Below, piece after piece: positions 1-48,424 of a DNA stretch of 48,424 nucleotides. The position numbers and the translations under genes are program-made. Origin of the DNA: Barnesiella sp. GTDB taxonomy: Bacteria; Bacteroidota; Bacteroidia; Bacteroidales; Muribaculaceae. The stretch lies in assembly GCA_014800945.1 (NCBI GenBank), contig JAAVFD010000011.1:73294-121717 (forward strand), written 5' to 3'. Numbering within the stretch: the first letter of the stretch is position 1; each line of letters begins with the position of its first letter. The notes under the pieces were generated by a model that was given only the letters and a program-made list of their open reading frames with translations, did not search any database and had not been told where the DNA came from.

Positions 1-1419
1 GCGATCGTCAATATACTCACGTTTTGTGTCGCTATGATTATCGCGATAGATATACTTACCGCCTACGTCCACTGTGTTATGTTTTCCAAAAGGTCTTGTC
101 CAGTCAAGCTGGAAAGTATGTTCCCAACCGGTAGATTTTGAATCAGAGATGATACCGTTATAATCAAATGGCACGATAAAGCCGTCCTTATCATATTTCA
201 CCTCGGATTTTGTAGTGTTACTTTCATTTGAAACGCGGTATGAGAAAATGATTGTCTCACCTTTAGTGCGTGTTGAACGCTGATAATTGATGCTTCCGTT
301 CAGGTCTCCCCAGCCGCCGGGACCGCTCTTTGATATGGAATTATATTTATACAGTAGATCACTACCGTTCCACATTTCAGTAATATTATTTGAATTGGAT
401 TTACTGCGGGAGTTGTAGCCACCGAATTCAAAAGTGACAAGATTGAGGGTGTCGGGTTCCCAACTGCCTTCCAGACCCCAATAGCCGAAAATCCCTGTAC
501 TTGAAGATTCTCCATTACTTTTGAGAACATTGCCTCTTTGCTCATAAACCGCCTCTGATTCAGAACTTGATTTACTTGAATGACGGGTGGTGACATTCAA
601 ACCGCCATAGAATGACAGGGCTACTTTATCGTATTGTGCGGATAACCAGACGTTAGGATTAGGAACACCCGGTGATGAATAATATAACGAGACATTTCCC
701 ATCGCACCTTTAGTGATTGTATTTTTGAGGGTGACAATATTGAGGATGGCACTGACGCCTTCGGCATCCTCTCTCGCTCCAGGTTCGGTAATAACCTCGA
801 TTTTTTCAATCATATTTGCAGGAAGCGATTTGAAAATATCTTTTGCGTTGCGGGAATATGAGTTGTTAGGACGTCCGTTTTTGTAAATTTTGAAATCGGT
901 GGATCCATTGATTTTTATAGTGCCGTCAGGATCAACACTCACCATCGGTACCTTTTTTAGAATTTCGTCAACCATCGAAGTCTTAGCCTCATCGTCAGCC
1001 TGAACGTCATATCCGATTCTATCTACCTCAAGTGATACAAGCGGTTTGGTTGCAACGACCTCCACGGTTCCGAGTTCATTATCTCCAACTGTTAGGATAA
1101 TATTTTTGAAATCGAGCTCCGGTTTAGCTTCGGTAATCTCAAAAATGTGATTGAATGGATTTTTACCGAGAGTATATACATTCAAGCGGTATTTGCCGGC
1201 ACGCTTAAGGCTTTGGTTGAAAATACCTTTGTCATTGCTCACCCCGGTAGATACCGGCTTGATGGAATCTGTTAGGCTGAAAACCTTTACGGTTGCATAC
1301 ATTTCAGGTTCACCAAGAGAATCTGTTACAAGTCCTTTGATTCTGAAATCAGCGGATAAAGCGGAAAAACTGATAAAAATAGCGGAAATCGCTATTACCA
1401 TTTGTTTGATGTGCGACAT
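1..1419 (-). CDS. Outer-membrane beta-barrel receptor (TonB-dependent receptor-like), 3' end outside window
   Basis: The frame is open from an ATG at 1419 through the left edge, giving 473 residues with the C-terminus missing. Residues 1-23 form a signal peptide (MSHIKQMVIA start, hydrophobic core, SADF after it). Residues about 24-105 look like a carboxypeptidase-regulatory-like beta-sandwich (FRIKGLVTDS, then a 'GVSNDKGIFN' turn). Residues about 115-225 resemble a TonB receptor plug ending in 'KIEVITEPGAREDAEG' and 'ILNIV', and alternating beta-strand barrel sequence follows. This order fits the Bacteroidota 'outer membrane beta-barrel family' (OMP_b-brl_3 type) rather than a classic SusC, because no SusD partner is visible. 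The protein would sit in the outer membrane; the ligand cannot be inferred. A TACTTTTGC -7 element lies about 53 nt upstream, and a nine-G tract (nine C on the coding strand) lies about 120 nt upstream. Confidence 0.85.
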   Translation of the reverse strand, partial: MSHIKQMVIAISAIFISFSALSADFRIKGLVTDSLGEPEMYATVKVFSLTDSIKPVSTGVSNDKGIFNQSLKRAGKYRLNVYTLGKNPFNHIFEITEAKPELDFKNIILTVGDNELGTVEVVATKPLVSLEVDRIGYDVQADDEAKTSMVDEILKKVPMVSVDPDGTIKINGSTDFKIYKNGRPNNSYSRNAKDIFKSLPANMIEKIEVITEPGAREDAEGVSAILNIVTLKNTITKGAMGNVSLYYSSPGVPNPNVWLSAQYDKVALSFYGGLNVTTRHSSKSSSESEAVYEQRGNVLKSNGESSSTGIFGYWGLEGSWEPDTLNLVTFEFGGYNSRSKSNSNNITEMWNGSDLLYKYNSISKSGPGGWGDLNGSINYQRSTRTKGETIIFSYRVSNESNTTKSEVKYDKDGFIVPFDYNGIISDSKSTGWEHTFQLDWTRPFGKHNTVDVGGKYIYRDNHSDTKREYIDDR

Positions 1420-1471
1420 AAATGTGATTGGTTTATTATGAGCAGATTATTCCACTCACGTATAATAGACG

Positions 1472-1479
1472 CAAAAGTA
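1472..1479 (-). promoter_or_regulatory. Putative -7 promoter element for the outer-membrane receptor
   Basis: On the minus strand this reads TACTTTTG followed by C, an exact match to the Bacteroidota TAnnTTTG consensus. It is about 53 nt before the receptor ATG. No TTTG is present at the ideal -33 distance; a CTTG lies about 16 nt upstream. Confidence 0.5.
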
Positions 1480-1534
1480 GTGCAATGTGTTACATCAAGA
1501 ATGGAAAATATAGTTATATTAATGATTTTTAAGA

Positions 1535-1543
1535 GGGGGGGGG
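1535..1543. repeat. Nine-G homopolymer tract between receptor and DUF4924 genes
   Basis: Nine consecutive G on the plus strand, nine C on the strand encoding the receptor. It lies 8 nt past the DUF4924 stop codon and roughly 60-70 nt upstream of the predicted receptor transcription start. Such tracts are prone to slipped-strand length change; any regulatory effect is inference. Confidence 0.9.
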
Positions 1544-1551
1544 TAAATATC

Positions 1552-2112
1552 CTACCCATGCTCTTCATGCGGGAAGAGCTTGTCGGCTTCATCCAGATGA
1601 AAATTGCGTGCGAGTGTAGCAATGAATTTAGAAATCTGTGCAACAGCCTCCTGAGTCGCAGGGGTTATTTCTTTATGAGAAAGACGCATCAGCAACATAC
1701 CGTACAAGGCATTGAAGCAAGTCTCAATTTCACCAACTTTGTTTTCTCCGGCTTTACTCCGTAGTTCAACAATATAGGGGAGAGTTTTATAGAATTCAGC
1801 GGTGTATTCAGGAAATCGTGGATCTTTGAGAAGTGCCTGATGAAGATCTACAAGCTGCACAATTATATTTTTGTTGAGCTGTAAGTGACCTGATTTCTGC
1901 ACATCTTCCCGGCGCATCATATCAATGAGAGATTCGTACCATTCCGTCATTTCCTTACGCTGGTCAGGTGTCAGATTTGGATATTTGTCAATAACTGATC
2001 TTTCAATTTTTGAGATGTCGAGATCGTTAGCCCTTATGATATCTTCTATCTGCCACATATATAGCAGATACTCGGCAATATTTTCTTTTCTTTTCTGTGA
2101 GGCTGTTATCAT
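1552..2112 (-). CDS. DUF4924 family protein
   Basis: A 186-residue soluble, largely helical protein starting MITASQKRKENIAEYLLYMW. The N-terminus (lysine-rich, then a 'YMWQIEDIIRA' helix), a central 'TEWYESLIDMM' segment and a C-terminal stretch on 'LYGMLLMRLSHKEITPATQEAV' agree with my memory of DUF4924, a family essentially restricted to Bacteroidales. No catalytic motif, signal peptide or membrane segment is visible, and its function is unknown. It begins 8 nt after the FAD oxidoreductase stop codon, so it is probably the last gene of the porT-like/ugd/MATE/oxidoreductase run. The family call rests on recognition of sequence style without a search. Confidence 0.8.
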   Translation of the reverse strand: MITASQKRKENIAEYLLYMWQIEDIIRANDLDISKIERSVIDKYPNLTPDQRKEMTEWYESLIDMMRREDVQKSGHLQLNKNIIVQLVDLHQALLKDPRFPEYTAEFYKTLPYIVELRSKAGENKVGEIETCFNALYGMLLMRLSHKEITPATQEAVAQISKFIATLARNFHLDEADKLFPHEEHG

Positions 2113-2120
2113 AACAGATT

Positions 2121-3680
2121 TTAATTAATTGTTTTAGCCAGAGCTTCAGCGCATCTGATTCCGTCAACGGCAGCCGATACGATTCCTCCCGCATAGCCGG
2201 CACCCTCTCCGCATGGAAATAGATCTGCATGAGAAAGAGACTGCATGGTTTCATCGTCTCTAATCACTCTTACCGGTGCTGAAGTTCTTGTTTCACAACC
2301 AATAACAGTGGCATCAGGGGTCAGGAAACCTCGGTTTTTTCTACCAAATTCCTCAAATCCTTTTCTTAGTCGTGAAGAAATTGATTCAGGTAACAAATTG
2401 TCAACTCTTGCAGAATGAATACCGGGTGCGTATGATGTCTGTGGCAGTGATGTTGACTGTCGAGCATTAACAAAATCGGTCATTCTCTGTGCGGGTGCGT
2501 TCTGACTACCGTCTCCTTCCTCAAAAAACGCTCGCTCTATTTTTTCTTGAAAACGCATAACCTTGAGCGATGGTTCACCTGGGGTGTCCTCAATATCTTG
2601 AGGTAATACTTCCACAACCATTCCGGAGTTTGCCCATTTGGTTCCTCGATTGGAGGGTGACATACCGTTAACCACTATTTGTCCCGGTTCACTTGCCGCC
2701 GGAATTATGAATCCCCCGGGACACATACAAAATGAGTAAACAGCTCTGTTATCCACTCTTGTGAGCATGGTATATTCAGCCGGGGGGAGATACTTACCTC
2801 GCCCTACCGGATTATGATACCTTATAGAGTCAATCAGATGTTGAGGATGTTCAAGTCTGACCCCAACTGCAATGCCTTTGGGCTCCATGCTTATTTTATT
2901 CAGTACAAGATTATTATAAACATCTCTTGCACTATGACCTGTAGCGAGTATTACAGGACCATGAAAACTACCGGCAGTTGTATCCACCCCTACAACTTTA
3001 TCGTTTTCAATAATAAGATCGGTCATTTTTGTTGAAAACAATACTTTTCCACCACATTTTTCAATGGTTTTGCGTATTGCCTTTATTACCTCGGGTAACT
3101 TGTCAGTACCGATGTGTGGATGTGCGTCTATAAGAATACTTTCATCAGCTCCATGCTGACAAAGGATATTCAGAACGGTGGATATTGAGCCTCTTTTCTT
3201 ACTTCTTGTATAGAGTTTGCCATCAGAGTAGGCTCCGGCACCTCCTTCCCCAAAACAATAATTTGAGTTTGAATCAACCTTTCCTTCTCTAGCTATCAGA
3301 GCCATGTCCTTACGTCTGTCATCAACATTTTTCCCTCTTTCAATAACAATGGGGCGTATGCCGAGTTGTATAAGGCGCAATGCAGCAAATAAACCTGCCG
3401 GCCCGGCGCCAACCACAATGGCTTGAGGAGCAGATTCTCCCAAAGGCTTAAAGGATTCCGGTTCGCAGAGGGAGGTGTCGTCAGGTTTTTCGTCTATATA
3501 TACTCTCACTCCGAGTTCTACCGCAACTTTGCGCTGTCTTGCATCAATAGAGCGTCTGGTTATAACCAAATCTTTAATCCGGTTTGCATCAATGCCGAGC
3601 TTACTACTTGCTATCTCAATCAGTCTAAGCTGTGATGCGGCAACAGCCGGCTCCACTCTTAACGGTAAATTTTCTATCAT
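2121..3680 (-). CDS. NAD(P)/FAD-dependent oxidoreductase (COG2509 type)
   Basis: A 519-residue cytoplasmic flavoprotein. Residues 1-80 form a small N-terminal domain with an 'ITRRSIDARQR' motif, typical of the COG2509 'FAD-dependent dehydrogenase' group. The dinucleotide-binding motif VVGAGPAGLF spans about 89-98 and ends in an acidic strand (IVIERG). Further on are 'CFGEGGAGAYSDGKL' and a second FAD contact, 'VILATGHSARDVY'. The C-terminus carries 'FPCGEGAGYAGGIVSAAVDG', the usual closing FAD-binding segment. Electron donor, acceptor and substrate are unknown for this family. It lies 23 nt downstream of the MATE gene and 8 nt upstream of the DUF4924 gene, suggesting co-transcription. Similarity to geranylgeranyl reductase and HI0933-like flavoproteins is superficial; the overall layout favours COG2509. 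Confidence 0.88.
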   Translation of the reverse strand: MIENLPLRVEPAVAASQLRLIEIASSKLGIDANRIKDLVITRRSIDARQRKVAVELGVRVYIDEKPDDTSLCEPESFKPLGESAPQAIVVGAGPAGLFAALRLIQLGIRPIVIERGKNVDDRRKDMALIAREGKVDSNSNYCFGEGGAGAYSDGKLYTRSKKRGSISTVLNILCQHGADESILIDAHPHIGTDKLPEVIKAIRKTIEKCGGKVLFSTKMTDLIIENDKVVGVDTTAGSFHGPVILATGHSARDVYNNLVLNKISMEPKGIAVGVRLEHPQHLIDSIRYHNPVGRGKYLPPAEYTMLTRVDNRAVYSFCMCPGGFIIPAASEPGQIVVNGMSPSNRGTKWANSGMVVEVLPQDIEDTPGEPSLKVMRFQEKIERAFFEEGDGSQNAPAQRMTDFVNARQSTSLPQTSYAPGIHSARVDNLLPESISSRLRKGFEEFGRKNRGFLTPDATVIGCETRTSAPVRVIRDDETMQSLSHADLFPCGEGAGYAGGIVSAAVDGIRCAEALAKTIN

Positions 3681-3703
3681 AACAATCTGATAATATACTC
3701 CGA

Positions 3704-5089
3704 TCAGTTTTCAACGCTCTGCGGAGGAGTAATATTTTTATGTTTACGAGCCTGATAAATTAAGGTCCCAACAGCAAACAGGAATGCAATCACATCGCTG
3801 GCAGACATACTAGCCCAAACTCCGTCCACTCCGAAATATCTCGGAATAATAATTAGGAATGGAATCAAGAAAATTAACTGACGGGTCAGTGAAAGGAAAA
3901 TGGAAATTTTTGGTTTGCCTACACTCTGAAAGAAGTTCTGAATAACAATCTGGCAACCAACAACAGGATAGCATATAAAATAAATACGAAAACCTCTGCG
4001 AGCTATATCTATCAAGGTTTTATCTGTAGTAAACAAGCTGCTCACCGTATTAGGCAGCAACTCTGTGACAATCCATCCGACAGTGGTGATGGCTACTCCC
4101 AAAGCAATACCGATTTTAAGCGTTCTCATCACTCGGTCCCATTGTCCGGCACCATAGTTGAATCCTACAATAGGTTGCATTCCTTGAGTGACGCCGAACA
4201 CTACCATTACGAAAAACATTGTTGTGCGGTTGAGAATGCCATAAGCTCCTACGCATAGATTACCGGCTTCAGCACCATAATCCAAAAGTGCTTTGTTTAT
4301 GAATATTACCACAACACAAGCACACACATTCATAAGAAAAGGGGAGAGCCCAATCGCATAAATACGCTTTATAATAGATGCAGTAAACCATTTGCAGTCA
4401 AGACGAAAATGCACAAAACTCTTCTTTGATATGAAATGGCTCAGTACCCATGCAAAAGCCACCGTTTGACCGCAGATGGTTGCAAGTGCTGCACCCTTAA
4501 TGCCCCAACCGAGAGTGAAGATAAAAATAGGTGCGAGGATAATGTTGGCTCCCACAGAAAGTAGGGCGGATATCATGGCCTTTTTAGGATAGCCTGTTGC
4601 ACGCATGAGGTTGTTGAGGCCTATAAAAATGTATGAAATCGGTGTTCCGAGCAAAATAATCTGCATAAATTCCCTGGCATAACTGATAGTTTCAGTTGTA
4701 GCTCCAAAGAAAAAAAGTATCTCATCAAGGAAGATGAATGTGAGTCCGCCAAACAGAAAAGAGTGTATAAGGCACAAAACCAAAACATTATTTACAACAT
4801 CTATTGCTCTGGCAATATTTTTCTGTCCAAGAAAGATTGAAGAAATAGTAGCGCCACCGACAGCTATAAGAGTACAGAACGCTATTACAAGGTTCATCAG
4901 CGGGAAAGTAATGGCAAGTCCTGCAATAGCCATAGCTCCAACACCTCGTCCTATAAAAATGCTGTCAACAATATTATATAATGAGGTGGCAACACTTGCA
5001 ATGATTGCAGGAACAGAGTATTGCACTAACAATTTGCCAATGGGCTTTGTGCCCAACGTCATCGGTGATGAAGATTGTGTCTGCGGCAT
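3704..5089 (-). CDS. MATE family efflux transporter
   Basis: A 461-residue integral membrane protein of normal MATE length with about twelve hydrophobic helices in two homologous halves. The N-terminal half contains 'LLVQYSVPAIIASVATSLYN' followed by 'DSIFIGRGVGAMAIAGL', the characteristic start of MATE proteins, and the second half has 'VFGVTQGMQPIVGFNYGAG', the equivalent hallmark. Family members export cationic compounds in exchange for Na+ or H+; the substrate here is unknown. The start at 5089 (MPQTQSSSPM) gives a short hydrophilic leader before helix 1. It is 104 nt downstream of ugd, with a weak hairpin between them, and 23 nt upstream of the FAD oxidoreductase. Confidence 0.92.
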   Translation of the reverse strand: MPQTQSSSPMTLGTKPIGKLLVQYSVPAIIASVATSLYNIVDSIFIGRGVGAMAIAGLAITFPLMNLVIAFCTLIAVGGATISSIFLGQKNIARAIDVVNNVLVLCLIHSFLFGGLTFIFLDEILFFFGATTETISYAREFMQIILLGTPISYIFIGLNNLMRATGYPKKAMISALLSVGANIILAPIFIFTLGWGIKGAALATICGQTVAFAWVLSHFISKKSFVHFRLDCKWFTASIIKRIYAIGLSPFLMNVCACVVVIFINKALLDYGAEAGNLCVGAYGILNRTTMFFVMVVFGVTQGMQPIVGFNYGAGQWDRVMRTLKIGIALGVAITTVGWIVTELLPNTVSSLFTTDKTLIDIARRGFRIYFICYPVVGCQIVIQNFFQSVGKPKISIFLSLTRQLIFLIPFLIIIPRYFGVDGVWASMSASDVIAFLFAVGTLIYQARKHKNITPPQSVEN

Positions 5090-5169
5090 AAATGTGAATT
5101 AAAAATGGAGAGTAGAAAAAAGTTGTGGAACACTCCCTTAACTTAAATTCGGGAATGTAACAATTTGTT

Positions 5170-5199
5170 CAATTATTTCCGGGATTTCCGGAATTATTG
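5170..5199 (-). terminator. Imperfect hairpin at the 3' end of ugd
   Basis: The arms CAATTATTTCCGG and CCGGAATTATTG are nearly complementary around a 5-nt centre and overlap the ugd stop codon (5194-5196). There is no strong T run after it on the minus strand. It may act as a weak terminator, attenuator or 3'-end stabiliser before the MATE gene. Confidence 0.35.
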
Positions 5200-6510
5200 T
5201 GGTCGCCCTATTGAGAAGTAATCGAATCCTTCAGATGTTACTTCTGATGGATTATATATGTTTCTTCCATCAACAATAACGTTACCTCTCATAACTTTTT
5301 TCAAAGCATTCCATGCCGGTATTCTGAATACTTTCCACTCGGTTACAAGTGCAATAGCATCAGTGTCAACAGCTGCGTCATACATATCTTTTGCATATCG
5401 CACTTTATCACCGATACGTCTGCGACATTCATTCATTGCCACGGGGTCAAACACGCTAACTTCAGCTCCTTCAGCGAGAAGAGCGTCAATAACAGTAAGT
5501 GCAGGAGCAAGCCTCATATCATCGGTTTCCGGCTTGAAGGCGAGTCCCCAGATGCCAATTTTTTTGCCTTTAAGTGAACCGAGGGCTTTTTTCAGTTTCT
5601 TACCAACAATGGCTTTCTGATCCTCGTTAACCGCTTCTACCGCTTCTATTACTCTCATATTATAGCCATGCTCCTTGCCTGTGCGCATGAGAGCCTTTAC
5701 ATCTTTTGGAAAACATGATCCTCCATAGCCACAACCTGGATATAGAAATTTTGACCCAATTCTTGCGTCAGCTCCTATTCCTTTACGCACCATATTTACA
5801 TCGGCACCGGTCAACTCACATAGATTTGCTATATCATTAATAAAAGATATTCTTGTAGCGAGCATTGCATTAGCTGCATACTTGGTCATTTCTGCAGAGG
5901 GGATATCCATGAAAATGACTCTGAAGTTGGAAAGAAGGAATGGCCGATACAAACGCTCCATTACATTTCGGCTACGCTCTCCTTCAACTCCGATAACAAC
6001 CCTGTCAGGAGACATAAAGTCCTTTATCGCAGCTCCTTCTTTAAGAAACTCGGGATTGCTGGCAATTTCAAATTCAATATCAGCGCCTCTTTTGTCAAGT
6101 TCTTCCCTGACAATTTTTCTAACTATCTCCGATGTGCCAACTGGAACAGTACTTTTGGTAACAAGAACATTGAATTTATTGATGTTTCTGCCAAAAGTGC
6201 GGGCAACAGATTTTACTGCTGTTAAGTCTGCACCACCATCATCATCGGGGGGAGTACCAACAGCACAGAAAACAGCTTCAACATCGTTAATGCACTCTTC
6301 AAGAGAAGTGGTGAAGTGAAGTCGCCCTTCAGTAACATTTCTCTCGACCAGTTCCTTGAGACCGGGCTCATAAATAGGTATGATACCATTTCTCAAAGCT
6401 TTGATTTTTTCATTGTCGATATCAACGCAAGTGACTATTGCACCCATCTCAGCAAAGCAAGCTCCTGAAACGAGCCCTACATAGCCGGTGCCTACGATAG
6501 CTATCTTCAT
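5194..6510 (-). CDS. ugd: UDP-glucose 6-dehydrogenase
   Basis: A 438-residue enzyme that oxidises UDP-glucose twice to UDP-glucuronate using NAD+, supplying uronic acid for capsule or envelope glycans. The NAD-binding GTGYVG is at 7-12. 'TKSTVPVGTS' is near 118-127 and 'NPEFLKEGAA' near 152-161. The catalytic cysteine is in GCGYGGSCFPKD (Cys266). The C-terminal UDP-binding domain has 'GIWGLAFKPETDD'. Length and motifs are complete. It starts 9 nt after the PorT-like gene stop codon, so the two are probably co-transcribed. A UDP-N-acetylmannosamine or GDP-mannose dehydrogenase is less likely, because the sequence follows the UDP-glucose enzyme throughout. Confidence 0.95.
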   Translation of the reverse strand: MKIAIVGTGYVGLVSGACFAEMGAIVTCVDIDNEKIKALRNGIIPIYEPGLKELVERNVTEGRLHFTTSLEECINDVEAVFCAVGTPPDDDGGADLTAVKSVARTFGRNINKFNVLVTKSTVPVGTSEIVRKIVREELDKRGADIEFEIASNPEFLKEGAAIKDFMSPDRVVIGVEGERSRNVMERLYRPFLLSNFRVIFMDIPSAEMTKYAANAMLATRISFINDIANLCELTGADVNMVRKGIGADARIGSKFLYPGCGYGGSCFPKDVKALMRTGKEHGYNMRVIEAVEAVNEDQKAIVGKKLKKALGSLKGKKIGIWGLAFKPETDDMRLAPALTVIDALLAEGAEVSVFDPVAMNECRRRIGDKVRYAKDMYDAAVDTDAIALVTEWKVFRIPAWNALKKVMRGNVIVDGRNIYNPSEVTSEGFDYFSIGRPQ

Positions 6511-6519
6511 ATCATTTAA

Positions 6520-7137
6520 TTAAAAAAAGTAAGCAACGCGAAAATTCCATTCGTTTGAACGTGCGCTATAGTTTGTTAAAATTTTGGCTTTGGTAACATA
6601 GGTCATACCTAAATTATAAGAAGCGGTTACCTGCCAATTTTTAAGAATTTCGCATCCGGCACCAAACTCTAAACCGAGATCACCTCCGGAGTATTCCATA
6701 GCTTTAATGTTACTGTTTGCAAGGTGAAAGCCGAAAGTTGGTCCAGCGAAAACCAAGGGAGCGAGAGTATCTTCAAATCCATTCAGATTGGTATATTTGA
6801 AGCGGAGATGAATCGGTAATGCCAGATAGTGAAGGTTAAGAGTCTCATTTCCTAACCCTTGTGAACTCCAAATTTCTCTTTCACCAAAATTTACTTTAGC
6901 TCCTCTTTTTTCGTAATACAGTCCGAGATCAATTCCGAATCCGATTCCGGGAAACATCATTTCGGCAACGACTCCACCGGAGAAACCAACAGTATGGCTC
7001 ACATTAACGAGGTCTTGCTTGAACCTGAGACCGGTAGAAGAAAGTCCGATCATAGGGCCATATCTAAACTGAGCCTTAGCAGCAGGAGCTGTCACCATAG
7101 CGAAAACAGCAATTACTGCGAATATGATTTTTTTCAT
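6520..7137 (-). CDS. PorT-like outer-membrane beta-barrel protein
   Basis: A 205-residue exported protein. Residues 1-22 are a signal peptide with an AKA cleavage site before QFRYGP. The mature part is a run of amphipathic strands rich in G, Y and F (for example 'GFGIDLGLYYEKRGAKV' and 'LALPIHLRFKYT') and ends in an aromatic residue (VAYFF), as outer-membrane barrels do. Size and the 'LALPIHLRFKY' strand fit the 'porin family/PorT-like' outer-membrane beta-barrel group common in Bacteroidota. The role is unknown. It is the first gene of the run leading into ugd (9-nt gap) and has its own TATATTTGC element upstream. Confidence 0.85.
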   Translation of the reverse strand: MKKIIFAVIAVFAMVTAPAAKAQFRYGPMIGLSSTGLRFKQDLVNVSHTVGFSGGVVAEMMFPGIGFGIDLGLYYEKRGAKVNFGEREIWSSQGLGNETLNLHYLALPIHLRFKYTNLNGFEDTLAPLVFAGPTFGFHLANSNIKAMEYSGGDLGLEFGAGCEILKNWQVTASYNLGMTYVTKAKILTNYSARSNEWNFRVAYFF

Positions 7138-7164
7138 TTTAATAGTCGTGAAAAATTATAGCTG

Positions 7165-7172
7165 CAAATATA
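7165..7172 (-). promoter_or_regulatory. Putative -7 element for the PorT-like/ugd run
   Basis: The minus strand reads TATATTTG followed by C, matching TAnnTTTG, 28 nt before the ATG. No TTTG is seen at the expected -33 position. Confidence 0.45.
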
Positions 7173-7181
7173 CAAAATAAT

Positions 7182-9638
7182 TTATCTATTGGGGATATCT
7201 ACCTCTGTCTGTCTTCCATTAATAAGGTAGTCGGTGAAGTAGTCAACAAGTCTCCAATAGAAATATTCATCCATGTGTCCGAAAGAATGGCGCTGAGTAG
7301 GGATGTAAAGGAAATCAAATCGCTTATTTGCATTAATAAGAGCATTTGCTACTCGGATTGAGTTGGCGGGATGCACGTTATTATCAATGTCTCCATGAAC
7401 GAGCATAAGATGTCCTTTTAGGTTTCTGGCAATTTCCGGATTAGTCTTGATAGAGTAAACGAAAGTAGTGTCACCCTGTTCGCTTACAACCTCTTTTACT
7501 CCATGGTGTGTTTCACTCCACCAGCGGTTATAAATGCGGTTGTCATGATTACCAGCAGCAGAGACCGCAACCTTGAAGAAGTCCGGATACTGAAGCATGG
7601 CGGCTGTTGACATGAATCCGCCACCGGAATGTCCATGAATACCAACTCTATTGATGTCAATATACGGATGGCGCGCAGCAAGCGCTTCAATTGCAGCTTT
7701 CTGATCAGCGAGACCGTAATCACGAAGATTTCCGTAACTATAATTGTGGTACCACTTGGAGCGATTAGGATGACCGCCTCTGTTGCCAACAGTCACAACA
7801 ATAAATCCAGCCTGAGCCAGGCGGTCTGTTCTAACAGACATTCTGGTGAATGGATAATTAGTAGCTTCGACCTGAGGACCGGGATATACATAATCAATAA
7901 TGGGATAGCTCTTGGTGGGATCGAAGTTAAATGGTTTGTACATAACACCGTAAAGATCTGTAACACCATCGGCAGCCTTAACGGTAAATGTTTCCGGGAA
8001 TTTATATCCCGCTTCAAAAAGACGAGAGAAATCAGATCTTTCGAGAGGCATTATTTTATTTCCTGAAGCTGCAGAAAATAAAGCGGTTTCAGGCACAGTA
8101 TCAACTCTGGAGTAGTTATTGACAAAGTAGCGGGCATTGTCATCCATAACCGGAGCATGGAAGTAGTCACCGTTAGTGAGACGCTTGACCGGTCCTCCAT
8201 CAAGGCTCACGCTATATAGATGCTGATAGTATGGATTCTGTGCGGCTTCTTTACCCATTCCGGTGAAGTAAACAGTTCTTGTGGCAGGATCAACATTTAG
8301 GATATTGTGAACATGCCATGGACCTTCTGTGAGGCGACGTTTCAAATTGCCCTTGTCATCATATAAATATAGGTGTGCCCATCCGTCTCTTTCACTCCAT
8401 TGTACCAGTTCTTTTCCACCATTGATAATAGAAAGCGGGCGTACTTCCTGATATGTATTCATTCTCTCTTCAATAACAGGCACAAGAGTGTCAGAGCCAA
8501 TGGTATATGAGCAAATGTCAATTCTATGAAGGTCTCGGCTTGAGCGTGTTACAAAAAAGCGGTTATTATCTCCAAGCCAAACAGACGGAGCGTCATATTT
8601 GAAACGATCGGTGTGCTTTCTCGGTGTGTGACCTATAGAAAGTGTCTGATTTTTAAATTTTGACGTATTGATTTCCTTGCGTGTGTTATTAGTCATATCA
8701 AATATGTAAAGATGCTCAATGGGCGCTTCTTTTTCGCCGGGCATCTGATATTTGTATGTTTCAAGAGTGGGTCGAGGTTCAGCTACAGAGTTTATTACCC
8801 ACAAAGGTTTAACCTCTCTGTTGTCCTCTATGTTGGTTACAAAATACTTTGAGTCCGGAGACCAATATCCCCACACACCTTTTCGCTTGCCGTTGCACAA
8901 TGTGTCAGTGTTCAAAGTGCTGTAAGGAATACCATAGCCGAAATCAGGAACACCATCTGTGGTCAAAGGAATATCAACAACGGTTGAATCGTTTTCATCC
9001 TTTTTCAGTTTCTCGTAATCTTCTCTCGTCATGCGGTAAAGATTTAAGTCTTTGGCATAGACAACAGTCTTACCGTCTGGAGATACAGAAGCCCATCCAA
9101 GAGATTTTGTTTCTTTCTTTTTATCTTTCAGATGTGTGAGAGTCTTAGTGGGGTAGTGGTAAGAGAAATAAAAAACTTCTTTTTCTCCTTTTTTTGCTTT
9201 CTTAGCCGTTGACGTTGTATCAGGTTTAGCATCCTGAGTAGAAACGACCTCAAAAGTAAATGTCTTGCCGTCTTCTTGTGGCTCGAGATTACGGATAGGT
9301 AGCATTGTTCCGATAAATGGATCCTTTACAATTTGTGTGAGCTCGGCAGCAAGTTTGTCATGATCAAAAAGTTCTGATTTTTTGTTCTTTGCAGGTTCAA
9401 TAATATACCATTTTGTGCCATTCCCAGTTTTATAGCTGTAGTAAAAGGCATCACCTGTAGGAACCCAAATCGGGTCAACAGTAGTAGAAAATAACATGTT
9501 TCCGAGTTTGCCTCCGGCAAATCGTCTTGCAAACTCGTAATCAGAGCCGGCAGGCTCATTAACCTGCGGAGCTGTTGAAAAACCGGTAGCACAAAGTGTG
9601 CCGGCAAGCAGCGCAGAAAACATCAGAATCTTTTTCAT
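7182..9638 (-). CDS. S9 family prolyl oligopeptidase / dipeptidyl-peptidase IV-like exopeptidase
   Basis: An 818-residue exported serine exopeptidase, with start chosen at 9638 (MKKILMFSALLAG). An upstream in-frame ATG at 9746 would put 36 residues before the signal peptide and would lie outside the predicted promoter. Residues 1-20 are a signal peptide. Residues about 60-560 form the eight-bladed propeller domain (DPPIV_N). Residues about 570-818 are the alpha/beta-hydrolase peptidase domain. The catalytic residues appear to be Ser671 (GHSGGG), Asp752 (HGDIDNNVH) and His784 (TQRHSF). Family members remove N-terminal dipeptides or tripeptides ending in proline in the periplasm or at the cell surface. 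Which exact specificity applies cannot be decided from sequence alone. It is a single-gene unit. Confidence 0.92.
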   Translation of the reverse strand: MKKILMFSALLAGTLCATGFSTAPQVNEPAGSDYEFARRFAGGKLGNMLFSTTVDPIWVPTGDAFYYSYKTGNGTKWYIIEPAKNKKSELFDHDKLAAELTQIVKDPFIGTMLPIRNLEPQEDGKTFTFEVVSTQDAKPDTTSTAKKAKKGEKEVFYFSYHYPTKTLTHLKDKKKETKSLGWASVSPDGKTVVYAKDLNLYRMTREDYEKLKKDENDSTVVDIPLTTDGVPDFGYGIPYSTLNTDTLCNGKRKGVWGYWSPDSKYFVTNIEDNREVKPLWVINSVAEPRPTLETYKYQMPGEKEAPIEHLYIFDMTNNTRKEINTSKFKNQTLSIGHTPRKHTDRFKYDAPSVWLGDNNRFFVTRSSRDLHRIDICSYTIGSDTLVPVIEERMNTYQEVRPLSIINGGKELVQWSERDGWAHLYLYDDKGNLKRRLTEGPWHVHNILNVDPATRTVYFTGMGKEAAQNPYYQHLYSVSLDGGPVKRLTNGDYFHAPVMDDNARYFVNNYSRVDTVPETALFSAASGNKIMPLERSDFSRLFEAGYKFPETFTVKAADGVTDLYGVMYKPFNFDPTKSYPIIDYVYPGPQVEATNYPFTRMSVRTDRLAQAGFIVVTVGNRGGHPNRSKWYHNYSYGNLRDYGLADQKAAIEALAARHPYIDINRVGIHGHSGGGFMSTAAMLQYPDFFKVAVSAAGNHDNRIYNRWWSETHHGVKEVVSEQGDTTFVYSIKTNPEIARNLKGHLMLVHGDIDNNVHPANSIRVANALINANKRFDFLYIPTQRHSFGHMDEYFYWRLVDYFTDYLINGRQTEVDIPNR

Positions 9639-9713
9639 ATTGATAACGTGGTTTATTTTTTTGCAAAAAACAACCGGAGAGAAATAGAAAAAAGCTAACT
9701 CACCGATTTTCTG

Positions 9714-9721
9714 CAAAGGTA
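9714..9721 (-). promoter_or_regulatory. Putative -7 element for the S9 peptidase
   Basis: The minus strand reads TACCTTTG followed by C. It lies 76 nt before the chosen ATG and inside the longer upstream reading frame, which supports the shorter start at 9638. Confidence 0.45.
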
Positions 9722-9762
9722 GCTCAATTTTTTTACAGAGTGCCATATTTTTGCACCCTTTA

Positions 9763-9794
9763 TTTGTTTATTATTATCAAATGATATTAATTTG
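9763..9794 (+). promoter_or_regulatory. Putative promoter for the PRiA4_ORF3-like gene
   Basis: TTTG at 9763-9766, a 20-nt spacer, then TTAATTTGC at 9787. This is one mismatch from the TAnnTTTG consensus and the spacing is right. The predicted transcript starts about 18 nt before the ATG at 9818. Confidence 0.5.
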
Positions 9795-9817
9795 CGGCAT
9801 AAAAATTAAATTTTCTT

Positions 9818-10372
9818 ATGATATACAGTTTTAGAATAGTATCAGACGAAGTTGATAATTTTCGCAGAGAAATCAGTATAGATGCAGATGCAACGTTTCT
9901 TGATTTAAGAAATGCTATATGTGATTCGGTGAACTACGATAAGAATCAAATGAATTCATTTTTCCTATGTGACGAAGGATGGGAAAAGGGTAAGGAAATA
10001 ACCCTTGAAGACATGGGCTCTGATTTGAGTGATGATGTTTATCTAATGGAAGAGTGCTGTCTTAGCGATTTTCTTGAAGATGAGGGTCAGAGAATGATTT
10101 TTGTATTTGATTATTTGACAGATAGGTCATTTTTTATTGAATTAAAAAAGACAGAACCTGGTAAGGATTTAAGAGATCCGATATGCACAACCTCTGTTGG
10201 AAATCCACCCAAGGAATCAATTGACCTTGATGAATTTGACGCCAAGATAGATGCCAAGGTTGCCAAAGCAGCACAGAATTCAGAGTTTGATGACGATTTT
10301 TATGGCAGCGAAGAATTTAATGAAGATGAATTTGATTCTGCTGGTTTTGAGGAAATGACTTTTGATGAATAA
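9818..10372 (+). CDS. PRiA4_ORF3-like (plasmid pRiA4b ORF-3-like) small acidic protein
   Basis: A 184-residue soluble protein. Residues 1-115 follow the pattern of the pRiA4b ORF-3-like domain: 'MIYSFRIVSDEVDNFRREI', a ubiquitin-like strand-helix unit 'ATFLDLRNAICDSVNYD', 'MNSFFLCDEGWEKGKEITL' and 'MIFVFDYLTDRSFFIELKK'. The last 70 residues are very acidic, low-complexity D/E/F-rich sequence, probably disordered. The biochemical function of this domain is not established; it occurs both as a chromosomal orphan and beside transposon genes. No transposase is adjacent here. It is convergent with the flippase gene, with only 10 nt between stop codons. Confidence 0.75.
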   Translation: MIYSFRIVSDEVDNFRREISIDADATFLDLRNAICDSVNYDKNQMNSFFLCDEGWEKGKEITLEDMGSDLSDDVYLMEECCLSDFLEDEGQRMIFVFDYLTDRSFFIELKKTEPGKDLRDPICTTSVGNPPKESIDLDEFDAKIDAKVAKAAQNSEFDDDFYGSEEFNEDEFDSAGFEEMTFDE

Positions 10373-10382
10373 TGCATTTTGG

Positions 10383-11870
10383 CTAAAGCTTTCGTTTCCA
10401 AATCCATGCAATAACATCTTTCTGGATTTTGGAGCCTGCAATGTGATTTAGCAGAAGGTAAAGACCAATAGAGGTGGCGCACTGACTTATCAGTAGCGCC
10501 ATTTCATTTTCCATGATTCGGGCAAGGAGTCCGGCCGGTAAGAGTGCAAGAATCGTGGTTGCAGCATATGGAAGACTGTCGGTAAAAAATGTCCACCAAT
10601 GCCTCCATGAAAGCTTTGCGGCAAAGTAAATTGTATATAACCATGCAATTATCGCAGCAGCAATTTGCCCCCATAATAGTATCGCAATACCTTTTGTAGG
10701 CTCATCGGGAGTAGAAAGAGTAACATAGGGTAATGTTAAAGCTATGGCGACAAGTGCAACGATGTCTCGTATAATTTCGGTTGAGATTATTAGTTTAGTG
10801 TGACCTCTCGCAATAATGTAATTATTATAAAGAGAAGATAGAGAGACAAAAACACCTCGCAAAAGCAATAGTTGAAATAGGATTATGGCTCCATCCCACT
10901 TCTCATTAAAGCAAATGTGAAATAGTGGAGTGGCTATGACAATAGCCAGCCCGAGAGCAAACATTATAATGTATGAACCAAAACGGTTCATTTTAGAAGT
11001 TGCCGCGGCAAATTCTTCAGGCTGATCCTGGTATGAACTCAGTGCCGGTAGAAAAGAAGAGGTAAGTATGCTGAGAATGTTAGATACTCCCATAGTACTC
11101 CATTTGTCTGCCTGACCATAGTAACTAAGAGGAAGGATGCCTGCACGGTTGCCAATTATAAGACCATAGACTTTACCAAACAGAACATTGAGGAAGCTTG
11201 CGCCAAGCATACCGCTGCCAACTTTGAAGAATCCCTTAATATGAGAGAAAGAAAATTTGAAAATTGGTCTCCATCCACCGGCTATCCAAAGTCCTATTGA
11301 TTTAGAAGCCGCGAGAAATATCGCCTGCCAAACAAGAGCCCAAGCTCCATAACCCCATGTTGCAAGTGCAAGAGCAATGCCCGAACTCAGGATAGTGGCA
11401 AATGCATTAACTGCCGTCACTATCTTAACAGACATCATTTTATATAAACGACTTGTCTGTACAATCGCCGTTGCATTGAAAACAAATGTAAGAAACATAA
11501 CTCTGCCAAGAGGTATCAGCCTTGTGTCATTATCAAATACCTTTGCTATTAAAGGTGCACACAAAAACATGATAATATACACAACTACAGCCATAGAAAT
11601 ATTGAACCATAGAGCTGAACTGTACTCTTCGCGACTACACGTTTTTTTCTGAATGAGAGCTGTAGCGAAACCGTTATCTACAAAAAGAACGGCAAAAGCC
11701 TGAAACACAAGTATTGCCGCAACAAGACCAAAGTCCTCCTTCGGGAGTATGTTAGCTAATGCTATGCCTGTAACAACATTCATAACAACAGTCACAATTC
11801 TATCGATTGCCGTCCACTTGATGGTGCGGGCAACCTTCTGCTTCATTTCTTTGCGACTGTTATTCTGCAT
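10383..11870 (-). CDS. Oligosaccharide flippase / lipopolysaccharide biosynthesis protein (Wzx-like)
   Basis: A 495-residue polytopic membrane protein with about twelve to fourteen hydrophobic helices, of the MOP/Wzx flippase superfamily. The N-terminus has an amphipathic basic leader (KQKVARTIKWTAIDRI), then 'ANILPKEDFGLVAAILVFQAF', a highly typical segment of polysaccharide flippases. Mid-protein is 'YYGQADKWSTMGVSNILS'. The family moves lipid-linked oligosaccharides across the inner membrane. No glycosyltransferases are adjacent, so the glycan is unknown; ugd lies nearby but in another run. It starts 9 nt after the GIN-domain gene and is the third gene of the dusB operon. Confidence 0.88.
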   Translation of the reverse strand: MQNNSRKEMKQKVARTIKWTAIDRIVTVVMNVVTGIALANILPKEDFGLVAAILVFQAFAVLFVDNGFATALIQKKTCSREEYSSALWFNISMAVVVYIIMFLCAPLIAKVFDNDTRLIPLGRVMFLTFVFNATAIVQTSRLYKMMSVKIVTAVNAFATILSSGIALALATWGYGAWALVWQAIFLAASKSIGLWIAGGWRPIFKFSFSHIKGFFKVGSGMLGASFLNVLFGKVYGLIIGNRAGILPLSYYGQADKWSTMGVSNILSILTSSFLPALSSYQDQPEEFAAATSKMNRFGSYIIMFALGLAIVIATPLFHICFNEKWDGAIILFQLLLLRGVFVSLSSLYNNYIIARGHTKLIISTEIIRDIVALVAIALTLPYVTLSTPDEPTKGIAILLWGQIAAAIIAWLYTIYFAAKLSWRHWWTFFTDSLPYAATTILALLPAGLLARIMENEMALLISQCATSIGLYLLLNHIAGSKIQKDVIAWIWKRKL

Positions 11871-11879
11871 AACCTGAGT

Positions 11880-12584
11880 TTATTCAGCTATTGGTTCTAC
11901 TTTTACGCCAACCGCTCTCTTTTTAATCTGAGGATTTCCTTTATAAAATACCGTGCCGGAGCCGATACCCATTATGTTGAGTGTCAGGACTGCATTGCAA
12001 CCTATAGTGCCGGTGCCGGCAAGTCGGCAATTGACATTTTGTGCAATAAGTCCGTCAGCCTGTATGTGGCCTGTTCCTGTGCAGTTAAGTTTAGCCTCAG
12101 TGCAAGTACCAAAAATAGTTATGTAGCCTTTACCTGTGTCAAGCGCACCTTCAACAGTGTTTGCTTCAACATTTCTTACACTGATTCTGCCATTGCCAAT
12201 AACTCGAGCCTTGAATTTTGGACCAGGAGCTACACTAAGCACTCTAACAATTGAGTCCCCACTGTTTTCAACAAAGTTGAGGTATTTTGAATAAACTGTA
12301 ACAGTTGGCAATTCTCTATTAATACGTTCTTCTTTTGGGGCAAGAAGAATCTCAAGCTTGCTTGAACCGGGCTTAAACATTATCTGGGAAGCCATTTCGG
12401 GAGAGGCATAGAAAACTGCTTTACCTGCTGAATCCGGGTTGCAGATATAATTGACATTGATACCATCTGTAACTTTCAATTCAATGAAATCCTTAACATC
12501 AAGCTCATACTTGGTGACACTCTGTGAGTAAGAGGCAGAGCAGCTGAGTGCAGTGATAGCAAGTGAGATAAAAAGCTTTTTCAT
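11880..12584 (-). CDS. GIN domain-containing exported protein (DUF2807)
   Basis: A 234-residue protein with a signal peptide at about 1-20 (MKKLFISLAITALSCSASYS). The body is a beta-helix-like series of short strands with glycine turns ('EGALDTGKGYITIFGTCTEA', 'LNCTGTGHIQADGLIAQNVN', 'CRLAGTGTIGCNAV'), the signature of the putative auto-transporter adhesin / GIN domain. It probably resides in the periplasm or on the cell surface. Family function is not established. Its start codon overlaps the dusB stop by 4 nt, so translation is likely coupled, and the flippase follows after 9 nt. Confidence 0.85.
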   Translation of the reverse strand: MKKLFISLAITALSCSASYSQSVTKYELDVKDFIELKVTDGINVNYICNPDSAGKAVFYASPEMASQIMFKPGSSKLEILLAPKEERINRELPTVTVYSKYLNFVENSGDSIVRVLSVAPGPKFKARVIGNGRISVRNVEANTVEGALDTGKGYITIFGTCTEAKLNCTGTGHIQADGLIAQNVNCRLAGTGTIGCNAVLTLNIMGIGSGTVFYKGNPQIKKRAVGVKVEPIAE

Positions 12585-13573
12585 ATTTGTACTTCTTTAG
12601 TTATTCGTTCTTCAATTTTCTGTAAAACATTGTCTAATTCCTCGTAAGTATTTGCCCGAAGCATCTCTATGCGAGTTTCCCTGAAATGAGAAATACCTTT
12701 GAATAAAGGAGATGCAGCAAGATGCCGTCTTATGTGCAAAATACCCCTATACTCATCAATACGGTCTATACTTTCTCTAATCTGTCGCCGGAGTAAAGCA
12801 AATTTTTCAGTCATCGGTGGAGTGTCTATTATACCTGTGCTGATGAATGATTTTATTTCCTTGAAAATCCAAGGTGCACCAATCGATGCTCTTCCTACCA
12901 TAACTCCATCAACTCCATATTTTGTAAACGCCTCAGCGGCAAGTTCCGGTGAGGTGATGTCGCCATTTCCTATAAGAGGTATTTTGAATCTGGGATTATC
13001 CTTAATAGCAGAAATTGCGTTCCAGTCAGCAGCTCCTGTGTACATTTGTGAGCGAGTGCGCCCGTGAACAGTTAATGCTTGAATTCCGCAGTCCTGTAGC
13101 TGTTCGGCAAGAGTACTGATAATTATATTGTTACAATCCCATCCAAGTCTTGTCTTAACAGTAACCGGAATATTGACAGCCTTAACTACAGCTGAAGTGA
13201 TTTCAAGCATTTTTGGAATGTCGCGTAGCATACCTGCTCCCGCTCCCTTGCCGGCTACTTTTTTTACTGGACATCCAAAGTTGATATCAAGAATATCCGG
13301 CTTTGCTGCTTCAACAATCTTAGCTGCTTCAACCATAGGCTCTATCTCTCTTCCGTAAATCTGAATCACGGTAGGGCGCTCGGCGGGATTGATGGTGAGT
13401 TTACGCGTGGTAGCAGCTATGTTACGTATGAGTGCATCAACCGACACAAATTCACTATACACCATATCAGCTCCTTGCTCTTTACATATAAGGCGGAATG
13501 ATGTGTCGGTCACATCTTCCATAGGAGCCAGCATCACCGGTTTATCACCAAGATCTATATTGCCGATTTTCAT
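12581..13573 (-). CDS. dusB: tRNA-dihydrouridine synthase
   Basis: A 330-residue FMN enzyme that reduces specific uridines in the tRNA D-loop to dihydrouridine using NADPH. The TIM barrel starts with 'PVMLAPMEDVTDTSFR'. The catalytic cysteine is Cys101 in 'DINFGCPVKKVAGKGAG', and FMN-contacting segments such as 'TVKTRLGWD', 'LTVHGRTRSQMYTGAADW' and 'GNGDI' are present. The 'VMVGRASIGAPWIF' ending and the C-terminal helical domain are those of DusB. It is first in an operon with the GIN-domain and flippase genes (4-nt overlap, then 9-nt gap), preceded by a well-spaced promoter. Confidence 0.93.
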   Translation of the reverse strand: MKIGNIDLGDKPVMLAPMEDVTDTSFRLICKEQGADMVYSEFVSVDALIRNIAATTRKLTINPAERPTVIQIYGREIEPMVEAAKIVEAAKPDILDINFGCPVKKVAGKGAGAGMLRDIPKMLEITSAVVKAVNIPVTVKTRLGWDCNNIIISTLAEQLQDCGIQALTVHGRTRSQMYTGAADWNAISAIKDNPRFKIPLIGNGDITSPELAAEAFTKYGVDGVMVGRASIGAPWIFKEIKSFISTGIIDTPPMTEKFALLRRQIRESIDRIDEYRGILHIRRHLAASPLFKGISHFRETRIEMLRANTYEELDNVLQKIEERITKEVQI

Positions 13574-13598
13574 TGTGAGTGCGATAGATTTATTTATA

Positions 13599-13629
13599 CG
13601 AAATTAGTCATTAAAAGCAGCTTTACAAA
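13599..13629 (-). promoter_or_regulatory. Putative promoter for dusB operon
   Basis: On the minus strand, TTTG (13629-13626), a 19-nt spacer, then TAATTTCG (13606-13599). This is one mismatch from TAnnTTTG with ideal spacing. The predicted start of transcription is about 20 nt before the ATG. Confidence 0.55.
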
Positions 13630-13668
13630 TAAATAAGCCTTTTAAGCCAAAAATTCGGAACAATAAGA

Positions 13669-14901
13669 TTATGTATATGATAGAAATGAGAAATTATCCG
13701 GACTAACATAATTAATAGCTTCCGCAAAAGAATCCAAGGACACCGACATTATTTCATCCGCTGATTGTTTTGGAGAGGCTATTTTGTCAAAATATAAAAT
13801 TTGTCTGGCTGCTGAAATGGCATTATTCTCTTCATTTTGACGAGCAAGGGCAAGCTGACCGATAAATTGCTTTTTAGCACGTTCGAGATTTCTTGCAGTT
13901 ATCCTTTTAGGCAGGCTTTCAAGAGATTTACAAAGAATTTCTCTGCATTTTGATAACTCTTCGTGGTCACATCCAAAATATATGGACAGAATTCCACAAT
14001 CAGAATATAAAACAGTAGAAGAGTCCACACTATATACGAGCCCTCTTTTCTCTCTCATCTCAATATTAAGTAAAGAATTCATACCGGGGCCACCAATCAT
14101 ATTATTGAGCAAGGAGAAGGTCGGCCGCAAATCATTTTTTATGCCGGGAATACGAATTCCGGCAATGGTGTGGCTTTGATGTAGAGATTTTTCAACCGAT
14201 ATGTCAAAACAACTGCAAACAGTTGGAATTGTACGACTGATGCTCGGTGACTGATTGCTTAATGCACCGAAGTAATAATTGACGAGTTCCTTAACCTTAG
14301 CTTCATTTGAAGCCCCTGCGTAAAAAACTATTATATTATCAGGCGAATATTTGCTGTTAAGCCATCTTCTGCAATCAAGTGAACTGAATGAATCGATATT
14401 CTGTTCTGTGCCGAGAATGTTATGAGCCATAGCACTTCCTGCGAAAATTCTCTCATCAAAGTCGTCAAAAATGGATTCAGCAGGTGAATCGAGATATGAG
14501 CAGATTTCATCTTTAACAACCTCACGCTCCTTTTTCAACTCTTTTTCCGGGAAGACGGAAGATGTAATAAGATCTGAACATAAATCAACAGCTCTTTTTA
14601 GATTCCCTCTGGGAAAAACTGTGTAAAGCACAGTCTCTTCTTTGGTAGTGTATGCATTCAACTCTCCGCCTACACTCTCCATCCTATTAATTATGTGCCA
14701 GGAGTGTCTTTTTTGTGTGCCTTTGAAGATGGTGTGTTCAACAAAATGAGCTAACCCATACTCATTTGTGTTCTCATCTCTGCTGCCGGCATTAATTACT
14801 AAACCAAAATATTCCACCTCTCCTTTACGATGCACATGCACAAGGCGTACTCGGTTGGGAAGGGTGGAATATGAGTATGACAATTTTGAATTGTATGCCA
14901 A
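13669..14901 (-). CDS. M16 family zinc metallopeptidase (pitrilysin-like)
   Basis: A 410-residue single-chain M16 peptidase of the short, processing-peptidase-like type. The inverted zinc motif HxxEH is at 52-56 (HFVEH), and the third ligand is Glu132 in 'VVKDEICSY', exactly 76 residues after His56, as in the family. The second half carries 'GPGMNSLLNIEMREKRGLVYSVDSS', the usual R/Y substrate-binding region of the C-terminal M16 domain. No signal peptide is visible, so it is probably cytoplasmic, although this is not certain. The gene starts 10 nt after fabD, so the two are probably co-transcribed. Substrate unknown. Confidence 0.92.
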   Translation of the reverse strand: MAYNSKLSYSYSTLPNRVRLVHVHRKGEVEYFGLVINAGSRDENTNEYGLAHFVEHTIFKGTQKRHSWHIINRMESVGGELNAYTTKEETVLYTVFPRGNLKRAVDLCSDLITSSVFPEKELKKEREVVKDEICSYLDSPAESIFDDFDERIFAGSAMAHNILGTEQNIDSFSSLDCRRWLNSKYSPDNIIVFYAGASNEAKVKELVNYYFGALSNQSPSISRTIPTVCSCFDISVEKSLHQSHTIAGIRIPGIKNDLRPTFSLLNNMIGGPGMNSLLNIEMREKRGLVYSVDSSTVLYSDCGILSIYFGCDHEELSKCREILCKSLESLPKRITARNLERAKKQFIGQLALARQNEENNAISAARQILYFDKIASPKQSADEIMSVSLDSFAEAINYVSPDNFSFLSYT

Positions 14902-14911
14902 GGATCGGAAA

Positions 14912-15790
14912 TTATTGCATTCCTGAAACAGTTACGTTGCGGTCGATTTTGCTGACAAGTCCCTGAAGTACTTTACCCGGACCGAGTTCAACAAATTCGG
15001 TAGCACCGTTTTCAATCATATTTTTCACAGTTTGTGTCCAACGAACAGGTGCGGTTAGCTGAGCAACCAAAAGGGCTTTGATTTCAGCCGGATCGGTGTG
15101 GGGCAGTGCATCAACATTCTGATAAACAGGACAAACAGGTGTGTGGATTTCGGTAGCGCTGATAGCCTCAGCCAGTTCAGCACGTGCAGGCTCCATACAG
15201 GGAGAATGAAAAGCACCTCCTACTTTAAGCTTCAGAGCTCGTTTAGCTCCGGCTTCAAGTAGTTTTGCGCAAGCGGCATCAATAGCCGCTTCTTCTCCTG
15301 AAATAACAATCTGTCCCGGGCAATTATAGTTAGCGCACACTACAACACCATCAATACTGTCACAAATCTCCTCTACTTTTTCATCGGGGAGTGCAAGAAC
15401 AGCAGCCATTGTAGAAGGTTTTAGCTCGCAAGCTTTCTGCATAGCCTGAGCACGCGCGGCAACCAGACGAAGTCCATCTTCAAAGCTGAGAGCCCCAGCA
15501 GCGACAAGAGCTGAGAATTCGCCAAGTGAGTGACCTGCAACCATATCAGGATTGAAGTCATTTCCTAAAGTTTTGGCAAGAATAACAGAATGAAGGAATA
15601 TGGCGGGCTGTGTTACTTTGGTTTGCTTTAGCTCCTCATCAGTTCCGGAAAACATAATATCAGTGATACGGAAACCGAGAATTTCGTTAGCCTTTTCAAA
15701 CATTTCACGCGCAGTGGGATTGTTGTCGTAAAGGTCTTTACCCATTCCGACAAACTGGGCTCCCTGACCGGGAAATACAAATGCTTTCAT
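14912..15790 (-). CDS. fabD: Malonyl-CoA:ACP transacylase
   Basis: A 292-residue enzyme, with start taken at 15790 (MKAFVFPGQGAQFVGMG) because FabD proteins begin there. The ORF extends 14 codons further upstream, but the predicted -7 element (15830-15837) leaves a normal leader only with the shorter start. It transfers malonyl from CoA to acyl carrier protein for fatty acid synthesis. The nucleophile is Ser88 in GHSLGE and the histidine is His195 in AFHSPCM; the PGQGAQ loop is intact. Other fatty acid genes are not adjacent. It is followed after 10 nt by the M16 peptidase. Confidence 0.95.
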   Translation of the reverse strand: MKAFVFPGQGAQFVGMGKDLYDNNPTAREMFEKANEILGFRITDIMFSGTDEELKQTKVTQPAIFLHSVILAKTLGNDFNPDMVAGHSLGEFSALVAAGALSFEDGLRLVAARAQAMQKACELKPSTMAAVLALPDEKVEEICDSIDGVVVCANYNCPGQIVISGEEAAIDAACAKLLEAGAKRALKLKVGGAFHSPCMEPARAELAEAISATEIHTPVCPVYQNVDALPHTDPAEIKALLVAQLTAPVRWTQTVKNMIENGATEFVELGPGKVLQGLVSKIDRNVTVSGMQ

Positions 15791-15829
15791 TACTCTAATA
15801 TTTATTATTGTGTAATCGTAATTAGGCTG

Positions 15830-15837
15830 CAAAGTTA
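15830..15837 (-). promoter_or_regulatory. Putative -7 element for fabD
   Basis: The minus strand reads TAACTTTG followed by C, an exact TAnnTTTG match 40 nt before the chosen fabD ATG. No ideal -33 is seen. Confidence 0.45.
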
Positions 15838-15891
15838 AAATTTTTTTCTGACAACAGTTGTATTTTAGTCTTATTTGCTAATTTTACAGAG

Positions 15892-15899
15892 TATTTTTG
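15892..15899 (+). promoter_or_regulatory. Putative -7 element for tatA-tatC
   Basis: TATTTTTG matches TAnnTTTG, 34 nt before the tatA ATG. The only TTTG upstream (15874) is closer than usual, so this is a weaker call. Confidence 0.35.
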
Positions 15900-15932
15900 A
15901 CTTGAGTTAGATAATTTTTATTGTATAGCATA

Positions 15933-16157
15933 ATGATAACAACTTTCTTTAATCTTGGTACCGGTGAGATAATTATCATCGTGTTCGTTATTCTTTTACT
16001 TTTCGGAGCTCGACGCATTCCTGAACTGATGAAAGGATTAGGCAAAGGGGTGAAAAGTTTCAAAGATGGATTGAATGAAATCTCAACAGAGATTAATAAA
16101 CCGGAATCAGATTCACAAATAGAAGATAGGAATAGGGATAATCAGGGAGTGGAATAA
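15933..16157 (+). CDS. tatA: Sec-independent translocase subunit TatA/E
   Basis: A 74-residue single-pass membrane protein, with start taken at the ATG at 15933; an in-frame TTG four codons earlier is less likely. One membrane helix (about residues 9-25, '[17 protein letters not shown]') is followed by the conserved FGARRIPEL hinge, the amphipathic helix '[14 protein letters not shown]', and a polar tail. It forms the pore-like component of the twin-arginine system, which exports folded proteins. No tatB gene is present, as usual in Bacteroidota, where one TatA type serves both roles. tatC begins 19 nt downstream. Confidence 0.92.
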
Positions 16158-16176
16158 ACTAATAATATAAGCTTAC

Positions 16177-17010
16177 GTGGCTGAAAATGAATTTAATAAC
16201 CTAACGCAAATGAGTTTCTGGGAGCATCTGGATGCTCTCAGGGGATTAATTCTTAAGGTTGGGGCGGTAGTTTTGGTACTAACTGTCATCTTTTTCATTG
16301 CAATGCCATGGATATTTGACCATATTATTCTGGCTCCTTGCAATGGTGACTTTCCATTATACAGATTGTTTGAGTCCTTATGCCGTAATTCAGATTATTT
16401 ACCTGATTTTTCATCGTCTGAATTTCATGTTAATCTGATTAATATTCAGTTGGCGAGTCAGTTTTTTATTCATATGACTACCTCATTCTGGCTTGGAATA
16501 ATCTTTTCTTTTCCTATAATTATTTACTTACTTTGGAAATTTATATCACCAGGATTATATCAAAATGAAAAGAGGGGGGCGGGGACAGCTTTTTTGTTTG
16601 GCAATCTTATGTTTTTTATAGGTTTAGGTGTCGGTTATTTTTTAGTATTTCCTCTTACCCTTAGATTTCTTGCTGAATACCAGGTAAGTGCATTGGTGCC
16701 GAATCATATTTCTCTGGATTCCTATATGGATAATTTTCTTGTGTTGATTCTTGTTATGGGTATCATTTTCGAGCTACCTATGCTGGCTTGGCTTTTGGGG
16801 AAAATGGGGGCTCTGACGCGAATATTTTTCGTAAATTATCGTCGTCATGCCATTGTGATTCTTTTGATTCTCGCGGCGGTAGTTACTCCTACAGGCGACC
16901 CCTTTACACTTATGATTGTCTTCCTGCCTATTTACTTATTGTGGGAGATAAGCGCCTTTCTTGTTCCCGAAAACACTCAGGATAAAAAGGTTAGCGTGAC
17001 ATTCGCTTGA
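16177..17010 (+). CDS. tatC: Sec-independent translocase subunit TatC
   Basis: A 277-residue protein with six membrane helices. 'MSFWEHLDALRG' near the N-terminus is the conserved twin-arginine recognition region. 'FISPGLYQNEKR' and the 'NYRRHAIVILLILAAVVTPTGDPFTL' region are family hallmarks. The start is GTG at 16177 if eleven leader residues are real; the alternative is the in-frame ATG at 16210, just before MSFWEHL. It pairs with tatA upstream. Its last 20 nt overlap the end of the convergent TPR gene. Confidence 0.94.
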   Translation: MAENEFNNLTQMSFWEHLDALRGLILKVGAVVLVLTVIFFIAMPWIFDHIILAPCNGDFPLYRLFESLCRNSDYLPDFSSSEFHVNLINIQLASQFFIHMTTSFWLGIIFSFPIIIYLLWKFISPGLYQNEKRGAGTAFLFGNLMFFIGLGVGYFLVFPLTLRFLAEYQVSALVPNHISLDSYMDNFLVLILVMGIIFELPMLAWLLGKMGALTRIFFVNYRRHAIVILLILAAVVTPTGDPFTLMIVFLPIYLLWEISAFLVPENTQDKKVSVTFA

Positions 17011-19033
17011 GCAATGAATATGAAGGAACAACTCCAAGTTCACCGGCTCGTGATAGGTCTGCTGTTCCAGCTTTAGCATTACCTAAACGGAAAAAAGCGA
17101 AACCACGGTTGTAATATGCTTCTCCAAGCTCCGGCCGGAGTTCAATAGCTTTTGTAAAAGCATTAATAGCTGAAGTATAATCAGAATTTTCCAAGAGTAA
17201 TACTCCTTTATTATAATGCGCAATGGCCATATCGGGAGAGAGGGATATTGTTTTGTCAATATCCGCCATCGCTGATTTTTTAGCCATCCTTTCGGCTTCA
17301 GCAGATATAGCGCCTGTATCTATAGAGTTGTTATCCATAGCTGAGGCGGCTTGTAGACCACGAAGGCGTGCAATGGCTCTCATCATATAGGCAAGAGTGA
17401 AATCGGGAGTGACTTCAATAGCTTTAGTGAAGTCTGTTACCGCTGCCGGATAGTCTCGTAAAGTCATGAAATCCATACCTCGTGCAAAAAAATCGATTGC
17501 GCGTGGAGTATGAGTGGCAATATAAGAGTTATAGTATTCAACAGATTCAAAATGTCGTTGAATCTGTTCGTGATCAGTAAGCACTGGCTCATGATTGGTG
17601 ACTTGGAGAACAAACCTGAGAATACGTGAGCGGTTAATATCATCAGCCTCACGTATATATTCGGAGTTCGGTCTCAGTTCTGTTGGAGAAGAATAGTATG
17701 TAACGGCAAACATTGGCTCAATATCTGCCGGTGTAATTCTGTCCTGTACTTTACCCCTGATTTGCTTGTTGTTATATTCTTGTTCAAGAGTAAGAGGTTC
17801 ATTAACGGTGATAAGGGCGGAAAAACGAGCTGCAACATCTTCTTGCCGCTCGTTAAGAGACTCGGTACTTGTTTCAGTTTTGTCGGAATTATCTCCGTTT
17901 TCATTGTTAGTTGCTGCAAATGAGTATTCTTCGGGAGTTTTTTGTACAGTCTCTTTAGCCATGGCAATTGATTTGTCGTAATCGGCTTTGAAAGTCATAT
18001 CACCCATGTCTCGTTTAACTTGAGAACGAAGGAAATATCCGGCTGCTAAATTTGGATAGCGGCGCAGAACCTCATCCACATCAGACATAGCACCTTTGAA
18101 ATCTCGTTTTTCTTTACGGACTATGGCTCTGTTGTATAGGGTTTTTATATCGGGGCCATGAAGCGATATTACCTTGTCAAGATCTTTCAGAGCTCTATCA
18201 AAATCTCTGACCTCCATATATAATAGTGCCCGGTTAAAAAATGGCACATAATCTGAAGGTGCAAGTTGAATGGCATAGTCGTAATCACTTATCGCTCCAT
18301 AATAATCATCGAGATTCCTTCTAATAAAAGCTCTATTTATAAAGAAACCCGGATATCGTGGCTGAATTTTTATAGCTTCATCCATTGCTGACAGGGCTGA
18401 TGCATAGTCCTTATTCTTATTAATATCTACATCAGCCTTAATCAGGTAAGCATTTATTGCATTCTTATTTAATTCAAGGGCTTTTTGGGCATCTTCAACA
18501 GCACCGATTGAGTCACCGGTTTCAAGTTTCAAGCGTGCTCTACCTATATACCCATTATCAAATCGTGGGTGAGCTTTGAGAAGTTTGTCGTAGGCATCTC
18601 GGGCACCATCATAGTCTTTAATGTCCTGCTGTGCCATAGCTTTATTGAAAATAATTCCTCTGTTATCAGGTAAAGTTTGTAAAACCTGATTATAATCTTC
18701 AATGGCTTTCTCCGGTTGACCGATATTCTGATATGCAACAGCTCTGAGTTCGTAAGCATCAGTCATAAACGGATTTCGGGTAATAGCCTCTGTAGCATCT
18801 ACAATTGCTCCGTTGAAATCATCAAGATTGAGTTTTGCAAGAGCTCGGTAGAAATATGGTTGCGCAAGGTATGGTTTTGCTGCTATAGCCTGATTGAAAT
18901 ACTGTATTGAAAGCACATAGTCTTCAAAATATAAGGCACTTCTACCGGAACGCAGAACTTGATCGGTATTAATTTGAGCTTGACCGGTCAATATATTGAG
19001 AAATATGATTATGATTGGTAGATATCGCTTCAT
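16991..19033 (-). CDS. Periplasmic tetratricopeptide repeat protein
   Basis: A 680-residue exported protein, with start taken at 19033 (MKRYLPIIIIFLNILTGQAQ), which gives a clean signal peptide; the ORF extends 20 codons upstream. From about residue 22 to 360 there are roughly nine to ten consecutive TPR units of 34 residues ('YFEDYVLSIQYFNQAIAAKP', 'DDFNGAIVDATEAITRNP'). A charged, less regular middle (about 365-520) contains an S/T/E/N-rich stretch. A second TPR block (about 535-670) closes the protein ('SDYTSAINAFTKAIELRPEL'). It is probably a periplasmic protein-interaction scaffold. No partner is indicated by context. Its 3' end overlaps tatC by 20 nt in convergent orientation. Confidence 0.88.
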   Translation of the reverse strand: MKRYLPIIIIFLNILTGQAQINTDQVLRSGRSALYFEDYVLSIQYFNQAIAAKPYLAQPYFYRALAKLNLDDFNGAIVDATEAITRNPFMTDAYELRAVAYQNIGQPEKAIEDYNQVLQTLPDNRGIIFNKAMAQQDIKDYDGARDAYDKLLKAHPRFDNGYIGRARLKLETGDSIGAVEDAQKALELNKNAINAYLIKADVDINKNKDYASALSAMDEAIKIQPRYPGFFINRAFIRRNLDDYYGAISDYDYAIQLAPSDYVPFFNRALLYMEVRDFDRALKDLDKVISLHGPDIKTLYNRAIVRKEKRDFKGAMSDVDEVLRRYPNLAAGYFLRSQVKRDMGDMTFKADYDKSIAMAKETVQKTPEEYSFAATNNENGDNSDKTETSTESLNERQEDVAARFSALITVNEPLTLEQEYNNKQIRGKVQDRITPADIEPMFAVTYYSSPTELRPNSEYIREADDINRSRILRFVLQVTNHEPVLTDHEQIQRHFESVEYYNSYIATHTPRAIDFFARGMDFMTLRDYPAAVTDFTKAIEVTPDFTLAYMMRAIARLRGLQAASAMDNNSIDTGAISAEAERMAKKSAMADIDKTISLSPDMAIAHYNKGVLLLENSDYTSAINAFTKAIELRPELGEAYYNRGFAFFRLGNAKAGTADLSRAGELGVVPSYSLLKRMSR

Positions 19034-19066
19034 TATTTTGTTGCGTTGATTTTGTTTATCACACTG

Positions 19067-19074
19067 CAAATATA
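19067..19074 (-). promoter_or_regulatory. Putative -7 element for the TPR gene
   Basis: The minus strand reads TATATTTG followed by C, 34 nt before the chosen ATG and within the 5' extension of the open frame, which supports the shorter start. Confidence 0.45.
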
Positions 19075-19215
19075 GCGATTTCCCGCAAATCAATTCAGTG
19101 AAAATGAATTGAGTTTATTACAAACACAATCCAATACCGTTTAATTAACGAAATTTGTTATGCCACATCTCCAAAATGTTTTAAGCAGGGTAGTACATTT
19201 CATTAATAATTTTCT

Positions 19216-19223
19216 TAATTTTG
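19216..19223 (+). promoter_or_regulatory. Putative -7 element for fumarase (men region)
   Basis: TAATTTTG followed by CGG, 27 nt before the fumarase ATG at 19250. The match to TAnnTTTG is exact but no TTTG sits at -33. Confidence 0.45.
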
Positions 19224-19249
19224 CGGTAAATCTTAAATTTAATTTGAAA

Positions 19250-20899
19250 ATGGCAACAAAACCCTTTCACTATCAGGAAATGTTTCCTCTGGGAGAAGAT
19301 AAGACCGAATATTATCTCCTGACATCAGATTATGTAAAAACCGAAAAATGGGGCGACCGTGAGATGCTTGTGGTAGATCCTGAGGCACTTGCTGTTTTGG
19401 CTCGCCAGGCTACACATGACAATGCATTTATGCTTCGAAGAGAGCATAATGAAATGGTTGCTAAGATTTTGCATGATCCGGAAGCAAGTGAAAACGATAA
19501 GTTTGTGGCATTGACTATGCTTCGTAATGCAGAGGTGGCAAGCAAGGGACAATTACCTTTCTGTCAGGATACCGGCACAGCTATTGTTATAGGTAAGAAG
19601 GGTCAGAATGTATATACCGGTGATTGTGACGAAGAGAAACTCTCTAAAGGAGTTTATACAACTTATACTGAGGACAATCTCCGTTACTCACAGAACGCAC
19701 CTCTTAATATGTATGACGAGGTTAATACAGGTTGTAACCTTCCTGCGCAGATTGATTTGTATGCGGTTGGTGGAGATGAATATAAATTCCTCTTCATTGC
19801 AAAGGGTGGTGGTTCTGCCAACAAGACATATCTCTATCAGGAAACCAAAGCATTGATTAATCCTAAAACTCTGCTTCCTTTCCTCGTTGAAAAAATGAAG
19901 AGCCTCGGCACTGCGGCTTGTCCTCCCTATCACATAGCATTTGTTATCGGAGGAACATCAGCTGAAATGAATCTGGCAACAGTAAAAAAAGCATCTGTTA
20001 AATATTATGATAGCCTTCCGACCAAGGGCAATGAATATGGTCATGCTTTCAGAGATGTCGAACTTGAAAAGCAACTTCTTGAAGAGGCTCAGAAAATTGG
20101 ACTCGGTGCACAGTTCGGAGGAAAATATTTTGCCCATGATATTCGTGTTATCCGTCTTCCTCGTCATGGTGCATCTTGCCCGGTTGGACTCGGAGTTTCT
20201 TGCTCGGCAGATAGAAATGTAAAGGCAAAAATTAATAAGCAGGGACTATGGATTGAAAAACTTGATTCAAATCCTGCAGAATTGATTCCTGAAAAGTATA
20301 GAAAGCAGGGCGAAGGTGAGGTTGTTAAGATTGACCTTAATTGTCCAATGGATGAAATTCGTAAAGAGCTTTCAAAATATCCTGTATCTACCCGCCTTTC
20401 GCTTAACGGTACAATTATCGTAGGCAGAGATATTGCACATGCCAAGATTAAAGAGCGCCTTGATAAAGGTGAACCCATGCCTCAGTATCTGAAGGATCAT
20501 CCTATTTATTATGCGGGTCCTGCTAAAACTCCTAAAGGAATGCCTTCCGGTTCTTTCGGTCCGACAACAGCTGGTAGAATGGACTCTTATGTAGATCAGT
20601 TCCAGGCTGCTGGAGGTTCAATGGTAATGATTGCCAAGGGTAACAGAAGCAAACAGGTAACCGACGCTTGTAAAAAGCACGGCGGTTTCTATCTCGGTTC
20701 TATAGGCGGACCTGCTGCAATTCTTGCACAGAACAGCATCAAGAAAGTTGAATTGCTTGAATATCCGGAATTAGGTATGGAAGCTATATGGAAGATTGAA
20801 GTGGAAGATTTCCCTGCATTTATCCTTGTGGATGATAAGGGCAATGATTTCTTTACACAGATATCAGAAAAATGTGCTTCCTGCGCGTTGAATAAGTAA
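19250..20899 (+). CDS. Class I (iron-sulfur) fumarate hydratase
   Basis: A 549-residue enzyme interconverting fumarate and malate with a [4Fe-4S] cluster. The start is taken at 19250 ([12 protein letters not shown]); the frame extends 30 codons upstream but crosses the likely promoter. The alpha and beta parts are fused in one chain: the N-terminal Fe-S hydro-lyase domain runs to about residue 360 and the C-terminal fumerase domain from about 390. Cluster ligands are predicted as Cys105 (LPFCQDTGT), Cys224 (AACPPYH) and Cys318 (GVSCSADR). Their spacings of 119 and 94 equal those I recall for the Leishmania class I enzyme. The C-terminal part has '[15 protein letters not shown]' and 'AKGNRSKQV'. 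It suits anaerobic fumarate respiration, and menaquinone genes follow 21 nt downstream. Confidence 0.95.
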
Positions 20900-20920
20900 T
20901 TAAATCAAGGTACAACCACA

Positions 20921-22639
20921 ATGGTCAATACCTTGAAGGATATATGTCGCGACCTCGCCTCCCAGCTTTCTGCAAGGGGGGTGAGTTTTGCCATTCTATC
21001 TCCGGGCACAAGAAATGCTCCGTTGATAATGGCTCTTGAGCGACATTCAGAAATTAGAACTAAGGTAGTTGTTGATGAGAGAAGCGCCGCATTTATGGCT
21101 CTCGGATATGCTGCTATTTCAAATGAACCGGTTGCAATTGTTTGTACATCAGGAACCGCTCTTCTGAACTACGCTCCGGCAGTAGCAGAGGCTTATTATA
21201 GAAAAATACCCTTGATAGTTATATCAGCCGATCGACCCATGGAGTGGATTGATCAGGATGATAGTCAAACAATAAGACAGTTTGAGGCGTTGGGTAATTT
21301 CGTTAAAGCATCATATAATTTGCCTGATTCTTCAGAAAAAAATATTAAATGGTATGCTAACCGTCAGATTAATGATGCCCTGACAATGGCTTTGAGTGGA
21401 CGCAAAGCCCCTGTTCATATTAATATTCAATTAAATGAGCCGCTATCTGAAACCTCTGATTTCAGTGAAGAAAAGTTTCGCACTGTAGAACTTATTCAAC
21501 CGGCTACCTCCATATCTACTGCTTATGCCAGACAACTTGGATGTAGATTAGCTTCTCCACGAAAGGTGATGATTATCGCGGGTTTTATAGCCCCATCTCC
21601 TCAATTGAATAAAGCGTTGAGACGTCTTGCAGCATTACCAAACTTTATTGTTTTTACCGAGACCATCTCAAATTTGCACGGCAAAGAATTTGTCTCAAGA
21701 ATTGACACCACACTCAGTGGAATTAGCAGTGAAGAGAGAGATAATCTTGCTCCGGATGTAGTAATTACTCTTGGAGGAGCATTAGTTTCTCGATTCGTTA
21801 AAACATATCTGCGTAAAGTTAAGCCGAAGGAACACTGGCATGTGGGATTGTCACACACTACTGTAGATTGTTTTCAATGTCTTACCACACGTATAGAGAT
21901 TGAGCCGGAAATATTTTTCCCCCAGCTTGCATCTGCAATGCAACCCCATAAGTCTCCAAGTAAATATGCTGATCAATGGCGGATAGCAAGAGATAAGGCT
22001 ATATCAACTCATCAGGCTTACATATCTCATGCACCGTGGTGTGATTTGAAAGCATTTTCGATATTTATGCCTAAAATACCTAAAGGAGCCAACTTACAGT
22101 TGTCAAATGGAACATCAATACGCTATGCGCAACTAATAGGTGATTGTGGTTTCCATCGTTGTGACTGTAATCGTGGAGTTAGCGGTATTGATGGCTCAAC
22201 ATCTACAGCTATCGGTGCAGCACTTGCTTACACTTCCGGTATGACAGTTCTTATAACGGGTGATATGAGCGCCCAGTACGATTTGGGAGCATTTGCTGCT
22301 GATGGTATTCCGGATAATTTCAAAATTATTGTGATGTGTAATGGCGGTGGTGGAATTTTCCGTTTCATTAGTACAACAAGTGAACTACCGGAACTGGAGA
22401 GGAACTTTGCTGCTGCACAGTCTGTGAGATTACCTCTTGAGTCCTTGGCAAATGGATTCGGCTTTAATTATTATAATGCGGCAAGTGAGGAGGAATTAAG
22501 AACTGTATTTCCGGAATTTATTGAAAATAACGATAAACCATCTATTCTGGCTATTGATACTCCTCCTTATGTGGATGCTGAAGTGCTGAAAAATTATTTT
22601 AAACGATCAAAAAAATTCAAAAATAAATCATATGAATGA
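20921..22639 (+). CDS. menD: SEPHCHC synthase (menaquinone biosynthesis)
   Basis: A 572-residue thiamine diphosphate enzyme that joins isochorismate and 2-oxoglutarate. The N-terminal '[17 protein letters not shown]', '[15 protein letters not shown]' (with the catalytic glutamate) and '[20 protein letters not shown]' are diagnostic for MenD. The C-terminal ThDP/Mg region has '[15 protein letters not shown]' and '[14 protein letters not shown]'. Full family length. It opens the menD-menB-menC-menE block and its last 8 nt overlap menB, so translation is probably coupled. The isochorismate it needs would come from the menF encoded 12 kb downstream. Confidence 0.95.
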
Positions 22640-23456
22640 TATTGTATGGTCTCCGATAAAAGAATACACTGACATTCTTTTTGAACAATGCGGAGGTATT
22701 GCCAAGATTACTATTAACCGTCCTCAAGTATATAATGCGTTTCGTCCTCAAACCAACTTTGAGATGCTGGATGCAATGGCTTATTGCCGTGATAACTCAT
22801 CCATTGGAGTGATAATCCTTACCGGTATTGGTGACAAAGCATTCTGTTCCGGAGGTGACCAGAATGTAAAAGGGGTTGGAGGTTATATAGATAATAACGG
22901 TGTACCCCGTCTTAATGTCCTGGATCTACATAAAGCTATCCGTTCCATTCCCAAACCGGTAATAGCTATGGTGAATGGTTATGCTATCGGAGGCGGTAAT
23001 GTTCTGCAGGTGGTATGTGACCTTACAATTGCATCTGAAAACGCTCGCTTTGGACAAACCGGTCCAAAGGTCGGAAGTTTTGACGCAGGTTTCGGATCTT
23101 CTTATCTCGCCCGATGTGTCGGGCAGAAGAAGGCGAGGGAAATATGGTTCCTTTGCCGTCAATACACAGCTGCCGAGGCACTTGAAATGGGGATGATTAA
23201 TAAGGTGGTTCCATTGGAAAAACTTGAACAAGAAACCGTTGAGTGGTGTCGCACAATCCTGAGCCGTAGCCCAATGGCTATCAGGATGATTAAGAGGGCT
23301 CTGAATGCAGAATTAGACGGACAGCGAGGTCTAATGGAATTTGCCGGCGACGCTACTCTTATGTACTACCTTATGGAAGAAGCGCAGGAGGGTAAAAATG
23401 CGTTTCTTGAAAAGAGAGATCCGGATTTTGACAAGTTTCCGAAATTCCCGGGATAA
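22632..23456 (+). CDS. menB: 1,4-dihydroxy-2-naphthoyl-CoA synthase
   Basis: A 274-residue crotonase-fold enzyme that closes the naphthoquinone ring from o-succinylbenzoyl-CoA. '[15 protein letters not shown]' and the oxyanion-hole '[19 protein letters not shown]' are present. '[22 protein letters not shown]' is the MenB-specific segment holding the catalytic aspartate, and '[15 protein letters not shown]' and the C-terminal '[13 protein letters not shown]' complete the family pattern. Start (22632) and stop overlap the flanking men genes by 8 nt and 1 nt. Confidence 0.96.
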
Positions 23457-24514
23457 TGTTGAAAGCCGCCTTTTCGCCTTATCGGTTGGATTTTAATTTC
23501 AAGGCGTTGACTTCTCGTGGTGCACTTCCTGTTAAAGATACATATTTTATAAAAGTATGGGATTCAGCCACTCCGGAGAAGTTCGGTATGGGGGAGTGCG
23601 CACTTTTTAAGGGTCTAAGCAAAGATGATAGCCCTTTTTATGAAGTCAAGCTTTATGATTTGTGTAAATCCATAAATAGGGCAGAGGAATTTGAAATTAA
23701 TAGCTGGTCCTCAATAAAATTTGGTCTCGAAACAGCATTTAGAGATTTTGAAAATGGTTGCTTTCACACTCCTTTTGCGAGTGAGTTTATTAATGGTAAA
23801 AAAGATATTACTATTAATGGACTCGTTTGGATGGGGTCTATAGATGAAATGCTCAAAAGGGCAGAGCAAAAATTATCTGAGGGCTTCAGGTGTATAAAAT
23901 TCAAAATCGGAGCCGAAGATTTCGAGCAAGAAATCAACTTGCTTAAACAGATAAGGTCAAAATTTCCGCCCGATTTAATAGAGTTGAGATTGGATGCAAA
24001 TGGTGCATTTACTCAAGCTAATGCGTTGGAGCGGCTTGATAGATTAGCTACTTTATCAATACATTCAATAGAGCAACCTATAGCGGCAGGACAATGGGAG
24101 GCAATGGCTGATATTTGCAAATTATCTCCTATTCCGGTTGCGCTTGATGAAGAGCTTATAGGTTGTAGAACTATTCCGGAGAAGGAACATTTACTTGATT
24201 ATCTAAAGCCATCGTATATAATATTGAAACCTTCTTTATGCGGTGGTTTTATTGAAGCTGATGAGTGGATAGATGTTGCTGTTAAGAGAAGTATCGGATG
24301 GTGGGCAACTTCTGCGCTCGAGTCTAATGTAGGACTTAATGCCATTGCTCAATGGCTTAGTACTAAGAATATTGAAATGCCCCAGGGACTCGGAACAGGA
24401 GGACTATATACTAATAATATTTTTTCACCGTTGGTTTTGAATGGAGATAAACTTTCTTATGATTTATCTAAAGGCTGGGTTTTCCCGGAATTAAAATGGA
24501 TTGTCCCCGAATAA
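23456..24514 (+). CDS. menC: o-Succinylbenzoate synthase
   Basis: A 352-residue enolase-superfamily enzyme that dehydrates SHCHC to o-succinylbenzoate. The barrel carries the expected acid/base and metal residues: KFKIG (lysine), LDANGAF (Asp), 'IEQPI' (Glu), 'ALDEEL' (Asp) and 'ILKPSLCGG' (second lysine). The N-terminal capping domain starts 'AAFSPYRLDF'. Start codon and menB stop share 1 nt (TAATG). menE begins 19 nt before the menC stop codon. This sequence is more divergent than menD and menB, but the order of motifs and position leave little doubt. Confidence 0.93.
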   Translation: MLKAAFSPYRLDFNFKALTSRGALPVKDTYFIKVWDSATPEKFGMGECALFKGLSKDDSPFYEVKLYDLCKSINRAEEFEINSWSSIKFGLETAFRDFENGCFHTPFASEFINGKKDITINGLVWMGSIDEMLKRAEQKLSEGFRCIKFKIGAEDFEQEINLLKQIRSKFPPDLIELRLDANGAFTQANALERLDRLATLSIHSIEQPIAAGQWEAMADICKLSPIPVALDEELIGCRTIPEKEHLLDYLKPSYIILKPSLCGGFIEADEWIDVAVKRSIGWWATSALESNVGLNAIAQWLSTKNIEMPQGLGTGGLYTNNIFSPLVLNGDKLSYDLSKGWVFPELKWIVPE

Positions 24515-25464
24515 CTGGATATACTGAAGAAGCCAAAGAATTCCTTGACAGATGGAATGATTCATCTGAATATATTACTGTGCATACATCCGGTTCAACC
24601 GGAAGTCCAAAGAATATACATCTGCTGAAGAGTGATATGAAAATATCAGCGAAAGCAACCAATGATTTTTTTGGAATTAATTCATCAAGTCAACTCGCTC
24701 TACCATTGAGCATTTCCTATATAGCAGGGAAAATGATGGTTGTCAGGAGCATTATGGCAGATTGTAATCTTCACATTGTGTCCCCCGGGCTTGATCCATT
24801 GAAAGGATTGCCTGAAAATATTAGGTTCAATCTTATTCCCATAGTTCCGGCGCAGATTCCGGGTTTGCTTTCACACATTAATCTGCAGGACAGATTAGAA
24901 AATATTATCGTTGGTGGTGCTCCAACAACAGCTAATCAGGAGAAGCTACTTTCAGCTATAGGTGTTCCGGTTTACGCAACTTATGGAATGACCGAGACAT
25001 CATCCCACGTTGCACTCAGAAAGATTGGCTCAGATTATTTCTATACCGCTTTGCCGGGTATAGAGTTCGGTGTTGATGAGCGTTCATGCCTGATAATCAA
25101 GTCTGAAGCGGCATCATACATAGAACTTGTGACAAATGACTGTGTATCACTTATATCTCCGACTCGTTTTCAATGGCTCGGAAGGGTAGATAATGTCATC
25201 AATACCGGTGGAATAAAAATTTTCCCGGAAGAAATTGAGAAGAAATTGTCTCCACTTATAGATAATAGAGCATTCTATATAAGCTCTCGCGCCTCTGAAA
25301 AATGGGGCAGTGAGATAATTCTCTATGTCGAAGGTAAAGATTTTGATAAAGAGATGTTTATGGCTGAAGCTATAAATTATATCGACCGAAAATTCATTCC
25401 TAAGGATATAATTGCAGTTAAAAGATTAGAAAGAACAAAGACTGGAAAGATAATTCGCAGATAG
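24496..25464 (+). CDS. menE: o-Succinylbenzoate-CoA ligase, short form
   Basis: A 322-residue AMP-forming acyl-CoA synthetase that activates o-succinylbenzoate. It has the P-loop 'VHTSGSTGSPKNI', the 'YATYGMTETSSHVAL' motif, the hinge 'WLGRVDNVINTGGIKIFPEEIE' and the C-terminal lysine motif 'LERTKTGKIIRR'. It is about 150 residues shorter than Bacillus MenE, because the N-terminal region before the P-loop is reduced to about 28 residues. As I recall, this is the usual form in Bacteroidales, so I do not regard it as a broken gene. It overlaps menC by 19 nt and is last in the block. Only 4 nt separate its stop from the convergent ATPase gene. Confidence 0.92.
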   Translation: MDCPRITGYTEEAKEFLDRWNDSSEYITVHTSGSTGSPKNIHLLKSDMKISAKATNDFFGINSSSQLALPLSISYIAGKMMVVRSIMADCNLHIVSPGLDPLKGLPENIRFNLIPIVPAQIPGLLSHINLQDRLENIIVGGAPTTANQEKLLSAIGVPVYATYGMTETSSHVALRKIGSDYFYTALPGIEFGVDERSCLIIKSEAASYIELVTNDCVSLISPTRFQWLGRVDNVINTGGIKIFPEEIEKKLSPLIDNRAFYISSRASEKWGSEIILYVEGKDFDKEMFMAEAINYIDRKFIPKDIIAVKRLERTKTGKIIRR

Positions 25465-25468
25465 TAAA

Positions 25469-26146
25469 TCAACAGCAATCGCAATGAATTAGATGACTGG
25501 CTGAATGACATAGAGTAATATTGTGGTCTACAATTATATGCCTGTTTGCCATTTCTGCAAACTTAGTCATCTCATGGCTTACCAGCAGCACAGTTGTATC
25601 GGTTGCTATATTGCTTATAATTTTATAAATCTTATCCTCAAATTTTCTATCGATATAACTGAGGGGTTCATCAAGCACCAGTACATCATGGGGTGAAATG
25701 ATGGCTCTTCCAAGAAGTGTTCTCTGCAATTGACCTCCACTTAGTGCACCTATTGGAGAATCTGCTTTATCCTCGAGTTCAACAAGTTTTAAGATACGAT
25801 ATGTTTCTTCAACCAATTCATTTTTAGTGACTTTTTTCAAGCCCATAAGTCCGGAAGATATAACCTGACGGACTGTAATTGGAAATTTTGGATCTATACT
25901 GTTTTTTTGAGGTAGATAACCGATTGATAATTGTTCTATTTCCTTGCCGTTATTGTAATAGTTAATTATTCCGGAAGTTGGTTTGAGTAACTTTAATATT
26001 ATTCGCAACAAGGTCGTTTTGCCACCTCCGTTTGGACCAGTAATAGCAAGAAAATCACCTTTATTAATAGTAAGATTAATATCACTGAGAATAATTTTAT
26101 TCTCACGTATCATTTCTACATCAGATAAATTTATAATATTATTCAT
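25469..26146 (-). CDS. znuC: Metal ABC transporter ATPase (ZnuC-like)
   Basis: A 225-residue ABC ATPase. Walker A is GPNGGGKT at 37-44, the Q-loop 'GYLPQ' is near 86-90, the signature LSGGQ at 135-139, Walker B 'VLVLDE' ending at Asp159/Glu160, and the H-loop 'VSHE'. Length and the 'IGYLPQKNSIDPKFPITV' segment match the Zn/Mn subfamily (ZnuC/MntB). It energises uptake of divalent metal through an inner-membrane permease. The start codon overlaps the substrate-binding protein stop by 1 nt. No permease follows: the gene runs directly into convergent menE. Confidence 0.88.
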   Translation of the reverse strand: MNNIINLSDVEMIRENKIILSDINLTINKGDFLAITGPNGGGKTTLLRIILKLLKPTSGIINYYNNGKEIEQLSIGYLPQKNSIDPKFPITVRQVISSGLMGLKKVTKNELVEETYRILKLVELEDKADSPIGALSGGQLQRTLLGRAIISPHDVLVLDEPLSYIDRKFEDKIYKIISNIATDTTVLLVSHEMTKFAEMANRHIIVDHNITLCHSASHLIHCDCC

Positions 26147-27036
26147 CAGTTGATTGTTTCGGTAAGGAAATTGGTTATCTTTTCCATCTCATTCCACCAG
26201 TCGTATGCCAATGGCTGAATAACAAGTCTCTTAGCTCCGGACTGTTCTTCAACAGTTTCACTTTTAGTCCCGGCCATCTGTGGTTCAACAAAAAAAGCTA
26301 TCGGATTATGTGAGGCAGCCATTTCCATTTGTTTCTGAAGGCCTTTAGGAGTAGTCTCTTTGTTTTCCATTCCGAGTGAAATCTGATTGATGCCATAGTC
26401 ACGGGCAAAATAACTTAAAGACGGGTGCCATACTAATATTGATTTTCCTTTTATCGGTAAAAGGCGTTCGGTAAACTCATTGTCAAGAGAGTCAAGTTTA
26501 TGTATCAGTAATTTGAAACGACAAGTATAATATTCTTTATTAACGCTATCTGTTTCCACAATAGCGTTGAACATATTAGACGCAATAATCTTGGCATTTT
26601 TCACAGATGACCAAGTATGTGGATCTATTCCGTCATTGTCATGAGAGTGATTGTGAGAATGTTCATGAGTCCCATAAATAAGAGATATACCCTCTGATGT
26701 GTCAATTACCTTCACCTCAGGATTGGAGCCGGTAATTCTTTCTATGAGACTTTTTTCCCAAGGCAGATTTCCCATTCTCATATATAATGAAGATTCCGTA
26801 GCACTTTTAAGTGATGACATTGGGGGATCAAAGTTTTCAGGATTAGCATCACCGGGTAACAAACTGACAACATTTAGCTTATCACCTCCAATTTGTTCAA
26901 GAATCCATCTTTGTGGTTCTATACTGACGCTTATGGTTTTGATATTGTTTTCTTTTGTAGCGTCATTGTTTTTATGGGAACACCCCATAGCAAGAGAGGT
27001 AATTATCGAAAATATAAAAAAATCAATCTTGTTCAT
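26146..27036 (-). CDS. znuA: Metal ABC transporter substrate-binding lipoprotein (ZnuA-like)
   Basis: A 296-residue lipoprotein, with start taken at 27036 (MNKIDFFIFS) so that the lipobox AMGC falls at residues 15-18; the open frame extends 14 codons upstream. It is a cluster A-I metal-binding fold. The usual first histidine ligand is replaced in 'GDANPENFDPP' (Glu). The later histidine in 'DPHTW' and that in 'VWHPSLSYF' are kept. The acidic fourth position region reads 'FFVEPQMAGTKSE'. A His-rich loop (THEHSHNHSHDND) precedes 'DPHTW', as in zinc-type ZnuA proteins. It delivers zinc (or manganese) to the permease. The gene overlaps the VanZ-GNAT gene by 14 nt and znuC by 1 nt. Confidence 0.9.
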   Translation of the reverse strand: MNKIDFFIFSIITSLAMGCSHKNNDATKENNIKTISVSIEPQRWILEQIGGDKLNVVSLLPGDANPENFDPPMSSLKSATESSLYMRMGNLPWEKSLIERITGSNPEVKVIDTSEGISLIYGTHEHSHNHSHDNDGIDPHTWSSVKNAKIIASNMFNAIVETDSVNKEYYTCRFKLLIHKLDSLDNEFTERLLPIKGKSILVWHPSLSYFARDYGINQISLGMENKETTPKGLQKQMEMAASHNPIAFFVEPQMAGTKSETVEEQSGAKRLVIQPLAYDWWNEMEKITNFLTETIN

Positions 27037-27961
27037 AAACCGTTTTATGAAGTTCAGACGAAATTGTTGCAGGATCAAGGGTTTCCGAGGTACCCATTAA
27101 TATAAGTGGTACAGACGGTAAATCTTTTCGATATGGTGGTTGAATATAATTGAAATTGCTGAAATCTTTGAACCCAAGTCTCTTGTAGAACTCGATTCTT
27201 CTTTTAGCATCTTCACCGAGTGATTCCGGTTCGGCTTCCAGAACAACCGGTTTTGTTGTGGTTGAACAGAATCGCTTTAGAGCCTTAGCTCCTATACCTC
27301 GGTTTCTTAATGCCCGATCAATAGCAAAATGCTCAATATATACAAAGTCTTTTAGATTCCATGACGTAATAAATCCTACTGGAGCACCATCCAATATTAC
27401 TAATGTCATTGTCATAGGGCTACTCTCACTTCGTGAACGGGTCAAGATATCACCCCACTCTCTTCTCTCGGCTTCGGGAAATGACTTTGTGTATATACTT
27501 TTGAGACGGTTGATAGTGGAATAATCTTCATATTCACATTTGCGGCAGTCTGTTACCGATTTGCGGAAGTAATTTCGGTCAATTATATAAATAATAATGG
27601 AGGCAGAAATAGCACCTGAAGCATCCGCTATAATATCTGCATATTCAGCGCTTCTCCCCAAATCCATTGCATTTTGCAGAAACTCAACGGAAATGCCCGA
27701 AATAATAGATATTGCTGCCGCAAATATTGCACATAACAAGGAATTCCTCTTTTTACCGGTTCGCATCATATCAACGAATAACGCTCCGGAGAAACATCCA
27801 AACATAATGAAATGAGCCACTTTGTCAGCTCCGGGAAACAATTGGATATCTGCGTCTGGCAATGGTTTCGGCACAAGGGTAAGCCAACAAATGGCGAGCA
27901 AAATCACCAGTGAAAATATGTAAGGCGGAGACATCCGCAGTATTGAGGTTATTAGCTTCAT
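27023..27961 (-). CDS. VanZ-like membrane domain fused to GNAT acetyltransferase
   Basis: A 312-residue protein with two unrelated parts. Residues about 10-135 are VanZ-like, with four hydrophobic helices, 'DKVAHFIMFGCFSGAL' and 'EFLQNAMDLGRSAEYADIIADASGA', the hallmark pattern. Residues about 145-300 are a GNAT domain, with 'FVYIEHFAIDRALRNRGIGAKALKRF' (acetyl-CoA pyrophosphate loop RGIGA) and 'RIEFYKRLGFKDF'. VanZ homologues affect sensitivity to glycopeptides by unknown means; GNAT enzymes acetylate amines. The start is uncertain: ATG 27961 is only 7 nt from a TACTTTTGC element, so the transcript would be nearly leaderless. ATG 27934 (MSPPYIF) is the alternative. No frameshift separates the domains. 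The 3' end overlaps znuA by 14 nt. Confidence 0.85.
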   Translation of the reverse strand: MKLITSILRMSPPYIFSLVILLAICWLTLVPKPLPDADIQLFPGADKVAHFIMFGCFSGALFVDMMRTGKKRNSLLCAIFAAAISIISGISVEFLQNAMDLGRSAEYADIIADASGAISASIIIYIIDRNYFRKSVTDCRKCEYEDYSTINRLKSIYTKSFPEAERREWGDILTRSRSESSPMTMTLVILDGAPVGFITSWNLKDFVYIEHFAIDRALRNRGIGAKALKRFCSTTTKPVVLEAEPESLGEDAKRRIEFYKRLGFKDFSNFNYIQPPYRKDLPSVPLILMGTSETLDPATISSELHKTVYEQD

Positions 27962-27967
27962 ATCACG

Positions 27968-27975
27968 CAAAAGTA
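27968..27975 (-). promoter_or_regulatory. Putative -7 element for the VanZ-GNAT/znuAC operon
   Basis: The minus strand reads TACTTTTG followed by C, an exact consensus match. It is just 6 nt from ATG 27961, suggesting a leaderless transcript or use of the ATG at 27934. Confidence 0.4.
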
Positions 27976-28071
27976 AGAAAAAATTCAATGAAGTAACTCT
28001 ATTTACACTAAAACGGTTCATTACAGAAGGCTTTTTACCTCTATTAGCACCGATAAATAATAAAAAAGGCG

Positions 28072-28079
28072 TAACTTTG
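28072..28079 (+). promoter_or_regulatory. Putative -7 element for the ten-gene directon
   Basis: TAACTTTG followed by C lies 18 nt before the hydrolase ATG at 28098. No TTTG is seen at the -33 position. It is divergent from the VanZ-GNAT promoter about 100 nt away. Confidence 0.45.
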
Positions 28080-28097
28080 CATAATTAATAAAGAAAA

Positions 28098-28868
28098 ATG
28101 AGCGCAGAGTCTATAGAAGTTTGCGGAACCAAATTAGTTTATGATGTAACAGGCAGTGGTAAACCACTGATTCTGATGCATGGATGGGGTTGCAACTCAT
28201 CAACTGTATCCGGCATTGCCGCTGTTGCAGCACAGACTCACACAGTGTATAATTTAGACCTCCCGGGTCATGGACAAAGCCCTGAACCTAAAGAGGTGTG
28301 GGGAGTTGAAGAATATACTGCTGCAATAGAAGAATTGGTAACTCGATTAGGACTTGAAAATCCTGTCATTATTGGGCACTCATTTGGCGGTAGGATAGGA
28401 ATACTTTACGCGAGTAGAAATAAAGTGGATAAGTTAATTCTCGTCGATGCCGCTGGAGTGAAGCCAAGAAGGTCTCTCAAATATTATTATAAGGTTTATA
28501 CTTTTAAGGCTATAAAGAATATATTGAATATTTTTCTTGGCAAAGAAAAAGCAAAACCAATTATTGAAAACTTCCGGGCAAAAAGAGGTAGTGCGGACTA
28601 TGCTGCGGCAAGCCCTATGATGAAGCAAATCCTGAGTAAGAGTGTAAATCAGGATTTACGTTCCTATATGCAGAATATTTCAGCTCCAACTCTGTTAATA
28701 TGGGGTGAGAATGATACTGCTACTCCGATGCGAGATGCCCGCATTATGGAACGTCTTATTCCTAATGCCGGTCTTGTTTCTTTTGCCGGTTGTGGACACT
28801 ATAGTTTTCTCGACAATTCGGCTGGGTTTGCCTCTGTCCTCCGAAGTTTCTTAAAATCAACAAATTAA
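28098..28868 (+). CDS. Alpha/beta-hydrolase fold protein
   Basis: A 256-residue cytoplasmic hydrolase with a full catalytic triad: Ser95 in GHSFGG, Asp206 in 'WGENDTATP' and His234 in 'CGHYSF'. The oxyanion segment is 'LMHGWGCNSS'. A cap region at about 120-185 is basic and aromatic (SLKYYYKVYTFKAIKNILNIF). It starts the directon and lies 5 nt before the MurF-like gene, which is followed by a D-Ala-D-Ala ligase. From memory this trio recurs in Clostridia-type genomes, which suggests a role linked to cell-wall precursors, but the substrate is unknown. MenH (menaquinone pathway) is an alternative given the men genes nearby; the adjacency to Mur enzymes argues against it. Confidence 0.85.
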   Translation: MSAESIEVCGTKLVYDVTGSGKPLILMHGWGCNSSTVSGIAAVAAQTHTVYNLDLPGHGQSPEPKEVWGVEEYTAAIEELVTRLGLENPVIIGHSFGGRIGILYASRNKVDKLILVDAAGVKPRRSLKYYYKVYTFKAIKNILNIFLGKEKAKPIIENFRAKRGSADYAAASPMMKQILSKSVNQDLRSYMQNISAPTLLIWGENDTATPMRDARIMERLIPNAGLVSFAGCGHYSFLDNSAGFASVLRSFLKSTN

Positions 28869-28873
28869 AAGCT

Positions 28874-30469
28874 ATGTCACTACTCTTCGTAATATTCTTG
28901 GTGATTTCTGTAATTGCGTTTCTAAATCTTGTGTTCGAGTTGAAGCGTGATCTTATGATGATGCAACAGAATTCGTACAGAATAGATAGATACAAAAGAT
29001 GGCTTAAAACATCTGCTGATTCAACCTCATGGGTGCGACTGATCGGTATGTGTGTCTTCCTTTTCAGTCTTGTTAGTTTTTCCAATGGTACTTGGTCTAT
29101 GGCTGTTTTGGCAGCTTGGGCAGGAGGTAATGTTATTTATCTCCAGAGCCGTAAGTATAAGAAACCGCTTGTTTGGACCCCTCGTTGTAAAAGAATCTAC
29201 ACGGTTTCGGCTTTGCTGAGTATTATTGTGATAGGGGCTGCAACTACGATTTTCGGACATGATGAACTTAGCAGATTGTGTGCTGCTTCTGTGGCAGCCG
29301 TCGGTTGTTATTGTGCAAGTCATATTATCATCATTTCTTCTGTGTGGCTTCTCGAACCGATTGAAAAGAAAATAAACAGAGGGTATTATCGTGATGCTGA
29401 AAATATTCTCAAATCCATGCCTCAGCTCAAAATAATTGGAATAACCGGCAGTTATGGAAAGACAAGTACTAAACACTATCTTCACCGAATATTGAGCGAA
29501 GCTTTCCAAACAGCTATGACTCCCGGTAGCTATAATACCACGCTCGGTGTAATCCGAACTGTCAGAGAGTATTTGAAACCCTATGATCAGGTATTTATTG
29601 TTGAGATGGGAGCCAAACAGATAGGTGATATTAAAGAAATATGTGATTTGGTTCACCCTTCTATTGGAATTGTCACCGCAGTAGGTGAGCAGCATCTTGA
29701 ATCTTTTAAGACAATAGATAATGTACAGCGGACCAAATTCGAACTAATTGATTCTCTACCGTCTGATGGACTTGCAGTGATAAACAATGACTTTCCGAAG
29801 ATTGCAGACAGAAATGTAACCAACTGCAAATGCATTAGATATGCAGTATCAGGCGTAGAGGGTGTTCAATGGGAAGCAAAAGATATTGAGTATTCTGAAA
29901 AAGGTACCTCATTTACAGCTAAAGGTCCGGATATTGAAATCAGACTTACAACGAAGCTGGTTGGTGATTGTAATATTTCAAACCTGCTTGCTTGTGTGGC
30001 GGTAGCTGTTAATCTTGGTGTGCCCTCTGAAAAAATCAGATATGCTGTGAGTCGCATAGAACAGGTTGAACACAGACTGAATCTTAAGCGTACCCCGGCA
30101 GGAATAACCATTATTGATGATGCATTCAACTCCAATCCTACGGGATCGGCTATGGCACTCGATGTTTTGAGTAGGATGAAAGGAGGCAGAAGAATTGTGA
30201 TTACACCTGGTATGATTGAACTTGGTGAACGCACTGCGGAATTAAATAGAAAGTTTGGTCAGAAAATAGCTTCATGTGCCGATATAGCGATAGTGGTTGG
30301 ACACTATAACCGTGATGCGATTGTTGATGGAATCAAAAGCGAAGGTATGCCGGATGAAGCAGTTCTTACCGCCGACACTTTTGCGCAGGCTCAGTCGCTT
30401 TTGCAAGGTTTCGTAAAAGCAGGAGATACCGTTTTATATGAAAATGATTTACCTGACACATTCAAATAA
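28874..30469 (+). CDS. Membrane-anchored MurF-like Mur ligase
   Basis: A 531-residue protein. Residues 1-160 carry about five hydrophobic helices (about 2-21, 53-70, 74-92, 108-127 and 134-158). Residues 165-531 form a Mur ligase core. The ATP loop is GITGSYGKTST (189-199). 'EMGAKQIGDIKEICDLVHP' and 'VTAVGEQHLESF' follow. 'IIDDAFNSNPTGSAMALDVL' (413-432) corresponds to the MurF 'DAYNANP' signature, and 'PGMIELGERTAELN' matches the MurF C-terminal domain. MurF joins D-Ala-D-Ala to UDP-MurNAc-tripeptide. Standard MurF is soluble and about 430-460 residues, so the membrane domain is extra. The C-terminus 'VLYENDLPDTFK' is an odd ending that I recall from a clostridial Mur ligase subgroup. It sits between the hydrolase and the ligase gene. 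Confidence 0.85.
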   Translation: MSLLFVIFLVISVIAFLNLVFELKRDLMMMQQNSYRIDRYKRWLKTSADSTSWVRLIGMCVFLFSLVSFSNGTWSMAVLAAWAGGNVIYLQSRKYKKPLVWTPRCKRIYTVSALLSIIVIGAATTIFGHDELSRLCAASVAAVGCYCASHIIIISSVWLLEPIEKKINRGYYRDAENILKSMPQLKIIGITGSYGKTSTKHYLHRILSEAFQTAMTPGSYNTTLGVIRTVREYLKPYDQVFIVEMGAKQIGDIKEICDLVHPSIGIVTAVGEQHLESFKTIDNVQRTKFELIDSLPSDGLAVINNDFPKIADRNVTNCKCIRYAVSGVEGVQWEAKDIEYSEKGTSFTAKGPDIEIRLTTKLVGDCNISNLLACVAVAVNLGVPSEKIRYAVSRIEQVEHRLNLKRTPAGITIIDDAFNSNPTGSAMALDVLSRMKGGRRIVITPGMIELGERTAELNRKFGQKIASCADIAIVVGHYNRDAIVDGIKSEGMPDEAVLTADTFAQAQSLLQGFVKAGDTVLYENDLPDTFK

Positions 30470-30497
30470 ATAATAATTCAGTTACAGATAATCTGTT

Positions 30498-31682
30498 ATG
30501 AAAACAAATATTGGAGTATTTTTCGGTGGACGTTCCACCGAGCATGAGATTTCGGTGATTTCAGCTAATCAGGCTATGCACGCCATAGATAGGGATAAAT
30601 ACAATGTAACTCCTATATACATTTCCAAAGATGGTAAATGGTACACTGGGGAGGCTCTGTTTGATGTAGCTAACTACCGAAATACTGAGGAGCTTTTGAA
30701 AAAATGTGAGGAAGTTTATATGCGTCCTGTTTTCGGGGATCGGAATATTTATAAATCAAAGAAACCTATGTTTGGTAACGGAGTAGTAGCATCGTTGGAT
30801 GTTGCAATTCCCGTTCTGCATGGCTCTAATGGCGAAGATGGCACATTTGAGGGCATTCTTGAAGCTATCGGTATTCCTTTTGCCGGATGTGATGTTCTGT
30901 CATCTGCTAATGGTATGGACAAAATCACCATGAAGATGATTCTTGCCAGCAACGGAATCCCTGTGGTAGATTATGTGTGGTTTACCGATAAGGAGTGGTT
31001 TTCAAAGCACGATGAACTTATTGCGAAGATTGAATCAACTCTTGGTTATCCGGTAATCGTTAAGCCTGCTAATCTTGGCTCCAGTGTCGGTATTGGAAGA
31101 GCCGCCGACCGTCAGAAGCTTGAAGAGTGTGTTGAAGATGCCGCAAGATACTCAAGTAGAATTATTGTTGAGCACATGGTTGACAACTTGAAAGAAATCA
31201 ACTGTTCTGTTCTCGGAGATTGTGATGATTACCGTACTTCGGTTTGCGAAGAACCTATAAAGAGTGGTGAAATTCTCTCTTATGAGGATAAATACATGGG
31301 AGGCACCAAGGGTGCTAAAGGTATGCAGGCTTCACAAAAAAGGATACCCGCTGAGTTACCGGATAAAATGAGTGAGGAAATACGTTTCCTTGCAGGAGAA
31401 ACATTCCGTGTTCTCAGTTGCCATGGCGTAAGTCGTGTGGATGTGATAGTTGACGCCGATACAGATAAGATATATGTCAACGAGATTAATACAATACCCG
31501 GATCTCTTTCATTCTACCTCTGGGAAGCTACCGGAATCACCTTCTCTCAATTGATGGATAAACTGGTTGAACTTGCTCTTAAAAGAAATAGAGAAAGAGC
31601 CAATAAAACAGTAACCTATTCAAGAAATATATTTAGCCTTGGCGGTGGTTGTAAAGGCGGCTGCAAAGGAAAATTGAAATAA
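30498..31682 (+). CDS. D-alanine-D-alanine ligase family protein, long form
   Basis: A 394-residue ATP-grasp ligase, about 50-70 residues longer than common Ddl. The N-terminal domain has 'FFGGRSTEHEISVISA', then 'VLHGSNGEDGTFEGILEAIGIPFAG' and 'ANGMDKITMK'. The ATP-grasp part has 'PVIVKPANLGSSVGIG' and 'VNEINTIPGSLSFYLWEATGI'. Omega-loop Tyr266 (SYEDKYMGG) aligns with the tyrosine of D-Ala-D-Ala enzymes rather than the histidine of VanA-type D-Ala-D-Lac ligases, so D-Ala is the likelier second substrate. The last residues are glycine/cysteine/lysine-rich with Cys385 and Cys389. It lies 28 nt after the MurF-like gene and shares 1 nt with the EamA gene. Confidence 0.9.
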   Translation: MKTNIGVFFGGRSTEHEISVISANQAMHAIDRDKYNVTPIYISKDGKWYTGEALFDVANYRNTEELLKKCEEVYMRPVFGDRNIYKSKKPMFGNGVVASLDVAIPVLHGSNGEDGTFEGILEAIGIPFAGCDVLSSANGMDKITMKMILASNGIPVVDYVWFTDKEWFSKHDELIAKIESTLGYPVIVKPANLGSSVGIGRAADRQKLEECVEDAARYSSRIIVEHMVDNLKEINCSVLGDCDDYRTSVCEEPIKSGEILSYEDKYMGGTKGAKGMQASQKRIPAELPDKMSEEIRFLAGETFRVLSCHGVSRVDVIVDADTDKIYVNEINTIPGSLSFYLWEATGITFSQLMDKLVELALKRNRERANKTVTYSRNIFSLGGGCKGGCKGKLK

Positions 31683-32614
31683 TGGGCAACAAAACCAAAG
31701 GATATATTCTCGGTTCTTTGGCAGCGGCTACCTATGGTTTGAATCCGCTTTTCGCCTTGCCGTTATATAGTGACGGCATGGGAGTGGACTCTGTCTTGTT
31801 TTTCAGATATGTTATCGCTATTCCACTGATAGCTTTAATGATGCTGATAAGAGGTAGAAGTTTTAAGATTAAGCCACTTCAGGTTTTAGGATTAGGTGGG
31901 TTAGGGCTACTTGTTGCGCTTTCATCGCTTGCCTTATTTCTTTCATATACTTATATGGCTGCCGGAATTGCATCGACACTGTTGTTTATATATCCTATAA
32001 TGGTAGCAGTGATGATGGTTTGTTTCTTCAAGGAAAAAATATCTCCTGTGACTGTTTTATGCACTGCCACCGCTATTGCCGGAATTGGGTTGCTGTTTAA
32101 GAATTCAGACGGAGACACTATCAGTGTGGTCGGAACTATATGGGTAATGATTTCAGCCCTTAGCTATGCAATATATATAGTAGCTATTAATAAATCATCT
32201 CTTGCAAAAGTGCCGACACTAACCGCTACATTCTATATCCTGCTTTTTGGCGTACTTCTTTTTGCAGCGAGACTTTTGAGTAAAGGATATATTGATATAC
32301 CTTCAACTCATCATGGATATCTTTGGTTGGCATTATTAGGTTTGGCGGTATTTCCAACGGTTGTTTCCTTTGTTTGCACAACAAGTGCGATACATTATAT
32401 AGGATCTACAAAAACGGCAATTCTTGGAGCGCTTGAACCGGTAACGGCAGTATTAATAGGTATATGCGTTTTCGGTGAGGAACTCACCCCACGGTCTCTA
32501 ATAGGGCTTATTATGATAATTGGAGCTGTCACAGTTGTTGTTTCAGGGCCAAAAATGGGAGAGCGTATAAGCTATATAAAAAAAATGTTTCCACGAGTAA
32601 GAAAAAACAAATAG
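31682..32614 (+). CDS. EamA/DMT family transporter
   Basis: A 310-residue membrane protein with ten predicted helices in two EamA repeats. The N-terminal repeat starts 'GYILGSLAAATYGLNPLFALPLY'. The first repeat ends 'LYTYM-A' like ('LSYTYMAAGIASTLLFIYPIMVAVMM'), and the second has 'IGSTKTAILGALEPVTAVLIGICVFGEELTP', the typical closing motif. Family members export metabolites such as amino acids. The substrate is not inferable; context next to Ddl raises the possibility of amino-acid or wall-related traffic, which is speculation. The C-terminus is basic (RVRKNK). It overlaps the ligase gene by 1 nt and is 7 nt before ftsY. Confidence 0.9.
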   Translation: MGNKTKGYILGSLAAATYGLNPLFALPLYSDGMGVDSVLFFRYVIAIPLIALMMLIRGRSFKIKPLQVLGLGGLGLLVALSSLALFLSYTYMAAGIASTLLFIYPIMVAVMMVCFFKEKISPVTVLCTATAIAGIGLLFKNSDGDTISVVGTIWVMISALSYAIYIVAINKSSLAKVPTLTATFYILLFGVLLFAARLLSKGYIDIPSTHHGYLWLALLGLAVFPTVVSFVCTTSAIHYIGSTKTAILGALEPVTAVLIGICVFGEELTPRSLIGLIMIIGAVTVVVSGPKMGERISYIKKMFPRVRKNK

Positions 32615-32621
32615 AAAATAT

Positions 32622-33593
32622 ATGAGCGCATTTTTCAGCAAATTCTTTTCTAAAGAAAAAAAAGACACATTGGATCGAGGGCTCTCAACGAGCAAGCAAG
32701 GTGTGCTGAGTAAAATAGCACGTGCTATTGCAGGCAAGAATAAGGTTGATGAGGATTTTCTTGATGATTTGGAGGAAATTCTGATTACCTCTGATGTAGG
32801 TGTCGATACTACTCTTGCTATAATAGACAGACTTAAGGATAGAGTTAACCGTGACGGATATATGGGCACAGATGAACTCAATTCTCTCCTTGCCGAAGAG
32901 GTGCAGGCTCTCCTTGCTGATGCCGACAACACTGTTTCTTCACCGGATTTTACACTCCCTGAAGGCGCTCGCAGACCATACGTTATAATGGTTGTTGGTG
33001 TCAACGGAGTTGGCAAAACCACCACCATAGGTAAACTTGCCGCTCAGTACCGAAATGCCGGATATAATGTGATGCTTGGGGCTGCTGACACGTTCCGTGC
33101 AGCCGCTATTGAGCAACTACAGGAGTGGGCGGATAGATCTGGCGCATCTATCGTCAAGCAAAAACTTGGTGCGGATCCAGCATCTGTAGCATTCGATACT
33201 CTAAAGAGTGCGCAGGCAAAAGGTAATGTTGATGTGGTGATAGTTGATACAGCCGGACGTCTGCATAATAAAAAGGCTCTGATGGATGAACTCACAAAAA
33301 TTCGTAATGTAATGTCAAAAGTCATACCAGACACTCCTGACGAAGTGCTTCTCGTACTTGATGGAAGTACAGGACAGAATGCTTATGAACAGGCTAAACA
33401 ATATACTGCGGCTACTAAGGTTACCGGACTCGTGATTACAAAACTTGACGGAACAGCAAAAGGGGGAGTGGTGCTTGGTATCAGCCATTCACTGAGTATT
33501 CCTGTAAGATACATCGGACTTGGTGAGAAGATAGAAGATTTACAGGTTTTCCGTAAAGAGGAATTTGTAAAAGCTTTATTTGGTCAGGATTGA
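32622..33593 (+). CDS. ftsY: Signal recognition particle receptor
   Basis: A 323-residue SRP-family GTPase (N and G domains) that docks ribosome-SRP complexes at the membrane. The P-loop is GVNGVGKTTT near 126-135, followed by 'AADTFRAAAIEQL', 'DTAGRLHNKKALMDEL', 'TKLDGTAKGG' and the C-terminal 'YIGLGEKIEDLQVF'. The acidic A domain found in E. coli FtsY is almost absent, leaving a short basic N-terminus, as in many Bacteroidota. It is 7 nt after the EamA gene and overlaps rimO by 1 nt. Confidence 0.96.
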   Translation: MSAFFSKFFSKEKKDTLDRGLSTSKQGVLSKIARAIAGKNKVDEDFLDDLEEILITSDVGVDTTLAIIDRLKDRVNRDGYMGTDELNSLLAEEVQALLADADNTVSSPDFTLPEGARRPYVIMVVGVNGVGKTTTIGKLAAQYRNAGYNVMLGAADTFRAAAIEQLQEWADRSGASIVKQKLGADPASVAFDTLKSAQAKGNVDVVIVDTAGRLHNKKALMDELTKIRNVMSKVIPDTPDEVLLVLDGSTGQNAYEQAKQYTAATKVTGLVITKLDGTAKGGVVLGISHSLSIPVRYIGLGEKIEDLQVFRKEEFVKALFGQD

Positions 33594-34897
33594 TGAAGCG
33601 TAGAAAAGTTGATATTATATCTCTCGGGTGCTCTAAAAATCTTGTAGATTCTGAGCGTCTGATGAAATTACTTACCGATGCGGGCTTGGAAACTCGTCAT
33701 GAACCGGAAAGTACTTCTCCCGGTGACATTGTCGTAATAAATACATGCGGTTTTATCGGTGATGCTAAAGAGGAATCTGTCAATACTATTTTGGAGTATG
33801 CAGATTTGAAACAGAGAGGAGAAATCGAGGCGTTGTATGTTATGGGTTGCTTGTCAGAGAGGTATCGCAGTGAACTGCCGGCTGAAATACCCGAAGTTGA
33901 CGCTTGGTTTGGTAAGACTGACTGGAATGGCATAGTAAATAAGCTTGTAAATAAGTATCCTGCAACTGCACCATACGACAGAGTTATTACTACCCCTAAA
34001 CACCACGCATATCTAAAAATTTCAGAAGGGTGTAATCGTTTTTGTGCCTTTTGTGCTATCCCGTTGATAACCGGGAGACATCATTCTCGCACCCCGGAAG
34101 AAATTGAATCAGAGGTTAAGATGTTGGTGAGTAGAGGAGTAAAAGAATTCAATATTATAGCCCAGGATCTTTCTGCATATGGAACTGACCTCTCATCATC
34201 AGGCAAGAGTGGTCTGGCTGATTTGTTGAAAAGATTGTCAGATATAAATGGAGTGGAATGGTTAAGACTCCATTATGCTTATCCTGCCGATTTTCCAAAA
34301 GAAATTCTGCCTGTCATGGCAGACAGAGATAACATTTGCAATTATCTTGATATTGCCTTGCAGCACATCAGCGATAAGGTTCTTAAATCAATGAAGCGCA
34401 AGATTGGGAAAAAAGACACATTGGAGCTTCTTGATGAAATTCGATCCGGAGTCCCCGGAATCCATTTGCGAACCACTCTAATGACCGGATTTCCTGGAGA
34501 AGGTGAAAAAGAGTTTGAAGAACTGTTGCAATTTGTTGAACAGCAGCGCTTCGAGCGAATGGGTGCGTTTGCCTACTGCGAGGAAGAAGGTACCTTTGCC
34601 GCACAGAATTATAAAGATATTATTCCTCAGGAAGTAAAACAACAAAGACTTGATGCTATAATGGAGCTCCAACAAGGTATATCTGAGGAAATTCAGAATG
34701 AGAAAATCGGCTCTGTGCTCAAGGTTATTGTTGACCGTGAGGAAGAGGATTGTTTTGTGGGTAGAACTCAGTGGGATTCTCCGGATGTAGATCCTGAAGT
34801 GATTATTTCTAAGGATTCAGGCATTAAAAGAGGGGAATTCTGTAATGTGAAAATTACTAAGGCAATGCCTTTCGAACTGATTGGAGTCAAGATATAA
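33593..34897 (+). CDS. rimO: Ribosomal protein S12 methylthiotransferase
   Basis: A 434-residue radical SAM enzyme that methylthiolates an aspartate in ribosomal protein S12. The UPF0004 domain begins with SLGCSKNLVDSE. The radical SAM triad is CNRFCAFC (C-x3-C-x2-C) in 'EGCNRFCAFCAIPL'. A TRAM domain forms the C-terminus (KIGSVLKVIVDREEEDC onward). The start is taken as ATG 33593, sharing 1 nt with the ftsY stop (TGATG); a TTG codon directly before is unlikely. It shares 1 nt with menF downstream. The ftsY-rimO pairing is, to my knowledge, common in Bacteroidales. Confidence 0.95.
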   Translation: MKRRKVDIISLGCSKNLVDSERLMKLLTDAGLETRHEPESTSPGDIVVINTCGFIGDAKEESVNTILEYADLKQRGEIEALYVMGCLSERYRSELPAEIPEVDAWFGKTDWNGIVNKLVNKYPATAPYDRVITTPKHHAYLKISEGCNRFCAFCAIPLITGRHHSRTPEEIESEVKMLVSRGVKEFNIIAQDLSAYGTDLSSSGKSGLADLLKRLSDINGVEWLRLHYAYPADFPKEILPVMADRDNICNYLDIALQHISDKVLKSMKRKIGKKDTLELLDEIRSGVPGIHLRTTLMTGFPGEGEKEFEELLQFVEQQRFERMGAFAYCEEEGTFAAQNYKDIIPQEVKQQRLDAIMELQQGISEEIQNEKIGSVLKVIVDREEEDCFVGRTQWDSPDVDPEVIISKDSGIKRGEFCNVKITKAMPFELIGVKI

Positions 34898-35982
34898 TGG
34901 TAGTCAGTGAAAATAAAGTGTTGTCAGCGGCAAGGAAATGTTTGGAAAAGAACATTCCCTTTGCGCTTTATCTGTTTCCTGATGAGGATAATATGCATTT
35001 TTGCTCATCCTCAAAGACCATTAAGGTCTCAATCAGAGACTTTTTTGAAAAATCGGTCAGCGGCACTTTTGCTATAGCACCTTTTGTACCGTCTGACACA
35101 ATTGAAATAATCACACCGGATTTTGAACCGGACTATGTTATTGCTATAGATGAAGTATTAGAGACAAAGCCGGGAACAGAATTACCTGTAGAAACTACGT
35201 TTGAAGATTACTCTTTAACCGGAAATGAAATTATTGAGCAGCTTAAAAGAGAAGGGGGTAAAGTTGTTCTGAGCAGGGTAATTGTGGAAAAAGGAATTGA
35301 TCCGGTTTCTATAGCGGTTGATTATTTTAACGCATTGCCGTCAACATTCCGGTCACTCTTTTACACACCGGAAAGAGGTATTTGGCTTGGTGCGACTCCG
35401 GAGCTTCTCGTAAGCTATTCCCTTGAAAACAATTCATTGACTACAATGTCACTTGCTGGGACACGTCCTTTAGGCATTAGTGAAAACTGGGATTCAAAGA
35501 ATATTCAGGAACATAATTTTGTGACCGATTTCATAAAGAAAGTTCTGTCACCGAATTGTGAAAATGTTAAGGTGTCAGACCTATTCTCTATAAAATATGG
35601 TTTGGTAGAGCATTTATGTGAAATTATTCAAGCAAATGGTATCAGCGATATATCAGAAATAATCTCAGGTTTGTCGCCTACGCCGGCGGTATGCGGTACT
35701 CCACGGAATGTTGCTTTAGAAACTATTAACAAGTATGAGTCTCATTCAAGAGAGTGTTATGGCGGTTGGCTCGGAGTCAAATGTGGCATAGAAACAAAAG
35801 CATTTGTTAATCTCAGATGTGCAAAAATATTTTGCGGTGAGAAAAACGGTGAATATATATATAATGTGTATGCCGGAGGAGGATTTACTGCAAAATCGAT
35901 TGTAAAGGAGGAGTGGGAAGAAGCCGGACAGAAAGCATCTACTCTCCTTAAAATTCTAAAAACTTCCAGAATAGATGGGTAA
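34897..35982 (+). CDS. menF: Isochorismate synthase
   Basis: A 361-residue chorismate-binding enzyme. The C-terminal catalytic half has 'LSRVIVEKGID', 'RGIWLGATPELLVSYS', 'TMSLAGTRPLG', 'KYGLVEHLCEII', 'LSPTPAVCGTPRN' and 'RECYGGWLGVKC', then 'VYAGGGFTAKSIVKEEWEEAGQKAS'. These match the MenF/EntC family rather than anthranilate synthase or PabB. It makes isochorismate for menD, encoded 12 kb away on the same strand. It shares 1 nt with rimO and 8 nt with the first SGNH gene. No other siderophore or salicylate genes are present, so menaquinone is the likely use. Confidence 0.9.
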   Translation: MVVSENKVLSAARKCLEKNIPFALYLFPDEDNMHFCSSSKTIKVSIRDFFEKSVSGTFAIAPFVPSDTIEIITPDFEPDYVIAIDEVLETKPGTELPVETTFEDYSLTGNEIIEQLKREGGKVVLSRVIVEKGIDPVSIAVDYFNALPSTFRSLFYTPERGIWLGATPELLVSYSLENNSLTTMSLAGTRPLGISENWDSKNIQEHNFVTDFIKKVLSPNCENVKVSDLFSIKYGLVEHLCEIIQANGISDISEIISGLSPTPAVCGTPRNVALETINKYESHSRECYGGWLGVKCGIETKAFVNLRCAKIFCGEKNGEYIYNVYAGGGFTAKSIVKEEWEEAGQKASTLLKILKTSRIDG

Positions 35983-37405
35983 TAAAGAAAGAAAAGGCAG
36001 TCCAGCTATAATAATACTCATAGCGGTTATAATAGTGGGAGTAGTATCTCTTGCTCCGCTCAAAAAGTGGAGTAACGGGCAGCTCAAAGATTTCAGTCTG
36101 GTTTCAGATATTTTATATGATTCTTTACTTGTGGATGATGATGTAGCGGATGATTCTGTAACTCTTCCTGATGTTGACCCTGCTCTGCTCATCGCTATGA
36201 AAACCGATACTCTAAAAGGCAAGACAGTGAAAACTGAAAATTCTGACTCACTGATAACTGAGGAATGTGAGGAGGAAGAAATAGTGCTTCCTGAACCAAT
36301 AATAGTTGAAAGAACCGACGATGGGGTTTTACCCATAGAGGATTACTCTCCTTCAGGAAACGGACTTGGACATCTTCGTGCTGCATTGAATTCCTGGTCC
36401 CTTGCACGTATTGCAGTTGTAGGAGACAGCTATATTGAAGGAGATATTTTTACTCAGGATGTTAGAGAAAAACTCCAGTCTATTTACGGGGGAAGTGGTG
36501 TTGGATACATGAGCTTGCACTCTGAATTTCCCGGGTTCAGACGTTCTGTGCGTCAGAGTGGGAAAGGCTGGAAGATTCACATGGCTGGTAAATCAGGCTC
36601 TTTGTATAAATATATGGGATTGTGGGAAAATTATTTCACATCCCAAGGAAATGCTTTTTCTCAATATAAAGGTTCTTCAACACCTTTGCATGTTGATTCC
36701 TGGACTGTGTCAAAATTTTTATTCATTGCTCCAAATGATTGTAGAATTAAACTGAAAGCTAATGATGTTGAATTAGAATATGAAATTACCGGCTCGGAAA
36801 ATGTGCAGGAGGTTAAAATCACAAATCCGGGAACTACTGATTTTTCCTTGTCTGTTTCATCTTCTACAATAATAGGATTAGGTGTTTGGCTGAATTCAGA
36901 AAATGGTGTCAGTGTTGATTGTATGTCATCAAGAGGATTCTCAGGAGTCACACTTGCAAGCATTAGCAAGTCAATATCTGCGGAATCAAGACAAATGATT
37001 GACTATGATTTAATTATACTGGAGTTTGGTATAAATGCTCTTACCGCAAAGCAAAAAGATTACTCAGTTTATTGCAATCGAATGGTCGATGTTATTAACC
37101 ATTTGAAATCTTGCTATCCCAATGCTGATTTTCTTCTCATGGGAATTGGAGACAGGGGACAGAAAAAAGGTACCTCTGTTAAGAGTATGACCACAGTGCA
37201 GAATATGATAGAAGCACAACGCACAGCAGCAAGAACCACAGGCTGTTTATTCTGGGATACCAGAGCTGCGATGGGTGGAGAAGATGCAATTGTGGAATGG
37301 TCAAGAAAAGGTATGGCTAATAAGGATTATATTCATTTGACACATAAGGGCGGTGAAGCTCTTGCAGATGAATTTGTTAAAGCACTCAGACATTCATTGA
37401 AATGA
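35975..37405 (+). CDS. Membrane-anchored SGNH/GDSL-hydrolase-like envelope protein
   Basis: A 476-residue protein with one N-terminal membrane helix (about 10-28) and an acidic, probably flexible linker (about 50-110). The SGNH domain then runs from about 128 to the end. Block I is 'VVGDSYIEGD' (Ser152), block III 'EFGINA' (Asn354), and block V 'DYIHLTHKGG' (Asp451, His454). The catalytic residues are therefore all present. An insert of about 150 residues between blocks I and III may be a carbohydrate-binding-like beta region. Its position before a second SGNH protein and an MBOAT protein suggests it transfers or removes acyl groups on an envelope polymer. It overlaps menF by 8 nt and the next gene by 4 nt. 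Confidence 0.85.
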   Translation: MGNKERKGSPAIIILIAVIIVGVVSLAPLKKWSNGQLKDFSLVSDILYDSLLVDDDVADDSVTLPDVDPALLIAMKTDTLKGKTVKTENSDSLITEECEEEEIVLPEPIIVERTDDGVLPIEDYSPSGNGLGHLRAALNSWSLARIAVVGDSYIEGDIFTQDVREKLQSIYGGSGVGYMSLHSEFPGFRRSVRQSGKGWKIHMAGKSGSLYKYMGLWENYFTSQGNAFSQYKGSSTPLHVDSWTVSKFLFIAPNDCRIKLKANDVELEYEITGSENVQEVKITNPGTTDFSLSVSSSTIIGLGVWLNSENGVSVDCMSSRGFSGVTLASISKSISAESRQMIDYDLIILEFGINALTAKQKDYSVYCNRMVDVINHLKSCYPNADFLLMGIGDRGQKKGTSVKSMTTVQNMIEAQRTAARTTGCLFWDTRAAMGGEDAIVEWSRKGMANKDYIHLTHKGGEALADEFVKALRHSLK

Positions 37406-38694
37406 AATATTGTATATTAGTCATATTATTAACTTTTGTCAGCCACACCGTTGCTGCTCAAGATATTGATTCTGAGGACATCAATGATGTGAGTGTGCGT
37501 GAAAGGGGAGTAGTGCTTTACAATGACGGTAAGATTGATAGCGGGCAGATACCATCTTTTATAAGAAGGTCCGCTAATAAAATTCAACTTAATGGAGCTG
37601 ACTGGAGTAAATTGAGTGAATCAGCGGCACGCACCGGTGCTGAAGTGTTGTCGGTGGTACATATCGGTGACAGCCATATTCAGGCTGAGATAGGAACATC
37701 TGTTACAAGAGAACTTTTGCAGTTGGATTTTGGAAATGCCGGAAGAGGTTTGCTTTCACCATTAAGACTTTCAGGAACTAATCAACCGACAGACTATGCT
37801 ATAGAAAGCGGCAGTACGTGGACAGCTGAAAAAGTTATGCGTCCACCGTGGAATCACGCAATGGGCTTCAATGGAACTTCACTTACACTTGATGGAAAAA
37901 GAGGTAATCTTCGTTTTTATACTGCTGATGGCGAAGAAAGCTATAATCCGTTTACTTCCATTAGGTTATTCTATGAGGGGAATATTACAATTACAGGTGT
38001 TGCAAACGAGCATGGAATGCCGGTACCTTATAAAGTTAAGCAGAATGAGGATTATGTGGATATTACTCTGTGGCAGCCTCTTACCGTAGCTGATATTAGT
38101 TTTGAAACAGCGACTACTTTCACATTCTTTTGTGCTAAAGTTACTAACGAGCGTCCCGGATTGATATATAATGCAATTGGAAATAATGGCGCTACATTCC
38201 ATGCGTACAACAGATTGGGTACTACTGCTGAGGGCATTAAGATTTTATCTCCGAACCTTATCATTGTGTCACTGGGTACTAACGAAGCATTTGGAAAACT
38301 GAATATAGTTGAGTTCAGAAGAAATCTTAACAATTTTATCACATCTCTAAAGCAAAACAATCCGGATGCTGAGATTTTGCTGGTAACCCCAATGGAGTGT
38401 CAGAAAAGCATTGTGCAAAGAGTTGGTAAAGGTAGAAGATTAAGACGAGTTAAAAAATATACAGTAAACAGTAATATTCTGCCGATTCGCAACGAAATAC
38501 TTCGTTACGGCAGAGAAAAAAATATAGCTACATACGATTGGTATGATATTGCCGGTGGCACCGGAGCTTCATTGCAGTGGATAAATAGTGAACTTTATAG
38601 CGGAGACAAAGTGCATCACACTTCCTCCGGATATAAGGTGGCTGGAAAACTGATGTATGAGGCACTAATAAATGCATTAATTCCTAAGAAATAA
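37402..38694 (+). CDS. Exported SGNH/GDSL-hydrolase-like protein
   Basis: A 430-residue protein with a cleavable signal peptide (residues 1-19, VAAQ at the cleavage site). The SGNH domain has block I 'VVHIGDSHIQAE' (Ser91), block III 'SLGTNEAFG' (Asn294) and block V 'DKVHHTSSGY' (Asp402, His405). A beta-rich insert of about 150 residues lies between blocks I and III, as in the preceding gene, so the two are likely diverged paralogues. It is free in the periplasm or outer surface rather than anchored. It overlaps the first SGNH gene by 4 nt and is directly followed (1 nt) by the MBOAT gene. Esterase or acyltransferase activity fits; the acceptor is unknown. Confidence 0.85.
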   Translation: MKYCILVILLTFVSHTVAAQDIDSEDINDVSVRERGVVLYNDGKIDSGQIPSFIRRSANKIQLNGADWSKLSESAARTGAEVLSVVHIGDSHIQAEIGTSVTRELLQLDFGNAGRGLLSPLRLSGTNQPTDYAIESGSTWTAEKVMRPPWNHAMGFNGTSLTLDGKRGNLRFYTADGEESYNPFTSIRLFYEGNITITGVANEHGMPVPYKVKQNEDYVDITLWQPLTVADISFETATTFTFFCAKVTNERPGLIYNAIGNNGATFHAYNRLGTTAEGIKILSPNLIIVSLGTNEAFGKLNIVEFRRNLNNFITSLKQNNPDAEILLVTPMECQKSIVQRVGKGRRLRRVKKYTVNSNILPIRNEILRYGREKNIATYDWYDIAGGTGASLQWINSELYSGDKVHHTSSGYKVAGKLMYEALINALIPKK

Positions 38695-38695
38695 A

Positions 38696-40219
38696 ATGGA
38701 TAAGGTTACAGACTTTTTCTCTGGTTTCGATATAGATAAAGTGTGGCAGGTGTTGAAATTTGATGCGGCTAATCCGTTATTGTTCAACACCGGATTGTTT
38801 TTGCTGCTTTTTGTGGGATTTATTATTATTTACCGAATTTTGAGAAGATGCAAATGGCTGAAACTCATCTTTGTAATATTATTCTCACTATATTTTTATT
38901 ATAAATCGTCCGCTGAATATTGCTTCATTCTTCTTGGAGTATGTATAAGTGACTACATACTTGGCATATTCATGGGTAAAGCCAAATGGAACTGGGTAAG
39001 ACGCCTTATAGTAGCTGTTAATGTGTTCATTAACGTTGGGATGCTTGTGTATTTCAAGTATTTCAATCTACTGCTGAGTACTTTTGCAAATTTCAGCGGT
39101 CAGGAGTTTGACGCACTTGATATAATTTTACCCGCAGGAATATCATTCTTTACATTCCGTTCTATCAGCTACATAGTGGATATTTATCGCAGAGACATTG
39201 AACCTTGTACAGATTTTCTTGCCTATACGTTCTATCTTACATTCTTTCCACCGCTTCTTGCCGGTCCCGTTGTGAGGGCCAAAGATATGTTATCTCAGGT
39301 TCGGTTAAATCCTGAGGCGTCTAAGATTATGGTTGGCGAAGGATTGTTCCTCATAATTATTGGATTGGTAAAAAAGGTGATTGTGGCTGATTACATAAGT
39401 CAGAATTTTGTAGATAGAATTTTCGATAACCCCTCATTATACAGCGGTTTTGAAAATCTTATGGGTATGTATGGATTTACAATCCAGCTCTATTGTGATT
39501 TCTCCGGCTATAGTGATATGGCAATTGGAATCGCTCTTCTTTTAGGATACCGTTTCCTTGATAATTTCCGCTCACCGTTTAAGTCTCAGAGCCCAACTGA
39601 GTTTTGGCGTAGATGGCATATTTCGTTATCAACTTGGCTCAGAGACTATGTGTATATTCCCATGGGAGGTAACAGATGTTCGAAAACACGACGTAATATG
39701 AATCAAATGAATACAATGCTGATAGGAGGACTTTGGCACGGAGCATCATGGATGTATCTTATATGGGGTGGACTTCAGGGCATCTTCCTTATTGGGCATA
39801 AGGAATTAAAGGGATTATTCGGCGGCAATCGTGAAGATAAATACGCTCGGGTAAAAAAGAAAAAATCACGGTTGCGTGTCGCTGCAAATATCTTTATAAC
39901 ATTCAATCTTATTGCGATAAGCTTTGTCTTTTTTAGGGCAAGGTCACTTGAAACCGTGAGAGATATGGCAAATCAGATTTTCCATAACTTCCACCTGTCT
40001 GTTGCACCACAGTTCATTGAGGGTTATCTGATGATAGTGATTGCCATTGTTGGAGCATATCTTATGCATTTTGCTCCGGAAAAATGGACACACAAATTCA
40101 AAGGCGCATTTTCAGCAATGCCACTTGTTTTACAAGCAATAATACTCGCAATAATTATTTTGATAATAATACAGGTGAGGAGCAGTGAAATAGTGCCATT
40201 TATCTATCTGCAATACTAA
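38696..40219 (+). CDS. MBOAT family membrane-bound O-acyltransferase (AlgI/DltB-like)
   Basis: A 507-residue polytopic protein. Conserved MBOAT features are 'PAGISFFTFRSISYIVDIYR', 'FFPPLLAGPVVRA', 'QLYCDFSGYSDMAIGIALLLGY' and 'SPTEFWRRWHISLSTWLRDYVYIPMGGNR', followed by the catalytic-type histidine His348 in 'GGLWHGASW'. AlgI-like members carry acyl (usually acetyl) groups across the inner membrane for transfer to exopolysaccharide or peptidoglycan by a partner SGNH protein. Two candidate partners are directly upstream. It is the last gene of the directon, 15 nt before a strong hairpin. Confidence 0.93.
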   Translation: MDKVTDFFSGFDIDKVWQVLKFDAANPLLFNTGLFLLLFVGFIIIYRILRRCKWLKLIFVILFSLYFYYKSSAEYCFILLGVCISDYILGIFMGKAKWNWVRRLIVAVNVFINVGMLVYFKYFNLLLSTFANFSGQEFDALDIILPAGISFFTFRSISYIVDIYRRDIEPCTDFLAYTFYLTFFPPLLAGPVVRAKDMLSQVRLNPEASKIMVGEGLFLIIIGLVKKVIVADYISQNFVDRIFDNPSLYSGFENLMGMYGFTIQLYCDFSGYSDMAIGIALLLGYRFLDNFRSPFKSQSPTEFWRRWHISLSTWLRDYVYIPMGGNRCSKTRRNMNQMNTMLIGGLWHGASWMYLIWGGLQGIFLIGHKELKGLFGGNREDKYARVKKKKSRLRVAANIFITFNLIAISFVFFRARSLETVRDMANQIFHNFHLSVAPQFIEGYLMIVIAIVGAYLMHFAPEKWTHKFKGAFSAMPLVLQAIILAIIILIIIQVRSSEIVPFIYLQY

Positions 40220-40234
40220 TGGCTTAGAAATAGA

Positions 40235-40278
40235 AAAAATATGGGAATCTGATTTAGAAATCAGATTCCCATATTTTT
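40235..40278. terminator. Bidirectional 21-bp inverted repeat between MBOAT and nrdG genes
   Basis: The left arm 40235-40255 and right arm 40258-40278 are perfectly complementary over 21 bp with a 2-nt centre; in practice the central A/T pairs would open into a loop. Runs of A on the left and T on the right give a U tract in either direction. It should end the directon transcript and the nrdD-nrdG transcript. The right arm encodes the last residues of nrdG. Confidence 0.9.
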
Positions 40279-40742
40279 ATATTATAAGGAGTAGAGTCTG
40301 GACAAACTATAAGCCGTTGGTTAGAGGACCCTCTGAACAGAAGGTTTGTATCGCGTAAGGATTCAATATAAGGACCCTCAACAACCACGTCAACAGTCTC
40401 TATTAATTCTTTCCCCTTTTCCAGACTCCATAACTCTTCAAATGTAAAACCGGTGTATAACCAGATTGTTTTACCCAAATTTTTGATAGCTCTGCAAAGA
40501 GGAATCATGTCATTAATTTGATATACAGGATCGCCACCGCTTAAACTTACATCCATATCGTTTGCTGATATTACTTTGAGAAGGGTTTCAATATCAACTT
40601 CACTTCCGGAATTGAAATCCCATGATTCGGGATTGTGACAACCCGGACAACAGTGGCGGCAACCGGCAAAATAGATGGCGGTCCGGAATCCCGGACCGTC
40701 AACAGTTGTACCTTCAATTATATCGAGAATTCTTAGACTCAT
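40254..40742 (-). CDS. nrdG: Anaerobic ribonucleotide reductase activating protein
   Basis: A 162-residue radical SAM activase that installs the glycyl radical on NrdD. The cluster motif C-x3-C-x2-C is Cys28, Cys32, Cys35 in 'AGCRHCCPGCHNPES'. An extra Cys31 adjoins it. 'VSLSGGDPVYQ' provides the SAM-binding GGD and 'TIWLYTGFTFEEL' is a family segment. It shares 1 nt with the nrdD stop codon. Its last codons and stop lie inside the terminator inverted repeat, so its C-terminal sequence (KIWESDF) is constrained by that structure. Confidence 0.95.
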   Translation of the reverse strand: MSLRILDIIEGTTVDGPGFRTAIYFAGCRHCCPGCHNPESWDFNSGSEVDIETLLKVISANDMDVSLSGGDPVYQINDMIPLCRAIKNLGKTIWLYTGFTFEELWSLEKGKELIETVDVVVEGPYIESLRDTNLLFRGSSNQRLIVCPDSTPYNIKIWESDF

Positions 40743-42949
40743 TATTTGTGAACAACTCGGTCATTAAGTTCTGCCAACTTAGCATTGTTCCATCTGTCTG
40801 TAGTTCCAACTAAATAGCCGGTAATTCTCTGGAGTTTATCTATCTCCCTACTGTTACACTTTGGGCAAGACTCAAGATTTTCGCTGGCATCTTCATATCC
40901 ACAATCCATACACCGGTTTCGGTTATGATTCACTGAGCAATAGCCAATATTATTTTTGTCCATTAGATCTACGATGTCGGCTATCGCTTTAGGATTATGA
41001 GTTGCATCACCATCTATCTCTACATAGAAAATGTGACCGCCTCCGGTGAGTTCGTGATATGGAGCTTCAACTTCTGCCTTGTGCTTGGGAGAACATTTAT
41101 AATATACCGGCACATGGTTTGAGTTCGTATAATATATTTTGTCAGTGATACCCGGTATGATTCCGAAACTTTTACGGTCCTTTGAGGTGAATTTTCCGCT
41201 TAAACCTTCGGCAGGAGTGGCGAGCACAGAGAAGTTGTGACCATACTTTTCGCTGTATTCGTTAATTCTGCTACGCATGTGGCTAACAATCTTAAGGCCG
41301 AGTGCCTGTGCTTCTTCGCTTTCTCCATGATGCTTGCCTACAAGAGCAATAAGGCATTCAGCGAGTCCGATGAATCCAATTCCGAGTGTTCCCTGATTTA
41401 TCACACTTTCTATAGTCTGTCCAGGCGTTAGATTATCGCAGCCGTTCCACAAACGAGACATAAGTAGGGGGAACTGTTTTACAAGAGCTGTTTTCTGAAA
41501 GTTGAAACGTTCGCAAAGTTGACGGGCTGCAATATCAAGGACGTTGTCAAGAGTATTCATGAATTTAGTAATTCTCTCATCCTTGTCCTTAATCAACATA
41601 CATTCAATAGCTATGCGAACTATATTCACGGTTGTGAAGCTAAGGTTGCCGCGACCGATTGAAGTCTTTTCGCCATAACGGTTTTCAAACACTCGGGTAC
41701 GGCATCCCATTGTGGCTACCTCGTATTTATATCGTTCTGGATCATCTTCACGCCACTTGTCATGACGGTTGAATGTTGCGTCAAGATTGACAAAGTTGGG
41801 AAAGAATCTGCGGGCTGTCACTTTGCAAGCAAGTTTGTATAAATCGTAATTGCGATCGGAGGGAAGATAACTTACTCCGCGTTTCTTTTTCCAGATCTGT
41901 ATAGGGAATATGGCTGTGGCACCATTGCCAACACCTTCATAAGTAGAGTTAAGCAGTTCTCTAATAATACATCTTCCTTCAGCCGATGTATCTGTGCCAT
42001 AGTTAATGGAGCTGAACACCACCTGATTGCCTCCACGCGAATGGATCGTGTTCATGTTGTGGATAAATGCTTCCATTGCCTGATGTACCCTCTCAACAGT
42101 CCGGTTAATCGCATGCTGAACAAATCTTGCATCACCTTCAAGGCCATCGAGCGTTTTTATCTCATAATCGGTAATGAAGGTATTATATAGGTGTGAGAGA
42201 TTTTTATTCTCGTATGTTTCAATGTTTTGTATCTCTTCAATATATGATGAGCGGACGTAAGGCGCGAGGTAAAAGTCAAATGCAGGAATAGCCTGACCAC
42301 CATGCATTTCATTCTGAGCTGTTTCAAGAGATATGCAAGCAATAATACTTGCGGTTTCAATGCGTTTGGCTGGGCGTGATTCACCATGACCGGCGGTAAA
42401 TCCGAATTTAAGGATTTTATCGAGTGGATGCTGAACGCAAGTCAAACTTTTTGTAGGGTAGTAGTCCTTATCATGTATATGAAGATAGCCGTTTTTAACA
42501 GCATCACGTACCTCTTGTGACAGTAGATAGTCGTCAACAAAAGGTTTAGTGGTCTCGCTTGCAAACTTCATCATCATACCCGCAGGGGAGTCAGTATTCA
42601 TGTTTGCGTTTTCACGAGTAATATCATTATTTTTTGCCTCTATGATTTCAAGAAACATATCCCTTGTCTTGGCACGACGGGCAATGCTCCTTTGGTCACG
42701 GTAGGCTATGTAGCGCTTGGCAACTTCCTGCCTTGGACTATTCATCAGTTCTACCTCAACCAGATCCTGAATTTCTTCCACGCTCATGCGTTCATTTCCG
42801 GTTATACCGATTCTGTCAGCAATTTTTTGGATGAGAGCTTCGTCTTCTCCTCGCTCTGTTTGTAACATAGCTTTTCTGATTGCCGCTTTAATTTTCTCTT
42901 CATTATAACCGACAACTCTACCGTCACGCTTTACAACTACTTGTATCAT
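40742..42949 (-). CDS. nrdD: Anaerobic ribonucleoside-triphosphate reductase
   Basis: A 735-residue class III reductase that makes dNTPs without oxygen using a glycyl radical. The start is taken at 42949 (MIQVVVKRDG), which begins the ATP-cone allosteric domain (about 1-95); the frame extends 16 codons upstream. The body includes 'HIHDKDYYPTKSLTCVQHPL'. Near the end is a zinc ribbon (CMDCG ... CPKC), then the glycyl radical site Gly711 in 'RITGYLVGT'. It is co-transcribed with nrdG (1-nt overlap). A TACATTTGC element lies 45 nt upstream. Confidence 0.96.
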   Translation of the reverse strand: MIQVVVKRDGRVVGYNEEKIKAAIRKAMLQTERGEDEALIQKIADRIGITGNERMSVEEIQDLVEVELMNSPRQEVAKRYIAYRDQRSIARRAKTRDMFLEIIEAKNNDITRENANMNTDSPAGMMMKFASETTKPFVDDYLLSQEVRDAVKNGYLHIHDKDYYPTKSLTCVQHPLDKILKFGFTAGHGESRPAKRIETASIIACISLETAQNEMHGGQAIPAFDFYLAPYVRSSYIEEIQNIETYENKNLSHLYNTFITDYEIKTLDGLEGDARFVQHAINRTVERVHQAMEAFIHNMNTIHSRGGNQVVFSSINYGTDTSAEGRCIIRELLNSTYEGVGNGATAIFPIQIWKKKRGVSYLPSDRNYDLYKLACKVTARRFFPNFVNLDATFNRHDKWREDDPERYKYEVATMGCRTRVFENRYGEKTSIGRGNLSFTTVNIVRIAIECMLIKDKDERITKFMNTLDNVLDIAARQLCERFNFQKTALVKQFPLLMSRLWNGCDNLTPGQTIESVINQGTLGIGFIGLAECLIALVGKHHGESEEAQALGLKIVSHMRSRINEYSEKYGHNFSVLATPAEGLSGKFTSKDRKSFGIIPGITDKIYYTNSNHVPVYYKCSPKHKAEVEAPYHELTGGGHIFYVEIDGDATHNPKAIADIVDLMDKNNIGYCSVNHNRNRCMDCGYEDASENLESCPKCNSREIDKLQRITGYLVGTTDRWNNAKLAELNDRVVHK

Positions 42950-42994
42950 ATATTTTATGGATGTTTTTGATTTATTGGGCGATTTTTGTTGGTG

Positions 42995-43002
42995 CAAATG
43001 TA
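42995..43002 (-). promoter_or_regulatory. Putative -7 element for nrdD-nrdG
   Basis: The minus strand reads TACATTTG followed by C, an exact consensus match 45 nt before the chosen ATG. No good TTTG is seen at -33. Such a weak -33 would suit regulation by an activator or repressor. Confidence 0.45.
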
Positions 43003-43059
43003 ATTAAAATTTATGTTTTGTGATAATAAATATATGGTTAAAAATGTGAGTTAAAAAAT

Positions 43060-43073
43060 GTTTTGGAAAACTT
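43060..43073. repeat. Copy 1 of near-palindromic 14-nt repeat
   Basis: Reads GTTTTGGAAAACTT; GTTTT and AAAAC form inverted arms around GG. A second identical copy begins 65 nt to the right. The arrangement looks like paired operator sites; no known regulator is assigned. Confidence 0.7.
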
Positions 43074-43124
43074 TTGTGGCTATAAGGTGTTGTAAGTATT
43101 TGATAATCAGTGGTAGTTGCGTGG

Positions 43125-43138
43125 GTTTTGGAAAACTT
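43125..43138. repeat. Copy 2 of near-palindromic 14-nt repeat
   Basis: Identical 14 nt to the copy at 43060, 65 nt away start to start (about six helical turns), in the nrdD/transporter intergenic region. Confidence 0.7.
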
Positions 43139-43286
43139 GAGTATGTTCTTTTGTTTTATTGTTGATAATATTGGTAATTATGGAGTGTGACGCAATGTTC
43201 GATTGTTGTGATGGAGTGTTAATCAAAAAAATATCTGCAAAAAAAACTCACACTTTCAAGATCGCTATATTTAATGTCTTATTACA

Positions 43287-43318
43287 TTTGTGGTTATAGT
43301 TCAATTTTATTACTTTTG
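43287..43318 (+). promoter_or_regulatory. Promoter for the sodium-symporter operon
   Basis: TTTG at 43287-43290, a 20-nt spacer and TACTTTTG at 43311-43318: a full Bacteroidota-type promoter. The transcript would begin about 33 nt before the ATG at 43357. Confidence 0.7.
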
Positions 43319-43356
43319 TCGGACATATAGTATTAAATTAATAATTCTACGTCAAG

Positions 43357-44718
43357 ATGGGTGATAAAGCACAGTTCGGATCTAAGTTAGGTCTAATTGC
43401 GGCTACCGTAGGTTCGGCGGTTGGGTTAGGAAATGTGTGGCGTTTTCCGGCAGAAGCTCAAGCAAATGGAGGAGCTGCTTTTCTGATAATTTATATCGCT
43501 TGTGTTTTTATTCTCGGGGTACCGGTTATGGTTAGTGAGTTTGCCCTTGGCAGGGCAGGGCGTAGCGATGCTATCGGGTCGTTCAAGAATATAGGGGCTG
43601 CAAAGCCGTGGTGGGCAGTAGGCGCTTTGGCTATATGTGCAAGTTATATGATACTGTGCTTCTATATGGTAGTCGCAGGCTGGACAATTGAATACCTTTG
43701 GGCATCCATTACCGGCAGTCTTTATGATTTGGCTGCAGGAACTTCTCTTGAAAGTTCGTTTACTCAAAAGATGCAATCAATGATTCAGGGAAGTACGGAT
43801 CCTCTCATTTCAACATATTTTGTTATATTAATTAATATAGGAGTGCTTGTTGTTGGGGTTCAGAAAGGGATTGAGCGGCTTAGCAATACACTTATGCCGG
43901 TTCTGTTTCTGGTTCTTATAATAATGTGTTGTGTATCTCTGTCACTTCCGGGAGCGGCTGAAGGTGTTAAGGATTTTCTTTCACCGGATTTCAGCAAAAT
44001 TAATTCATCGGTTGTGCTTAACGCTCTCGGACAGGCATTTTTCTCTTTAAGTCTTGGTATGGGTATCCTAATCACTTATTCATCTTATTTCCCTAATTCA
44101 ACAAAACTTACTAAAACAGCATTAACTGTGAGTCTCCTTGACTTACTTGTTGCAGTTATGATGGGATTGGTTATTTTCCCGGCAATAGCTTCTTTTAATT
44201 TGAAAGACGCATCATTGGAGGGCACTACTCTTGTGTTTGTTACCTTACCTGAAGTATTCCAGATGATGCCATGGACAAGGCTGTGGTCAGTGCTTTTCTT
44301 TCTGCTTCTTACGGTTGCTGCTGTAACCAGCACCATTTCTATAGCAGAAGTTTCCGTGGCATTTGTGAGTGATCGGTTCAAAATCAGTCGTATCAAAGCA
44401 TGTCTTGTTACAATGCTCCCGATATTTGTTTTCAGTACTATATGCTCCATGTCTTTGTCCGGAGATAGTTTTCTAAAAATCGGTGGTGTCAGTGTGTTTG
44501 ATTTTCTTGATAATGTAGCCACAAATATTCTTTTGCCCGTTGTGTCAATAGGCGTTTGTGTTTATATGGGCTGGTTCGCTCCAAAAGGAATAATGAATGA
44601 TGAAATATCCAATTATGGTTCAGTAAGTTCACATCCTGCTCCGGCAATAATCTTGATTATCAGATATGTTGCACCATTACTTATAGCTCTTGTGCTAATA
44701 AGTTATTTTATGAATTGA
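43357..44718 (+). CDS. Sodium-dependent transporter, NSS/SNF family (first paralogue)
   Basis: A 453-residue LeuT-fold symporter with about twelve helices. TM1 has 'LIAATVGSAVGLGNVWRFPAEAQANGGAAF', the Na+ and substrate site region of the neurotransmitter:sodium symporter family. 'FYMVVAGWTIEYLWAS' (TM3) and 'LGQAFFSLSLGMGILITYSSYFP' (TM6-like) follow. Bacterial homologues import amino acids or related amines with Na+; the substrate is unknown here. It is first in an operon with a 97-residue membrane protein and a second NSS transporter. The pair shares most motifs and probably arose by duplication. Confidence 0.93.
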   Translation: MGDKAQFGSKLGLIAATVGSAVGLGNVWRFPAEAQANGGAAFLIIYIACVFILGVPVMVSEFALGRAGRSDAIGSFKNIGAAKPWWAVGALAICASYMILCFYMVVAGWTIEYLWASITGSLYDLAAGTSLESSFTQKMQSMIQGSTDPLISTYFVILINIGVLVVGVQKGIERLSNTLMPVLFLVLIIMCCVSLSLPGAAEGVKDFLSPDFSKINSSVVLNALGQAFFSLSLGMGILITYSSYFPNSTKLTKTALTVSLLDLLVAVMMGLVIFPAIASFNLKDASLEGTTLVFVTLPEVFQMMPWTRLWSVLFFLLLTVAAVTSTISIAEVSVAFVSDRFKISRIKACLVTMLPIFVFSTICSMSLSGDSFLKIGGVSVFDFLDNVATNILLPVVSIGVCVYMGWFAPKGIMNDEISNYGSVSSHPAPAIILIIRYVAPLLIALVLISYFMN

Positions 44719-45011
44719 TGTCAGACAAGGGATTTACATCAGGTGAAAAAAGAGGGCTGATAGTTTTATTGGTCGTAATGGCAGTAATTGTTGGCTGGAG
44801 CGTAATTTCAAAAGGTTGTGCATCAAATGTTGGAAAAACTGAGTCTCCGAGTGATCGTATGATAATGATTCATGATTCTCTTTCACATATCAATGATTCA
44901 GTAAAATTAATAAAGCAAAGTAAGCGTAAAACCAAAACAAGGAAAGTCAAGGTCAAAAGTGTTAAACCTGATGGTTTGAAGAGAGACTATTTATCAGAAC
45001 CGGTAAATTAA
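44718..45011 (+). CDS. Small single-pass membrane protein between two NSS transporters
   Basis: A 97-residue protein, with start at ATG 44718 sharing 1 nt with the upstream stop codon (TGATG); a TTG one codon earlier is unlikely. One hydrophobic helix lies at about residues 13-31 (GLIVLLVVMAVIVGWSVIS) after a short charged N-terminus. A polar linker and a strongly basic C-terminal half (KQSKRKTKTRKVKVKSVK) follow. I recognise no family. Its 1-nt couplings to both transporters and its position suggest an accessory or regulatory subunit, but this is inference. The second transporter starts on its stop codon (TAATG). Confidence 0.75.
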   Translation: MSDKGFTSGEKRGLIVLLVVMAVIVGWSVISKGCASNVGKTESPSDRMIMIHDSLSHINDSVKLIKQSKRKTKTRKVKVKSVKPDGLKRDYLSEPVN

Positions 45012-46372
45012 TGGGAAATAAAAAGACAGTAGGTCAGCGAGCGCTTTTCGCTACAAAAATAGGTGTTATCGCCACAACAGTTGGCTCTGCGGTAGGATTG
45101 GGAAATATATGGCGCTTTCCTTATGAGGCGGGAAGTAATGGAGGCGGAGCTTTCATGGCATGTTACTTCATGTTTATATTTATTATAGGAGTACCGGTAA
45201 TATGTGCCGAATTTATAATGGGTCGTGGTACAAGGAGCAATATATTTGGTGCCTATCGAAAGCTATCACCCAAAGGTAAATGGTATGTTGCCGGATTTAT
45301 GGGTATTCTTGCTTCAGTACTGATATTAAGTTTCTATTCAGTGGTTGCGGGATGGATTCTTGAATATCTTATTCAGTCATTAACCGGTAGCATTAAACTG
45401 GCAGACGCATCAGCTAACCATGTAGCATTTGATGAATTTTCCACATCATCGTTTCGTCCCGTAATTTGGACACTGTCTTTTTTGGCGCTGAATTTTTTGA
45501 TACTAATAAACGGAGTGGCAAAGGGTATAGAGCGGATGTCTAATATTCTCATGCCCATGTTGTTTGTACTTTTAGTCATATTCTGTATAAATTCATTAAC
45601 GCTTGATAAGGCATCAGAGGGTTTGACATTTCTATTTCACCCTGATTTTTCCAAAATTTCACCACAGGTGCTTTTGTCTGCAATGGGTCAGGCATTTTTC
45701 TCTTTAAGCCTTGGTCTCGGATGTATGACTACCTATGCCTCATATTTCGGTGAGGGTACAAAGTTGGGGCGGACTGCTATGACTACAGCAATTCTTGACA
45801 CTTTGGTTGCTATTCTTGCCGGAATTATCATTTTCCCTGCGGTTTTTTCTTTCGGATTCTCTCCTCAGGCAGGTCCAACACTCGTGTTTGAAGTCTTACC
45901 GGCAGTATTTAATAATCTACCGGGTGGAGTAGTGTGGTCCTCATTGTTCTTCTTGCTTCTTACTCTCGCATCGTTAACTTCTACAATTTCAATGAGTGAG
46001 ATATCCATTGCTTTCATGGTTGAAGAGTGGAAGTTGAGTCGTAAGGTGGCTACTATTGTAAATACACTTGTGGCTATGTTTTTTGGCACTTTGTGTGCTC
46101 TAAGTTTTGGAGTCCTATCAGATGTTAAGATTTTTGGATTGACAATATTCAATCTCTTTGATTATGCTTCCTCAAATGTTTTACTACCAATCGGTGGTAT
46201 GATTGCTTCTATTTTTGTTGGCTGGGTAGTGGATAAACGATTTGTAAAAAGTCAAATGACAGGTAATGGTGCGTATAAAAGTGTTTTACTGCCATTTGTC
46301 GTTTTCTGCCTCAGATATACAGCTCCGGCTGGGATAGCGTTGGTATTCCTAAATTCGATCGGTTTGATTTAG
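45011..46372 (+). CDS. Sodium-dependent transporter, NSS/SNF family (second paralogue)
   Basis: A 453-residue LeuT-fold symporter, the same length as the first paralogue. TM1 has 'TVGSAVGLGNIWRFPYEAGSNGGGAFM'. 'FYSVVAGWILEYLIQSLTGS', 'GVAKGIERMSNILMPMLF' and 'AMGQAFFSLSLGLGCMTTYASYF' correspond to segments in the first copy. It differs from the first copy at the residues flanking the TM1 and TM6 binding region (YEAGSNGG against AEAQANGG; GCMTTYAS against GILITYSS), so its substrate may differ. It shares 1 nt with the small protein upstream. No terminator is evident after it, and the folP promoter begins at once. Confidence 0.93.
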   Translation: MGNKKTVGQRALFATKIGVIATTVGSAVGLGNIWRFPYEAGSNGGGAFMACYFMFIFIIGVPVICAEFIMGRGTRSNIFGAYRKLSPKGKWYVAGFMGILASVLILSFYSVVAGWILEYLIQSLTGSIKLADASANHVAFDEFSTSSFRPVIWTLSFLALNFLILINGVAKGIERMSNILMPMLFVLLVIFCINSLTLDKASEGLTFLFHPDFSKISPQVLLSAMGQAFFSLSLGLGCMTTYASYFGEGTKLGRTAMTTAILDTLVAILAGIIIFPAVFSFGFSPQAGPTLVFEVLPAVFNNLPGGVVWSSLFFLLLTLASLTSTISMSEISIAFMVEEWKLSRKVATIVNTLVAMFFGTLCALSFGVLSDVKIFGLTIFNLFDYASSNVLLPIGGMIASIFVGWVVDKRFVKSQMTGNGAYKSVLLPFVVFCLRYTAPAGIALVFLNSIGLI

Positions 46373-46373
46373 T

Positions 46374-46405
46374 TTTGGAATTACCATAGAGATTCGCTAA
46401 TTTCG
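46374..46405 (+). promoter_or_regulatory. Promoter for folP-cdaA
   Basis: TTTG at 46374-46377, a 20-nt spacer, then TAATTTCG at 46398-46405 (one mismatch from TAnnTTTG, the same variant as at dusB). The transcript would begin near 46410, downstream of the out-of-frame ATG at 46408, leaving TTG 46434 as the first usable start. Confidence 0.55.
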
Positions 46406-46433
46406 CAATGAATACCATATAGCATTATATCGC

Positions 46434-47276
46434 TTGAACCCGTTTACTCTAAATATAAAAGGAAATCTTAAGCATTTCAACCGTCCACTTGTGATGGGTA
46501 TAATAAATGCTACTCCTGACTCATTCTATTCTCCGTCAAGAGCGCTTGGTAAAAATATTGAGTCAGTTGTGGAGCAAATGATTGAAGATGGAGTGGATAT
46601 AATAGATTTAGGCGCCTACTCCTCACGTCCGGGAGCTGATGAGATTTCACAATCTGAAGAGATTGAACGTCTTGAATATGCATTAAAGAAAATTAGAAGC
46701 GTAAGCGATTCAGTTCTTGTTTCTGTTGATACTTTCAGGGCTCAAGCAGCAAGAGTGTCAGTAGATAAATATGGTGCAGATATAATAAATGACATTTCAG
46801 GAGGGCTTCTTGATGAAGATATGATTCCGACAGTAGCAGAACTAAAAGTGCCTTATATTTTGATGCACATGCGTGGAAATCCTCAGACAATGCAGCAGTT
46901 CTGCGATTATCCCGGTGGAGTGACTGCCGGAGTAGTAAAAGAACTCTCGGAGAGGATAAACTCTGCAAGACTTGCCGGAATATGTGATATTATTGTTGAT
47001 CCCGGATTTGGATTCAGTAAAACAGTAGAGCAGAACTACGAACTGATGCGAAATTTGTCTATATTGGAAGACGCGTTTGATATGCCTATATTAGTGGGGA
47101 TATCAAGAAAGTCAATGTTAACCCGTCCTTTGGGCATAAAAGCGGAGCACTCTTTACCTGCAACTGTAACAGCCAACACAATTGCCCTTACTATGGGAGC
47201 ATCAGTATTAAGGGTACACGATGTCGCCGCAGCACGTCAGTGTGTTGATGTGTATTGTTTAACAACAGCACAGTAA
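46434..47276 (+). CDS. folP: Dihydropteroate synthase, TTG start
   Basis: A 280-residue enzyme that joins p-aminobenzoate to dihydropterin pyrophosphate in folate synthesis; it is the sulfonamide target. The TIM barrel has 'VMGIINATPDSFYSPSR', 'DLGAYSSRPGADEIS', 'VSVDTFRAQAAR', 'DIINDISGG', 'PYILMHMRGNPQTMQ', 'DIIVDPGFGFSKTVEQNY', 'VGISRKSML' and the C-terminal 'VLRVHDVAAAR'. The start is TTG at 46434 (MNPFTLNIKG), because no in-frame ATG exists between the upstream stop and 'VMGIIN', which is too far into the fold. It is followed 9 nt later by cdaA, a pairing common in Bacteroidota. Confidence 0.93.
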   Translation: MNPFTLNIKGNLKHFNRPLVMGIINATPDSFYSPSRALGKNIESVVEQMIEDGVDIIDLGAYSSRPGADEISQSEEIERLEYALKKIRSVSDSVLVSVDTFRAQAARVSVDKYGADIINDISGGLLDEDMIPTVAELKVPYILMHMRGNPQTMQQFCDYPGGVTAGVVKELSERINSARLAGICDIIVDPGFGFSKTVEQNYELMRNLSILEDAFDMPILVGISRKSMLTRPLGIKAEHSLPATVTANTIALTMGASVLRVHDVAAARQCVDVYCLTTAQ

Positions 47277-47285
47277 TTTAAGAAT

Positions 47286-48077
47286 ATGATTGGATTTGGA
47301 ATTAAAGATGCCCTTGATATCGCATTAGCCGCACTATTGCTATTCTATTTGTATAGAATAATGAAAGAAAGCGGTACTATAAATATTTTCTTCGGTGTGC
47401 TTGCTTTCATCGGGGTTTGGGTAATAGCATCCCCGATTCTTGAAATGAAGCTTATAGGTACTATTCTGGATAAATTTATGAGTATAGGTCTTCTTGTACT
47501 TGTAATTCTATTTCAGGACCAGATTAAGAGATTTTTGGTGGAACTCGGCGATCACAAACGGTGGAGGTTTCTAAAAAAACTGTTTCATCATTCGCGTGAG
47601 ACTAATGATGATCACACAAGGCAATATATTCTGCCTATAGTCTATGCCTGTATGAATATGGCTAAATCAAAGACAGGAGCACTTATTGTCATTCAAAATG
47701 ATATATCGCTTGATAATTACGAAAAATCAGGTGATATCATTGATGCTAAAATTAATTCCCGCTTAATCGAGAATATATTTTTCAAGAACTCACCACTGCA
47801 TGACGGAGCTATGATAATAGCCAAAGACAAGATTGTGGCAGCAGGATGTATATTACCGGTGAGCCATGATAGAAATGTTCCCCGTGCTCTTGGGTTGCGT
47901 CATCGCTCAGCCCTGGGTATATCTCAGGCAACGGATGCTTTTGCTATAGTGGTGTCTGAAGAGACGGGAGGAATATCGGTTGCTTATCGCGGGGTGCTAA
48001 CAACGAGACTTTCATCGGCAGACCTTGAGCAACGATTATCTCAAATTTTTCATCACAACGAAGCCCCTGCAAATTAA
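47286..48077 (+). CDS. cdaA: Diadenylate cyclase
   Basis: A 263-residue membrane enzyme that makes c-di-AMP from ATP. Three N-terminal hydrophobic helices (about 7-24, 33-49 and 63-77) are followed by the DisA_N catalytic domain (about 100-260) with the DGA motif at 173-175 ('PLHDGAMII') and RHR at 205-207 ('LGLRHRSALG'). c-di-AMP controls potassium and osmolyte uptake and wall homeostasis. No YbbR/CdaR gene or GlmM follows, unlike Firmicutes; the folP-cdaA pairing is the usual Bacteroidota arrangement. Confidence 0.94.
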   Translation: MIGFGIKDALDIALAALLLFYLYRIMKESGTINIFFGVLAFIGVWVIASPILEMKLIGTILDKFMSIGLLVLVILFQDQIKRFLVELGDHKRWRFLKKLFHHSRETNDDHTRQYILPIVYACMNMAKSKTGALIVIQNDISLDNYEKSGDIIDAKINSRLIENIFFKNSPLHDGAMIIAKDKIVAAGCILPVSHDRNVPRALGLRHRSALGISQATDAFAIVVSEETGGISVAYRGVLTTRLSSADLEQRLSQIFHHNEAPAN

Positions 48078-48102
48078 AAGAAATAAAAATCAGCAGTTAG
48101 CC

Positions 48103-48133
48103 TTTGTTAATATAAAAAAACAGACTACCTTTG
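48103..48133 (+). promoter_or_regulatory. Promoter for tRNA-Ser
   Basis: TTTG at 48103-48106, exactly 19 nt spacer, then TACCTTTG at 48126-48133. Both elements match consensus exactly. Transcription would begin about 20 nt before the tRNA 5' end. Confidence 0.75.
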
Positions 48134-48157
48134 TGACCGCAAACAAATCGCACATCT

Positions 48158-48245
48158 GGAGTGGTGCTCGAGTGGTTGAAGAGGCACGCCTGGAAAGCGT
48201 GTAGTCGCCAAAAGCGGCTCGGGGGTTCGAATCCCCCTCACTCCG
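48158..48245 (+). tRNA. tRNA-Ser (anticodon GGA)
   Basis: An 88-nt type II tRNA. The acceptor arm is GGAGTGG with TCACTCC (one G-T pair) and discriminator G. The D arm follows ('GAGTGGTTGAAGAGGC'). The anticodon stem is CACGC/GCGTG around the loop CTGGAAA, giving anticodon GGA, which reads UCC and UCU. A long variable arm follows (TAGTCGCCAAAAGCGGCTC), typical of serine tRNAs, and the T arm is GGGGG/CCCCC around TTCGAAT. The 3' CCA is not encoded. Confidence 0.96.
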
Positions 48246-48246
48246 C

Positions 48247-48306
48247 AAGATAAGCACAGTGAAAATCAGTATTATTTACTGAAATTCAAAGCGCTTATCT
48301 TTTTTA
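48247..48306 (+). terminator. Hairpin and T run after tRNA-Ser
   Basis: AAGATAAGC (48247-48255) pairs with GCTTATCTT (48293-48301), followed by a T run to 48306. A smaller stem TCAGTA/TACTGA lies inside (48266-48282). This branched structure with a terminal T tract is a likely terminator for the tRNA transcript. Confidence 0.6.
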
Positions 48307-48424
48307 GGGTCAGTCGCAAAACCCGGTTGAATTGTTAAAAAACTACCCGAGTGTGGAATATTTTTAGGCACATAGTTTTGATAGTCTGAAAAGGAAGAAA
48401 GGTATATCTGTTACGCCCCTGAAC
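48307..48424. other. Unassigned right-edge sequence
   Basis: This 118-nt stretch after the tRNA-Ser terminator has no reading frame longer than about 30 codons on either strand. I recognise no gene. It could be a leader of a gene beyond the edge or the end of an inserted element at the tRNA; neither can be decided here. Confidence 0.3.

Follow-up and report, generated by a model that had tools for sequence, protein, structure and literature searches.

A membrane-bound MurF-type ligase with a partner hydrolase, predicted to stand in for soluble MurF

MurF is usually described as a soluble three-domain enzyme that works on a UDP-linked precursor, and it is an antibacterial target. MurT acts on a lipid-linked substrate, and GatD is a glutaminase. 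As treated in PMC11915815, precursor binding in bacterial Mur ligases is the task of domain 1, and MurT (of the MurT/GatD pair, which amidates lipid II) is a Mur ligase that departs from the classical three domains and operates together with another enzyme. For hydrolases, UshA (YqjL) of Bacillus subtilis, an alpha/beta-hydrolase-like member of a stress regulon, has been proposed to have as substrates sugars attached to the carrier lipid on the cytoplasmic side of the membrane, its enzymatic activity being not demonstrated according to its authors (PMC11898649). No description of a membrane MurF was found among the titles and abstract beginnings listed from the open-licence PMC literature, where part of the results was swamped by the muscle protein MuRF.

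The locus studied here lies in a window of 48,424 nucleotides from Barnesiella sp. and comprises three genes (Table 1). Their sizes and the gaps between them (5 nt between hydrolase and the membrane MurF-type ligase, TM-MurF; 28 nt between TM-MurF and Ddl) had been given in the original prediction and were matched by the ORF listing of the window; the hydrolase triad was likewise found intact. A Pfam search of the window ORFs placed Mur_ligase_M and Mur_ligase_C on TM-MurF, and Dala_Dala_lig_N and Dala_Dala_lig_C on Ddl.

Table 1. Genes and domains of the hydrolase, TM-MurF and Ddl locus (positions within the window)
Feature	Position	Strand	Characteristics
Alpha/beta hydrolase, partner of TM-MurF	28098..28868	+	256 aa; Pfam Abhydrolase_1; triad S95-D206-H234; GSxDY motif
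Membrane MurF-type ligase (TM-MurF)	28874..30469	+	531 aa; Mur_ligase_M, Mur_ligase_C; MurF fold matches; MurF catalytic residues
N-terminal helical membrane domain of TM-MurF, residues 1-182	28874..29419	+	about five spans (hydropathy, model); without Pfam match
Central (ATP) and C-terminal Mur ligase domains of TM-MurF	29420..30466	+	YENDLPD signature at end
D-Ala-D-Ala ligase (Ddl)	30498..31682	+	394 aa; NCBIfam NF002528; Gly/Lys-rich C-terminal tail

In a structure search, the closest folds to TM-MurF were MurF structures. With canonical MurF (TIGR01143; 3zl8, 4qf5, 1gg4) it shares the ATP domain, the C-terminal domain, the catalytic residues and the fold, and it takes the genomic place of that enzyme. 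Residues K196, E244, H274, K288, R401, N419, N421 and E449 were present in all 68 TM-MurFs. Unlike canonical MurF, however, TM-MurF has a membrane domain and no precursor-binding domain, is accompanied by a hydrolase, carries TPGM instead of LG(D/E)M before ELG, and scores 240.5 bits against TIGR01143, under the curated cut-off of 288.6. Like MurT, it departs from the three-domain layout and has a second enzyme as partner, but this is an alpha/beta hydrolase rather than GatD, and its C-terminal domain is of the MurF type (PF02875); the match to the MurT family reached 28.4 bits (cut-off 800), and Pfam gave Mur_ligase_C and no MurT C-terminal family. UshA is a precedent for the hydrolase by its proposed function, not by sequence, and has no tie to MurF.

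In a tree obtained by a quick search, with midpoint root and without bootstrap (one outgroup row with no P-loop match was dropped), a branch (SH-aLRT 98) separated the 68 TM-MurF rows from both canonical MurF and a MurF-alanine racemase fusion. TM-MurF is a proposed widespread clade, rarely found together with canonical MurF. The suspected clostridial affinity held insofar as rows from Clostridia and Christensenellaceae sat inside this clade. A clostridial donor, on the other hand, is not what the tree suggests: the Bacteroidales TM-MurFs formed a separate clade, while those of Clostridia clustered with Rhodothermota/Balneolota (support 90, below 95). Loci L164-L243 came from a motif search selecting the VLYENDLPD end and represent a sample of the clade (at least 80 loci) rather than a census. 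Their group labels were taken from record titles, which are unreliable for MAGs, including several phylum labels; a locus labelled 'Acidobacteria' (L234) neighbours an Acidimicrobiia row in the tree. Among the TM-MurF rows is one (L241) from a MAG labelled Rhodothermus.

Next to these sequence features, the distribution of both MurF forms argues for replacement. The cassette had been thought to provide a second D-Ala-D-Ala route. This was not supported: one strong Ddl match was present in the own genome and in every one of the 16 family genomes with a completeness of 90% or more, and canonical MurF above cut-off was detected in none of the 14 family genomes tested. TM-MurF and Ddl therefore look like housekeeping enzymes, forming the main D-Ala-D-Ala route as predicted from sequence. 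Seven of 37 family genomes, each less than 90% complete, showed neither TM-MurF nor a strong Ddl match; in these, both may be truly absent. In a sample of the phylum (392 genomes, first four candidates scored per genome), none of the 87 TM-MurF genomes exceeded the canonical MurF cut-off, and seven genomes showed neither form. Among 119 genomes of the Acidimicrobiia class, we found canonical MurF in 67, TM-MurF in 49, both in none and neither in three (G522, G578, G583); a further check on the canonical genomes of this class took in 14 of the 67. In general, the contrasts between TM-MurF and canonical genomes partly reflect shared ancestry and are not all independent events. In distant genomes, the best MurF match was TM-MurF in 19 of 19. 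One exception was found, Nocardioides sp. YR527, where canonical MurF (421 bits) occurs together with TM-MurF. TM-MurF thus does not have to be a replacement in every case, and among the tested genomes that of Nocardioides sp. YR527 is the only one in which a true second route is plausible. Displacement of soluble MurF by a membrane MurF with a dedicated hydrolase is strongly supported, the activity being a predicted one. If TM-MurF stands in for soluble MurF in whole lineages, a core step of cell-wall synthesis that is regarded as uniform in bacteria would have two solutions.

The hydrolase itself matched Abhydrolase_1 with 99.5 bits (cut-off 25.8). It was present in 24 of 24 TM-MurF genomes versus 0 of 18 others; in the Acidimicrobiia class, all 49 TM-MurF genomes possessed it, always adjoining TM-MurF, versus none of the 31 canonical genomes taken (out of 67). 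The original prediction that membrane MurF, Ddl and hydrolase belong together was borne out by this co-occurrence and by adjacency counted across genomes, which was kept in most. Thirty loci were compared: 29, counting that of the own genome, belong to the own family and one to another family within the order. The hydrolase lay at most 94 bases upstream of TM-MurF in 28 of the 30, and in 28 of 29 judgeable loci Ddl followed downstream at a distance of no more than 347 bases, spacing which indicates that the arrangement is not due to chance. The exceptions within the family were a distance of 1.2 kb between hydrolase and MurF (G009), no hydrolase within 1.5 kb (G029) and no Ddl within 1.5 kb (G034). 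In the wider survey, 72 of 80 loci were kept, 50 judgeable upstream and 60 downstream, yielding 36 adjacent hydrolases; the eight others (L164, L165, L181, L189, L194, L207, L233, L236) lost their frame in the ORF filter, which also missed MurF at L099, L107, L110 and L112 in the neighbour survey. Loci labelled Rhodothermota/Balneolota had an adjacent hydrolase in one of eight cases. When the window hydrolase was aligned with 34 of the 36 adjacent ones (L211 and L214 omitted), S95, D206, H234, S165, D167 and Y168 were identical in 35 of 35; a smaller set (A3) holds the window and 21 of these 34. The partner hydrolase is tied to an essential pathway.

In the N-terminal part of TM-MurF, Pfam recognised no family in residues 1-189, the Mur domains lying only downstream, and the MurF profile match begins at position 73 of 418. 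An AlphaFold2 model of TM-MurF (pLDDT 92.9) is helical here, with seven helices that we read as about five membrane spans, and the domain modelled on its own (residues 1-182) reached pLDDT 97.0; Foldseek gave no solved structure at E <=0.001 for it. By hydropathy, the window protein has four clear spans (3-21, 51-69, 108-126, 136-154) and a weaker one near 72-92. The helices stand where domain 1 of MurF, the UDP-precursor-binding N-domain, would be, and domain 1 is absent. The proposed extra five-helix domain was correct as to helicity and approximate number of spans, but it is not added to a complete MurF and replaces domain 1 instead. In an alignment of the window with 54 of 56 complete TM-MurFs (set A2; L177 and L182 omitted for odd length), Q31, Y35, W43, K96, T102, R104, R107, P162 and E164 were each kept in at least 45 of 55. 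Most of the conserved residues of this domain are polar or charged and, according to alignment and model, are located within the loops that join the helices or next to them.

From this, we consider it probable that the cassette is the organism's own module for making and adding D-Ala-D-Ala, with TM-MurF doing the MurF job. Ddl would couple two D-Ala, and TM-MurF would attach the D-Ala-D-Ala to MurNAc-tripeptide, as MurF does. Since the domain gripping the UDP-precursor is replaced by a membrane domain, TM-MurF would be active at the inner membrane face, the acceptor perhaps being recognised via this domain and the alpha/beta hydrolase serving as a dedicated regular partner. Within this module, there is close to an even chance that TM-MurF is a housekeeping enzyme on soluble UDP-MurNAc-tripeptide. 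The membrane domain would then do no more than anchor it next to MraY, with the hydrolase as a partner for structure or stability. This reading refines that of the module, and the two overlap in probability. All evidence for MurF replacement fits it equally, and MurE and MraY of the own genome exceed their family cut-offs, so that UDP-tripeptide is expected. However, with domain 1 missing, binding of the UDP-precursor would need a new site, the conserved loop-side residues exceed the needs of an anchor, and the triad kept in every aligned hydrolase argues for catalysis rather than a structural role. Somewhat less probable, and proposed tentatively, is that the acceptor is the carrier-lipid-linked tripeptide rather than UDP-MurNAc-tripeptide. 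We regard as rather unlikely the complete scheme in which, in several phyla, the last amino-acid step is shifted to the membrane: MraY would lipid-link the tripeptide, TM-MurF would add D-Ala-D-Ala to lipid I/II, and the hydrolase would strip the carrier lipid from stalled or wrong precursors. If true, the rewired order would span gut Muribaculaceae and streamlined Acidimicrobiia-class genomes of about 1 Mb. Unlikely, and a little more so, is action of the hydrolase, as such, on a precursor that is either attached to the carrier lipid or wrongly charged. Two questions become testable, i) whether D-Ala-D-Ala is added after lipid linkage, and ii) why the hydrolase is needed.

The fusion bears on whether TM-MurF might be a parallel ligase, with the fusion MurF half as housekeeping enzyme and the trio editing or remaking pentapeptide ends or serving another acceptor. 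This Bacteroidales protein (NF008897/PRK11930 type by description and size) is present in the own genome (G000:C34), its MurF half matching the MurF profile over 1-418 with 250.5 bits. Both proteins are MurF-like, but the fusion has domain 1 and has lost residues of the C-terminal MurF motifs, whereas the reverse is true of TM-MurF. Among four aligned fusion halves, D replaced N421 in all, E449 was kept in none and T replaced N419 in three; canonical MurFs (10 of 10) keep these positions as TM-MurFs do. The fusion half has kept its P-loop and a lysine corresponding to K288 and, judging by these residues, could still have MurF activity. With the degenerate fusion persisting in the family, a second route retains some probability. 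Nevertheless, the eight tested genomes of the own order that lack TM-MurF all carry, in addition to the fusion, a canonical MurF as a separate gene; the fusion alone thus does not seem to suffice. Among the displayed neighbours of one fusion locus (L130), no hydrolase gene of the TM-MurF-partner kind occurred. Despite the coexistence in Nocardioides sp. YR527, the parallel ligase appears improbable, given the altered fusion residues, the sole strong Ddl match lying in the trio and the best MurF matches of the distant genomes.

Least of all would we expect TM-MurF to add something other than D-Ala-D-Ala (e.g. D-Ala-X, as in glycopeptide resistance) made by a Ddl-like ligase: Ddl does match the VanG and D-Ala-D-Lac ligase models and in the alignment has a shorter loop than DdlA behind EINTIPG, but it falls far short of the Van cut-offs (VanG 242 versus 495, D_ala_D_lac 202.3 versus 550; 25 of 54 families listed), passes NF002528 (351.8 bits, cut-off 262), and near-complete family genomes have no other strong Ddl match. 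TIGR01205 was passed as well (288.2 bits, cut-off 245.65). As in known Ddl (NF002528; 3i12, 2i87), the window enzyme is an ATP-grasp protein above cut-off; it differs from them by its Gly/Lys-rich C-terminal tail, which also occurs in its relatives.

The alpha/beta hydrolase, MurF-type ligase and Ddl genes of the original prediction, with their coordinates and intergenic gaps of 5 nt (hydrolase/ligase) and 28 nt (ligase/Ddl), were borne out by open reading frames and family matches in the source assembly, which is 82.4% complete and in which the window spans 73294-121717 of contig C11. We will call the ligase, in which an N-terminal helical membrane domain replaces MurF domain 1, TM-MurF.

Features of the hydrolase/TM-MurF/Ddl trio and its surroundings
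Feature	Position	Strand	Family or domains
VanZ-GNAT fusion gene	27023-28021	-	VanZ-like domain, GNAT acetyltransferase domain
Alpha/beta hydrolase gene	28098-28868	+	Abhydrolase_1
MurF-type ligase (TM-MurF) gene	28874-30469	+	Mur_ligase_M, Mur_ligase_C
Ddl gene	30498-31682	+	Dala_Dala_lig N and C
Ddl C-terminal tail	31600-31679		

Within the organism's own family (f1), TM-MurF was present in 30 of 37 genomes (own genome counted) and a strong Ddl match in the identical 30; the seven genomes devoid of both are 63-88% complete. All 16 f1 genomes of at least 90% completeness contained TM-MurF and exactly one strong Ddl match each. Weak additional ATP-grasp matches, in open frames of more than 1,000 aa, were found in G029 and G030 (E 8.4e-12 or weaker). 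When 14 f1 genomes and G057, a genome of another family of the same order, were searched with the MurF model (TIGR01143, cut-off 288.6 bits), no match exceeded the cut-off, while 10/10 TM-MurF-negative genomes did in the same search. The cell-wall gene cluster is otherwise ordinary (murE, mraY, murD, an ftsW-like gene scoring below the ftsW cut-off, murG, murC and, further along, ftsZ), and murF is absent from it. The trio had been proposed to form a second D-Ala-D-Ala route; with a single strong Ddl in 16/16 near-complete f1 genomes and a MurF match above cut-off in 0/14 searched, this proposal is not supported, and TM-MurF looks like the housekeeping enzyme of f1, as judged from sequence.

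The MurF-like gene left in f1 genomes is a MurF-alanine racemase fusion, located in the own genome on contig C34 (loci L002 and L130). In the four fusions aligned (three from f1, one from G057), N421 of TM-MurF is always replaced by D, N419 by T in three, and E449 is always missing. This loss of C-terminal MurF motif residues suggests that the MurF half of the fusion is inactive as MurF.

TM-MurF appears to stand in for MurF well beyond f1, as the distribution shows. In the own phylum, TM-MurF relatives (33-41% identity) were detected in 87 of 392 genomes, window genome counted; the other 86 lie outside its class. The MurF cut-off was passed by 298 of the same 392 genomes and, by per-genome best values (best E 8.1e-80 to 7.0e-66), by none of the 87, one of which (G436) had no MurF-model match listed. 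Seven genomes contained neither form (G138, G183, G236, G260, G355, G367 and G422). Gene absences in MAGs could reflect incompleteness, and three single-contig TM-MurF genomes (G133, G090 and G239) likewise had no MurF match above cut-off.

The same split was observed in a second phylum. Of the 119 genomes in the class to which G459 (titled Acidimicrobiia) belongs, 67 exceeded the MurF cut-off and 46 gave no more than a weaker match that began within the profile; the TM-MurF profile covered the membrane domain in almost every one of the 46 (partial or split in G495, G573 and G601). This profile added G499, G555 and G560, giving 49 TM-MurF genomes, and three genomes had neither form. No genome was found to combine both forms, as judged with the TM-MurF profile for 14 of the 67 genomes that have canonical MurF and with the MurF search for the others (no second TM-MurF-type match at E 1e-40). 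Shared descent within lineages accounts for part of these exclusion and co-occurrence patterns.

A motif scan of GTDB contigs gave at least 80 loci (L164-L243) titled Bacteroidales, Rhodothermota, Balneolota, Actinomycetota, Clostridia, Pseudomonadota, Omnitrophota and Acidobacteriota, labels that are mostly MAG-derived and, for Acidobacteriota, doubtful. In 32 of the 35 genomes examined, which lie behind 36 of these loci, a MurF match lacking domain 1 was found. G455 and G486 had no MurF match at E 1e-45, and the sole match of G478 (profile 2-332) resembles another Mur ligase. The exception to exclusion is Nocardioides sp. YR527 (L183), the only one of the 35 above the MurF cut-off, which contained canonical MurF as well as a membrane MurF with hydrolase, so that this organism may have a second route.

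A tree of 84 sequences (a quick search without bootstrap) placed the 68 TM-MurFs together on one side of a branch (SH-aLRT 98). Those of Bacteroidales formed a separate clade (support 99), and those of Clostridia grouped with Rhodothermota and Balneolota at a support of only 90, so the tree does not fix a donor to Bacteroidales.

The hydrolase appears to belong with TM-MurF as one specific companion, as its occurrence shows. It lay within 94 bases upstream of TM-MurF in 28 of 30 loci (29 from f1 and that of G057), the exceptions being G009 (1,234 bases apart) and G029 (none within 1.5 kb). Ddl followed within 347 bases in 28 of 29 judged loci (exception G034), and gene content flanking the trio varied. 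Among the 80 loci listed by the motif scan, the same-strand gene directly upstream of TM-MurF was the hydrolase in 36 of 50 judgeable ones (Bacteroidales 22/25, Actinomycetota 7/9, Rhodothermota/Balneolota 1/8, Clostridia 2/4, Pseudomonadota 2/2, Omnitrophota 1/1, Acidobacteriota label 1/1), and Ddl was directly downstream in 30 of 60. All 35 aligned hydrolases share an identical triad and GSxDY motif. The hydrolase profile scored at least 204.7 bits in 24/24 TM-MurF genomes tested and at most 108.4 bits in 18 TM-MurF-negative ones. Among the 19 distant genomes of these 24, the hydrolase adjoined TM-MurF in ten, was separated from it by about 1.2 kb in G068 and was located elsewhere in eight (G118, G164, G310, G350, G416, G425, G436 and G446), indicating retention even without linkage. 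In Acidimicrobiia, it was detected in 49/49 TM-MurF genomes (at least 173.5 bits), always on the same contig and strand (match-edge gaps -4 to 184 bases), and in 0/31 canonical-MurF genomes searched (at most 130.6 bits). It is retained by seven genomes that measure about 1 Mb and gave only 5-7 candidates at first look.

In place of the hydrolase, TM-MurF is preceded in Balneolaceae and some of their neighbours by an ORF of about 335 aa on the opposite strand (L175, L180, L193, L198, L212 and L231; also L098, L105, L106, L109, L111, L113 and L114); those of these genomes that were tested carry the hydrolase elsewhere.

Sequence and distribution together show a MurF-type ligase that keeps its catalytic residues intact and apparently replaces MurF, one specific hydrolase accompanying it. 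Ddl would supply D-Ala-D-Ala, which TM-MurF would join to MurNAc-tripeptide at the membrane's inner face. Domain 1 is described as precursor-binding in Mur ligases (PMC11915815). With this domain absent from TM-MurF, the acceptor must be held another way, for which charged loops in the membrane domain could serve. The acceptor might possibly be the carrier-lipid-linked tripeptide. MurT, whose partner is GatD and whose substrate is lipid II, offers an analogy for action on a lipid-linked acceptor. As for the hydrolase, the nearest precedent found is a proposed function only: the alpha/beta-hydrolase-like protein UshA of B. subtilis was suggested to release carrier lipid from lipid-linked sugars at the cytoplasmic face, its enzymatic activity being undemonstrated according to its authors (PMC11898649). 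A carrier-lipid role of the trio hydrolase is therefore a guess that has this precedent, and rather an unlikely one.

Two further observations concern the trio's surroundings. The VanZ-GNAT fusion gene lies upstream in divergent orientation; its relative also adjoins the trio in G019, G025 and G028, and none was seen in the other f1 loci shown. The Ddl C-terminus carries, after a conserved NIF motif, a Gly/Lys-rich tail with two Cys in the window copy; similar tails are present in Bacteroidales relatives and are shorter in two Clostridia-type loci.
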